Of a stretch of 42,857 bases of DNA, positions 1 through 42,857 are shown one piece after another. A model generated the notes under the pieces. The model was not told the DNA's origin. It ran no database searches and saw only the letters and a program-made list of their open reading frames with translations. The position numbers and the translations under genes were made by a program. Numbering within the stretch: the first letter of the stretch is position 1; every line of letters starts with the position of its first letter. Origin of the DNA: Acidobacteriaceae bacterium (GTDB lineage: Bacteria > Acidobacteriota > Terriglobia > Terriglobales > Acidobacteriaceae); NCBI GenBank assembly GCA_030037705.1, contig JASHQE010000323.1, positions 1 through 42,857 on the forward strand, given 5' to 3'.

Positions 1-1
1 A

Positions 2-169
2 GCCATCTATCACCTGATCATCGCGCTGCGCAAGACAAACGAGAAAGATCAGATTCCGCTCCTGCTGAAGCGCCTGGTGGAGCTTCGCGCCAGCGATGGG
101 GCCGGCCAAACCGCCAATCGCTATCGCCTATCCGACACCGCAGCTCCATCTGCTTCGGTTTCTCACTAA
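2..169 (+). CDS. C-terminal end of a TPR-like protein (partial)
   Basis: An open frame enters from the left edge and ends at TAA 167-169, giving 55 residues. It begins AIYHLIIALRKTNEKDQIPL and continues with LLKRLVELRA, a helical pattern like the last repeat of tetratricopeptide proteins common in Acidobacteriota. A Ser/Ala-rich tail follows. The start and most of the protein lie outside the window, so its role cannot be told. It is convergent with the LacI-type gene to its right. Confidence 0.55.
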   Translation, partial: AIYHLIIALRKTNEKDQIPLLLKRLVELRASDGAGQTANRYRLSDTAAPSASVSH

Positions 170-432
170 ATGCATGCTTGGGCACCGCCACCGGATCCTA
201 TCGAAGAGCTCATCCATTCGATCCTGCTTTCACGCGGTGAATCCGGCCAACGATCTCTCGAACGGGATCATGAGTAATTCGAGACGTTGCAGGCTCCCGC
301 TCCGGATCATCGATCAACAGCCGCGACGACTCTCCTGCGCTTACTGCGCTGATGCCGTCAAAAACGCGGCCCGCGCTCGCGCCCTCCAGCACAATGTCTT
401 TCTGCAGGCTCTGTAGAGCTTTTACAGCAACG
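170..432. other. Convergent intergenic stretch, no gene called
   Basis: About 260 bases separate the TPR stop from the stop of the LacI-type gene. A minus-strand frame stays open here down to base 210 and has a plausible codon pattern. It has no start of its own outside the LacI gene and matches no family I recognise. It could be a decayed gene end or chance. No clear terminator hairpin was seen. Confidence 0.3.
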
Positions 433-1497
433 CTAGACGAGGAACTCGCCCGGAGTGTCAATCTCTTTTGCGAAGAGCGCAATATTGCTGCGCAAGAGGA
501 TATGGGGAGCCAGCCGATGTACGGGATCCGGCTTGGCGTCGTTGACCAGGTAATTGAGAAGCATTTCGAGTGCAATCTTGCCTTGAATAAAAGGCCGCTG
601 ATAGAGGGTCGCCAATACCTTCCCCGTTTCGATGTACGGCACAAGCTCTGGAAACAGATCGGTGGTAATCACCTGGACATCGCCCAGGAGCTTCGTTTCT
701 TCGAGAGCCCGCAAGACGGGAATACTGTTGGCGGTGCTCAAATAAATGCCCGCCGGTCGCTTTGCCTGCCGGAGTAATGCCATCGCCTGCTTGTGCGCGA
801 GTTCGGGCTGCTCGTGCGACTCGATGACAGGCAGGAGCGAGAGGTGGGGGGCAAGTAACGCCAGATTGGCTGCGAATCCGCGTAATTTCTCAGCGTGATC
901 GAGCGTGGTTAGCTCGCCGGTGATGGTGGCCAGCGTGCCTGGCTTCTGCATGATCCGCGAAAACAGCTCGGCGGCGATCGCGCCGCTGGTCAGCGAGTCC
1001 ACGGCAATGGAAGCGAGTCGCTCGCTGCGCGGCGCATCGCTCGACACGCAGACTACAGGGATTTTGCGTTGCGCCAGCCCGAGGAGCGCAGGTCCAATGC
1101 GGAGCGGATTGCCGGGTGCGACCAAAACTCCATCGAAGCTCTCGCGGGCGTCGGCCTTGAGAAGTTCCACGTCGCCTTCGTCGAGCCGTGGGAAGGTGCG
1201 GAAGACCAGATCAATACTGAGGCCGACGGAAGTGGATGCTGCGGCCCGCACGCCGGCCCGCAGGGAATCGAAGAACGATGCAATCTCGCGCGGGAAATAG
1301 ATGCCGATCCGAAGCCTGCGATTGAGCTTGAGAGAGCGTGCCGCGATATTAGGCCGGTAACCGAGTTCTTCGGCTTTCTTCAATACCCGTGCGCGAGTGG
1401 CAGGGTTGATTCCAGCCCGCCCGTGAAGGGCGCGGTCGACGGTTCCGATGGAAACGCCCAGGGAGCGTGCAATGTCCTGAATTCCGGGAGGCTTCAT
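433..1497 (-). CDS. LacI-family transcriptional regulator, sugar-binding type
   Basis: The 354-residue protein has the normal LacI length. Residues 5-30 form the helix-turn-helix (IQDIARSLGVSIGTVDRALH), followed by the hinge region with GYRPNIAARSL near residues 46-56. The rest is a periplasmic-binding-protein-like effector domain. It should bind a sugar-derived effector in the cytoplasm and repress or activate local genes. It is divergent from an MFS sugar porter, with about 200 bases between them. The candidate operator CGTGTACGTTA at 1592-1602 lies in that gap, and related words precede the DUF5107 gene and the TonB-type receptor. That makes those genes its likely targets, which is an inference from shared words. 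The effector is unknown. Confidence 0.9.
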   Translation of the reverse strand: MKPPGIQDIARSLGVSIGTVDRALHGRAGINPATRARVLKKAEELGYRPNIAARSLKLNRRLRIGIYFPREIASFFDSLRAGVRAAASTSVGLSIDLVFRTFPRLDEGDVELLKADARESFDGVLVAPGNPLRIGPALLGLAQRKIPVVCVSSDAPRSERLASIAVDSLTSGAIAAELFSRIMQKPGTLATITGELTTLDHAEKLRGFAANLALLAPHLSLLPVIESHEQPELAHKQAMALLRQAKRPAGIYLSTANSIPVLRALEETKLLGDVQVITTDLFPELVPYIETGKVLATLYQRPFIQGKIALEMLLNYLVNDAKPDPVHRLAPHILLRSNIALFAKEIDTPGEFLV

Positions 1498-1591
1498 GAC
1501 GACATTCTTATCGCGATCTTAACCTGCTGCGGCTCGCCCGCGCGCGCTTCAATTTTCTCCAGCCTGCCGTAATCATTGCGAATACGGATTT

Positions 1592-1602
1592 CGTGTACGT
1601 TA
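1592..1602. promoter_or_regulatory. Candidate LacI-type operator, site 1
   Basis: CGTGTACGTTA lies between the divergent LacI gene and the sugar porter. The same 11 bases occur at 6730-6740 upstream of the DUF5107 gene. A related site lies at 9889-9900 upstream of the TonB-type receptor. Its position would let it control both divergent genes. It overlaps a possible GTG start at 1593, which argues that the porter really starts at ATG 1698. Confidence 0.4.
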
Positions 1603-1697
1603 CCATTGCCTTGCCGTATAATCGCTCGGAAGCCGAACCCACCTCCGGCCCGCGTTCAAAGACGCCCGCTGAGAAGAAGCCGTTTTCAATTACAGTG

Positions 1698-3143
1698 ATG
1701 ATTGCTCCTGCACCTCAACCGGGAACGAATGCCCTGCCGGCTCAATACCGACCCGGCAATCACAACCCGATTTCTCTGTGGCTGGCGGCAATCTCGGGCG
1801 CGCTCGGCGGACTGCTCTTTGGCTACGACTGGGTTGTCATCGGTGGAGCGAAGCCCTTTTACGAACTCTACTTTCATCTCAATTCACCGCAACTGCAGGG
1901 ATGGGCGATGAGTTGCGCGCTGATCGGCTGCCTGGCAGGCGCGGTCACCGCAGGGGCGCTAAGCGATCGTTTCGGAAGAAAGCGACTCCTCAGGCTGGCG
2001 GCGTTCGTTTTCGCCATCTCCTCGGCAGGCACGGGAATGGCCACGCAATTCACGGCTTTCGTGGTCTGGCGCATCCTGGGCGGCAGCGCCATCGGCCTTG
2101 CCTCCGGCATTTCGCCGATGTATATCGCCGAGATTTCGCCCGCCCATGTGCGCGGCCGCCTGGTGTCTCTGAATCAGATGGCGATCGTGATCGGGATCCT
2201 GATGGCGCAGGTGGTGAACTGGCTGATCGCCAGGCCCGTTCCTACCGGCGCCACTCCCGCTGCAATTTTGGCTTCATGGAACGGGCAATTCGGATGGCGC
2301 TGGATGTTTGGGGTCACTGCTCTTCCCGCGGTGCTGTTCTTTATCACCACATTTCTGGTTCCCGAGAGCCCGCGTTGGCTGGCGTTGAAAGGGCGCGAGC
2401 GGGAAGCGGTGGAAGTCCTCGATAAGTTGAGCGGCCCCGGCTACGCCCGCCATGTGCTCGAAGAGTTGCGTTCCAGTGCAAGCCTGGAACCCCGCGTGCC
2501 TATTTTGCGCGAACTCGCAGCGCCGGGTGTCGCGCGGGCGCTGTTGTTGGGTATTGCGCTCGCAGTGCTGCAGCAGTGGTGCGGCATCAATGTAATTTTC
2601 AATTATGCTCAGGAGATCTTTGCTGCGGCCGGATACCAGATCTCGGGTATCCTTTTCAACATCGTCATCACCGGAGCCGTCAACGTGGCGTTCACGGTAG
2701 CGGCGCTGGCCATGATCGATCGCCTGGGCAGGCGCTTCCTCCTGCTCACCGGCGTGGCCGGTCTGGCGTTGATCTACGTGGTGCTCGGCGCTTTCTATCG
2801 GCTTCACCTGCACGGCGTGCCGATGCTGATTCTGGTGCTCGCCGCTATCGCCTGCTATGCCATGTCGCTCGCGCCCGCTACCTGGGTGGTAATCGCCGAG
2901 ATCTTTCCCAACCGCATTCGTGGTAGCGCAGTATCGATCGCCGTTACCTTCCTCTGGATCGCGTGCTTCGTGCTCACGTACACGTTTCCACTGCTGAATG
3001 CCGCGCTGAGCACGGCCGGCGTCTTCTGGGTGTATGCGGTGATTTGCGTCGCCGGCCTGGTTTACCTGCTCTTCCGCCTGCCTGAAACCCGGAACCGGTC
3101 GCTTGAAGAAATCGAGACCGGCCTCTTCGCCGGAAAGCTTTAA
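1698..3143 (+). CDS. MFS sugar porter (XylE/GalP-like)
   Basis: This is an inner-membrane transporter of the major facilitator sugar porter family, with 481 residues from ATG 1698. Family signatures are present: GLLFGYDWVVIGG in the first membrane helix, DRFGRKR after helix 2, PESPRWL before the central loop, QQWCGINVIFNYA in helix 7, DRLGRR, and the terminal PETRNRSLEEIE. About twelve membrane segments can be traced. The frame is open up to GTG 1593, but a start there would add 35 hydrophilic residues and overlap the candidate operator, so ATG 1698 is preferred. It is a likely proton symporter for a mono- or disaccharide, under the divergent LacI regulator. Its end lies 24 bases from the convergent DUF5107 gene. 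Confidence 0.9.
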   Translation: MIAPAPQPGTNALPAQYRPGNHNPISLWLAAISGALGGLLFGYDWVVIGGAKPFYELYFHLNSPQLQGWAMSCALIGCLAGAVTAGALSDRFGRKRLLRLAAFVFAISSAGTGMATQFTAFVVWRILGGSAIGLASGISPMYIAEISPAHVRGRLVSLNQMAIVIGILMAQVVNWLIARPVPTGATPAAILASWNGQFGWRWMFGVTALPAVLFFITTFLVPESPRWLALKGREREAVEVLDKLSGPGYARHVLEELRSSASLEPRVPILRELAAPGVARALLLGIALAVLQQWCGINVIFNYAQEIFAAAGYQISGILFNIVITGAVNVAFTVAALAMIDRLGRRFLLLTGVAGLALIYVVLGAFYRLHLHGVPMLILVLAAIACYAMSLAPATWVVIAEIFPNRIRGSAVSIAVTFLWIACFVLTYTFPLLNAALSTAGVFWVYAVICVAGLVYLLFRLPETRNRSLEEIETGLFAGKL

Positions 3144-3167
3144 GCCGCCGGTTTTCTTGCCGATTCT

Positions 3168-6100
3168 TCAAAGAGGGAACACTTTGTTCGACTGTTTTTC
3201 CGACTGGCTATACGCGCGCGTCAGAATCGCAAAGTTGGCCATCAGATCGGCCGCGCCACTGTGATTCACGTCGAGCTGCTCGACGTTCCTCAGCATCGCC
3301 AGGGCTTCCTCGGTTTTTCCCGACCCCAATAGGCTCTGCGCGCGCAGAAACCTGGCCAGAATATGCTGCCGCTCGGCCAAATCTTCGTCGAAGAGCAGCA
3401 TGGTGGGCAGCGAAGTGGCAAAGTAGTCGATCTTCGGCGTCTTCAACTCGAGGCTCGTCGCATATGCGGCGATTTCGCGAAACAGCCGTTTGGCCTGCGC
3501 TGCCTCTCCCAGCCGTTCCAGGGCCATCCCGCTCCAGAATGTCGATTCAGAAACGGCGCACACTTGCATCTGCACAAAGTCGCCCTGCCGCGAAGCGGCC
3601 TGGCGCCACCAAGCCTGTGCCTTTTCTCGGTCATCCAAAGCATCACAGGCAATGCCCAGGAAATATTCCACTTCACTTCGATTTGCCAGCGGGTGCCACG
3701 TTTCCCCCAGACTCGTTGGCGGATGCAGCGTGGCCTGAAAGTGTTCCAGGGCGGCCAGCGGCCTGCCCTTCTCAAGATCTTCCCGCCCAAGAAGCAGGTG
3801 CGCTCGAACGTATTGTGCGAGAACGCGTCCCTCCCCGCCCTCCCAAGGCTGGAACTTACGCGCAAGCAGAACCTGCAGCGCTTCAGCCGGGCGGCCGGTC
3901 TGGTTGTATAAGCTGGCCAACTCCACACTCAAATCGTCGCGACGATCCACCAGCGCGTGGAGTTTTTCAAGCGCAGCGAGGCGGATCTCCGGCTGCTCGC
4001 CGAGACGCTTGAAGAGTTGATCCTGCTCGTAGAAAATGCGCGCGTCGTGCGGGCTGAATGCCCGCGCCTGTTCGAATGCCCGGCGTGCTTTCGACGCATC
4101 CCGTTGAACGTTGTAATACGCGATTCCCAGATTGCGCCACGCCGTCGGAAGTTTCGGATCGAGCTGGATCGCGGCCTCCCAGCAAGCGATCGCTTCTTCA
4201 TGGCGCCTCAGGTCGTACAGCAAATTTCCGAGGTAGTATCGCGCCCGCGCGTCCTGCGGGTTGGCGCGAATGGCTTCTTCGAGCAGCAGCATCTCTTCGA
4301 GCCGGCTGGGAAAGACATAGGTTGAATCCGCCTTCGCAGCCAGTTTGTAGGCTGTTGCACTCTCCGCCATGCGGCCAAGCTGGACCAGCGTCCATGCTCG
4401 TGCATACAGAAGCATCGGATGGCTCCCGTCATGCGCACTCGGATCCTCCACTTCAAGAACACGCAGAGCGTCCTCTAGGAGTCCCGCGCGCTGGAGATCA
4501 AAGGCGAGATCGAGGCGCTGCTGACCGTCCGCGGGTATCTGCCCATTCTTCAAATAACGGGCCCAGATATCGAGCGGATCGAGCGCGAGAGCGGCAGCGA
4601 TCATATCGACGGCATCTTTCTCGCGTCCTAGCTGGCGCAGGATGGCCGCCTTGAGGCTGCGCGCGTTGAGGTTGTCGGTATCCACACGGAGAGAACGCTC
4701 GATATGATCGAGGGCTTGTGCCCATCTGTGGCGCGCGCAGTCGATCTCGGCAAGACGATGATAGGCCGGCCCGCGCCAGGCCGCGTTCCACGTGGATTTG
4801 TAGAACGCGTCATAAGCATCTTGAGCCTCTTCTCGGGCCTCATCCCGCCGGCGCTGGAAGAACAGCGCCAGCCCCAGATTGTAATGTGGTTCGCCATCGT
4901 AGGGATTCGGATTGCGTTCGGTAAGCCTCGCGACAGAGGCCCGCAACAGCGCCTCAGCTTGCGCCAGTTCGCCGCGGCGAAGATGCCACCGGCCCAGCGC
5001 GCAGTTGGCGCGGCTGTCGCCAGGGTCGCGCCGCAAAGCTTCGCGCCAATAGGCTTCAGGATTGCGCGTCGCGTGCCGGTACTGTTCAAGGTGCAGGCCG
5101 ATCAGATAAAGCTGGTCGCTGGATTCGACTTCCTCCGGCAGCGGCGGCTCTGTGGCTGCTTGCGGGCGCCCTACGGGAACAATCTCCGCAGGCGCATAGC
5201 GCAGCACTGTTTCACCATTGCTTTCAAGCGTCACCTCAAGCTCCGATATCGACGCAGGAATCACGAACTCTGCGCAGATCGGCCTTGATGGTTCCAAGCT
5301 CTGCGCGCGCGAAGCGATCGGTTCCCTTTGAGACCCGATGCGAATCATCGCATCCGCCATGGAACACGTGGCCATGATGTGGACACGAACCGAATCACCG
5401 TCACGCTCCAGGCGCAGGGCTGCGTCGCGATTCGCACAATCGGGCACGCCAATCTTGCGAATCGGATACCAGAACTGGCTGAAGCTCTTTGTCTCTCCAG
5501 GCGCGAGAAACGAAAAATCCGGCTGGTTGTCCGTGTATGCTCCCGCCATCAGTTCCACATAAGGCCCATCTGCATCGGTAAGGCAGCGGTCCCAGGCGTA
5601 GCCGAACTCCTGGTTCCCCCATGTCCATTGTTTTTTGCCGGGCGCAATGTGGTGATTACCGGCATACACGATTCCCGCCTGCCACGCGTGATCGTAGCCG
5701 CCAGAGAAATCCCCCTTGGAGCCAACGACCATGTAGCTGGTCGGCACAGGAATGTTGGCATACCAGCTCAGATCGTTGGGAGGGTAAGAGCCGTCCGGCA
5801 CGAATTGCGCCGGGCGCTCGTCCGCCGGAACCCCGCTGGCAGCGCGCGTTCCGTAGTCGACGCCGTAATACCTGTTCTGACTGAGCGGAAATTCCGTGAT
5901 CGCGCGCTTGGCGTGGTCGGCAACGTAGCGAACGTCTTTGGGAAAGAAGGATTCATACTTTTCGTGGACGTGGGTGGCCACATTCGCCCACCACAGGAAG
6001 GTCTGCGTATCAGTGGTGCGGTTATAAAGTCTCACGCGCAACTCAAAGTATGCCTTCCCAGGCCGCAGGCACACTCCGTGCATTCCTTTGAGCCGCGAGA

Positions 6101-6644
6101 TCGGATCATGATCGCTGCACCAGGCGGTAACGGAGCCGTCAGCCTCGCGCTCAATCGTAACCTCGACGGGCATGAACGTCGCCGGCCGGTGATGCTGCGG
6201 CCAATTGAACTCGATGCCGCCCGAAATCCATGGCCCGGCTAGCCCCACCAGCGCAGGCTTGATGACATTTTGCCTGTAAATGAAATCGTAGTCGCCCGTC
6301 TTGTCGTAGCCCACATGAATGCGCCCGCCGATTTCTGGAAGGATCATGAGGCGCAGAAACTCATTCTCGATGTGCACGGCTTTCCAGGTGTGATCCCGTG
6401 GCTCGGTGTCGATCCGATCGATCACGGGTAGCGGATAAACCCGCCCGCTGCTTCCCTGGTAGACACGTTTCTCCAAAAAGAGCGGATTCGGGTCCGGGGC
6501 GGCCGGCAGATACGTACGCAGGGTCACGGGCTCTTCCCACGCCTTCACAACCCCTATTTCGCAGGCCGGTGCAGGCGGAAGCTGAAGCAGAGCGGTTTTT
6601 GATTCAGGCGCTTGGTGGCGCGATGGCTTCCGGTCGTTGCGCAT
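3168..6644 (-). CDS. DUF5107 domain protein with C-terminal TPR array
   Basis: This 1158-residue protein has two halves. Residues of roughly 40-400 look like DUF5107, a beta-rich galactose-mutarotase-like fold, with conserved-looking stretches such as LPEIGGRIHVGYDK and GGIEFNWPQHHRPATFMP. Residues of roughly 540-1130 contain many tetratricopeptide-type helical repeats, for example NPQDARARYYLGNLLYDLRR. No signal peptide or membrane helix is evident, so it is probably cytoplasmic. The start has a good Shine-Dalgarno sequence (GAGGAAG just upstream). It follows a TonB-type receptor on the same strand and carries candidate LacI-type operator words about 90 bases upstream. That suggests a role in handling an imported carbohydrate. 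The domain's biochemical activity is not something I can assign. Confidence 0.8.
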   Translation of the reverse strand: MRNDRKPSRHQAPESKTALLQLPPAPACEIGVVKAWEEPVTLRTYLPAAPDPNPLFLEKRVYQGSSGRVYPLPVIDRIDTEPRDHTWKAVHIENEFLRLMILPEIGGRIHVGYDKTGDYDFIYRQNVIKPALVGLAGPWISGGIEFNWPQHHRPATFMPVEVTIEREADGSVTAWCSDHDPISRLKGMHGVCLRPGKAYFELRVRLYNRTTDTQTFLWWANVATHVHEKYESFFPKDVRYVADHAKRAITEFPLSQNRYYGVDYGTRAASGVPADERPAQFVPDGSYPPNDLSWYANIPVPTSYMVVGSKGDFSGGYDHAWQAGIVYAGNHHIAPGKKQWTWGNQEFGYAWDRCLTDADGPYVELMAGAYTDNQPDFSFLAPGETKSFSQFWYPIRKIGVPDCANRDAALRLERDGDSVRVHIMATCSMADAMIRIGSQREPIASRAQSLEPSRPICAEFVIPASISELEVTLESNGETVLRYAPAEIVPVGRPQAATEPPLPEEVESSDQLYLIGLHLEQYRHATRNPEAYWREALRRDPGDSRANCALGRWHLRRGELAQAEALLRASVARLTERNPNPYDGEPHYNLGLALFFQRRRDEAREEAQDAYDAFYKSTWNAAWRGPAYHRLAEIDCARHRWAQALDHIERSLRVDTDNLNARSLKAAILRQLGREKDAVDMIAAALALDPLDIWARYLKNGQIPADGQQRLDLAFDLQRAGLLEDALRVLEVEDPSAHDGSHPMLLYARAWTLVQLGRMAESATAYKLAAKADSTYVFPSRLEEMLLLEEAIRANPQDARARYYLGNLLYDLRRHEEAIACWEAAIQLDPKLPTAWRNLGIAYYNVQRDASKARRAFEQARAFSPHDARIFYEQDQLFKRLGEQPEIRLAALEKLHALVDRRDDLSVELASLYNQTGRPAEALQVLLARKFQPWEGGEGRVLAQYVRAHLLLGREDLEKGRPLAALEHFQATLHPPTSLGETWHPLANRSEVEYFLGIACDALDDREKAQAWWRQAASRQGDFVQMQVCAVSESTFWSGMALERLGEAAQAKRLFREIAAYATSLELKTPKIDYFATSLPTMLLFDEDLAERQHILARFLRAQSLLGSGKTEEALAMLRNVEQLDVNHSGAADLMANFAILTRAYSQSEKQSNKVFPL

Positions 6645-6729
6645 TGCTTCCTCGTCATTTTCTGCCGCGGTAAAAATCCCGCGGGAGTATTGGCTCTATC
6701 AAAAAAACGACAGCCACTCGCCGAGGGTC

Positions 6730-6744
6730 CGTGTACGTTAACGA
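6730..6744. promoter_or_regulatory. Candidate LacI-type operator, site 2
   Basis: CGTGTACGTTAACGA contains the 11-base word found at 1592-1602 and the 10-base word ACGTTAACGA found at 9891-9900. Its core, CGTTAACG, is a perfect palindrome. It lies about 86 bases upstream of the DUF5107 gene start, and so links sites 1 and 3 into one motif family. Confidence 0.42.
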
Positions 6745-6860
6745 TAATCTTCGTCGTTTTTCCTTCCTCTGTCAATCCATGAACTATGAGGGGTCAAGGG
6801 GCAGATTCTCAGGGTTGGCCGCGTCGATCATGAGACTCCCAGCACGCTCGATCGTCTTCT

Positions 6861-6878
6861 GCAGTGAGGCTTCACTGC
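6861..6878 (-). terminator. Hairpin downstream of the first TonB-type receptor
   Basis: GCAGTGA at 6861-6867 and TCACTGC at 6872-6878 form a seven-pair stem with a four-base loop, about 30 bases past the receptor stop on its transcript. No uridine run follows, so it may stabilise the 3' end or reduce read-through into the DUF5107 gene rather than terminate transcription on its own. Confidence 0.35.
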
Positions 6879-6907
6879 GCTCCCGCGCAGACATGCTTCA
6901 ACCAGTT

Positions 6908-9745
6908 CTAGAATGAGAGCGAAGTCTGAAACAGAATCGCGCGATTACCGGGAGTGGGTGTGGAAAATTGACCGCCGGCAAGAGATTGCGTCTTGTTGAA
7001 GAGAGGCGAAGTCATGACGCCATTTGGCGTGCCAAGGTTCACAATATTCAGGACATTCAGCGCCACCGCGACGAAAGTGAGGTTGAACCTGCGCGCTTCC
7101 GTTGCATCCAAGCGGATAGGCGCGCCACCGCTACTCAAGCCGCGGCCGCTCACGCTTTGACCGTTCTGTATTGTATTCCCTTCCGCTGCTGCTTTGATGC
7201 GCGGCCCCACACCGACAACTTTGCTCACGCGCATATGGAGCATAAAGTTTGCGGGTCCCGTTCCAATGTCGTACGGAATGATTCGTTCCGCTTTTCCAGT
7301 TGGATTCGTATCCAGGCATCCATACTGCGTCGAGACTACATCCGAAGCGCCGCAGGTACCGTAGGTAGGGCGCGCATCGAACTGATTGTTGCCCGTCAAA
7401 TCTTTGCCGATGGTCAAGTTGTAGGGCGTTCCGGAACGGGCGACAAACAAGGGCGCAAATGTAATTCCATAGCGCGCCGTGTAAGTACTGAGGAGGAACA
7501 CCTGATGGCGGATGTCAAAGCTGGCCCGGCCATAATCAAATCCAGGATCCTGTTCGACGGAAGGTTGTGAAGTTACGCCTTGCGTGTCACTGTTCGCATA
7601 ATTGAATGTATAGGAGCCATTCAAGCCCATGTGTTTCCAGCGAATGCTGGTGGTCATGATGATTTGCTGCTGCTTGTATATGCCGCCTGATTGAAATTGG
7701 TAGTTATAGGCAGCGGGAATCGAGCCCGTAATCGAGTAAGTATCCGGATTGAAAGCAGGTGCAGTGATGTTATCCGTCAAATACTGATGAATGCCCTGGG
7801 TATAGAGATAGGTGATGTTCCCTGTAATCCCTTTGGCAATTTGATGATCCACCCCTATTCCGCCCTGCATGTCGAGAGCTGCGCGAAAGCGCGGATCAAC
7901 GGTATCGTAGTACGGCACGGAAGATTCGTCGGCAATAACGGTGGACGCAGAGACCGGAGCATTCGGATTGTAGAAATCCGGATTGTCAACCACATAACTT
8001 TGCTGATTGATGAGATTGTTATGAATTGCCTGGATGATGTAGGGCGTCCCGGCCGCGGAGCCAAAGAAATTCGGCACGGTGAAGCGGTTATAAAACCAGC
8101 CGTAGCCGCCGCGGATGACGGTTTTCGGCGGGTTATTGCCCGTGTGCATGGGGCTCCACGCGAATGAGATGCGCGGCGCCCAATCGGCGTGATCGTGAAT
8201 CCGATTCTGCCCCTCATAGCGAAGGCCGAGGCCCAGGTTGAAATTGGGATTCACTCGCCAATCATCCTCAAGGAACAGTGCGCCATCGAACAAGATGACG
8301 CGCGCAAGCGGATTCTGGATGATGGTCGCGGAGTACTCTGACGGCATTTCTGCCTGGTAATTTGCGACGGAAGTGAAGGTGTAGGTGCCGTTGGTTCCCG
8401 ATGTGGAGTAATTTGCGTCACGATAGCTGCGCAGACGCACACCAAAGCGAAGCGTGTGGCTTCCCGCCGTCGCGGTGGAGTAGTCCTGGAACTCGAAGTT
8501 GTCTTGGTGATCTTGGGAGATGCCGGAGCTATTGCCTCCAGTCGTGAACGCGCCTTGAACCGTAACTGCGGGTGTGAAATAATTCGCGGCTTGGCTATTG
8601 CGGACACGCCGCCATTGAAAATGCACCTCATTCACCAGGTTGGGATTCACAATGATCGTGTCGCCGAGCTGGAGCGTGTTCTCCTGGCTTTCTGAGTTGT
8701 TCGCCTGTTCGGGCAGACTGAGTGTGCCAACGCTGCCGCCCGACTGGGTGGAATGGAAGATCGAGTCGCGGACGGTCAGCATGTTATTTTTGCCAAGCAT
8801 AAAATCGATGCGCGGGTTGAGTGAGAGATAGCTCGAAGGGTTGGGGAAGGCCTCAGAAAAGTTCTCGGTTACATCCTGTGGGTTCACGGCGTCCACAATG
8901 GTTTGAGTTTGCCTGTTCAAATGGAATCCGTTGAAGAAGTATGCCGAGCGCTTCGTCAATGGCCCCGTAATGTTTCCGAATGTCGCATCAAAGTAATAGC
9001 TGGGCTGTTGAGCGATCAGCGGATTCGCGGTGTTGAGGGCGGAGTCTGTGCCGAACCCCGAGATCATGCCTTTCAGCTTTTGTGATCCAGGCTTGGTAAT
9101 GATCTCCACGCGTCCATAACCGATGCGGTCAAACTCTGCGGAAAAAGGATTTTGATTGACGCGAATTTCAAGGATGGAAGATTTGGGTGGAATCTGCCCG
9201 CCCTCGAAGCCATCAATATAGATCTGTCCGCCGTTTGGCCCGGCGGCAGGTCCGGCCAATGCCTGTAACTCGCTTTGCAACTCGTCGGGATCGTCGGAAA
9301 GCGCATCGAGATCGCTTCCTTTGATCACCATGGCGCTGGCATTCTGATCAGAGTTGAGACTGACTCCTTGACTCTGCCCTTCGACAGTGACCTCCTGCTG
9401 TTCGACGGCGATGACAAGGGAGAGGTTCAGTTCCTTGGTTGCACCGGTTGCGATCGTGACATCGGAAATCGATAAAGGCTCGAACCCCTTGACTGTGACT
9501 GCGATCGTGTAGGAACCGGCAGTGAGCGAATGGAAGGCGTAATGGCCATCAGCACCTGATTTCGTGCGAAGAACCTCTCTGCCCTGCGTCAAAGTGATGC
9601 TGGCCCCAGGCACAACCGCGCCGCTGGGATCAATGACCGCACCCCGCAGCGTAGCGGTCTGAGCGCTCGTCTGTGCAACCATCTGCGAGGGAAACACGAG
9701 ACAAAACAGCAAGGCCATTCGCACGGCCAAGATTCTGAGTTTCAT
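6908..9745 (-). CDS. TonB-dependent receptor-like outer-membrane protein with carboxypeptidase-regulatory domain
   Basis: This 945-residue Oar-like receptor should import or bind an oligosaccharide at the outer membrane. Residues 1-25 are a Sec signal peptide (LLFCLVFPSQMVAQ). Next comes a beta-sandwich carboxypeptidase-regulatory domain, from ATLRGAVIDPSGAVVPGAS to about residue 115. A plug region follows (SDLDALSDDPDELQSELQAL), then a long beta-barrel rich in alternating aromatic residues that ends QTSLSF. The terminal Phe is the usual barrel-assembly signal. A Shine-Dalgarno sequence, AGGTGATC, precedes the start. It lies upstream of, and parallel to, the DUF5107 gene, with candidate LacI-type operators about 145 bases upstream. 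The substrate is unknown. Confidence 0.88.
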   Translation of the reverse strand: MKLRILAVRMALLFCLVFPSQMVAQTSAQTATLRGAVIDPSGAVVPGASITLTQGREVLRTKSGADGHYAFHSLTAGSYTIAVTVKGFEPLSISDVTIATGATKELNLSLVIAVEQQEVTVEGQSQGVSLNSDQNASAMVIKGSDLDALSDDPDELQSELQALAGPAAGPNGGQIYIDGFEGGQIPPKSSILEIRVNQNPFSAEFDRIGYGRVEIITKPGSQKLKGMISGFGTDSALNTANPLIAQQPSYYFDATFGNITGPLTKRSAYFFNGFHLNRQTQTIVDAVNPQDVTENFSEAFPNPSSYLSLNPRIDFMLGKNNMLTVRDSIFHSTQSGGSVGTLSLPEQANNSESQENTLQLGDTIIVNPNLVNEVHFQWRRVRNSQAANYFTPAVTVQGAFTTGGNSSGISQDHQDNFEFQDYSTATAGSHTLRFGVRLRSYRDANYSTSGTNGTYTFTSVANYQAEMPSEYSATIIQNPLARVILFDGALFLEDDWRVNPNFNLGLGLRYEGQNRIHDHADWAPRISFAWSPMHTGNNPPKTVIRGGYGWFYNRFTVPNFFGSAAGTPYIIQAIHNNLINQQSYVVDNPDFYNPNAPVSASTVIADESSVPYYDTVDPRFRAALDMQGGIGVDHQIAKGITGNITYLYTQGIHQYLTDNITAPAFNPDTYSITGSIPAAYNYQFQSGGIYKQQQIIMTTSIRWKHMGLNGSYTFNYANSDTQGVTSQPSVEQDPGFDYGRASFDIRHQVFLLSTYTARYGITFAPLFVARSGTPYNLTIGKDLTGNNQFDARPTYGTCGASDVVSTQYGCLDTNPTGKAERIIPYDIGTGPANFMLHMRVSKVVGVGPRIKAAAEGNTIQNGQSVSGRGLSSGGAPIRLDATEARRFNLTFVAVALNVLNIVNLGTPNGVMTSPLFNKTQSLAGGQFSTPTPGNRAILFQTSLSF

Positions 9746-10109
9746 GATGGATCACCTGCCGACAGAGAAAAACGGGAACTGCTCGAACAATGGACGATAC
9801 AACGCGCGGAACCGCTTACTCGGTAGAGGGTTGAGCATCGATCTGGTTAAACGAGGTTTTTGGGATGTTGGATAAATGTTACTGTTAGTAACGTTAACGA
9901 CTGTAGCATGTAGAACGCCGATCGTCAACAGTCCCTTCTCAGGGGATTAAACCCACGGTAGCTTGGTCCGCGACGGATGATCGAACTGCGCTTGAACGGC
10001 AGGCGCTTGCGTGAGCCGGGAAAATTTCGAGTACACTCTCATCCCGTTCGGGATGGAATCGACCGCTTTGGCCAGGGTTGCCATCCAATGACAGTACAGT
10101 GACAAAGCC
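9746..10109. other. Divergent intergenic region between the receptor and the biosynthetic cluster
   Basis: This 364-base gap holds the operator cluster at 9878-9900 and should hold promoters for the minus-strand receptor and the plus-strand methyltransferase gene. I could not pick a convincing -35/-10 pair on either strand. No small coding frame with a good ribosome binding site was seen. Confidence 0.4.
9878..9900. promoter_or_regulatory. Candidate LacI-type operator, site 3, with overlapping palindromes
   Basis: GTTACTGTTAGTAAC at 9878-9892 is an inverted repeat with arms GTTAC and GTAAC. It overlaps TAACGTTA (9889-9896, a perfect palindrome) and ACGTTAACGA (9891-9900), and the last word is shared with site 2. 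The cluster lies about 145 bases upstream of the receptor start, in the divergent gap before the biosynthetic cluster. Confidence 0.42.
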
Positions 10110-11051
10110 ATGACAAGCCTTGCATTGGTGATTATTATGCTGACTCAGAACGAGAGGATCGCGGGGCGCGATTGCGCGGGTTCAAGGCCGGAAAGGAACA
10201 CCGGGGTGGGACGTTTCAGCACATTCCTGAAGCGCGTAATCACACAGACCGGTACAGCACCGTCTCCCGCAGCTATCCAAGATCTAAAAGTCCGTGATGC
10301 TTACTGGCTATGGGCGCCGACGTATGCGGTCGAAACGGCAGTCAGTGCACTCGACGAACAGTTGGCCGGCAAAATGCTTTCCGGCCTGCCCAAGAAACGG
10401 TTGCTGGATGCCGGATGCGGGACCGGGCGCCGGATGCAGAACATTCCGGATGCTGTTGGCATCGACCTGAGTCCGGAGATGCTCGCCGTGGGCAATGTAA
10501 ACAACGTCATCGTGGGCGATGTGCGGACGATGCCTTTCGAATCAAATCGCTTCGACATGGTCTGGTGTCGACTGGTGCTAGGCCATCTTCCTGATCCGCT
10601 GCGCGCATACCGCGAACTCTGCAGAGTCTGCATGCCAGGTGGATATGTCTTTGTCACTGATTTCCATCCCGATGCCGCCGCAGCCGGGCATCGCCGAACG
10701 GTCAGCGGTGAAAAAACGGCTGTATATGCGATTGAGCATTACGTTCACGATCATCACATCCAGTTTGCTGAAGAAACCGGACTTCATTTTGTGGACCACC
10801 GCGCTGGTATTGTGGGTCCATCGATTCGTGAGTTTTATCATCGCGGCATTGGCCTCAAAGCTTACAAGAGAGACATCGGCCTAAAGCTTGTTGCCGCTTT
10901 CCTGTTTCGCAAACCGGACGCTGCGGGGAAGCATCTTGCCAGCAGCGCATTGAGCCAGAACGCTGCGTCATGGGGCGCATTTCCATGCGACGGCTCTGCA
11001 GCGATCGCCTCAATGCCTGCAAACGATCAGGAGGACGCAGGGCGCATATGA
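10110..11051 (+). CDS. Class I SAM-dependent methyltransferase
   Basis: The protein has up to 313 residues and a Methyltransf_11-like Rossmann fold. Motif I is LLDAGCGTGRR near residues 98-108, followed by the acidic motif II (AVGIDLSPEM) and the post-motif region FDMVWCRLVLGHLPDPLRAY. It is the first gene of a tightly coupled set, and its TGA stop overlaps the ATG of the nucleotidyltransferase gene (ATGA at 11048-11051). The first roughly 35 residues are weakly typical. GTG 10206 has a better upstream AGGAA and is an alternative start. Its acceptor substrate cannot be read from the sequence; the context suggests a tailoring step on a small molecule. Confidence 0.82.
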   Translation: MTSLALVIIMLTQNERIAGRDCAGSRPERNTGVGRFSTFLKRVITQTGTAPSPAAIQDLKVRDAYWLWAPTYAVETAVSALDEQLAGKMLSGLPKKRLLDAGCGTGRRMQNIPDAVGIDLSPEMLAVGNVNNVIVGDVRTMPFESNRFDMVWCRLVLGHLPDPLRAYRELCRVCMPGGYVFVTDFHPDAAAAGHRRTVSGEKTAVYAIEHYVHDHHIQFAEETGLHFVDHRAGIVGPSIREFYHRGIGLKAYKRDIGLKLVAAFLFRKPDAAGKHLASSALSQNAASWGAFPCDGSAAIASMPANDQEDAGRI

Positions 11052-12421
11052 CCGAACTTGCCCATGTGAGGCGCCCGCATTGCTCCGAGCATTGCAATCG
11101 CCCGGCGCCGCAGAGGCCTGGAGTGGATCTATCCAGGATTTCATCGTCTTTGCGCGATGCCGCAGGACTGATGAACCTGAGCCGGAAACAGCGAATCCGC
11201 ATGGCGGTGTTCTCGAGCTTTTCAGAGCGGACCGCCGGTCACATCGAACTGCTATCCACGCTCTCTCCCAGAGAATGGAGTGGATTGCTCGACTGGCTGG
11301 ATGTCAGTGGTCTTGCGCTCTATTGGCTGGACCGGCTCGTTCAACTCGGTTTGCACAGTGCGCTGCCCCAAGCGGCAATCGACCGTCTGCAGCGGAACTT
11401 GGATGACAATACTGTGCGAACACGCGGCATGATCGACGAGTCCGTCTCCATCCAGCATGATTTCCAAACAGCCAACCTCTCTTACGCCGTGATGAAGGGC
11501 ATCTCGCTTTCTCCGGTGTCCGTGCCTCGTCCAGAGCTGAGACATCAGTTCGATCTGGACTATCTCATCGAGGAGAAAGATGCACCCGAAGCACGGCGGA
11601 TTCTCGAACGCAGAGGGTATCGTCTGTATGCCATCAGTGGTAAAAGCTGGGAGTTCAAGATCCATGAGACTCCGCACGTCTCCAGAAAGGACCTTTATAA
11701 AGATCTTCCATATCGTGGCGTGGAACTGCATCTGGAATCCGGCGCTCCGGGACAGGATTCAAGACTGGGCCGGGTGATCAAGCGCGAAATGTTCGGCATC
11801 GCCATGCCTGTGTTTTCTCCCACGGACCTCTTCCTCAGTCAGGCGCAGCACGCGTTCAAAGATCTATGCAGCGCTTTCGCGCGCGCGTCGCATCTACTTG
11901 AATTCTATCGTCATGTTCTTGCTCGTCACGATGACCAGCGTTTCTGGAACGAGCTGCGTATCGCGGCCGAAGGCAATCGGAGAACATGCATAGCCGTCGG
12001 CGCAGTTACATATCTGACCGGCGCGATCCTCGATGACTTGGATGATTCCGTCCCTCAGGCGCTCACGGCGTGGACCGTAAAAACTCTTCCTTCTGCAGTG
12101 CGGCTGTGGCTGGATCTATATGGCCGACGGGCTGTCGTCGCTGCGCACCCGGGAACCAAACTGCACCTTTTGCTGAAGCAGCAATTGGAAGCGGCGGAAG
12201 CGCCGGGAAAGCAGCAATTCAAGAATGTCCTGCTGCCGTCGCGTTTGCCGCCGGCCGTGATTCGCGCTTCGGCAGGTGAGACACTTTGGACGCGAATCGT
12301 CCGATATCGCGTGCAAGTCCGTTTTCTCTTATCACGCTTTCGATTTCATATTGTCGAGGGGACCCGCTATGCGACGGAGCTATACCGCTGGCGTCGCCAC
12401 CTGGATCAACTTGCACGGTGA
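11048..12421 (+). CDS. Nucleotidyltransferase-fold protein (PF14907-like)
   Basis: The 457-residue protein starts at ATG 11048, which overlaps the previous stop and has AGGAGG about 12 bases upstream. The central region has the PF14907 pattern: a KG pair (residues 150-151, YAVMKGISL), then RHQFDLDYLI with Asp169 and Asp171 as likely metal ligands, then RRILERRGYRL. Family members are uncharacterised nucleotidyltransferases often found beside HPr-kinase-like proteins in exopolysaccharide and lasso-peptide loci. An HPr-kinase-like gene is indeed encoded at 19.4-20.4 kb. The nucleotide and acceptor are unknown. It is translationally coupled on both sides. Confidence 0.75.
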   Translation: MTELAHVRRPHCSEHCNRPAPQRPGVDLSRISSSLRDAAGLMNLSRKQRIRMAVFSSFSERTAGHIELLSTLSPREWSGLLDWLDVSGLALYWLDRLVQLGLHSALPQAAIDRLQRNLDDNTVRTRGMIDESVSIQHDFQTANLSYAVMKGISLSPVSVPRPELRHQFDLDYLIEEKDAPEARRILERRGYRLYAISGKSWEFKIHETPHVSRKDLYKDLPYRGVELHLESGAPGQDSRLGRVIKREMFGIAMPVFSPTDLFLSQAQHAFKDLCSAFARASHLLEFYRHVLARHDDQRFWNELRIAAEGNRRTCIAVGAVTYLTGAILDDLDDSVPQALTAWTVKTLPSAVRLWLDLYGRRAVVAAHPGTKLHLLLKQQLEAAEAPGKQQFKNVLLPSRLPPAVIRASAGETLWTRIVRYRVQVRFLLSRFRFHIVEGTRYATELYRWRRHLDQLAR

Positions 12422-13257
12422 GCTCTTCCTTGAGACCCGCAGCACTTGCCTTTGACTCGGTGGCGCCCACGTTTGACGCGCGGTTTGGCGCCTGGGCCAG
12501 CGTGGCTGCGCAGCGCCGCGCAGTGCGCAGCGCGCTGCTTCAGCGGCTTCCATCCGGCTGCCGTGTACTGGAGATTGGCGGTGGAACGGGAGAAGATGCG
12601 GCATTTCTTGCAGAACATGGATTTGATCTGTTGCTGACCGATCCATCGCCGGCGATGGTAAAGCTGGCCGCTCAAAAACTGGCTCGCTTTGGATGTTCAG
12701 CCGAGGTCACGGCTGCAGAAGAGTTGGAGAACTTCGCAGAACAGTATCTTGCGGCCGGGAGGCCGCTGTTCGATGCGGCTTTTTCGAATTTTGCGCCGCT
12801 AAACTGCGTGGCGGATCTGGAGCCCGTCGCTCGCGGACTTGCGAAACTACTGCGGCCTGGCGGTGTTGCCATGCTGGTTATATTCGGCACATGCAGCCCT
12901 GGCGAAATGCTGGTGGAGACTCTCCGCGGCCGGCCGCGCCAGGCGTTCCGGCGCCGCAAACGCGGCTCGGTTCTAGCCATGCTGGCCAAACAGGATTTTC
13001 ATGTGGTCTATCATCGGCGTTCCGAACTTCTCCGCGCATTTGCCCCGTGGTTTGTGCTCGAAACATGTAAGGGTATAGGGATTGCCGTGCCTCCCAGCGC
13101 CGCGGAGCCGTGGATTTCAAATCATCCGCGTCTGCTTGCCGGTATGGAGAAACTTGACCGCGTGCTTGCCCGTCCGCTGGCAATGCTTGGAGACCACGTT
13201 CTATACCAGCTTCGGCGTGAAGAGACTTCGAGCCGAAGCGAGCGCGGCGTGCGGTAA
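12418..13257 (+). CDS. Class I SAM-dependent methyltransferase
   Basis: The 279-residue protein has the SAM-binding motif VLEIGGGTGEDAAFLAEHG, then LLTDPSPAMVKLA, and an acceptor region FDAAFSNFAPLNCV. The start is taken as GTG 12418, because it forms a GTGA overlap with the stop of the nucleotidyltransferase gene. An upstream ATG at 12286 would add 44 residues lying wholly inside that gene. No membrane segment is clear. It ends the first coupled gene set; a 130-base gap with hairpins follows before the GTP cyclohydrolase gene. The substrate is unknown. Confidence 0.82.
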   Translation: MSSSLRPAALAFDSVAPTFDARFGAWASVAAQRRAVRSALLQRLPSGCRVLEIGGGTGEDAAFLAEHGFDLLLTDPSPAMVKLAAQKLARFGCSAEVTAAEELENFAEQYLAAGRPLFDAAFSNFAPLNCVADLEPVARGLAKLLRPGGVAMLVIFGTCSPGEMLVETLRGRPRQAFRRRKRGSVLAMLAKQDFHVVYHRRSELLRAFAPWFVLETCKGIGIAVPPSAAEPWISNHPRLLAGMEKLDRVLARPLAMLGDHVLYQLRREETSSRSERGVR

Positions 13258-13318
13258 ACAATGCGACAATGCCGAGACATTCTGAAGACAACTATGCCAA
13301 GGCAAGTTCGTAGACTTC

Positions 13319-13363
13319 GCAGAGGGTGTCTCTGCTTGCAAGCTTACGCCTGCGGGCTGGCGT
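13319..13363 (+). promoter_or_regulatory. Two hairpins in the leader of the GTP cyclohydrolase II gene
   Basis: GCAGAG/CTCTGC (13319-13324 with 13330-13335) and ACGCC/GGCGT (13346-13350 with 13359-13363) form consecutive stem-loops about 25 bases before the TTG start. They could be a leader structure or the end of the upstream transcript. I compared the region with the FMN riboswitch consensus from memory and do not see it. Confidence 0.25.
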
Positions 13364-13387
13364 GAACCTGAGAGAGGACTGGTCTCA

Positions 13388-14092
13388 TTGATCACATTAA
13401 AGCAAGTCGCCGATATCAGCTTTCCGACGCGTTGGGCTCACTTCCGTCTGATAGCTTTCGAAGGCAGGCGGAGAATGCAGGATCAGAAAGCCGAATGTGT
13501 GGAGAACGCACAGGTTCTTGTGCTCGGCGACATTCATCAGTCCGCTCCGGTGATGCGCATCCATTCGCAATGCACGACCGGAGATGTGTTTCACTCGTTG
13601 CGCTGTGATTGTCACGATCAGCTTCATCTGGCGTTGCACATGATCGCGCAGGAGGGAAGAGGGATCTTATTTTATGAGCACCAGGAGGGCCGCGGAATCG
13701 GATTGATGGAGAAGCTGCGGGCCTATGCTCTGCAAGACAAGGGACGAGACACCATCGAAGCGAATCTTGAACTGGGACATCCCGTTGATCTTCGCGACTA
13801 CCAACTTGCCGTGGCCATTTTGCGCTACCTCAAAATTCCCGCCGTGCGCCTGATGACCAATAATCCGCAAAAAATTGCCGCAATGGTTGATGCGGGAATC
13901 GATGTGGTCGAACGTATCAGCGCAACGGTGCCGGGCTCTCCCTACTCCGCTCACTATCTTGCCGTGAAGCGCGAGAAGCTTGGCCATTTTTCGGATCGGG
14001 TAACGCCATACGCAGCAGTCTCTCCGCACGCAAAAGATGACATTCAGTTGACATTCCCGGGACAAGTGCATGGCTGGAACGGGCTAGGCTGA
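13388..14092 (+). CDS. GTP cyclohydrolase II (RibA-like)
   Basis: The 234-residue protein should open the imidazole ring of GTP, releasing formate and pyrophosphate to give a diaminopyrimidine. The zinc site is complete, with Cys62, Cys73 and Cys75 in HSQCTTGDVFHSLRCDC. The catalytic and substrate motifs are also present: EGRGIGL, RAYALQDKG, VDLRDYQLAVAILRYL and LMTNNPQK. It lacks the DHBP synthase (RibB) domain often fused to RibA. The start is TTG 13388 with GAGAGAGGA upstream, a choice supported by the lack of a better ATG. It sits between methyltransferase and radical SAM genes and no other riboflavin gene is near. It may therefore be a pathway-dedicated copy making a pyrimidine or pteridine-like scaffold; that is inference. 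Confidence 0.9.
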   Translation: MITLKQVADISFPTRWAHFRLIAFEGRRRMQDQKAECVENAQVLVLGDIHQSAPVMRIHSQCTTGDVFHSLRCDCHDQLHLALHMIAQEGRGILFYEHQEGRGIGLMEKLRAYALQDKGRDTIEANLELGHPVDLRDYQLAVAILRYLKIPAVRLMTNNPQKIAAMVDAGIDVVERISATVPGSPYSAHYLAVKREKLGHFSDRVTPYAAVSPHAKDDIQLTFPGQVHGWNGLG

Positions 14093-14190
14093 CTGGGTGA
14101 AATAGAAGCGCTGCAACCGATCCCATAGGGTGTCGTGCGTCTCTAGAGAGCGGAATCCGGGCAACAGTGCCCACTTGGCATAGTTGTAAG

Positions 14191-14217
14191 GTGGCTTTTT
14201 CTTAATGAAAAAGCCAC
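14191..14217. repeat. Hairpin repeat, copy 1
   Basis: GTGGCTTTTTC at 14191-14201 and GAAAAAGCCAC at 14207-14217 form a perfect 11-pair stem with loop TTAAT, about 100 bases after the GTP cyclohydrolase stop. A related hairpin lies at 31227-31259. No clean uridine run follows the stem on either strand. It may be a dispersed hairpin repeat or an unconventional terminator between this gene and the radical SAM gene. Confidence 0.5.
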
Positions 14218-14291
14218 TTGACGGTCGTGTTGTTGGGTACACCTGCTCGAATTCCGCTATAGCGCCACGGCGATGATCATCGGAGTCGATC

Positions 14292-15785
14292 TTGGCTGAC
14301 GTTTTGTTAACCCATTCGTATCATCTTCCCTTCGACCCGAAGCAGCTGCGAAAGATGCAGCCATATGCTCCCATTGGAACGCTGTATGCGGCCACCGCGC
14401 TGCGCGATCATGGAATCTCCGTAGCGGTGTTCGACGCCATGCTCGAGCCGCCGGCAGAAAAATTCCTGGTGACGCTCAAGCAGCAGCAGCCAAAGATCGT
14501 AGCCGTATATGAGGATGATTTCAACTTCCTGTCCAAGATGTGTCTCACGCGCATGAGGGAAGTCGCTTGGGATATCGCCAGAGCTGCCCGCAAAACAGGT
14601 GCAGTTGTGATTGTCCATGGCTCAGACTCTACCGACAATCCTGGCCTGTTTTTAGAAAATGGCTTTGATTATGTGCTTTGCGGAGAGGCAGAAGCTGTCC
14701 TGGTGAATCTTTGTGCGTCCATTTTATGCAAAGCCGAGATACCGGATCTCGATGGTCTAGTGCGCATGGACAGCCGGGAGCGCATGATCAGGAGCCCCCA
14801 GCGGCTGGCAAAGAACTCCGAATGGTCCACACTTTCTCTTCCCGCACGCGACCTGATCGATCTGGAGCCCTATCGCTCCGCGTGGCTCAATGCTCACGGC
14901 TATTTCTCCACCAACATGGTCGCAAGTCGCGGCTGCCCGTTCCGATGCAATTGGTGCGCGAAACCGATCTCGGGCAATCGATTCCATCTGCGGGACGCGT
15001 CTGCGGTTGCCGAGGAGATGGCGCTCTTGAAGCACTCCGGAGTCGAGCACATCTGGTTTGGCGACGATGTGTTCGCACTGGATCGTCATTGGGTAAAAGA
15101 TTTTGCAGCAGCGGTTCGGCTGCGGAACGCCGCACTGCCCTTCAAAATACAATCCCGTGCGGATCTGATGCGCGAGGATACAGTCTGCCATCTCAAGGCC
15201 GCCGGATGTACCGAAGTGTGGATGGGCGTCGAATCGGGATCGCAGGCCGTTCTGGACGCCATGGATAAAGGAATCACCCTCGACGCCGTAACCGCTGCAC
15301 GCGATCTGCTACGGAAAGCAAGAATTCGCGCTTGCTTCTTCTTGCAGTTTGGCTATCCGGGCGAAAGATGGGAAGAGCTTCAGCAGACCATTGCCTTCGT
15401 ACGACAGGCGCGTCCGGATGATATCGGGGTCTCGGTCTCCTACCCACTGCCGGGCACTGTCTTCTACCAACGTGTTCAGGCGCAACTTGGCGCAAAGCGC
15501 AACTGGCATGACAGTGATGATCTTTGCATCATGTTTAAAGGGGCCTATACGACTGACTTCTATCGCGCAGTGCGGGAGGCGCTCCATGCGGAAGTTGACT
15601 CGTGGCATCATACGGGCGATCAAGCCGAATCCATCGCCCGCGTCGCCCTGCTATGGAAGATTGTGGATGAACTGGAGCCGGTAAGCCGAGTTGCGGATGC
15701 ATTTGAGTTTCCCGGGACTACCCATCTTATCACACCCTCTTCAGTTGTTCCAGTCGAGCAATTGGCTTTGCTCAGGAGCACTTAG
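14292..15785 (+). CDS. B12-binding-type radical SAM protein
   Basis: The 497-residue protein has an N-terminal Rossmann-like domain of the cobalamin-binding kind (GTLYAATALRDHGISVAVFDA near residues 29-49, then DYVLCGEAE). A radical SAM domain follows, with the cluster-binding motif RGCPFRCNWC (Cys215, Cys219, Cys222). Later strands include EVWMGVESGS and YPLPGT. Such proteins methylate or rearrange unactivated carbons using SAM and usually cobalamin; the reaction here is unknown. The start is TTG 14292 with CGGAG a few bases upstream. The next gene begins directly after its TAG stop. It fits a tailoring enzyme of a natural-product pathway. Confidence 0.85.
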   Translation: MADVLLTHSYHLPFDPKQLRKMQPYAPIGTLYAATALRDHGISVAVFDAMLEPPAEKFLVTLKQQQPKIVAVYEDDFNFLSKMCLTRMREVAWDIARAARKTGAVVIVHGSDSTDNPGLFLENGFDYVLCGEAEAVLVNLCASILCKAEIPDLDGLVRMDSRERMIRSPQRLAKNSEWSTLSLPARDLIDLEPYRSAWLNAHGYFSTNMVASRGCPFRCNWCAKPISGNRFHLRDASAVAEEMALLKHSGVEHIWFGDDVFALDRHWVKDFAAAVRLRNAALPFKIQSRADLMREDTVCHLKAAGCTEVWMGVESGSQAVLDAMDKGITLDAVTAARDLLRKARIRACFFLQFGYPGERWEELQQTIAFVRQARPDDIGVSVSYPLPGTVFYQRVQAQLGAKRNWHDSDDLCIMFKGAYTTDFYRAVREALHAEVDSWHHTGDQAESIARVALLWKIVDELEPVSRVADAFEFPGTTHLITPSSVVPVEQLALLRST

Positions 15786-16766
15786 ATGGGGAAACACCGG
15801 TGCTCCTCCAATGCGTCGTGCGATCGAGCTGCTGGCGCCGTTGTTCGCTTGAGATGTCCGCGCTGCGAGGCCGACGTCGAGGAGCTGGCATGTTCGCTCT
15901 GCGCGTTCCGCATGGAGCTCCAGAACGGGATTATCCATGCGCTGCCTCCGGAGCGGAATGCTCATTATGCGAGATTTATTGAGGAATATGAGCACATTCG
16001 CGCGGCAGAAGGACGAGGAAGCCGAAGCGATGACTTCTACCTCGCTCTGCCCTATAAAGACCTGAGCGGACGCAACAGCGAACAATGGAAGATCAGGTCG
16101 CGAACCTACGACTGCCTGATCGGGCATGTGCTGAAACCGCTTTTGCATCAAGGCGCTTTGATACTCGATGTCGGCGCGGGCAATTGTTGGCTTAGCTTCC
16201 GCCTGGCGCGCCAGGGTTGCATGCCCGTAGCAGTCGATCTGGTTACCAACGAAAACGATGGCTTGGGCGCGTCCACGCATTATCACCAGCATCTATCAGC
16301 GCCTATTCCACGATTCCAGGCCGAGGCTGTGCATCTTCCCTTTCAGGATGAGCAGTTTGATGCAATCGTCTTCAATGCCTCATTCCACTACTCTGAAGAT
16401 TATGCGGCTACAATGCGCGAGGCCTTGCGCTGCCTTGCGCCGCGGGGAATGGTGATTCTCTGCGACACACCCTGGTATGCACGGGAAGAGAGCGGCCAAC
16501 GCATGATCGCTGAACGGCGTGTCGCATTTCGCCAGCGATTCGGAACCGCATCGGATTCCATGAAAAGCCTCGAATACCTGACAAACGCCCGGCTGCGCCG
16601 TCTCGAAGAGGAGCTTTCCGTTTACTGGACCATCCATCGTCCCTGGTATGGGTGGAAATGGGCATTACGCCCCTGGATGGCAAAGCTGCAGGGGCAGCGC
16701 GAACCATCCCGCTTCCGGATCTACGTCGCGAGGAAAGATGCATCCTTTTATCGATCCTGCAGATGA
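15786..16766 (+). CDS. SAM-dependent methyltransferase with N-terminal zinc ribbon
   Basis: The 326-residue protein starts immediately after the radical SAM stop. It opens with a CxxC...CxxC segment (LRCPRCEADVEELACSLCAF, near residues 22-41), which resembles a Trm112-like or zinc ribbon. A class I fold follows, with motif I ILDVGAGNCWLSFRLARQG and acceptor region FDAIVFNASFHYSED. The last 29 bases overlap the amidohydrolase gene, which indicates coupling. The target is unknown. The zinc ribbon is unlike the other two methyltransferases of the cluster, so it probably acts on a different substrate. Confidence 0.82.
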   Translation: MGKHRCSSNASCDRAAGAVVRLRCPRCEADVEELACSLCAFRMELQNGIIHALPPERNAHYARFIEEYEHIRAAEGRGSRSDDFYLALPYKDLSGRNSEQWKIRSRTYDCLIGHVLKPLLHQGALILDVGAGNCWLSFRLARQGCMPVAVDLVTNENDGLGASTHYHQHLSAPIPRFQAEAVHLPFQDEQFDAIVFNASFHYSEDYAATMREALRCLAPRGMVILCDTPWYAREESGQRMIAERRVAFRQRFGTASDSMKSLEYLTNARLRRLEEELSVYWTIHRPWYGWKWALRPWMAKLQGQREPSRFRIYVARKDASFYRSCR

Positions 16767-18009
16767 AGGAGTCCTGTTTCTCGATGGCGTCCGCTACGCT
16801 ATTGGACCGCGCGACTCCATACGATGCTCTCTGGAGGTGGCAGGTGGCCGGATGCGGCGCGCCGCGCGTCAACGTTCCGGCCCGCTCGCTCAATCCACCA
16901 GCATCGACCTGAGCGGTTTTCTGATCTTGCCGGGGCTCATCAATGCGCACGACCATTTGCAGTTCGCTTTGTTTCCCAGGCTGGGGAATCCACCCTACAG
17001 CAGCTACATCGAGTGGGGAGAGGATATTCATGCCGCATTCCCCGAGATCATCGCAAAACAGAAAGAAGTGCCGAAGCGAGTGCGGCTTTGGTGGGGTGGC
17101 GTCCGCAACCTGCTCTGCGGAGTTACAACCGTCTGCCACCACGATCCACTGTGGCCAGAGCTGCAGAGCGGGGATTTTCCAGTCAAAGTAGTGCAGCAGT
17201 ACGGATGGGCTCACTCCTTTGCGCTGGGAGGCGATCTGCGTGCGGCACGCTCTGCTACACCCGACGGAAGCCCCTTCATCGTACATGCGTGTGAAGGAAT
17301 AGATGACTTGGCGAAGGAGGAACTTCGCGGCCTCGACCAGCTCGGCGTTCTGGATGGGAACACCGTGCTGGTGCATGGCCTGGCGATGGATGATGTGGGC
17401 ATCGCTTTGATGCGGGAGAGGAGAACTTCGCTTATTGTCTGCCCATCGTCGAATTACTTCCTCTTTGAGAGATTGCCTCATTTAGAGCGCCTTCAAGCGA
17501 TTGAGAACATCGCATTGGGAAGTGATTCGCCCCTGACCGCAACGGGAGACCTGCTGGATGAGATTCGTTTCGCGATCGACTCTTGCCATCTTCCGCCCGA
17601 TGCCGCTTACCGCATGGTTACCACGGCTCCGGCGGCGATCTTACGCTTGTCCAATCAAGAACTGTCCGCGGCGGCCGATCTGATTGCGATTCAAGATACA
17701 GGCGAGACGATGGCCGACAGGCTGCGCACTCTTTCCATGAGCGATATAGAGTTCGTGATGATAAACGGCAAAGTTCAGCTCGTTTCAGAAGCGGTCCTGG
17801 CTCTGCTTCCGAAGACAATGAAGCAGGGTCTTGAGGCCTTGTGGGTCGATGGAACGATACGCTGGCTGCGCGCTCCCGTCGAGGAGCTTTTACGAAGCGC
17901 GGAAACGGTGCTTGGTTCCGGTGAGGTGCGGCTGGGAGGCCGTTCGATCAGGCAGCCGAGTAAGACACGCCGAAACGAATTGCCTGTTCCCTGTGCAGAG
18001 TGCATCTAA
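16738..18009 (+). CDS. Metal-dependent amidohydrolase (ATZ/TRZ or deaminase-like)
   Basis: The 423-residue protein starts at ATG 16738, with AGGA seven bases upstream and inside the methyltransferase end. Amidohydrolase-superfamily ligands are visible: His71 and His73 in NAHDHLQF, His183 in IVHACEG, His213 in LVHGLAM and Asp263 in ALGSDSPLT. An extra HH pair lies at 134-135. The N-terminal and C-terminal strands form the usual small beta domain. Relatives deaminate or dechlorinate purines, pyrimidines, triazines or adenosyl compounds. Beside a GTP cyclohydrolase II, a deaminase acting on a GTP-derived heterocycle is an attractive but unproven idea. It is coupled to the glycosyltransferase by TAATG. 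Confidence 0.82.
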   Translation: MHPFIDPADEGVLFLDGVRYAIGPRDSIRCSLEVAGGRMRRAARQRSGPLAQSTSIDLSGFLILPGLINAHDHLQFALFPRLGNPPYSSYIEWGEDIHAAFPEIIAKQKEVPKRVRLWWGGVRNLLCGVTTVCHHDPLWPELQSGDFPVKVVQQYGWAHSFALGGDLRAARSATPDGSPFIVHACEGIDDLAKEELRGLDQLGVLDGNTVLVHGLAMDDVGIALMRERRTSLIVCPSSNYFLFERLPHLERLQAIENIALGSDSPLTATGDLLDEIRFAIDSCHLPPDAAYRMVTTAPAAILRLSNQELSAAADLIAIQDTGETMADRLRTLSMSDIEFVMINGKVQLVSEAVLALLPKTMKQGLEALWVDGTIRWLRAPVEELLRSAETVLGSGEVRLGGRSIRQPSKTRRNELPVPCAECI

Positions 18010-19310
18010 TGGCGCATTTTGGCGTGCTTTCCTATAAGGGGACAGGGCATCTGAATCCACTCCTGGCCCTCTCGAGACGATTGTTGTCCCGGGGACACAA
18101 GGTGACGTTTTTCCAGCATCCAGACCTGGAGACGCTTGTGCGTAACAACGGTTTCGACTTCCAGCCAATCGATGCGTTTCTTTCCGCGGGCGGCAAACGG
18201 CCGCCGGTGAAGACAGGCCGGAACGGGATTCTTGCGCGGATCAGTGATATCCGTTACCGGCTTGATCGCATCACGAAGGAGATGGGGAGGTTCCTGCAGG
18301 AGTACCCTCGAGCAATTCGAACTGCAGGAGTGGACGCGCTCATCCTAGGGGAAATCTCTCTGGCCGGCCCGACAGTAGCGGAGTGGCTGCGTGTGCCCTA
18401 TTTCATTGTGTCCACGTCGATTCCCCATAACTTTGGCTGGGATGCTCCTCGATCGATCCTTTCACCTTCATGGCTGGGGCGCATGGAGAGGGAACTCCTG
18501 GAAGTCTCCGTATTGCGCATGAAAGGACCTTTGCGCCGCAATCTGGATCGATATAGAGAATCGCTCGGCCTTGGATCGGTGCGCAGAATCGACAAAACGT
18601 TTCCCGCATTGGCACACATCACGCAATGGCCGCAGTGCCTTGAAATTCATCGCTCCAAGTTACCTGCCAATTTCCATTACACCGGACCGTTCGTTGACGA
18701 GGGTGCGAGAAGCGTCGTGGAGTTTCCCTGGGAGCGGCTTGACGGCAGGCCGCTGATCTACGCGTCGTTAGGAACAACTCGAAAAGGTGATCCAGCAATC
18801 TTTCATCGGATCGCCGATGCTTGCAGGAGACTGAACTTGCAACTGACTATCTCTCTCGGCGGACGGCATGATCCGGCTCTCTTCGCTAGCCTGCCGGGAG
18901 ATCCAGTGGTAGTCGGAAATGCTCCGCAACTCGATCTGATCAAGCGGGCATCCATCGTGATTACGCATGCTGGGCCGAATACGGCGCTCGAGGCGCTCCT
19001 GCACGGAAAGCCCATGCTCGCGCTTCCGATGGTGCTGGATCAACCGGCGGTTGCAACTCGCCTGGCCAGATTCGGAGCGGCTGAGGTGCTTCGGATGCAG
19101 GATCGTTCCACGGAAGAGATTAGAGCCGCGTTAGCAAAGATCAGGAACGATTCCCGCTACCGGGAAGCTGCTCAGAAGCTGCAAGGCCAGATAGCACCCC
19201 TCCGCGGCGCAGATCACGCGGCAGACATCATCGCAGAGTCATTAACTCCAGATCGATGCAGTTCCAGAACTTCCGGGATTACGAAGGATGCAACTCTGAT
19301 AACCTACTGA
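18009..19310 (+). CDS. UGT/MGT-like glycosyltransferase (GT1)
   Basis: The 433-residue protein starts at ATG 18009, overlapping the previous TAA (TAATG). The N-terminal half begins MAHFGVLSYKGTGHLNPLLA, like macrolide and zeaxanthin glucosyltransferases. The C-terminal half carries the nucleotide-sugar-binding signature: PLIYASLGTTRKG, then GNAPQLDLIKRASIVITHAG, NTALEALLHGKPMLALPM and DQPAVATRL. It should transfer a sugar from a UDP- or TDP-donor to a small hydrophobic acceptor in the cytoplasm. It is the last plus-strand gene of the coupled set and is convergent with the HPr-kinase-like gene 42 bases away. The aglycone is unknown. Confidence 0.85.
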   Translation: MAHFGVLSYKGTGHLNPLLALSRRLLSRGHKVTFFQHPDLETLVRNNGFDFQPIDAFLSAGGKRPPVKTGRNGILARISDIRYRLDRITKEMGRFLQEYPRAIRTAGVDALILGEISLAGPTVAEWLRVPYFIVSTSIPHNFGWDAPRSILSPSWLGRMERELLEVSVLRMKGPLRRNLDRYRESLGLGSVRRIDKTFPALAHITQWPQCLEIHRSKLPANFHYTGPFVDEGARSVVEFPWERLDGRPLIYASLGTTRKGDPAIFHRIADACRRLNLQLTISLGGRHDPALFASLPGDPVVVGNAPQLDLIKRASIVITHAGPNTALEALLHGKPMLALPMVLDQPAVATRLARFGAAEVLRMQDRSTEEIRAALAKIRNDSRYREAAQKLQGQIAPLRGADHAADIIAESLTPDRCSSRTSGITKDATLITY

Positions 19311-19352
19311 TCTCCGCATCGACGATTCTCTTTTGGCCGAAGGATAAATACT

Positions 19353-20390
19353 TTAGAGTGCCCGCACCAGAAGCTCCAGTTGCTCAATCCCCTCATCCAG
19401 AACACAATAATGCAACTCGAACACGGGAACTGCGTTCAGCCTTTCGAGTACCTTCTCGTGCCTGGCGCGTATCTCGCCCGCCGAATAAAGCTCCTGACTC
19501 ATGCGCTTGGCCGCGCTGCCGTGGGGCAGGCGAATCAAATTTGCCTTGGCTCCAGTGTACCTGTTGAGATACACAACCGAACCTACTTCGACCTCGGTTG
19601 CGGTATCAATCGACGGCAATTCACGAACCAAGATCTCGATAGAGGGCTTGCCTTCCATGCGCGGCGTGATCGCGCGGTTTTCGAGCTCCGGAAACAGTGC
19701 TTTGGCATGAGGCCGGAAGCGCATGCGATGTGCGTGCCCGATGACCTGAGGCGTCTTCGAAGCATTGATCAGGTAACAGGTGTCGTCCGAGGTATAGGTC
19801 CACCCAGCCCGCGCGCATGCATACGAAAGAGTCGATTTTCCGGCGCCTGAATGACCGCAAAGGAGAATGCCTTTTCCTTCCTTACTGACACAGGCGGCGT
19901 GGATGTCAGTAACGACTGTGGCGCCTAGCAAAAGATAAACGACTTTTTCCAGGAAGTTGTAGCGAAAGTAAAGTTGGCTCTGCAACGCAGCTTCACTCAG
20001 CCAAACGAAGTTGCCCGACGTGCGAAGATCGAGGAGCGCTTGATTATCCGCATTTGCCACAAGCGAATACAGGTGGTTAAACTCACGGCGTGTCGGCTCC
20101 GGCGGAAGTTGCGTGTCACTGGTCGTCGTCACTCCAACACGGACCACGAGTCCTGCATCTTCATGCCGTAGTTGCCTGTGGCCGAAGCTTTCATGGGCGG
20201 CATCCAGAACCTCAGGGTGATTGGTAAGAATCTCGATGCCAAAACCGAGCGGATAGAACATCCCCCGCAAAGGCAGCTTCACATCGCACAGGAGAGAGTC
20301 CTGCGGCCTGACAGCGCCTTCCTGATTACGCTGTTGTGGCTCTGCCGCTTCGATGAACGCGCCACTCATTGCTTCATGCATCATTTCCAT
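19353..20390 (-). CDS. HPr-kinase-like P-loop protein (HprK-related)
   Basis: The 345-residue protein has a beta-rich N-terminal part and a C-terminal HPr-kinase-like P-loop domain. The Walker A motif is GHSGAGKS (179-186) in GILLCGHSGAGKSTLSYACA. The following WTYTSDDTCYLI carries SDD (201-203), typical of HprK relatives. True HprK acts on the PTS protein HPr; this protein lacks the normal HprK N-terminal domain and has no PTS neighbours. HprK-like kinases accompany nucleotidyltransferases in exopolysaccharide and some lasso-peptide clusters, where a few phosphorylate peptide products. It is transcribed against the cluster. The substrate is unknown. Confidence 0.8.
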   Translation of the reverse strand: MEMMHEAMSGAFIEAAEPQQRNQEGAVRPQDSLLCDVKLPLRGMFYPLGFGIEILTNHPEVLDAAHESFGHRQLRHEDAGLVVRVGVTTTSDTQLPPEPTRREFNHLYSLVANADNQALLDLRTSGNFVWLSEAALQSQLYFRYNFLEKVVYLLLGATVVTDIHAACVSKEGKGILLCGHSGAGKSTLSYACARAGWTYTSDDTCYLINASKTPQVIGHAHRMRFRPHAKALFPELENRAITPRMEGKPSIEILVRELPSIDTATEVEVGSVVYLNRYTGAKANLIRLPHGSAAKRMSQELYSAGEIRARHEKVLERLNAVPVFELHYCVLDEGIEQLELLVRAL

Positions 20391-20675
20391 GAATTGAGTG
20401 CAGCTTCTTCCGGAATCCGGGAATAGTCACGCCGGAGACGTTGCAAAGCACCCCTTCCCCTGCGAGTGAACTGAACTATTGCAGCTTAGCTGAACACGCA
20501 AGCGGAAGTGTCATGGAATTGTCGCTGTTCGCAGCCTCTTCGTTCGATCCCTCTCGGCGCTTGCCGCCGCTTTCACGCCGGTCACAGGAGTGACAATCCT
20601 TTGACAAAGCAGAGATGGCTGCGGGACATCAGCCGGTTCATGGGTTGCTAACGTGGACATGCTGGTACGGGATGA
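20391..20675. other. Divergent gap between the HprK-like and PhyH-like genes
   Basis: This 285-base gap should hold both promoters. A 26-codon plus-strand frame at 20513-20593 (begins MELSLFAASSFDPSRR) has GGAAG five bases before its ATG. It matches no peptide family I know, and I do not call it a gene. No hairpin terminator was seen. Confidence 0.3.
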
Positions 20676-21620
20676 ATGAGGATGAAGGCTTTCCACGCAT
20701 TTCATGCGAACCGATTGACGCCGGGTGAACTGCGAGCGCACATCCATTCGAAAGGCTATGCGCTCATTCACGATCTGTTGCCCCAGGGTGCGGTCCGCTC
20801 CGTATTGGTGGATATCACCCGTCTATTGTCTGCCGCGAACTGGCTGAAACCAGGCATCGATCCGCTGCAACGCATCCCACTGGATGGTGCTGCCTATGGC
20901 GACCCCGATCCGATTTTCAAGCAGGTCTATCAACAGATCTTCAATCTCGAGTCCTTTCATTCGTTGCCGCATCATTCATCGCTGCGAAATGTGATGCGGA
21001 TGCTCGCCGGAGATCAGGTGCTGATTCATCCGAAGCCGATTGGCCGCTTGATCTTCCCCAACTGCGAACGTCTCGTTGTGCACGCACATCAGGACTACGA
21101 GTTCATGCGTGGCGACCCCGAGTTCTTCACAGTATGGATACCGTTGCATGACTGCCCTGTGGAGGCAGGACCACTTCGGATTCTTGCCGGCTCCCACCGC
21201 TTCGGCTTCCAGAAGCACGCGAGAGAAAACCTGCACGTGCCGGAGATTCCTGCCGACGCGCTTATGGGCGACGAGTGGTTTGGCGGTCCTCTCAGCGCCG
21301 GCGATGTGTTGATCTTTCACAGTCTGACGGTTCATGCTGCATCTCCCAATCTGTCGGAGCAAATGCGCATCTCGCTCGACATTCGATTCCAGGACGCGCG
21401 CCGCGAGCTGAATCCTTCGAACCTCGTATTTGCCGGCGAGTCAGGGAAATCCTGGGAAAAAACCTATGCGAACTGGCAATCAGATGAATTGAAGTTCTAC
21501 TGGAAGAACTTTCCTCTCACATTGAATCCATCGAAGGAAAAGTTGGAACAGCTAGCGCAGACGGCCGAATCTCCGTCAGCGCGTGCAAGATACTCCCGCA
21601 TCGTCAGCCAAATTTCATAA
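20676..21620 (+). CDS. Phytanoyl-CoA dioxygenase-like Fe(II)/2-oxoglutarate oxygenase
   Basis: The 314-residue protein has the double-stranded beta-helix of the PhyH family. Iron ligands are visible as His138-x-Asp140 in VVHAHQDYEF and distal His220 in HSLTVHAAS. Arg231 or Arg237 in RISLDIRFQ could bind 2-oxoglutarate. Such enzymes hydroxylate small molecules, including natural products. It is divergent from the HprK-like gene and convergent with the GH2 gene 44 bases away, so it probably has its own promoter. Its position at the cluster edge suggests a tailoring step, but membership is not certain. Confidence 0.85.
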   Translation: MRMKAFHAFHANRLTPGELRAHIHSKGYALIHDLLPQGAVRSVLVDITRLLSAANWLKPGIDPLQRIPLDGAAYGDPDPIFKQVYQQIFNLESFHSLPHHSSLRNVMRMLAGDQVLIHPKPIGRLIFPNCERLVVHAHQDYEFMRGDPEFFTVWIPLHDCPVEAGPLRILAGSHRFGFQKHARENLHVPEIPADALMGDEWFGGPLSAGDVLIFHSLTVHAASPNLSEQMRISLDIRFQDARRELNPSNLVFAGESGKSWEKTYANWQSDELKFYWKNFPLTLNPSKEKLEQLAQTAESPSARARYSRIVSQIS

Positions 21621-21664
21621 CTCCAAGCGGCGCGTCCATTCGATGACGCTCTCTAACCGCGCAT

Positions 21665-23995
21665 TCAAGCGATTTCCCGTGTTGCCGGAGCAACGGAGAT
21701 AGCGATCTGGCGGCTCCCAAGCCAGGGATGAGTCGCGGTGAGGCGCGCGGTTCCAGGCTTATCGATGGCGCGGATCCATACCGCGCCGAGGCCGCCCACC
21801 AGAGGAAAGACGCATTCGCCAATCAGCTCGGCGGGGCCATCGAGATCGAGTTGGATGGGATCATCGGCAAACGGGCGGATGTGTCCGAATCGATCGGTCA
21901 CGCGAAAGACGGCGCGCGTTGTGTCGGCGCCGTCGGCGATCAGAGCGGTGTCGTCAGAGACGAGAGTGAACTGCGCATCGGCGTCACTGCCGGAGTAGTT
22001 TCTAATGGCGACCTGCCGGCCGGCTATATAGCCCTCGACGCGCAGGTCACCCCAGTTGCCATCATCGAGCTTGTCGCCGATGTTAAAGATGAAGGGAGGA
22101 AACCGCAGATGCGGATAGGTGGCGCGATCGGGCGCGGCTTCCACGGCAAGCTGACCGTTGACGTAGAGCTTGAGGTGATCGCAGTTCGAGCAGATGACGC
22201 ACCTGTCCAGGCCTCCGGCCTCGTCGCTTGGGGCCCAGTGAAAGGCGGGTTCGATGACGACTTCTTCCGAAGGATCGCATTGTGACCTATAAAAGCCGGC
22301 AGCGGGCTTGGGCTCGCGAAAGATATCGGCTACGCCGTGATAACAGATGCCGTCTCCGGAACCGAAGCCAACATGGGTGTTGTAGTCGAAGGCGCACCAA
22401 GCAATGCCGCCTGCATATTGCGGATTTGATGCAATCTGGTCATGCACGCGGGCGTGCCGCAGAGTGTGCTCGATAAGGCGATCGGCGTTATCGATGCTCT
22501 TTGTGTCATAGGTGTGACCGACGAATTCAGTATTCAGATAGCGCGGATGATTGGGCGGCTGGAGCGGGAAGCCGAAGTCGTTCATGGTGAAGACATCTTC
22601 GAGAAGCTCAGAGTCGCGGAAGGCGCGAATGCCGCCGGTCTGGCGGGTGAGGTCGAGGCTGTGCGCGGCGTTGTTCGTGCGCGTGTAGAAATCATGATCA
22701 TCGCTGGACTCGTTGATGCGTACGCCCCACAGAATGATCGAAGGATGGTTCCAGTCACGGCGAATCATGCGCGCGACGTTGTCGACGGCGAGGTCCTTCC
22801 ATGCAGCGTCGCCGATGTGCTGCCAGCCGGGGATTTCCTCAAGGACCAGCAAACCGTATTCATCGCACGCGTCGAGAAAATGGCGCGACTGCGGATAGTG
22901 CGAGGTGCGCACGATGTTGCATTTGAATTCGTGGCGCAGGATTTCGGCGTCGCGTCGCTGCACACGGCGCGGCATGGCAGGACCGGCAAAGGGAAAGGTC
23001 TGATGACGATTGAGGCCGCGCAGCTTGAGGGTCTTTCCGTTCAGTTGAAAACCTTGCGGAGTGAATTCAGCATGACGAAAGCCGATGCTGCGGCTGTCCT
23101 GATCGACGATCACGTTCCCGCGCAGAACGCTCACCTGGACGGAATAGAGCCGGGGATGCTCGACGTCCCAAAGTTCAACTTTTTCGAGCGGCGCGAGCGG
23201 AATGGTTTGCACCGATCGCTGCGTTTCTGACGATGGAAGAATGAGATTCTGGATTGCCCGAGCGAGGATTCGCTCGCCATCGCACAGCTCAACGGCCAGC
23301 GTGAGCGGCTGCTGCGGAAGCTCCTGGAACTGAACGTGGCAATCGACTTCAAGTTTAGGGTTCCCGGAGAGAACCTCCTGCGGACGGGCAAAAACATTCT
23401 CGATAAATGTGGAATCCACAATGCGTAGAGAGACCTCACGATAAATCCCGCCGAAGGTCAGGTAATCAAGTTGATCGCCGAAGGGCGGGATATCGGCCCG
23501 CTCTGTCGAATCGACTCGAACAGCGAGGATGTTCTCTCCGGAGAAATCGATATGTGGCGTCAGGTCGAACCCAAAGGGCGTATACCCGCCGCGATATTCG
23601 CCCACCAGTGCGCCGTTGATCCAAACAGTGGAGGCAGTCATGACGCCTTCAAAATCCACAAAGACACGGCGGCCGCGCGCCGAGGCCGGAAGCCGGAAAC
23701 TGCGGCGGTACGCGGAGACAAATTGGTAGGACTTTTCGTCCAGTCCGTGCCAAGGCGCGTGGATTGTGGAATGCGGAACAGTAACGCGTTGCCAGGCCGA
23801 GTCGTCGAAGTCCTTGGCTTCAGCTCCGGCAACAAACGCAGGACTGAAACGCCAGTTGCGGTCGATGGGAAGGGTCAGCCGGCCTCGCGTTGGAGACGAC
23901 GAATCCTCCGGTTGGGAAATGGAAAGTGCATGGAGCGGAAGTGCCGTTGTCGCCAGCAAGGAACCGCTGCTTTTTAGAAAATCCCGGCGCTTCAC
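21665..23995 (-). CDS. GH2-family beta-glycosidase, Tat-exported
   Basis: The 776-residue protein starts at GTG 23995, chosen because AGGAG lies just upstream and because the start then gives a Tat signal (KRRDFLKSSG followed by a hydrophobic stretch). Longer starts, up to 24067, would bury the signal. The order is a sugar-binding jelly roll (WINGALVGEYRGGYTPFGFD), an immunoglobulin-like domain and a TIM barrel with GLNRHQTFPF. Probable acid/base is Glu429 in WGVRINESS and nucleophile Glu490 in YLNTEFVGH. Further beta-sandwich domains close the protein. Activity could be beta-galactosidase, beta-glucuronidase or related. It is the last gene of the GH89 operon, after a 220-base gap with hairpins. 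Confidence 0.85.
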   Translation of the reverse strand: MKRRDFLKSSGSLLATTALPLHALSISQPEDSSSPTRGRLTLPIDRNWRFSPAFVAGAEAKDFDDSAWQRVTVPHSTIHAPWHGLDEKSYQFVSAYRRSFRLPASARGRRVFVDFEGVMTASTVWINGALVGEYRGGYTPFGFDLTPHIDFSGENILAVRVDSTERADIPPFGDQLDYLTFGGIYREVSLRIVDSTFIENVFARPQEVLSGNPKLEVDCHVQFQELPQQPLTLAVELCDGERILARAIQNLILPSSETQRSVQTIPLAPLEKVELWDVEHPRLYSVQVSVLRGNVIVDQDSRSIGFRHAEFTPQGFQLNGKTLKLRGLNRHQTFPFAGPAMPRRVQRRDAEILRHEFKCNIVRTSHYPQSRHFLDACDEYGLLVLEEIPGWQHIGDAAWKDLAVDNVARMIRRDWNHPSIILWGVRINESSDDHDFYTRTNNAAHSLDLTRQTGGIRAFRDSELLEDVFTMNDFGFPLQPPNHPRYLNTEFVGHTYDTKSIDNADRLIEHTLRHARVHDQIASNPQYAGGIAWCAFDYNTHVGFGSGDGICYHGVADIFREPKPAAGFYRSQCDPSEEVVIEPAFHWAPSDEAGGLDRCVICSNCDHLKLYVNGQLAVEAAPDRATYPHLRFPPFIFNIGDKLDDGNWGDLRVEGYIAGRQVAIRNYSGSDADAQFTLVSDDTALIADGADTTRAVFRVTDRFGHIRPFADDPIQLDLDGPAELIGECVFPLVGGLGAVWIRAIDKPGTARLTATHPWLGSRQIAISVAPATREIA

Positions 23996-24108
23996 AGTTC
24001 TCCTGAGATGTTCCCCGATGCAATCCATTCGTGATGGAAACTGCGTTAGCAGTGTACCGCACTGCATGCTGACGGAAGCGGGTAGCTCTCGTAATCGCTG
24101 AAAACGCT

Positions 24109-24128
24109 CTCGGTCCTTGCGGACCGAG
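24109..24128. repeat. Intercistronic hairpin between receptor and GH2 genes
   Basis: CTCGGTCC (24109-24116) and GGACCGAG (24121-24128) form a perfect eight-pair stem with loop TTGC. It abuts the inverted-end element at 24131-24219. On the operon transcript it lies between the receptor stop and the GH2 start, where it could slow exonucleases and give more receptor than enzyme. Confidence 0.5.
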
Positions 24129-24130
24129 GG

Positions 24131-24219
24131 CTAGAGCAGTTCCCGAATGGGTGTAGTGCGAAAGCACGCCACTCTACACGACTTTCAAAAAGTCAATATT
24201 CATTCGGGAGCTGCTCTAG
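24131..24219. repeat. MITE/REP-like element, copy 1
   Basis: This 89-base element has 19-base inverted ends, CTAGAGCAGTTCCCGAATG on the left and CATTCGGGAGCTGCTCTAG on the right, which match at 18 of 19 positions. Inside are GTGC-GAAA-GCAC (24156-24167) nested in GTGTAG/CTACAC, and GACTT-TCAAA-AAGTC (24180-24194). A second copy with the same modules lies at 36147-36264. The right end contains the receptor's TAG stop (24216-24218). No transposase is encoded nearby. Confidence 0.75.
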
Positions 24220-27200
24220 AAGGTGAATCTGGCGCCGCCCTCGATGAAACGGGGCTGGATATTACCGGAACTGCTGATCTGGCCGAAAGCTGCATCGCCA
24301 GGATTCGAGTCGGGCTGGCCGTAGCTGGGCGTATTGAAGGCATTGAATGCCTCGAAGCGAAGCTGCAGCTTATAGCGTTCCTGGATGCTGAAGTTTTTGA
24401 GCATGGAGAGATTTGCGTTTCTAATGGGCGGCTCCTGAATGAAAAACTTCTGCGTATCGCCAGGAGTGCCATAAGCATTGTTGGTGAAAGCGTTGACGTT
24501 GAAGTACTCGTTGATCCAGCGGCTCTTGCCGCCCTGGCGAACCCCATAGGACTGGCCCGGGACGTAGTCGGCGCGGTCCTGGTACTCATTGAAGAAGGAG
24601 TTATTGTTGCCCTCGCCGCCGTTCATCGTGAACGGAGGACCGGACATAGCGGTGTAAGTGCCGGAGAACTCCCACCCACCGAGGACTTCGCGCTCGAGCA
24701 GGTCGGCGTGGGGCAAATTCGGGATTTTATAGAGAAAATCGGTGACGAAGATGATCGGGTAATTGAGGCTCGACAGTCCGTAGTCGTGGCGGATGGAATA
24801 GGGATCGCTGATGCTGGATTCGAAGCTGGGATCGCCCGATCCGCCGACGTCGGTGTCGCGAGACCAGGTGAAGTTGGTATGGAATTGCAGGCCGAACGAA
24901 AGATGCTTCTCAAGTCCCGCCTGCAACGCCGAATAACGCGAGGTGGCGCCATCCTGAACCTGGATGATGGAGCCGAAATTGGGGTAGGTGGTGCGGTTGC
25001 CATTGTTGGGGTTGGAAGGCGAGCCGAAGTACTGGCCTGGATTTTGGTCGACAGTGGTGGCTTGATGATAGGACTCGGCGCCGACATAGGCGAGGTGCAT
25101 TGCCCAGTTTTTGCTGAACTGCTGTTCGAGGGAGAGGTTCCAGGTCTGGGTCGTGCCGACCTTGAGATTGAGAGCGAAGACCGCAGGTAGCGCAACCGGC
25201 TCAAAGCTGGCGAATGAAACATTGCTGGCCGGAAGCTGCGAGGGCGAGGCGAAGGGCGGCAGCGGACTCACACCGCCGGTGGCAGTGAAACCGCTCCAAG
25301 GCGTGTCGAAGTTGATGGGAACTGTGCTTGTGCCGCTAAAGCTGTAGGCGGGCGAGAACGGCGCAGCGTCCCAGACATGATTGTAGAAAGCATCTTCCAT
25401 GGGCGTGGTGAACATGCCGAAGGCGGCGCGAAGGACGGTCTCAGGATGTACCTGCACGGCTACGCCAAGGCGCGGCTCCCAATAGCCGTACGTCGTAGGC
25501 ATCACGCCCGGGCCAACGCCCTTATCGCCGACGAAGAGCAAGCCCTGCGGTGCGTTGGGGTAGCGGGTGCTCTGCGCGCCCGGCACGAAAGCGGCAGCGC
25601 GGCCATTGGCGATGGTAAGGGGAACATTAGGATCCCAACGGAGGCCCGCGGTAACCGTGAAATTGCGTGCGAGCTTGAACTGATCCTGCGCGTAGTAGCC
25701 CTGCAGCCATCCCTGCTCGCTGCCGGCCTCGCCGGCGCCCTGGCTAAACGAAGAGAGATAGCCGAGCAGGAAGTCGGCGAGCGGAAATCCCGTGTATTGG
25801 CCGTTGAAGGAGACCTGCGCATTGACTTCGCCGCCCCAGAACTCCGAGCCGTAGCGGTGCATGAGATTCGCCCCAGCGAGAAAAGTGTGCCTGCCCCAGG
25901 TCTTGGTCAAGGTATCGGTCAAGATCCAATAGCGGCGGTGCGTGTTGTTGGGGTTTCCGGTAAAGGCATTGAAGCCCAGCCCGCCACCATAGAGGACGTT
26001 GCCGTCGAAGGCCGAAAGGCCGCCGATGTAGCACTCGCCCGTAGGATCGGCGACGGCAACGTACTCGGAGAGGCAGACGGGCTGACCGGAGGAATTGTAC
26101 TCGACCGTGCCGGTGGAGAAATCGTACTCCTGCCAGGAGAGCGTGGCGCTGTTCAGCATAGTGGGGCTGATGGTCCAGACGTGGCCTAAGGCGAGGTTGA
26201 GATAGATGCCGTTCTCCCCTTCGACTCCGGCGAGAATGTTACCGACAGTGGCCTCGCCCGGCTGGCCGAAGAGATCATAAAAGCTGCGGGCGAAGAACCG
26301 CTGGCTTTTGCTGAGGTCGTAGTCCAGGCGTGTGGTGAGCTCGTTGTAGCTTGACAGCGTAGCGGGGCCGGGCACATTGAGTTGGCCGGTGGAGGCGACC
26401 TGGCCGAGAGGGATGGACTTCATGAGCGCGACCGCGCCCTTGCTGAAGAGGCTTGTGCTGACCTGCTGTGGTTTGCCGTTGGAGGTGGTAAAAACGCCGG
26501 CGAGCGGACCTTGCAGATCGCTTGAAGGCACGGCGCTGAAGTCGCCGTTGAGCATGGCCTGCGTGGGCGTGAATTGCGTGTTCGAGGAGCTGCTGTTCTT
26601 GTCGCGCGTGCCTTGGTAATTGGCGAAGAAGAAGAGCTTGTCGCGCCCCTCAACGACGTGCGGAATGATCACAGGCCCGCCGACGAAGCCGCCGAACTGG
26701 TTGTATTTGAGCACATTGATGGTGCCGCTGTTCCAGTAACGAGAGCTGAGAGCGTCGTTGCGGATAAATTCGAAGGCTCCGCCGTGGAACTCGTTGGTGC
26801 CGGAGCGGGTTTGGATGCTGACGATGCCCATGGGAGCGAAGCCGTACTGGGCATCAAAGTTGTTGGTAATGACCCGGAACTCCTGCGTCGCATCGGTATT
26901 GGGGAACGGAGCCGCAAGCAAGCTGAAGGTATCCATGTTGGCGACGCCGTCAAGCAGATACCAGGCGCTGCCCTGCCGTTGCCCACCGATGGACGCCCCC
27001 GATTCGTTATTGAACGAGTTGCTGTTCGTGGGCGTCGAGGCCTGCGAATAGAGTTCGTTGGTCGTGCCCACTGCGAGGCTCACCAGAGCGGAGGGATCGC
27101 GGGCATCGAGAGGCAGCTCGGTGACTTCGTCCTGGCTGATGGCTTGGCCCATCTCGGCGGTGGTGCTGTTGATGAGCTCTGCGCCGCCCTCGACGGTGAT

Positions 27201-27677
27201 GGTCTCAGCGGCCGCCCCGACCTTGAGCGCAACCGGCAGCGTGGCGTGCTGTTCCACCGAAAGCTGGATGCCACTCTGGACGAAGCTTGTGTAACCGGAG
27301 GAGTTGACGCTGAGCGAATAGATGCCCGGTGGCAACTCGCGGAACACGTAACCACCGGTGTCATCGCTTTGGGCTTGCTTGGTAAGGCCGGTGGCCTGGT
27401 TGGTGATGGTCAATTGCGCATGAGGAATCACGCCACCGCTCGCATCCGTTACGGTTCCGGATAGCTGAGCCGACGTGTCCTGTGCGGCTCCGCTGTGCGC
27501 CCAAAACAAGAGCAGGAATGCGCTGGTGCATAGCGCCCAAATGTATTTCCGCATGTATTTCCGCATGTTTGCTTTGATCACAATAGCCTCCATTCCAGTG
27601 ATGCGCGTTGCAAGAACCCGCTCGGCGGCTGCCGGCGGCCTGCGATTTCTCTGGTGATTGAACAACGCAGTCTTCAT
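24216..27677 (-). CDS. TonB-dependent receptor-like outer-membrane protein with carboxypeptidase-regulatory domain
   Basis: The 1153-residue Oar-like receptor starts at ATG 27677, seven bases after GGAGGAA. The open frame reaches 27941, but that would overlap the acetyltransferase gene. The first membrane-like stretch (ALCTSAFLLLFWAHSGAAQ) is only near residues 48-66, so a later start at a Met inside the MRKYMRKY repeat is possible. Next come the regulatory beta-sandwich (LSGTVTDASGGVIPHAQ), a plug region with EVTELPLDARDPSALVSL, and a long barrel ending GGARFTF with the terminal Phe. It should import the glycan or oligosaccharide that the operon's glycosidases act on. Its stop codon lies in the end of a repeat element. 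Confidence 0.87.
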   Translation of the reverse strand: MKTALFNHQRNRRPPAAAERVLATRITGMEAIVIKANMRKYMRKYIWALCTSAFLLLFWAHSGAAQDTSAQLSGTVTDASGGVIPHAQLTITNQATGLTKQAQSDDTGGYVFRELPPGIYSLSVNSSGYTSFVQSGIQLSVEQHATLPVALKVGAAAETITVEGGAELINSTTAEMGQAISQDEVTELPLDARDPSALVSLAVGTTNELYSQASTPTNSNSFNNESGASIGGQRQGSAWYLLDGVANMDTFSLLAAPFPNTDATQEFRVITNNFDAQYGFAPMGIVSIQTRSGTNEFHGGAFEFIRNDALSSRYWNSGTINVLKYNQFGGFVGGPVIIPHVVEGRDKLFFFANYQGTRDKNSSSSNTQFTPTQAMLNGDFSAVPSSDLQGPLAGVFTTSNGKPQQVSTSLFSKGAVALMKSIPLGQVASTGQLNVPGPATLSSYNELTTRLDYDLSKSQRFFARSFYDLFGQPGEATVGNILAGVEGENGIYLNLALGHVWTISPTMLNSATLSWQEYDFSTGTVEYNSSGQPVCLSEYVAVADPTGECYIGGLSAFDGNVLYGGGLGFNAFTGNPNNTHRRYWILTDTLTKTWGRHTFLAGANLMHRYGSEFWGGEVNAQVSFNGQYTGFPLADFLLGYLSSFSQGAGEAGSEQGWLQGYYAQDQFKLARNFTVTAGLRWDPNVPLTIANGRAAAFVPGAQSTRYPNAPQGLLFVGDKGVGPGVMPTTYGYWEPRLGVAVQVHPETVLRAAFGMFTTPMEDAFYNHVWDAAPFSPAYSFSGTSTVPINFDTPWSGFTATGGVSPLPPFASPSQLPASNVSFASFEPVALPAVFALNLKVGTTQTWNLSLEQQFSKNWAMHLAYVGAESYHQATTVDQNPGQYFGSPSNPNNGNRTTYPNFGSIIQVQDGATSRYSALQAGLEKHLSFGLQFHTNFTWSRDTDVGGSGDPSFESSISDPYSIRHDYGLSSLNYPIIFVTDFLYKIPNLPHADLLEREVLGGWEFSGTYTAMSGPPFTMNGGEGNNNSFFNEYQDRADYVPGQSYGVRQGGKSRWINEYFNVNAFTNNAYGTPGDTQKFFIQEPPIRNANLSMLKNFSIQERYKLQLRFEAFNAFNTPSYGQPDSNPGDAAFGQISSSGNIQPRFIEGGARFTF
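27541..27564. repeat. Tandem 12-base duplication at the receptor N-terminus
   Basis: ATGTATTTCCGC occurs twice in a row (27541-27552 and 27553-27564) and is followed by ATG. On the coding strand this gives MRKYMRKY just before the signal-peptide hydrophobic core and duplicates a possible in-frame start codon. Confidence 0.8.
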
Positions 27678-27720
27678 GGTGTATTCCTCCCGACTCCGCG
27701 AGATTTTTCGCCCGTTCTTT

Positions 27721-28896
27721 CTAAAGCTTGATGACGATCTTCCGCCGGTAAAGCAGCCATACAGGGACGAAACAGACAACTGCAAAAACGACGGAGTACA
27801 CCAGCGAACCAAACGCCGGGGTAACGATGTATTGAAAGAAACCCTGATAAACGAATTGCTGAATGGACTGCTGGGAATTGATATGAAAGTCTGCAACCGC
27901 GGATGAGAGCAGCTCAGAAAATACGTAAGCGACGATGGCATTGGCGCCGAAAGCGAGCCACGGGCTCATCCAGCCACCGCGTCGCCGCCTGATCTCGACG
28001 ACAAAGTAACAGGTTGCGAGGATCAACACGCTCCATCCGGCCGCGTAGAGCACGTAGGAACTGGTCCAGAGCTTTTTGTTGATAGGAAAGCGGAACGACC
28101 AGAGAGCGCCTGCAACAAGCAAGGCGAAACCCGCGATCAACAATCCACGCAGCTTGAGCGTTCCCTGTCTTGTTGAGACAAGCCATTGGCCGGCAATCAT
28201 GCCGAGCAGCGTGGAGGCGAACGACGGAATGTCGCTTAACAGTCCTTCCGGATCGCGCGTCCCCTCAAAGAGACGATGGGGGAAGATGTGCCGATCCACA
28301 TACGCCACAAGATTGATGTCGGGATCGAGAAGCGCGAAGTCTTTGCCCGGAATGCCGTGGCCGGGAACCGGCAGCTTGCAGAGGATAACCCAGTAACCGG
28401 CAAGACAGAGCAGCGTGAGCAGGAGATAGACGGAGACTTTTCGCGTGAACAGTTGCAGTAAGCTGGCAAAAAGATAACAGATGGCGATGCGCTGCAGGAC
28501 GCCGTAGATGCGCAGCGTGCCCAGGTGGAACCAGGGAAAACCGTTCACCACGAGACCGAGCAGAAAGAGAATCGCGGTCCGGCGGAAGATGTGGGAAAGA
28601 AGTTGCGTATTCGAGGCCTGGCGCGAGCGGCGGGTCTTGAGCGAGAGCACGAGCGAAATGCCCATGACGAAGAGAAAGGTGGGAAAGACCAGGTCGGTCG
28701 GTGTGAACCCGTTCCAGGACGAGTGGTTCATCCAGCGGTAAGCGAGCTCGTTCTGGCCATTGTTGTTCACCATGATCATGAAAGCGACGGTGATGCCGCG
28801 CATGACATCGATGGAGGCCATTCGCTGCGACGGCGCAGCCTGGACCCCGGCAACCGCGGACTGGCTCAGCATCGGCATTTCTCCCGCTGCACTCAT
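27721..28896 (-). CDS. HGSNAT-like transmembrane acetyltransferase (DUF5009/DUF1624, NagX-like)
   Basis: The 391-residue protein has about ten membrane helices. It resembles heparan-alpha-glucosaminide N-acetyltransferase, which passes an acetyl group across a membrane to a terminal glucosamine. Near the N-terminus, SIDVMRGITVAFMIMVNN and HSSWNGFTPTDLVFP are the family hallmarks. His58 of the second motif aligns, from memory, with the catalytic His of human HGSNAT. The start is ATG 28896, which overlaps the GH89 stop as ATGA; an ATG at 28908 is the alternative. The receptor start follows its stop after 43 bases. Paired with GH89, it may acetylate terminal glucosamine so that the next enzyme can cut; transport or sensing roles are not excluded. 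Confidence 0.82.
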   Translation of the reverse strand: MSAAGEMPMLSQSAVAGVQAAPSQRMASIDVMRGITVAFMIMVNNNGQNELAYRWMNHSSWNGFTPTDLVFPTFLFVMGISLVLSLKTRRSRQASNTQLLSHIFRRTAILFLLGLVVNGFPWFHLGTLRIYGVLQRIAICYLFASLLQLFTRKVSVYLLLTLLCLAGYWVILCKLPVPGHGIPGKDFALLDPDINLVAYVDRHIFPHRLFEGTRDPEGLLSDIPSFASTLLGMIAGQWLVSTRQGTLKLRGLLIAGFALLVAGALWSFRFPINKKLWTSSYVLYAAGWSVLILATCYFVVEIRRRRGGWMSPWLAFGANAIVAYVFSELLSSAVADFHINSQQSIQQFVYQGFFQYIVTPAFGSLVYSVVFAVVCFVPVWLLYRRKIVIKL

Positions 28897-31169
28897 GCTC
28901 GGCGGCACTCCTTGAACAGGTCACGCGCGGCGGCAATTGGGCTGTCAATCGGCACGGGCTGGCTTGGACGGTACGGCGCAGAGAGCCAGGTCTGCTGCCA
29001 AATGTCGAGCGAAAAGTTTAAGCCGGCGCGGTGACTTTCGAGAAAGGCTGACCAGCGAGCGGCATAGTAGTCGCGCGTGAGGCCGGACCATACGCGTGAG
29101 GCGTAGTCGGAGAGCTCGGGCCAACCCCAGGTCGTGATGAGCCTGCGCGCGTTCTCGTCGTAGTAGGCGGCGTGGTCGTCGGCACCTGCCCAGGATCGGG
29201 CGGCCTGGGTCCAGGTCTCGAGGCGCCGGTCGGGCCGGACATTGAGCAACGCATCGCAGCGCAGCATCCAGCCAATCGCAGTGCTGGCGCTTTGCCGGGC
29301 GCGATCCAGTTGCCTGGCCTCGCCGGCTTCGACGGCGCCCTGCAGCATCCGGTCGATATGTCCTCCCACCGCTTGGGTAACCAGCTCGATGAGATCGTTG
29401 CGATAGAGCTCACTGGCCGAGAGATCGTCTGCGCAGGAGAGAAATTGTTCGACGGCGGATTCAAAGACGGCGCCGGAATCGACCGATACGGCCGCGGGGC
29501 GCGTTGATGGCTCTCCTTGCCATGCCTGCTTCGTCATCCAGACGTGCGAGCTGTAGGCGGATTCGAGCAACAGCTTCCAGGCCTGCTGCATCGCAGACGG
29601 GAAGGCGCCGTAGCGCGATGTGCAGTAGGCCGGTATCCATTTATCCAGATCGATCGGTTCGCTTTGCCAGCCGGCATCCGTCATCAACTCGTAGACAACT
29701 TCGTTGTTTTCGATGCCTTCAGGACATATTCCCCACCCGACGAGATTGCCGTGATCCGGACTGTGCAAGGTGGCGGATGGCTCGGCGGCCATAAGGGCCA
29801 GATTGCCTTTGATGTTGTTGTTGCCGCCGAAGGTGTGTGCCATGCCGTTAATCCACTGCTTGCCGAAGAAGGCCTTTTGTACCTTCCATTGGCCGGGAGC
29901 GTATTTTCCGCTCAGCTTGCTCGTCAGGTCGTTGGCATAATCCACAATGAGCATCCGGTCATTCGGAACCCCGCGCAGCAACGCTGCCACGGACGCGTTA
30001 TCCCAGAAGGCTGAGTCGTACACGAAGGTCCAGCTCTGCATGACCCAGGTTCCGTTGGGATCTCCGGCACAGATGCTCTCGTACACCGTGCGGCCAAAGC
30101 ACTCCAGGTCTTCGTAGCGATGGCTCCCTCTCACCGGGACTGCGAGCTCGTTGAAGGTGTCGGCAAGGTAATATTCCACTTCGCCATACTCGGCCTTGTA
30201 CTCCTCAATGAACTTCTTGCCGATCTGCCGGTAGAGTGCATCTTCGGCGGGATGAAGGATAAAAGTACGTGTGCTGCGCGGGATGGTTTTGAATTCATCG
30301 GCAAGCCACAGAAGCGTGAATGTCTGCGCGTCCGGAAAAACTCTCTTGAAGCCCTGTGGGACGAATCCGGCAAAAGCGGGCGCGATAGGCTTCATTCCCA
30401 GCGCGCGCATCCGGTCAAGAATTTTGCGCTGCAGTTCGCGCTTGGCCTCGATCCACTCCTGGGGCAAGGGCCCATCAAAGTTGTTGATGTTGCCCATGCG
30501 ATGCCAGGGAAGATGGCCGGGACCGGTGGAATGATCGTCGATCTCCATCTGCGTGAGCCCCATCGATAGCCAGACACGCTGCCAGATTGCCTCCTGGCCC
30601 TCCATCGCCAGCGGCATGTTGATTCCATGCAGGGCCATCCAGTCCAGCTCCTTCTCCCAGCGGGACCAGTCCCAAAACGCCATGGTGTAGCCGAAGGTGC
30701 ACGGGTTGAGGTACTGCACAAACTTGTAAGGGCAGACGACGCGCTGCAGGTGTTGAGGAGGCAGCGTGGCGGGCAGGTCAAGATTGCTTCCGCTCCAGGC
30801 GATCATGGCATGACAGGCGTTACGCAGGTAGCTGTAGGCTCCACGGCAGATGGCTACCGCGCTGCTCCCGCCAACCAAAACACGCCCGTCAACCGCTTCA
30901 ATCTCGTACACCTCATAGTCTCCTTCGGAGGGAATAGCACGAAGTTGAAACTCAGCGGCACGGCTTCCCAACTGGCGTTCGAGCACGGCCCGGGCCGCAT
31001 GGACGACTGACTCGGATTCTGATCCGCCAACGTGGCCGCGGTCAGGCGGTGCCGGGGGCGATGGAACCGGCATGGCCGGATGGATGGAGGAGGGCGAGGA
31101 ATGGACGCCGGTCAATGCCGTACCGACGCCGATACAGGATGCACTAAGAAATTTCCGTCTGGTCCACAT
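28893..31169 (-). CDS. Alpha-N-acetylglucosaminidase (GH89, NAGLU-like), Tat-exported
   Basis: The 758-residue protein is close to the usual GH89 length. The start is ATG 31169, because it directly begins a Tat signal (MWTRRKFLSASCIGVG plus hydrophobic core). The frame is open to 31340 but the extra 57 residues look non-coding. Domain order is an N-terminal alpha/beta domain, a TIM barrel from about residue 150, and a C-terminal helical domain. NAGLU hallmarks are present: NPCTFGYTMAFWDWSRWEKE, ALHGINMPLAMEGQEAIWQ, YYLADTFNEL (acid/base Glu region), HTFGGNNNIKGN, and CPEGIENNEVVYELM (nucleophile Glu region). It removes terminal alpha-linked GlcNAc. It is first in the operon and coupled to the acetyltransferase by ATGA. 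Confidence 0.92.
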   Translation of the reverse strand: MWTRRKFLSASCIGVGTALTGVHSSPSSIHPAMPVPSPPAPPDRGHVGGSESESVVHAARAVLERQLGSRAAEFQLRAIPSEGDYEVYEIEAVDGRVLVGGSSAVAICRGAYSYLRNACHAMIAWSGSNLDLPATLPPQHLQRVVCPYKFVQYLNPCTFGYTMAFWDWSRWEKELDWMALHGINMPLAMEGQEAIWQRVWLSMGLTQMEIDDHSTGPGHLPWHRMGNINNFDGPLPQEWIEAKRELQRKILDRMRALGMKPIAPAFAGFVPQGFKRVFPDAQTFTLLWLADEFKTIPRSTRTFILHPAEDALYRQIGKKFIEEYKAEYGEVEYYLADTFNELAVPVRGSHRYEDLECFGRTVYESICAGDPNGTWVMQSWTFVYDSAFWDNASVAALLRGVPNDRMLIVDYANDLTSKLSGKYAPGQWKVQKAFFGKQWINGMAHTFGGNNNIKGNLALMAAEPSATLHSPDHGNLVGWGICPEGIENNEVVYELMTDAGWQSEPIDLDKWIPAYCTSRYGAFPSAMQQAWKLLLESAYSSHVWMTKQAWQGEPSTRPAAVSVDSGAVFESAVEQFLSCADDLSASELYRNDLIELVTQAVGGHIDRMLQGAVEAGEARQLDRARQSASTAIGWMLRCDALLNVRPDRRLETWTQAARSWAGADDHAAYYDENARRLITTWGWPELSDYASRVWSGLTRDYYAARWSAFLESHRAGLNFSLDIWQQTWLSAPYRPSQPVPIDSPIAAARDLFKECRRA

Positions 31170-31226
31170 GCGCTCTGGCTGATTACAGCGGTTTTCCAGT
31201 TGCTGTAAGGCGAAGCCACAATGACT

Positions 31227-31259
31227 GAGGGGCTTTTTCACCAAGAAAAATCCACTCAG
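31227..31259. repeat. Hairpin repeat, copy 2
   Basis: TGAGGGGCTTTTTC (31227-31240) and GAAAAATCCACTCA (31246-31259) pair at 12 of 14 positions around loop ACCAA. It resembles the hairpin at 14191-14217, sharing the GGCTTTTTC...GAAAAA core. It lies about 60 bases upstream of the GH89 start and may fold in that leader RNA. Confidence 0.45.
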
Positions 31260-31343
31260 CACCGGGGCCGGAAATGCCGCATAGAAACTGGGAACCGTTC
31301 TAAAAGCTGGAGTATGAACACGCAGAACTTGGAGAGACAAGCA

Positions 31344-31378
31344 ATTTCACTGTCGAAACGGCGGATTTCACCGTGAAA
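31344..31378. promoter_or_regulatory. Candidate operator upstream of the GH89 operon
   Basis: ATTTCAC occurs at 31344-31350 and again at 31365-31371, 21 bases apart, or two helical turns. The second copy is part of the perfect inverted repeat TTTCACCGTGAAA (31366-31378). It lies about 175-210 bases upstream of the GH89 start, in a 360-base gap that otherwise shows only the hairpin at 31227-31259. No convincing promoter pair was identified. The binding protein is unknown. Confidence 0.35.
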
Positions 31379-31529
31379 GGAATGTTATATGGAAGCAAGT
31401 TGCTGATAATGCTTTCGATATGCGGGTGAGCGCGGGGAGGAGTATGAAGAAGTTATTTATTTCCCCGCGTAGAATGAGCAATTTTTCAGAAGATGCGAGA
31501 GCGCCGCGAAGTGGAGAGGGACGGCAGGC

Positions 31530-32975
31530 TCAGGGCCGGATCAGATGATAGGTGAGGACGTGGACTTCAGGAGCATTGCCTCCAACGCTCGTCGTTTCCA
31601 GGAGGGCTTCAAAATAAGCCATCCGTTGCGAAGTTGCTCCAATCTGGCGGGCAAAGGAGGTGAATGCGGCGGAGTCGAACGGAAAATCCGACGCCGACTC
31701 GGTCCCGGCCATGCCCGTTCCCTCAAAAAGCAGCGCCTCTCCTTCGTCTTCAATACCGGGGAGAAACGCCAGAACCCCATAGCTATGCTGGAAACCGTCG
31801 ATCGCCCGGTCGCGGTAGATTGCGGCTTCCCCCTTCTGGGGATGTCTGTTTAGGACATATCCTTCTTTGCTCTTCCAGTCATAGTTCACTTCAAAGTTCA
31901 ATCTTTGGCTGAAGAGGCCGATCCAGGGATTTGCCCCCAGGCCGCCGATGAGGATCACGTTCGCCCCTTTGAGATCGTCGATCCTGAGGCCCCGGGCGTA
32001 GTGCGTTTCGACCTGCGCACTGCGAGCGGCCGGCAGCCTTCCCAGCCGCAAGGCCAGATTGAGATCGGCCGTACTTGTATATTGGTGCGCGGCGAACCAG
32101 TCCGAGGTAAACGGCAATGCGACCGAGGCGGGCAGATTTCCCTTGTCGAGATAGCTGCCGCTCAGGTACTCGTCCAGCGGGATGGTCGTCTTGGTCTGCT
32201 CTTCGAAGAGGACCAGCGCATCATCGGACGGGACGATGAGAACCGGCCTGCCTTCTTTGAAGATCCTTGCCCACAGAATATCGGAAGCCGAAATCTCGCG
32301 ATGCGTCGCGCGCCAAGCGTACACCACGCCAACCATCAGAAGAACCGCCGCCACAGCTAATGCAATGCTCAGGGAAAGATTTGAACCTATTCGATAGTCC
32401 GCCGCTTTTTCATGCGCTGAAGTTGCAAGATGGTCGGGAACGGCAGTGCTTTCCCCCTCCACGCGCGGCTCGTCGATCCGGACAGCACGCTGACTGCGCG
32501 GCTCGAAAACGGGGACATAGCCGCCCTTGGGAATGGTGATGATCAGCGCAGTGTTCGGCGCCTCGTGCTCGAAATATTCCTCAAGACGCTGGCGAAGAAG
32601 ACGAGCCTGCGTCCGGACGATGCTGTCGTCGGATGCACTGTACATAGGCGACCGGGCAAAGACATGAATGCCAATCTGCTGCTCGTTGATTTCCTTGGCA
32701 TTTCCCTCGATCGTCTGCGTGCATATGTACTTGAGAAACTGCGCCAGCTTGGTAGATTTGGCGAAGGTGCGCGATTCCAAGACAGAGCTCAACAGTGCCT
32801 GCCGCTCCTCCGCAGTCTGTGGCGCAGAGTCCGTGGCAAGGTGAGGGTCATGGCGCCGCGTTTGGCCGACTTCAATCACCTTCACGAGTGAAGAAATCAT
32901 AGCAAAAGCAGCTATCGAAATGGGAGACTGAAACCGCTGCCGGCTCGCATCACTCCCGCAGAAGCATTGGCGCAT
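31530..32975 (-). CDS. Membrane-anchored winged-helix-like transcriptional regulator
   Basis: The protein has up to 481 residues; ATG 32900 is an alternative start giving 456. The N-terminal 130 or so residues match a DNA-binding-like domain common in Acidobacteriota, with KLAQFLKYICTQTIEGNA, INEQQIGIHVFARSP, SIVRTQARLLRQRLEEYF and ITIPKGGYVPVFEPR. One membrane helix follows (SLSIALAVAAVLLMVGVVYAW, roughly residues 200-220). The remaining 250 or so residues should lie outside the membrane and include IPSDDALVLF and LIGGLGANPWIGLF. The layout resembles CadC-type one-component sensors. It is upstream of and parallel to the GH89 operon, so it may sense the glycan, but a 360-base gap suggests separate transcription. 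Confidence 0.7.
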   Translation of the reverse strand: MRQCFCGSDASRQRFQSPISIAAFAMISSLVKVIEVGQTRRHDPHLATDSAPQTAEERQALLSSVLESRTFAKSTKLAQFLKYICTQTIEGNAKEINEQQIGIHVFARSPMYSASDDSIVRTQARLLRQRLEEYFEHEAPNTALIITIPKGGYVPVFEPRSQRAVRIDEPRVEGESTAVPDHLATSAHEKAADYRIGSNLSLSIALAVAAVLLMVGVVYAWRATHREISASDILWARIFKEGRPVLIVPSDDALVLFEEQTKTTIPLDEYLSGSYLDKGNLPASVALPFTSDWFAAHQYTSTADLNLALRLGRLPAARSAQVETHYARGLRIDDLKGANVILIGGLGANPWIGLFSQRLNFEVNYDWKSKEGYVLNRHPQKGEAAIYRDRAIDGFQHSYGVLAFLPGIEDEGEALLFEGTGMAGTESASDFPFDSAAFTSFARQIGATSQRMAYFEALLETTSVGGNAPEVHVLTYHLIRP

Positions 32976-33058
32976 GATGGATCTGGACAGGGAACTATCC
33001 TAAAAGGTATCTCGTATCATGCAGGAGGGAAGCTTTGCCCTCCGGAGGGGGAACTTTT

Positions 33059-34273
33059 ATGTCCGCCGAACTGGCTCAGCCCTCAGCGTTTGCGGCCGAT
33101 GTCACCAAGACAAGAACATACACTGCTGCGCAGACCACGTCTGTGCCGTGGTACATCTGGGCCGGCGCGCTGGCCGTTACATCCGCGTCGATCGGCGGAC
33201 AATGGGATGTCGCGTGGCACCGGTCGATAGGGCGCGACACCTTCTGGACCCCCGCACATATGGCAATCTACGCCTGCGGGGTGATCGCTGGGATCGTCGG
33301 GCTATACCTTGTGCTTACCGCCATGTTCGGCAGATCTTCGTATGCGGCGCGTCTGCGCGAGGCCTCGGTCAATATCTTCGGGCTGCGCGCTCCACTGGGT
33401 GTGTTTCTGGCTGGGTGGGGTGGCGTGGCGATGCTCACCTCCGCGCCATTTGACAACTGGTGGCACAACGCGTACGGCCTCGATGTGAAAATCGTCTCGC
33501 CGCCGCACGCGCTGTTAATTGTCGGCATCAGGGCGATCGATCTTGGGATGTTGCTCCTGATGCTCGCGGCGATGAACCGCGCCTCGGATGCGGGAGATGC
33601 GAATTTCAAGACCCTCCGGCGGCTGTTTCTTTATCTCGGAGGGCTGCTGCTGGGCGGGCAAATGTTCTTCATTATGGAATATACGTGGGATGTGATGCTG
33701 CATCGCGTGACCGCGTACATCTCTCTGGCAATTGCGGTTCCAGTCGTGCTGGCCACGATCTCACAAGCGTCGCGTTTCCGCTGGGCAGCAACCACGATTT
33801 CGGCAATCTACGTTGCAAGCCTGATCGGGTTCATTCTGATCTTCCCGCTCTTTCCTGCGCAGCCGAAGCTGGGCCCGGTTTTCTATCCGGTCACGTACCT
33901 CGTTCCGCCCAAGTTTCCGATCCTGCTGATTGCACCCGCACTCGCGCTGGATCTCGTCTGGCAGCGAACCAGGAATTGGAGGCTGTGGCAGATTGCGTTG
34001 GTATCCGGAGTCATTTTTGTTGTGGTGATCTTCGCGGTGGAGTGGCCGTTTGCGAAGTTTCTCATGTCCCATGCGAGTGAAAACCGTTTCTTCGGGACAA
34101 TCTACTTCGACTATAATTCGAGGCCGCAAGGCTATGATCGGATGCGGCGGTTCTTCCAGCCAGATTCAGGAATGACGTTGTGGCTGGGGTTGTTGCGGGC
34201 TTCCCTGTATGCGTCCATCTCGACGTGGTTGGGCTTGGTCTTTGGCCGCTGGATGCGCGGAGTGCAGCGATGA
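33059..34273 (+). CDS. Polytopic inner-membrane protein of unknown function
   Basis: The 404-residue protein has about ten hydrophobic segments, from WYIWAGALAVTSASIGGQWD near residue 31 to the last at LLRASLYASISTWLGLVFG. The start is ATG 33059, with GGAGGGGGA eight bases upstream; ATG 33035 lacks such a site. Several His and Trp residues flank the membrane segments (DVAWHRSIGRD, TPAHMAIYA, FDNWWHNAYG, SPPHALLI). I do not recognise the family. Its TGA overlaps the ATG of the next gene (ATGA at 34270-34273), so the two products probably work together. It is divergent from the regulator gene. Confidence 0.75.
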   Translation: MSAELAQPSAFAADVTKTRTYTAAQTTSVPWYIWAGALAVTSASIGGQWDVAWHRSIGRDTFWTPAHMAIYACGVIAGIVGLYLVLTAMFGRSSYAARLREASVNIFGLRAPLGVFLAGWGGVAMLTSAPFDNWWHNAYGLDVKIVSPPHALLIVGIRAIDLGMLLLMLAAMNRASDAGDANFKTLRRLFLYLGGLLLGGQMFFIMEYTWDVMLHRVTAYISLAIAVPVVLATISQASRFRWAATTISAIYVASLIGFILIFPLFPAQPKLGPVFYPVTYLVPPKFPILLIAPALALDLVWQRTRNWRLWQIALVSGVIFVVVIFAVEWPFAKFLMSHASENRFFGTIYFDYNSRPQGYDRMRRFFQPDSGMTLWLGLLRASLYASISTWLGLVFGRWMRGVQR

Positions 34274-35793
34274 TCCGATCAAGATGGAAGATGCTGTTCT
34301 GCATGCTCGCTGTGGCTCTGCTCTGCGCGAGGAGCGCATATGCGCACGTCGGCAACAAGGACATCTACCAGACCGTTGCAGTAGGGCCATACAAGCTCTT
34401 TGTCACGGTTCGGGTGCCGCTGGTAATTCCAGGTGTAGCTACGGTGGAAGTGCGGTCGAGCGGAGCTCCGATCCGCAGCATGACTGTTACGCCGCTGCCG
34501 TTGACCGGAGAGGCTTCGAAGCATCCACCGACGCCGGATGCGATGAAGGCTTCGAGCAGCGATCCAGCGTTCTTCACAGGTTCGCTTTGGATCATGGCCG
34601 CGGGGTCGTGGCAGGTGCGCTTTTCTATGGAAGGAGCGGGCGGTGCGGCCACAGCCGGTGTTCCAGTGCCGGCGGTTCCAACCAGGATACTGCGCATGCA
34701 GCGGCCCATGGGCGTGATGCTGGCCCTGCTCGGGTGCACCCTTGTTCTGGGCATCGTGGGAATTGTGATGGCAGCGGTGCGTGAGGCGCGGCTGGTTCCT
34801 GGAGCGATACCCGGGCCGGCGCCGCGCCGGCGGGCGCTGCTTGCCGGTGCGGCAGCTTTCGTTGTGTGCGCGGTTACGGTCTGGCTCGGCGGCAAATGGT
34901 GGAACGTCGAGGCTGCGGATTATGCGGCGGAGATGCATCACAACTCTGAGATGCGGGCGAGCCTGGATGGAGATCATCTGGACCTCTTGATAGGCGATCC
35001 CGATCCGGCGGCCAAGGAAGGTTGGAAAGCGATCGAGAATTCAGACCTATTGATGGATCACGGCCATCTGATGCATCTTTACGCGATCCGCTGGCCGGAG
35101 ATGGATGCAGTGTTCCACCTGCATCCGGTGCCGGACGGCAAGCGTGGATTCAATGAAACGCTTCCTGCGATGCCCGCGGGTACGTATCATCTATATGCGG
35201 ATGTGGTCTTCCGCAGCGGATTTCCGGAGACAGAGACGGCGACACTTGCCGTTCCGGCGGGAATGACAGGCGCGGCCCTTGGAAACGAGGATGCCAGCGC
35301 CACGCCGCAACCGCTCTCGGCCGGGGAACTCGGCCCTCGTTACAGGCTTCCCGACGGATACGTGATGGTATGGGACCAGTCGGCGGTTCTGACCGCGAAT
35401 ATGCCGTACAACCTCGTCTTCCACCTGCTGGATCCGCAGGGCAAGCCGGCTGCGGACATGCAGCCCTATCTGGGCATGGCAGGACATGCGGCGTTCGTAA
35501 AGACCGACGGGACGGCCTTCGCGCACACGCATCCGGATGGCTCGGCTGCGATGCCTGCGGTGATGTTGGCGAACGAGAGCTCGGGCTCGTCAACAAATGA
35601 GATGGCGAACGGGATGGCAGGTGAGATGAACGGCATGGCGGACATGAATGCGATGAATATGAGCACGGAGCCGGTTTCACCTACGGTGTCCTTCCCCTAT
35701 GGGTTCCCGTCTGCCGGAAAGTATCGCGTCTTTATCCAGATGAAGCACGGAAGCACGGTCGAGACCGGGGTCTTCGACGCAAACGTGCAGTAG
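34270..35793 (+). CDS. Secreted or membrane-anchored His/Met-rich protein, possible metal handling
   Basis: The 507-residue protein is translationally coupled to the upstream membrane protein. It has a signal peptide (LFCMLAVALLCARSAYA, residues 9-25), an extracytoplasmic beta-rich domain, two membrane helices near residues 147-169 and 189-207, and a large C-terminal extracytoplasmic part. Possible metal ligands are EMHHNSEM (221-228), DHGHLMH (263-269), FHLHP (282-286) and FAHTHPDG. Seven Met occur in about 22 residues near 443-464. The first domain has a YtkA/FixH-like feel (YKLFVTVRVPLVIPGVATVEV). Copper binding or delivery is a reasonable guess, not shown. The family was not recognised with certainty. 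Confidence 0.72.
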   Translation: MIRSRWKMLFCMLAVALLCARSAYAHVGNKDIYQTVAVGPYKLFVTVRVPLVIPGVATVEVRSSGAPIRSMTVTPLPLTGEASKHPPTPDAMKASSSDPAFFTGSLWIMAAGSWQVRFSMEGAGGAATAGVPVPAVPTRILRMQRPMGVMLALLGCTLVLGIVGIVMAAVREARLVPGAIPGPAPRRRALLAGAAAFVVCAVTVWLGGKWWNVEAADYAAEMHHNSEMRASLDGDHLDLLIGDPDPAAKEGWKAIENSDLLMDHGHLMHLYAIRWPEMDAVFHLHPVPDGKRGFNETLPAMPAGTYHLYADVVFRSGFPETETATLAVPAGMTGAALGNEDASATPQPLSAGELGPRYRLPDGYVMVWDQSAVLTANMPYNLVFHLLDPQGKPAADMQPYLGMAGHAAFVKTDGTAFAHTHPDGSAAMPAVMLANESSGSSTNEMANGMAGEMNGMADMNAMNMSTEPVSPTVSFPYGFPSAGKYRVFIQMKHGSTVETGVFDANVQ

Positions 35794-36146
35794 CTAGGGT
35801 GTGATTGCGTTCACTGACAATGAACAGTTGAAGCAAGTGAAAATTCCACCTGTTCCACCTGCGGCGATGGGTACTCTCCAGCTATCACTTCCGTCAGCGT
35901 TTCTCCAGTTACTACCTTGGTGAGAGACTCTATAACACTGATTCTGCATAGAGTTATATGCAAGTGTTATTTACCCGGCCTTCCGCCTGGCCCATATTGG
36001 TACGCAGATAGGTGGTCAAGGGCTGGGCGTAAAGACGTAAGAGGAGAGACTCAGTTCCTGTTTATCCGCCCGCGAGAGTTGCAGCAGGTATTGCGAAAAG
36101 TTCCCCGTCTGTTAGAACGAATGACCCATTCTGTCGATAAGGAGGG
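35794..36146. other. Intergenic region before the second repeat element
   Basis: These 353 bases follow the His/Met-rich gene. They contain a tandem 9-base repeat, TTCCACCTG (35844-35852 and 35853-35861). A 77-codon frame, TTG 35917 to TAG 36150, ends inside the following repeat element; it has no clear ribosome binding site and no recognised family, so it is not called. Nothing else was seen. Confidence 0.4.
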
Positions 36147-36264
36147 CTAGAGCAGTTCCCGGATTGGTCTAGTGCAAAAGCACGCCCGCAAGTGGCGTCC
36201 GCCGCGGCGGACGCTACCCTATTCGACTTTCAAAGAGTCAACATTCATTCGGGATCTGCTCTAA
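36147..36264. repeat. MITE/REP-like element, copy 2, with a 20-base palindrome
   Basis: This 118-base element has the same modules as the one at 24131-24219. The left end is CTAGAGCAGTTCCCGGATT and the right end CATTCGGGATCTGCTCTAA; they pair at 15 of 19 positions. It also has GTGC-AAAA-GCAC (36172-36183) and GACTTTCAAAGAGTC, followed by a near-identical run into the right end. It differs by an inserted perfect palindrome, GCGTCCGCCGCGGCGGACGC (36195-36214). Its right end touches the Shine-Dalgarno sequence of the PilZ gene. Confidence 0.75.
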
Positions 36265-36274
36265 GGGGAAGTGA

Positions 36275-37360
36275 ATGACGCAGCAACGCTATTTTCACGA
36301 TGCAACGGCCCCCGCAGTGCAACATAGCGTGGAAGCTGGGAAGCATTGTGCCTACAATCGGAGCCGGGAGCGATTCCTGAGCGCAGATGTAGACGCTGCC
36401 GATTTCTCTGGTCCTAGCCTTGATACCCGTTTACCTGCGCTTACACCCACCTCGGGCGCGGGTCTATGGCTAATTCCATTTCGGGGTATTTCACCCACAA
36501 GCGTGCGGATTCCGGTCGATCTGATCTATCTCGATCGCAACTGCGCCGTGATCGAGACAGTCGAATCCTTCCCGATTGCCCGTGCTTCTGCTTCGAGTCC
36601 GGCTTCTGCAAGTGTCCTTGTCCTTCCGGCGAACTCGATCCGTTCCACCGAGACCCAGTGCGGCGATCAACTGATTCTTTGCGCCCCGGACGAGATGAAA
36701 AGGGTCTTGCAGCGGCTGGCCGGTGCAAACGCGGATGGCGCTCCTGAACAATCCGCCAAGGATTGGGTAGTTCGCGGCGGCAGCACCGGCCGTCTCTTGC
36801 AATGGGAAGACCGTAATAAAGCCAAGAACCCCACGGAAGAGACTCCTGTTGATTCTCGCGCAGATGAGAACCTTCCCGGCGAACTGGCAGTTACCGCCCT
36901 CGAACCGCAAATGACGCCCGCTGCTGAACCGGTGCAGCAGAACATCAAGCCTGCGAAGAGCTGGTTGCGGCGCCTGCTATCCCCGGATCCGCCTCAACCC
37001 AGGAAATCTCAACGGGAATCCCTACCCGGGCTCTCTGCTTATTTCTTCACCGGCGGCACCCCGGTAGCGCATGGCGTCCGCGACATCAGTCTGACTGGAA
37101 TGTACGTGTTCACCAGCGAACGCTGGTACCTCGGCACCATGGTCAGAATGACGCTTACGGACCGCCTCGAACCAACCGCCGAGCGCTCGATTACCTTGAA
37201 TGCGTCTGTCATCCGCTGGGGCAATGACGGCGTGGGCTTGAAGTTTATCTTCCAAAGCACCAAAGATCGGCGTCAGCGGCAGTCGGATGGTTTGCCCGTA
37301 GGCGTGGATCAAACAGACATCGAACGCTTTCTGCAGCGGCTCCGCACCACTAAAAATTAG
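36275..37360 (+). CDS. DUF192-like plus PilZ domain protein
   Basis: The 361-residue protein has an N-terminal region resembling DUF192 (VRIPVDLIYLDRNCAVIETV, then VLVLPANSI and CGDQLIL). A low-complexity linker follows, then a C-terminal PilZ-like domain with DISLTGMYVFTSERW and VIRWGNDGVGLKFIF. PilZ domains often bind cyclic di-GMP through an RxxxR plus D/NxSxxG pair. The DxSxxG motif is present, and RKSQRES just before the domain may supply the arginines, so binding is possible but not certain. AAGGGGAAG lies four to five bases before the ATG. The repeat element forms its immediate leader. It is convergent with hisA, 67 bases away. Confidence 0.78.
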   Translation: MTQQRYFHDATAPAVQHSVEAGKHCAYNRSRERFLSADVDAADFSGPSLDTRLPALTPTSGAGLWLIPFRGISPTSVRIPVDLIYLDRNCAVIETVESFPIARASASSPASASVLVLPANSIRSTETQCGDQLILCAPDEMKRVLQRLAGANADGAPEQSAKDWVVRGGSTGRLLQWEDRNKAKNPTEETPVDSRADENLPGELAVTALEPQMTPAAEPVQQNIKPAKSWLRRLLSPDPPQPRKSQRESLPGLSAYFFTGGTPVAHGVRDISLTGMYVFTSERWYLGTMVRMTLTDRLEPTAERSITLNASVIRWGNDGVGLKFIFQSTKDRRQRQSDGLPVGVDQTDIERFLQRLRTTKN

Positions 37361-37427
37361 AGCTGAATCTGAGCAACGATGCTCAGTGCATGGCAGACGC
37401 GTATCTTCTTTGCACAGGTTAGGAGCT

Positions 37428-38105
37428 TCACACCGCGAGCTGCTCGGTATAGACGGCCATGCCAACCACAGCGTCGGCGCCGAGCGCGTCCAGCCTGTCA
37501 ATCTCCTGTTGGCTGCGAATGCCGCCCGCAACGATAAGCTGACGTTGTGTAAGCTTGCGCAGGCGTGCAGCGGTCTCGATGGGAAAGCCGCGCAGCAGGC
37601 CCTCGCCATCGACATGCGTATAGAGAAACGCAGCCGCATAGGGCTCAAGCTGAGGGATTGCATCGTCCGGCGTTAGTTCGACCTGCGCTTTCCAGCCCTT
37701 TACGGCAATGCGGCCGTTTTTCGTGTCGATGCCGGCGACGATGCGCCGTATTCCGACAACTGCCGCCAGCTCTGCAGCGAAGGTGGTGTTGACGGCTCCT
37801 TCTGCGGAGAAAAGCGCGGAACCAAGGATGACCCGTTGCGCTCCAGCATCAAGGACTTGTTGGGCGCGCTCGATCGTGTGGATGCCGCCGCCCGCCTGGC
37901 AGGGCAGGCGCTTCGCAATCTGCGCAACGAGCGCGGAGTTATCGCCCTGGCGCATCGCGGCGTCCAGATCAATGAGTTGCACGAGGGGATATTTGGAGAA
38001 CTTTTCGATCCAGTATTCAAAATCATCAAAGGCAAGGCGGAGTTTTTCCCCCTGCACAAGTTGGACGATGCGGCCGCCCAGCAGATCAATCGAAGGAATC
38101 AGCAT
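37428..38105 (-). CDS. hisA: HisA: ProFAR isomerase
   Basis: The 225-residue beta/alpha barrel isomerises ProFAR to PRFAR, the fourth step of histidine synthesis. It is about 15-20 residues shorter than common HisA. The N-terminal catalytic Asp is in [10 protein letters not shown], the second half-barrel Asp in AGIDTKNG, and the phosphate-binding loops are in CQAGGGIHT and VAGGIRS. The first loop ([19 protein letters not shown]) differs from the usual VRLxxGDY pattern, so the assignment also rests on operon context. It is the last gene of the operon, overlaps hisF by seven bases, and ends convergent with the PilZ gene. Confidence 0.85.
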
Positions 38106-38878
38106 GGAAGCCTCACGGGAACACCCGCTGCCGCGAGCTCTTCCTTGAGCAAGCGTGCGCTCGATACACCGAAGTGAAAGATGCTGGCTGCAAGCGCGGC
38201 ATCGGCTTTCCCGCGCGCAAAGACATCGGCAAAATGGCCGACAGTGCCTGCACCGCCCGATGCGATGACAGGAATGCTCACGGCTTCGCTGACTGCCGCG
38301 GTAAGCTCGCAGTCAAAGCCGGCGCGCGTGCCGTCCGCATCCATTGAAGTGAGAAGAATTTCGCCGGCGCCGCGCTGTTCGGCCTCGTGCGCCCACTCGA
38401 CGGCTCGGCGGCCCGTGGGTTTGCGCCCGCCCTGCACAAAGACCTCTGCATCGCGCACGGGATCAGCGGCAGCGGGATCGCGGCGCGCGTCGATGGCGAC
38501 CACGACAGCCTGCGCGCCGAAGCTGCGACCGATGGCGCTGATGAGCATGGGATCGGCGAGTGCGGCAGAGTTCACGCTGATCTTGTCGGCGCCGGCTTCG
38601 AAGACCTGTTCGGCATCGCGCGCAGTGCGGATGCCGCCACCGACCGTGAAGGGAACAAACAGCTCGCGTGCGGTGCGCCGCACGGTATCGAGCAGCGTCT
38701 GGCGGCCTTCATGCGTAGCGGTGATGTCGAGCAGAACGATCTCATCCGCGCCTTCACGGGCGTGGCGCGCGGCCTGCGTCGCTGGATCGCCGGCGTCCAC
38801 CAGATCGACGAACTGTACTCCCTTGACGACGCGGCCGGCATGCACGTCAAGGCAGGCGATGATGCGCTTGGTCAGCAT
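38099..38878 (-). CDS. hisF: HisF: imidazole glycerol phosphate synthase cyclase subunit
   Basis: The 259-residue barrel, of typical length, uses ammonia from HisH to convert PRFAR to imidazole glycerol phosphate and AICAR. It shows [17 protein letters not shown] with the catalytic Asp, [21 protein letters not shown] with the second Asp, [14 protein letters not shown] and [15 protein letters not shown]. It lies directly between hisH and hisA with short overlaps of seven bases on both sides. Placing hisF before hisA is unlike the enterobacterial order. Confidence 0.95.
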
Positions 38879-39480
38879 GAGATCTCCAGAAAATTGCGCA
38901 GAATTTTCAAGCCGGTATCACCGGATTTTTCGGGATGGAACTGCACGCCCATGACATTGCCGCGCTCGACCGCCGCAGCAAAGGGCTCAATGTAATGCGT
39001 GGTGGCTGTCGTATCGGTGGTAACAGGGCCTTTGTAGGAATGTGTGAAATAGACAAATTCGCCCGGCTCGACGCCAGCGAGCAAACGAGAACCATTGCGC
39101 AAGGCAAGCGAGTTCCAGCCGACGTGCGGTATTTTTTCCGTGCTCTCGGAGAAGCGCGTGCATTGTCCGTCAAAGTGGCCGAGACCCGGCTGACCGGGTG
39201 CTTCCGTCGAACCTGAGTAGAGCCACTGCATTCCCACGCAGACGCCGAGGAAGGGAACTCCGCGTGCGATAGCGGCGCGGATCGCGGATGTAAGACCGGC
39301 AGAATCGAGACGTTGTGTTGCCGCGAAGTGGCCCACGCCGGGCAGCACGATGCGCTCCGCTGATTCGATGAGTGCGAGATTGCCGTCCGATACGACGGCC
39401 TCTGCGCCGAGATGGCGCAGCGTCTTGAGCACGGAGGTGAGATTGCCGGCTTTGTAGTCGATGACGGTAACGCGCATCAC
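38872..39480 (-). CDS. hisH: HisH: imidazole glycerol phosphate synthase glutaminase subunit
   Basis: The 202-residue class I glutamine amidotransferase supplies ammonia to HisF. Nucleophile Cys81 is in [15 protein letters not shown], and the His182/Glu184 pair is in [10 protein letters not shown]. The N-terminus, [14 protein letters not shown], is typical. The start overlaps the hisB stop as ATGA, and the end overlaps hisF by seven bases, as expected for subunits made together. Confidence 0.95.
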
Positions 39481-40106
39481 AACAGTCCCTTCGTGGAAGG
39501 CAACATTTCACCGAGTTGCCTGTCGCGGGAGCAGGCCACGCGCAGAGCACGGGCAAAGGCCTTGAAGATGGCCTCGATCTTGTGATGATTCGAACGGCCA
39601 TACATGGTCTTCACATGTACGTTGGCTCGCGCACCGCGAGCGAAGCCTTCGAAGAAATCGGCGACCAATTCGGTTTGCAGATCGCCGACTAATCGCGTGC
39701 GGAGCTTTGCGTCGACGGCGAATGCGGCGCGGCCGCTCATGTCCACGGCGGCGATGGCGAGCGTTTCGTCCATCGGCATCACGAAGTAGCCGGCGCGGAG
39801 AATACCACGCTTGTCGCCAAGGGCACGGTCAAAAGCCTCACCCAGTGCGATGCCCACATCTTCCACGGTGTGATGCTGATCTACATCGAGGTCGCCATCG
39901 CATTTAAGCTCAAGGTCGAAGGCGCCGTGACGCGTGAAGAGCTCGAGCATGTGATCGAAGAAGCGGATACCGGTAGAAATTTTGTAGCGCCCCTGACCTT
40001 CGATCGTAAGCGCGAGGTCGATACGGGTCTCGGCCGTATGCCGCGCAACAGTTGCGGTGCGCTTGTTTGTCGGGGCCGCGCTTGGCTTTTTCCGTCTTCC
40101 TGTCAT
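39477..40106 (-). CDS. hisB: HisB: imidazoleglycerol-phosphate dehydratase
   Basis: The 209-residue protein is the monofunctional dehydratase, without the phosphatase domain of the enterobacterial HisB fusion. Manganese-binding motifs are present: [30 protein letters not shown] and [17 protein letters not shown] basic N-terminal tail of about 20 residues precedes the conserved core ([10 protein letters not shown]). The start overlaps hisC and the end overlaps hisH by four bases each. Histidinol-phosphate phosphatase must be encoded elsewhere. Confidence 0.95.
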
Positions 40107-41200
40107 CGTCTCTCATTCCTTGCGCGCAGTGCGGCCAGTGCTTCATGGAGGGCGATAGCTGCATTCTGCATCTGTTCGCGTGTGCCGATGGTGATGCGTA
40201 CACGGCCATCGCAACCGGGATCATTAGAGCGGTCTCGGACCAGGACGCCCGCTTCGCGCATGAGGCGCACAAATTCAGCGTGCTGCGGGCCGATCTCAAC
40301 CAAGATGAAATTGGCGCGGCTTGGCCAGCAGCGCACCTTCGCTGCGTCGAGCGCGCCTTCGAATTCGCCGCGCGCGGCCAGCACTTCCATTACATAGCGA
40401 TCGAGATAGGCTTTGTCTTCAAGCGCGGCAGGCAGGCAGGCAAGCGCAATCGCGTTCACGCTATACGGCGAAAGAACGCGGCGCACCCAGCGCATGAGTT
40501 CCACCGGGCCGGCGAGTATGCCGAGGCGCAGCCCGGCGAGGCCGTAAGCTTTCGAGAAAGTACGCGCGACAACGAGATTGGGCAACACGCCCACTAGATC
40601 GAGGACCGTTTCGCCGTGAAAGTGGAAGTACGCCTCATCGACGAACAGCACGGCGTGAGATGCCCGGCGCGCAAGCTCAAGAAGCTGCGCGCGTGTGGCG
40701 ATGGAGCCCGACGGGCTGTTGGGATTGGCGATTGCGATGATCTTGGTGCGCGGGGTAATGGCTGCGAGCAAACGCTCGAAGGGAAATGCAAGATCATCTG
40801 CGGCCTGAATCGTAACGGCACGCGCGTCGGTTGCCGATGCGTAGACCTCGTACATAGTGTACGTAGGCACGGGCAGCAGCAATTCGTCGCCGGATTCGAG
40901 AAATGTTTCGAACAAGACATGGATCGCTTCATCGACGCCGTTCGTGAGCGCGACCTGTTTGGCAGCGAGGCCGAGATGCGCAGCGACGGTCGCCTCGACC
41001 GGCCCGCGCTCAGGATAACGCGTAAGCGCGCCCGCGGAGATTTGGGCCAGGACCTCGCGCACTTTAGGCGAACAAGCGAGCGTGTTCTCGTTAAAATCGA
41101 GGCGCAGTGCGTCGCGGTTGCCCAGCGGAGGATGATACTCCTTCATCGCCTGAACGCATGTGCGAGGTGCGGGACTAAGAGTTGCAGTAGCTTCAGCCAC
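40103..41200 (-). CDS. hisC: HisC: histidinol-phosphate aminotransferase
   Basis: The 365-residue fold-type I PLP enzyme converts imidazole acetol phosphate to histidinol phosphate. The Schiff-base lysine is Lys217 in [14 protein letters not shown]. Other motifs are [32 protein letters not shown] and the terminal [11 protein letters not shown]. It overlaps hisD by eight bases and hisB by four. Length and motifs are normal, so no oddity is seen. Confidence 0.94.
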
Positions 41201-42473
41201 GGGACCTCCTTGTATTCAATCGCGCGTGAATGGCTTCCGCGTGGCCTGTCAGGCCTTCAGCTTGGGCCAGAAGTGCAGCCTTAAGGCCGAGAGCACGCAC
41301 ACCTTGCTGTGTATATTGCTGCACTGTGATGAGCTTGACGAAGTCATTGACGCTCAATCCGCCGCGCACGCGCGCCATACCGCCGGTAGGCAACGTGTGG
41401 TTTGGGCCGGAGATGTAATCGCCCATGGGCTGTGCAGACCAGCGGCCAATGAAGACCGAGCCGGCATTTGTAACCCATGCGAGATCGCTCGGTGTGTCGA
41501 TGGTAAGATGCTCGGGCGCGATGCGGTTCGTGATCGTGCGTGCTTCCGCAGAGCTAGACGTGATAATCACAATGCCATTGCGATTCAAGGCCTCGCGCGC
41601 CGTGACGTTGTTGCGGCTGCGCTGCTTTGCTTCCGCAATGACTTCTTGAGCGAGATCTTCCCGGGTGGTGATGAAGATGGCGAGAGCTTCAGGATCGTGC
41701 TCAGCCTGGGCCACGAGATCAGAGGCGATGTCGGATGCAGTTCCCCGGTCGCTGGTGATCACAATCTCTGTAGGTCCGGCGAGCATGTCAATTGCGCAAT
41801 CGAAGGCAACGAGGCGCTTGGCCGCAGTGACGTAGAGATTACCAGGGCCGGTAATCTTATCGACCCGCCGAATGGATTCCACACCGTAAGTAAGTGCAGC
41901 AATGGCATGTGCTCCGCCGAGGCGATAGAACTCGCTGACGCCGAGGAGATGCGCTGCCGCCAAAGTTGCAGCCGCGGGTTTAGGAGACACGATGACGATG
42001 CGTTCGACGCCTGCCACCTGCGCGGGGATGGCGGTCATGAGCAATGTGGAAGGCAGGGGATGACGGCCGCTGGGCACGTAACAACCGATTGAGCCGAGCG
42101 GCCGCACGAGTTGGCCGGTCGTGAGGCCGGGAAACGACGAATCATTCCATGACGAGGGAAGCTGGCGCTTGGCAAATTTACGAATCTGCGCGGCGGCGGT
42201 AGAAAGAGCGTCGCGCAGCGTGGGATCGAGCGACTTCCACGCTGCGGCCATCTCCTCTTTCGTCACGCGCAACGCATCGGGACTGGCGAGACCATCGAAT
42301 TGTATGGCGTAACGGAGCAGCGCACGGTCGCCGCGCTTGCGCACATCGGCAACGATGCGACGGACAGCAGGCAGCACGGAATCAAGTGCTGCGCCACCGC
42401 GCCGTTCGAGCGCGGCGAGCACAGCAGTGGCGGATTGTTTGCCTCGTCCCTGGGTGCGGATGAGCTTCATCAT
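41193..42473 (-). CDS. hisD: HisD: histidinol dehydrogenase
   Basis: The 426-residue zinc enzyme oxidises histidinol to histidine in two NAD-dependent steps. Family motifs are PLGSIGCYVPSGRHPLPST, ITGPGNLYVTAAK, LAGPTEIVI, DLVAQAEHDPEA with zinc-binding Gln and His, and YISGPNHTLPTGGMARVRGG. The length is normal. It starts nine bases after the hisG stop and overlaps hisC, consistent with one polycistronic transcript from a promoter outside the window. Confidence 0.95.
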   Translation of the reverse strand: MMKLIRTQGRGKQSATAVLAALERRGGAALDSVLPAVRRIVADVRKRGDRALLRYAIQFDGLASPDALRVTKEEMAAAWKSLDPTLRDALSTAAAQIRKFAKRQLPSSWNDSSFPGLTTGQLVRPLGSIGCYVPSGRHPLPSTLLMTAIPAQVAGVERIVIVSPKPAAATLAAAHLLGVSEFYRLGGAHAIAALTYGVESIRRVDKITGPGNLYVTAAKRLVAFDCAIDMLAGPTEIVITSDRGTASDIASDLVAQAEHDPEALAIFITTREDLAQEVIAEAKQRSRNNVTAREALNRNGIVIITSSSAEARTITNRIAPEHLTIDTPSDLAWVTNAGSVFIGRWSAQPMGDYISGPNHTLPTGGMARVRGGLSVNDFVKLITVQQYTQQGVRALGLKAALLAQAEGLTGHAEAIHARLNTRRSRG

Positions 42474-42481
42474 GGTTTCCG

Positions 42482-42857
42482 TTACAGCACAACCTTATTG
42501 AGCGGGTATTCGACAATGCCAGTTGCGTTCGCCGCTTTCAGGCGCGGAATCACATCGCGCGCCATGCCCTCCTCAACGATTGTATTGACCGCAACCCACT
42601 CCGAGTTGCTCAGTTGCGAAATTGTCGGCGAGTTGAGCGCAGGCAGTACGGCGAGCACAGCATCGAGATCGGCGCGCTTCACATTGAGCATGAGTCCCAC
42701 CTGTGATTGCGCGTCAATTGCGCCACGCAGCATGACAGCTATCTGGTCGAGCTTCTTTTTTTTCCATGGATCGGCAAGCGCCGCGTTGCCGGCTATTAGA
42801 TGTGTCTCGCTCTCCATCACAGTGTCAATGATTTTGAGGTGATTTGCCCTGAGCGAA
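42482..42857 (-). CDS. hisG: HisG: ATP phosphoribosyltransferase, C-terminal part (partial)
   Basis: The frame continues off the right edge; the visible 124 codons are the C-terminus. LRANHLKIIDTVMESETHLI at the edge is the link into the HisG C-terminal regulatory domain. Then come KLDQIAVMLRGAID and LMLNVKRADLDAVLAVLPAL. This domain marks the long-form enzyme with a histidine-binding regulatory region. An internal GTG at 42820 is not the true start. It is the first visible gene of the his operon. Confidence 0.92.
   Translation of the reverse strand, partial: SLRANHLKIIDTVMESETHLIAGNAALADPWKKKKLDQIAVMLRGAIDAQSQVGLMLNVKRADLDAVLAVLPALNSPTISQLSNSEWVAVNTIVEEGMARDVIPRLKAANATGIVEYPLNKVVL

Follow-up and report, generated by a model that had tools for sequence, protein, structure and literature searches.

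A 42,857-nucleotide stretch of DNA from an Acidobacteriaceae bacterium (hereafter, the window) contains a conserved gene cluster in which an accessory GTP cyclohydrolase II (GCH2) lies among tailoring enzymes, including a B12-binding radical SAM enzyme. The core gene order is common to eleven genomes from the Acidobacteriaceae and related Acidobacteriales (the window's genome and 10 others), so the new cluster that an earlier note had proposed is real and conserved. Because the order recurs in 10 other genomes, the arrangement is more than chance. We propose, with about as much confidence as doubt, that the cluster is an accessory specialised-metabolite module of the Acidobacteriaceae and their relatives that draws on riboflavin synthesis. 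Its product would most likely be a methylated and glycosylated metabolite, derived from the riboflavin pathway, that is exported or resides in the envelope. The gene set is compact, conserved, and taxonomically bounded. With Acidicapsa dinghuensis 4GSKX as a cultured carrier, an operator that can be recognised, and an evolutionary intermediate, it allows both the product and the switch to be tested directly.

The genes and candidate operators, by position in the window, are:

10089..10115, + strand: operator 1, three tandem TGACA units with an 11-bp period, upstream of the MT1-NTP-MT3-GCH2 unit
10110..11051, + strand: MT1, a class I SAM methyltransferase
11048..12421, + strand: NTP_transf_5, a nucleotidyltransferase-fold protein (ORF from 10970; start set by the ATGA junction)
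12418..13257, + strand: MT3, a class I SAM methyltransferase (start at the GTGA junction; ORF from 12286)
13388..14092, + strand: the accessory GCH2 (TTG start; 192.7 bits to GTP_cyclohydro2)
14038..14064, + strand: operator 2, inside the 3' end of GCH2 and 239 bp before rSAM1
14292..15785, + strand: rSAM1, a B12-binding and radical SAM enzyme (TTG start)
15786..16766, + strand: MT6, a class I SAM methyltransferase with an N-terminal CxxC/CxxC stretch
16738..18009, + strand: amidohydrolase (Amidohydro_1; ATG at 16738, ORF from 16648)
18009..19310, + strand: GT1-type glycosyltransferase, MGT/UDPGT-like (start inside the TAATG junction)
19353..20390, - strand: HprK-like P-loop kinase-fold protein, convergent to GT1
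20509..20524, - strand: weak operator with one mismatch, upstream of HprK
20591..20606, + strand: operator 3, 70 bp before PhyH
20676..21620, + strand: PhyH-family 2OG/Fe(II) oxygenase, a separate unit

ORF and profile searches placed all 10 genes where the earlier note had put them and in the same families. NTP_transf_5 matches PF14907 with 98.8 bits. GT1 scores 158.5 bits against TIGR01426, under the cut-off of 260, and the HprK-like protein scores 24.2 bits, under the Pfam cut-off of 33.3. rSAM1 scores below the cut-offs of TIGR04072 (lipid B12-radical-SAM; 108.1 against 360) and of the HpnJ profile (105.3 against 577.6). The amidohydrolase belongs to the deaminase-like TRZ/ATZ/guanine-deaminase group. 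We also considered anti-phage defence and rejected it: PADLOC gave only generic methyltransferase and radical-SAM matches.

The coupling junctions that had been described can be read in the sequence: ATGA at 11048 joins MT1 to NTP_transf_5, GTGA at 12418 joins NTP_transf_5 to MT3, TAG-ATG at 15783-15788 joins rSAM1 to MT6, the amidohydrolase's ATG at 16738 overlaps MT6, and TAATG at 18007-18011 joins the amidohydrolase to GT1. But a single operon does not cover everything, since HprK runs on the minus strand and PhyH forms a unit of its own. GCH2 itself is flanked by gaps of 130 bp on its 5' side and 199 bp on its 3' side. For MT1, NTP_transf_5, MT3, and the amidohydrolase, the longest ORF probably begins too far 5'; the ORF start of MT1 overlaps operator 1, so its true start is probably downstream.

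The neighbours of the accessory GCH2 are kept together with it in relatives. In 11 of 11 genomes, GCH2 lies between MT3 and rSAM1, within the run of biosynthetic genes. PhyH is also present in all 11, while MT1 is optional (3 of 11 clusters). Of 36 genomes from the window's genus, six carry an extra GCH2, and these six also possess the cluster's form of rSAM1 (type A).

The cluster's GCH2 is not a plain housekeeping ribA, because the genome encodes another standalone ribA and a RibBA elsewhere, and because the accessory copies form their own clade (support 100/98, in a tree of 12 accessory sequences and 26 others). With a second ribA present and the neighbours conserved, the proposal of the earlier note withstands both conditions that it had named as refuting it. 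The cluster's GCH2 scores 220.5 bits against TIGR00505, above the curated cut-off of 205.85. Over the matched stretch, it shares 50–57% identity with the 26 others in the tree. The zinc cysteines and the catalytic Tyr/Asp/Arg, which we take to have the numbering and roles of their counterparts in E. coli RibA, are intact in all 12 accessory and all 26 other sequences. We rejected control by an FMN riboswitch, as Rfam gave no match in the window and only a tRNA in seven type A loci.

In 7 of the 11 genomes, an extra RibB accompanies the cluster or lies close to it, and one more has RibBA and a lumazine synthase there, for a total of 8 of 11. The extra RibB comprises a complete DHBP synthase domain. 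Taken with the cluster's GCH2, this linkage implies that the cluster recruited from both of the branches by which riboflavin synthesis begins. Across the 36 genomes of the genus, a standalone RibB is present in four of six cluster carriers versus one of 30 others (Fisher p = 0.0012). The exception (G027) has a RibB with only ~50% identity to those of the cluster, and its 5.4-kb contig gave no match to any other cluster gene. The extra RibB is absent from the window's own genome (G000), G005, and G061; gene absences in incomplete genomes are uncertain, and G000 is 85% complete while G005 is 100% complete. Lumazine synthase is not generally duplicated, with one strong copy in 15 of the 16 genomes checked and none in G061. 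The extras are a weak fragment in G018 and divergent or broken copies in G060, one of them beside the cluster. Like RibA, RibB, RibBA, and RibH of the riboflavin pathway, the cluster's enzymes retain catalytic positions (GCH2) or the full domain (RibB); unlike the pathway's genes, the cluster copies are paralogous, sporadic, without a detected FMN riboswitch, and set among tailoring enzymes. The earlier note had suggested a GTP-derived product. This becomes more likely because RibB, or RibBA with lumazine synthase, travels with the cluster; the chemistry itself we infer.

Specifically, given its homology and intact catalytic residues, GCH2 would open GTP to form a diaminopyrimidine precursor. 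In most relatives, the extra RibB would convert ribulose 5-phosphate to the four-carbon partner, and housekeeping enzymes would supply the ribitylaminouracil or lumazine skeleton. The B12-radical-SAM enzyme, the methyltransferases, the deaminase-like amidohydrolase, PhyH, and GT1 would then alter the skeleton to give a methylated, hydroxylated glycoside. No lumazine- or flavin-modifying genes were found among the 27 window ORFs that we scanned. Also, neither GCH2 nor RibB accompanies the closest homologous cores, and the input from the rib genes may therefore go elsewhere than into the skeleton.

To our knowledge, few specialised products start at GTP cyclohydrolase II. For the toxoflavin (tox) and pseudoiodinine (psd) products, synthesis is proposed to begin from GTP with a dedicated GTP cyclohydrolase II, and the psd operon is enough for pseudoiodinine production in P. 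putida (PMC9911603). These systems and our cluster both have a dedicated GCH2 and methyltransferases, but the tailoring genes differ. The psd genes described there include a RibD-like protein, a WD-40 protein, and a sulphatase-modifying-factor protein, while our cluster has the B12-radical-SAM enzyme, the amidohydrolase, GT1, and PhyH, with RibB in relatives. The earlier note's parallel with toxoflavin holds for the presence of GCH2 in the cluster, but it is weak overall because RibD-, WD40-, and sulfatase-modifying-factor-like genes are missing from the 27 window ORFs scanned with Pfam.

The same note described the cluster as built around GCH2. A dedicated GCH2 does lie inside it, but the older core is the set of B12-radical-SAM enzyme, methyltransferases, and amidohydrolase, which is widespread without GCH2; GCH2 is probably a late addition. 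In the rSAM1 tree, the cluster descends from a widespread multi-radical-SAM cluster (type B). We identified 73 type B loci, many of them interrupted by contig ends. Their rSAM1 is 45–63% identical to the cluster's, and other cluster-like genes are common (MT3 in 54 of the 73 loci, MT6 in 30, MT1 in 30, and the amidohydrolase in 25). Nine acidobacterial type B loci also have the cluster's operator ahead of rS0, rS1, or HprK. Type B differs in having at least one further radical-SAM gene (56 of 73 loci) and no GT1 or PhyH match, and GCH2 is present only in the locus from Edaphobacter lichenicola (L047). Because L047 combines GCH2 with a full radical-SAM set, GCH2 does not simply take the place of radical-SAM genes. 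The radical-SAM proteins of L047 and of another locus, L046, match TIGR04072, HpnJ, and BchE solely below the cut-offs. In the type A lineage, the remaining radical-SAM genes were lost and GCH2 was retained. The cluster also points to a larger multi-radical-SAM family across several phyla. In the open-licence literature of PubMed Central, we found no description of this family and no article that combines GCH2, radical SAM, biosynthetic gene cluster, and amidohydrolase.

We speculate that a widespread and apparently undescribed multi-B12-radical-SAM pathway was rewired: entry enzymes of the riboflavin pathway joined, GCH2 being the first (as in L047), several radical-SAM steps were then no longer needed and were lost, an O2-dependent oxygenase was gained, and a flavin- or lumazine-derived glycoside came to be made along with the exopolysaccharide matrix. 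This scenario is tentative, and we would not bet on it; if true, the product would represent a new class of glycoside derived from flavin or lumazine.

Alternatively, the extra GCH2 and RibB might boost flavin supply or secretion whenever the locus is active, serving cofactor needs or extracellular redox chemistry, while the core of radical SAM enzyme, methyltransferases, amidohydrolase, and glycosyltransferase makes an unrelated product. GCH2 and RibB head the two branches and would be a natural pair for controlling flux, the rSAM core is widespread without rib genes, L047 carries GCH2 next to a complete multi-radical-SAM cluster, and linked loci encode cytochrome c and cupredoxin-like proteins. 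However, this explanation seems unlikely given the invariant location of GCH2 between MT3 and rSAM1 and its retention by the type A lineage as other radical-SAM genes were dropped.

A new finding is that the window's units, and many units in relatives, are preceded by a candidate operator, TGACA-N6-TGACA, with the 11-bp period of OmpR/PhoB-style sites. In operator 2, this motif is exact and a third unit has one mismatch. The type A loci, 254,901 bases in all, contain 46 exact sites, versus a mean of 0.53 and a maximum of 2 in 30 first-order simulated sequence sets. Other spacings of TGACA from 0 to 20 gave 0–2 sites each, except for N17 (the third repeat), with 36. Of 48 sites, 45 are followed on the same strand by a cluster-related gene (query genes only) whose start lies at a distance of -5 to 254 bp, and the RibB gene follows a site at 5 of 7 loci. 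The motif is not private to the cluster: genomes of the genus without type A have as many as 9 exact sites, and 12 occur in one genome from another family. The Pho box and OmpR/PhoB operators are likewise tandem direct repeats with an 11-bp period (PMC4415409, PMC4832192), and the core of the E. coli CTGTCAT box reads TGACA on the opposite strand. Unlike the Pho box, the candidate operators here are linked to exopolysaccharide and metabolite genes.

The operator is common to the cluster and an exopolysaccharide locus. In several relatives, the cluster adjoins Wza/Wzz genes and the outer-membrane-like gene g11, with an exact site before g11 and a site with one mismatch before Wza. The linked exopolysaccharide locus also contains a Response_reg/Trans_reg_C gene. 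We propose that an OmpR/PhoB-type response regulator, probably encoded by this locus, would bind the TGACA sites and control both the module and the exopolysaccharide genes. Given this shared control, the product's site of action is probably the envelope or the space beyond it. G002 lacks the cluster but has a homologue of NTP_transf_5 (38%) beside Wza and exopolysaccharide genes; NTP_transf_5 probably belongs to the neighbouring exopolysaccharide locus, and perhaps HprK does too.

The shared operators, the proximity to Wza/Wzz and g11, and the homologue in G002 could also mean that the set is devoted to making or altering a building block for glycans, in which case NTP_transf_5, HprK, GT1, and GT87 would act on a sugar carrier. 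But in the window's genome, the cluster and the exopolysaccharide locus are on separate contigs (C78 and C270). Furthermore, GCH2, RibB, a B12-radical-SAM enzyme, and a deaminase-like amidohydrolase would be atypical for glycan synthesis, in which we know of no usual role for them. We consider decoration of exopolysaccharide to be quite unlikely.

We also think it quite unlikely that the duplicated riboflavin enzymes protect a producer whose product hits riboflavin synthesis. There is a precedent in flavophos, which attacks lumazine synthase: the lumazine synthase BsfB in its cluster gives resistance and is dispensable for production (PMC12871164). Our cluster similarly includes a duplicated riboflavin-pathway gene, and the accessory GCH2 copies are a separate clade. 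But two or three different pathway enzymes are duplicated (GCH2 and RibB, in another gene context) instead of a single target, GCH2 is inside the biosynthetic run, and its six checked active-site positions are identical to those of housekeeping copies. Also, no phosphonate-synthesis family matched among the 27 scanned window ORFs.

Finally, lasso peptides can be tailored by HPr-kinase homologues and nucleotidyltransferases (PMC8498205), but a RiPP cluster in which HprK and the nucleotidyltransferase modify a peptide is very improbable: lasso protease, cyclase, and asparagine-synthetase-like families were unmatched among the 27 scanned window ORFs, and in eight aligned GCH2-rSAM1 gaps, where a precursor might have been encoded, the only conserved feature that stands out is the operator-like stretch, which in the window is translated as the C-terminal tail of GCH2.

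The GTP cyclohydrolase II (GCH2) gene of the window belongs to a cluster that is real and conserved. All ten of its genes lie where the earlier note had placed them, as confirmed by ORF and family checks. Gene junctions give the starts of four of them (window coordinates):

11048, start of NTP, the NTP_transf_5 gene
12418, start of MT3, a class I methyltransferase
16738, start of the amidohydrolase
18009, start of the GT1 glycosyltransferase

The conserved order is NTP, MT3, GCH2, rSAM1 (a B12-binding radical SAM enzyme), MT6 (another methyltransferase), amidohydrolase, and GT1, and then an HprK-like gene in reverse. We found this order again in G005, G035, G013, G006 (divided between two contigs), and G001, and at loci L040–L045 and L063. 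Because L042 and L044 have the same coordinates as the loci of G001 and G006, these are 11 distinct genomes, including the window's own. A 2OG oxygenase (PhyH) is present in all 11, at varying ends of the cluster; NTP is in 10 (it was not detected in L040); and the methyltransferase MT1 is in three, with a 26-residue remnant in L035. Our searches of open-licence papers in PubMed Central turned up no description of this cluster.

The window's genome comprises 5.13 Mb in 332 contigs, of which the window is number 78; it is about 85% complete, and its closest relatives are Acidobacteriaceae and Acidobacteriales. The left flank of the cluster encodes a LacI regulator, a sugar transporter, a DUF5107/TPR protein, and an outer-membrane beta-barrel receptor. 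On the right flank are a GH2 enzyme, a second such receptor, NAGLU, and his genes. Between GCH2 and rSAM1 there is an inverted repeat, GTGGCTTTTTC...GAAAAAGCCAC (14191–14217), which is unique to the window among the eight GCH2–rSAM1 gaps that we compared.

We considered that the window's GCH2 might be the housekeeping copy, and rejected this because the same genome has further PF00925 proteins. As well as the window's copy, there is a standalone RibA of 217 amino acids (contig C221) and a fusion of DHBP synthase and GCH2 (RibBA, contig C152), so the separate riboflavin ribA that the earlier note proposed to look for does exist. A second GCH2, closer to the window's copy (62–65% identity), is found in five relatives from the genus, for a total of 6 of 36 genus genomes, several of which are incomplete. 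In a tree of 38 GCH2 sequences, the accessory copies (from the 11 genomes and from Edaphobacter lichenicola L047) are split from the 26 others by a 100/98 branch. Every one of the 38 sequences retains the zinc-binding Cys residues and the catalytic Tyr, Asp, and Arg, as located by E. coli numbering. The GCH2 half of the RibBA on C152 (L003, 802–2106) looks degenerate and lacks the central EGRxIGL/RAYALQD stretch, and similar weak, partial matches occur in many genus genomes.

The accessory GCH2 often has a RibB (DHBP synthase) partner. Standalone RibB adjoins PhyH in L036 and L037, is on the contig of GCH2 at a distance of 13–15 kb in G001 and Acidicapsa, and shares a contig piece with NTP and PhyH in G006 and G063. 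In G065, RibB is at a contig end with the same two-component block, from which we inferred its linkage. L040 has RibBA and a lumazine-synthase-family gene instead. Altogether, 8 of the 11 cluster genomes have one arrangement or the other, and no extra RibB was found in the remaining three (G000, the window's genome; G005; and G061). Of the six genus genomes that have the extra GCH2, four also have a standalone RibB, compared with one of the 30 that lack it (p = 0.0012, Fisher's exact test). This one exception, from G027, shares only about 50% identity with the RibBs of the clusters, and its contig had no matches to other cluster genes. The extra rib genes might simply serve flavin supply, which we consider unlikely. 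Instead, we infer that GCH2 and RibB feed a biosynthesis: they would supply pyrimidine and four-carbon units to a product that the remaining enzymes would methylate, deaminate or hydrolyze, hydroxylate, and glycosylate. The partnership with RibB strengthens the GTP origin put forward in the earlier note, but its view of a cluster built around GCH2 needs correction, as GCH2 is probably a later arrival.

The rSAM1 family has at least 545 confirmed stretches, and we compared the best 80. Of these, 73 loci (L046–L062 and L064–L119) are outside the conserved cluster described above, which we will call type A. In these "type B" clusters, rSAM1 is combined in changing ways with further radical-SAM genes, MT3, MT6, MT1, the amidohydrolase, and a radical SAM enzyme of the SPASM kind. 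Many are truncated by contig ends. One or more additional radical-SAM genes are seen in 56 of the 73, and recurrent partners are MT3 (54), MT6 (30), MT1 (30), the SPASM enzyme (29), and the amidohydrolase (25). They are from Acidobacteriota, Bacteroidota, Ignavibacteriota, Chloroflexota, Gemmatimonadota, and other phyla, with gene content that differs between phyla; our searches of open-licence PubMed Central papers yielded no description of them either. Within the genus, type A rSAM1 is in exactly the six genomes with the extra GCH2, and type B rSAM1 is in two others (G004 and G014); at 1e-80, type A genomes have one match to the family and type B genomes have two. Just one of the 73 loci, L047, has an accessory GCH2 (GT87 is there as well). 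An rSAM1 tree of 47 rows groups the 10 type A rows in a single clade (99/94) with L047 as sister (100/99), and places both inside acidobacterial type B. From this nesting, the first step was probably the arrival of GCH2 in a multi-radical-SAM cluster, followed by the loss of the other radical-SAM genes and the gain of GT1, PhyH, and RibB. Since L047 has both GCH2 and other radical-SAM genes, GCH2 is not a simple replacement for them.

A conserved stretch 3' of GCH2 led to the motif TGACA-N6-TGACA, often with a third unit. The 16 type A sources, 261,856 bases in all, have 46 exact sites (three are probably counted double, as contig ends L043 and L126 of one genome overlap); the 73 type B loci have 18 in 1,186,363 bases. 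Across spacings of 0–20, spacing 6 gave 46 sites, against a mean of 0.53 in simulated sequence, spacing 17 gave 36, and each other spacing gave 0–2. Among the query genes, with starts taken from homology, the nearest one ahead on the same strand is −5 to 254 bp from 45 of the 48 sites; the other three sites point off a contig end. The genes that follow the 45 sites are MT1, MT3, NTP, rSAM1, PhyH, RibB, GT87, an ABC transporter, and g11 (an outer-membrane-like gene). Exact sites are missing before some units in some relatives, and L040 has them only before MT3. One-mismatch sites precede Wza in five loci and, in L040, flank the gap between RibBA and the lumazine-synthase gene at either end. Among the type B sites, 15 of 18 are before HprK or the radical-SAM-set genes rS0 or rS1, in nine acidobacterial loci. 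The form of the motif agrees with OmpR/PhoB-family operators as described in two papers (PMC4832192, PMC4415409).

The window's genome has nine exact sites: four in the cluster, four elsewhere, and one before g11/Wza in an exopolysaccharide locus on contig C270:

7540–19235 (L138), OmpR-type regulator, sensor-kinase homologue, Wzy-like, cupredoxin-like, g11, and Wza

Its regulator is 79% identical to the cluster-linked regulator in G001. We rejected the idea that the operator is private to the cluster, as a survey of 22 genus genomes and 14 from the order found sites in genomes without type A: up to nine in the genus (G002 and G009) and 12 in G042, from another family. The sites are inside a homologous exopolysaccharide locus in G002 and beside one in G009, and further sites precede unrelated genes. 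In our reading, the motif would be the operator of a regulon for the envelope, and the cluster a member that was added to it. NTP_transf_5 may serve the exopolysaccharide locus, and perhaps HprK does as well.

The nearest solved structures are deaminase-type amidohydrolases for the amidohydrolase, and AprD4 and a tryptophan methylase for rSAM1, so neither match fixes a substrate. Glycan decoration as the cluster's role seems improbable, and self-immunity, by analogy to flavophos, would rank just after it; a RiPP is a very remote prospect.

In G002 and G005 (L143 and L146), small cupredoxin-like and cytochrome c genes adjoin g11 with tandem operators. They form a recurring periplasmic redox set, which is also seen in the vicinity of some clusters of both types. 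In G002, G008, and G009 (L142, L145, and L148), operators precede a secreted-looking protein family (QHYxxTNL...NPWG), which is a possible further member of the regulon.
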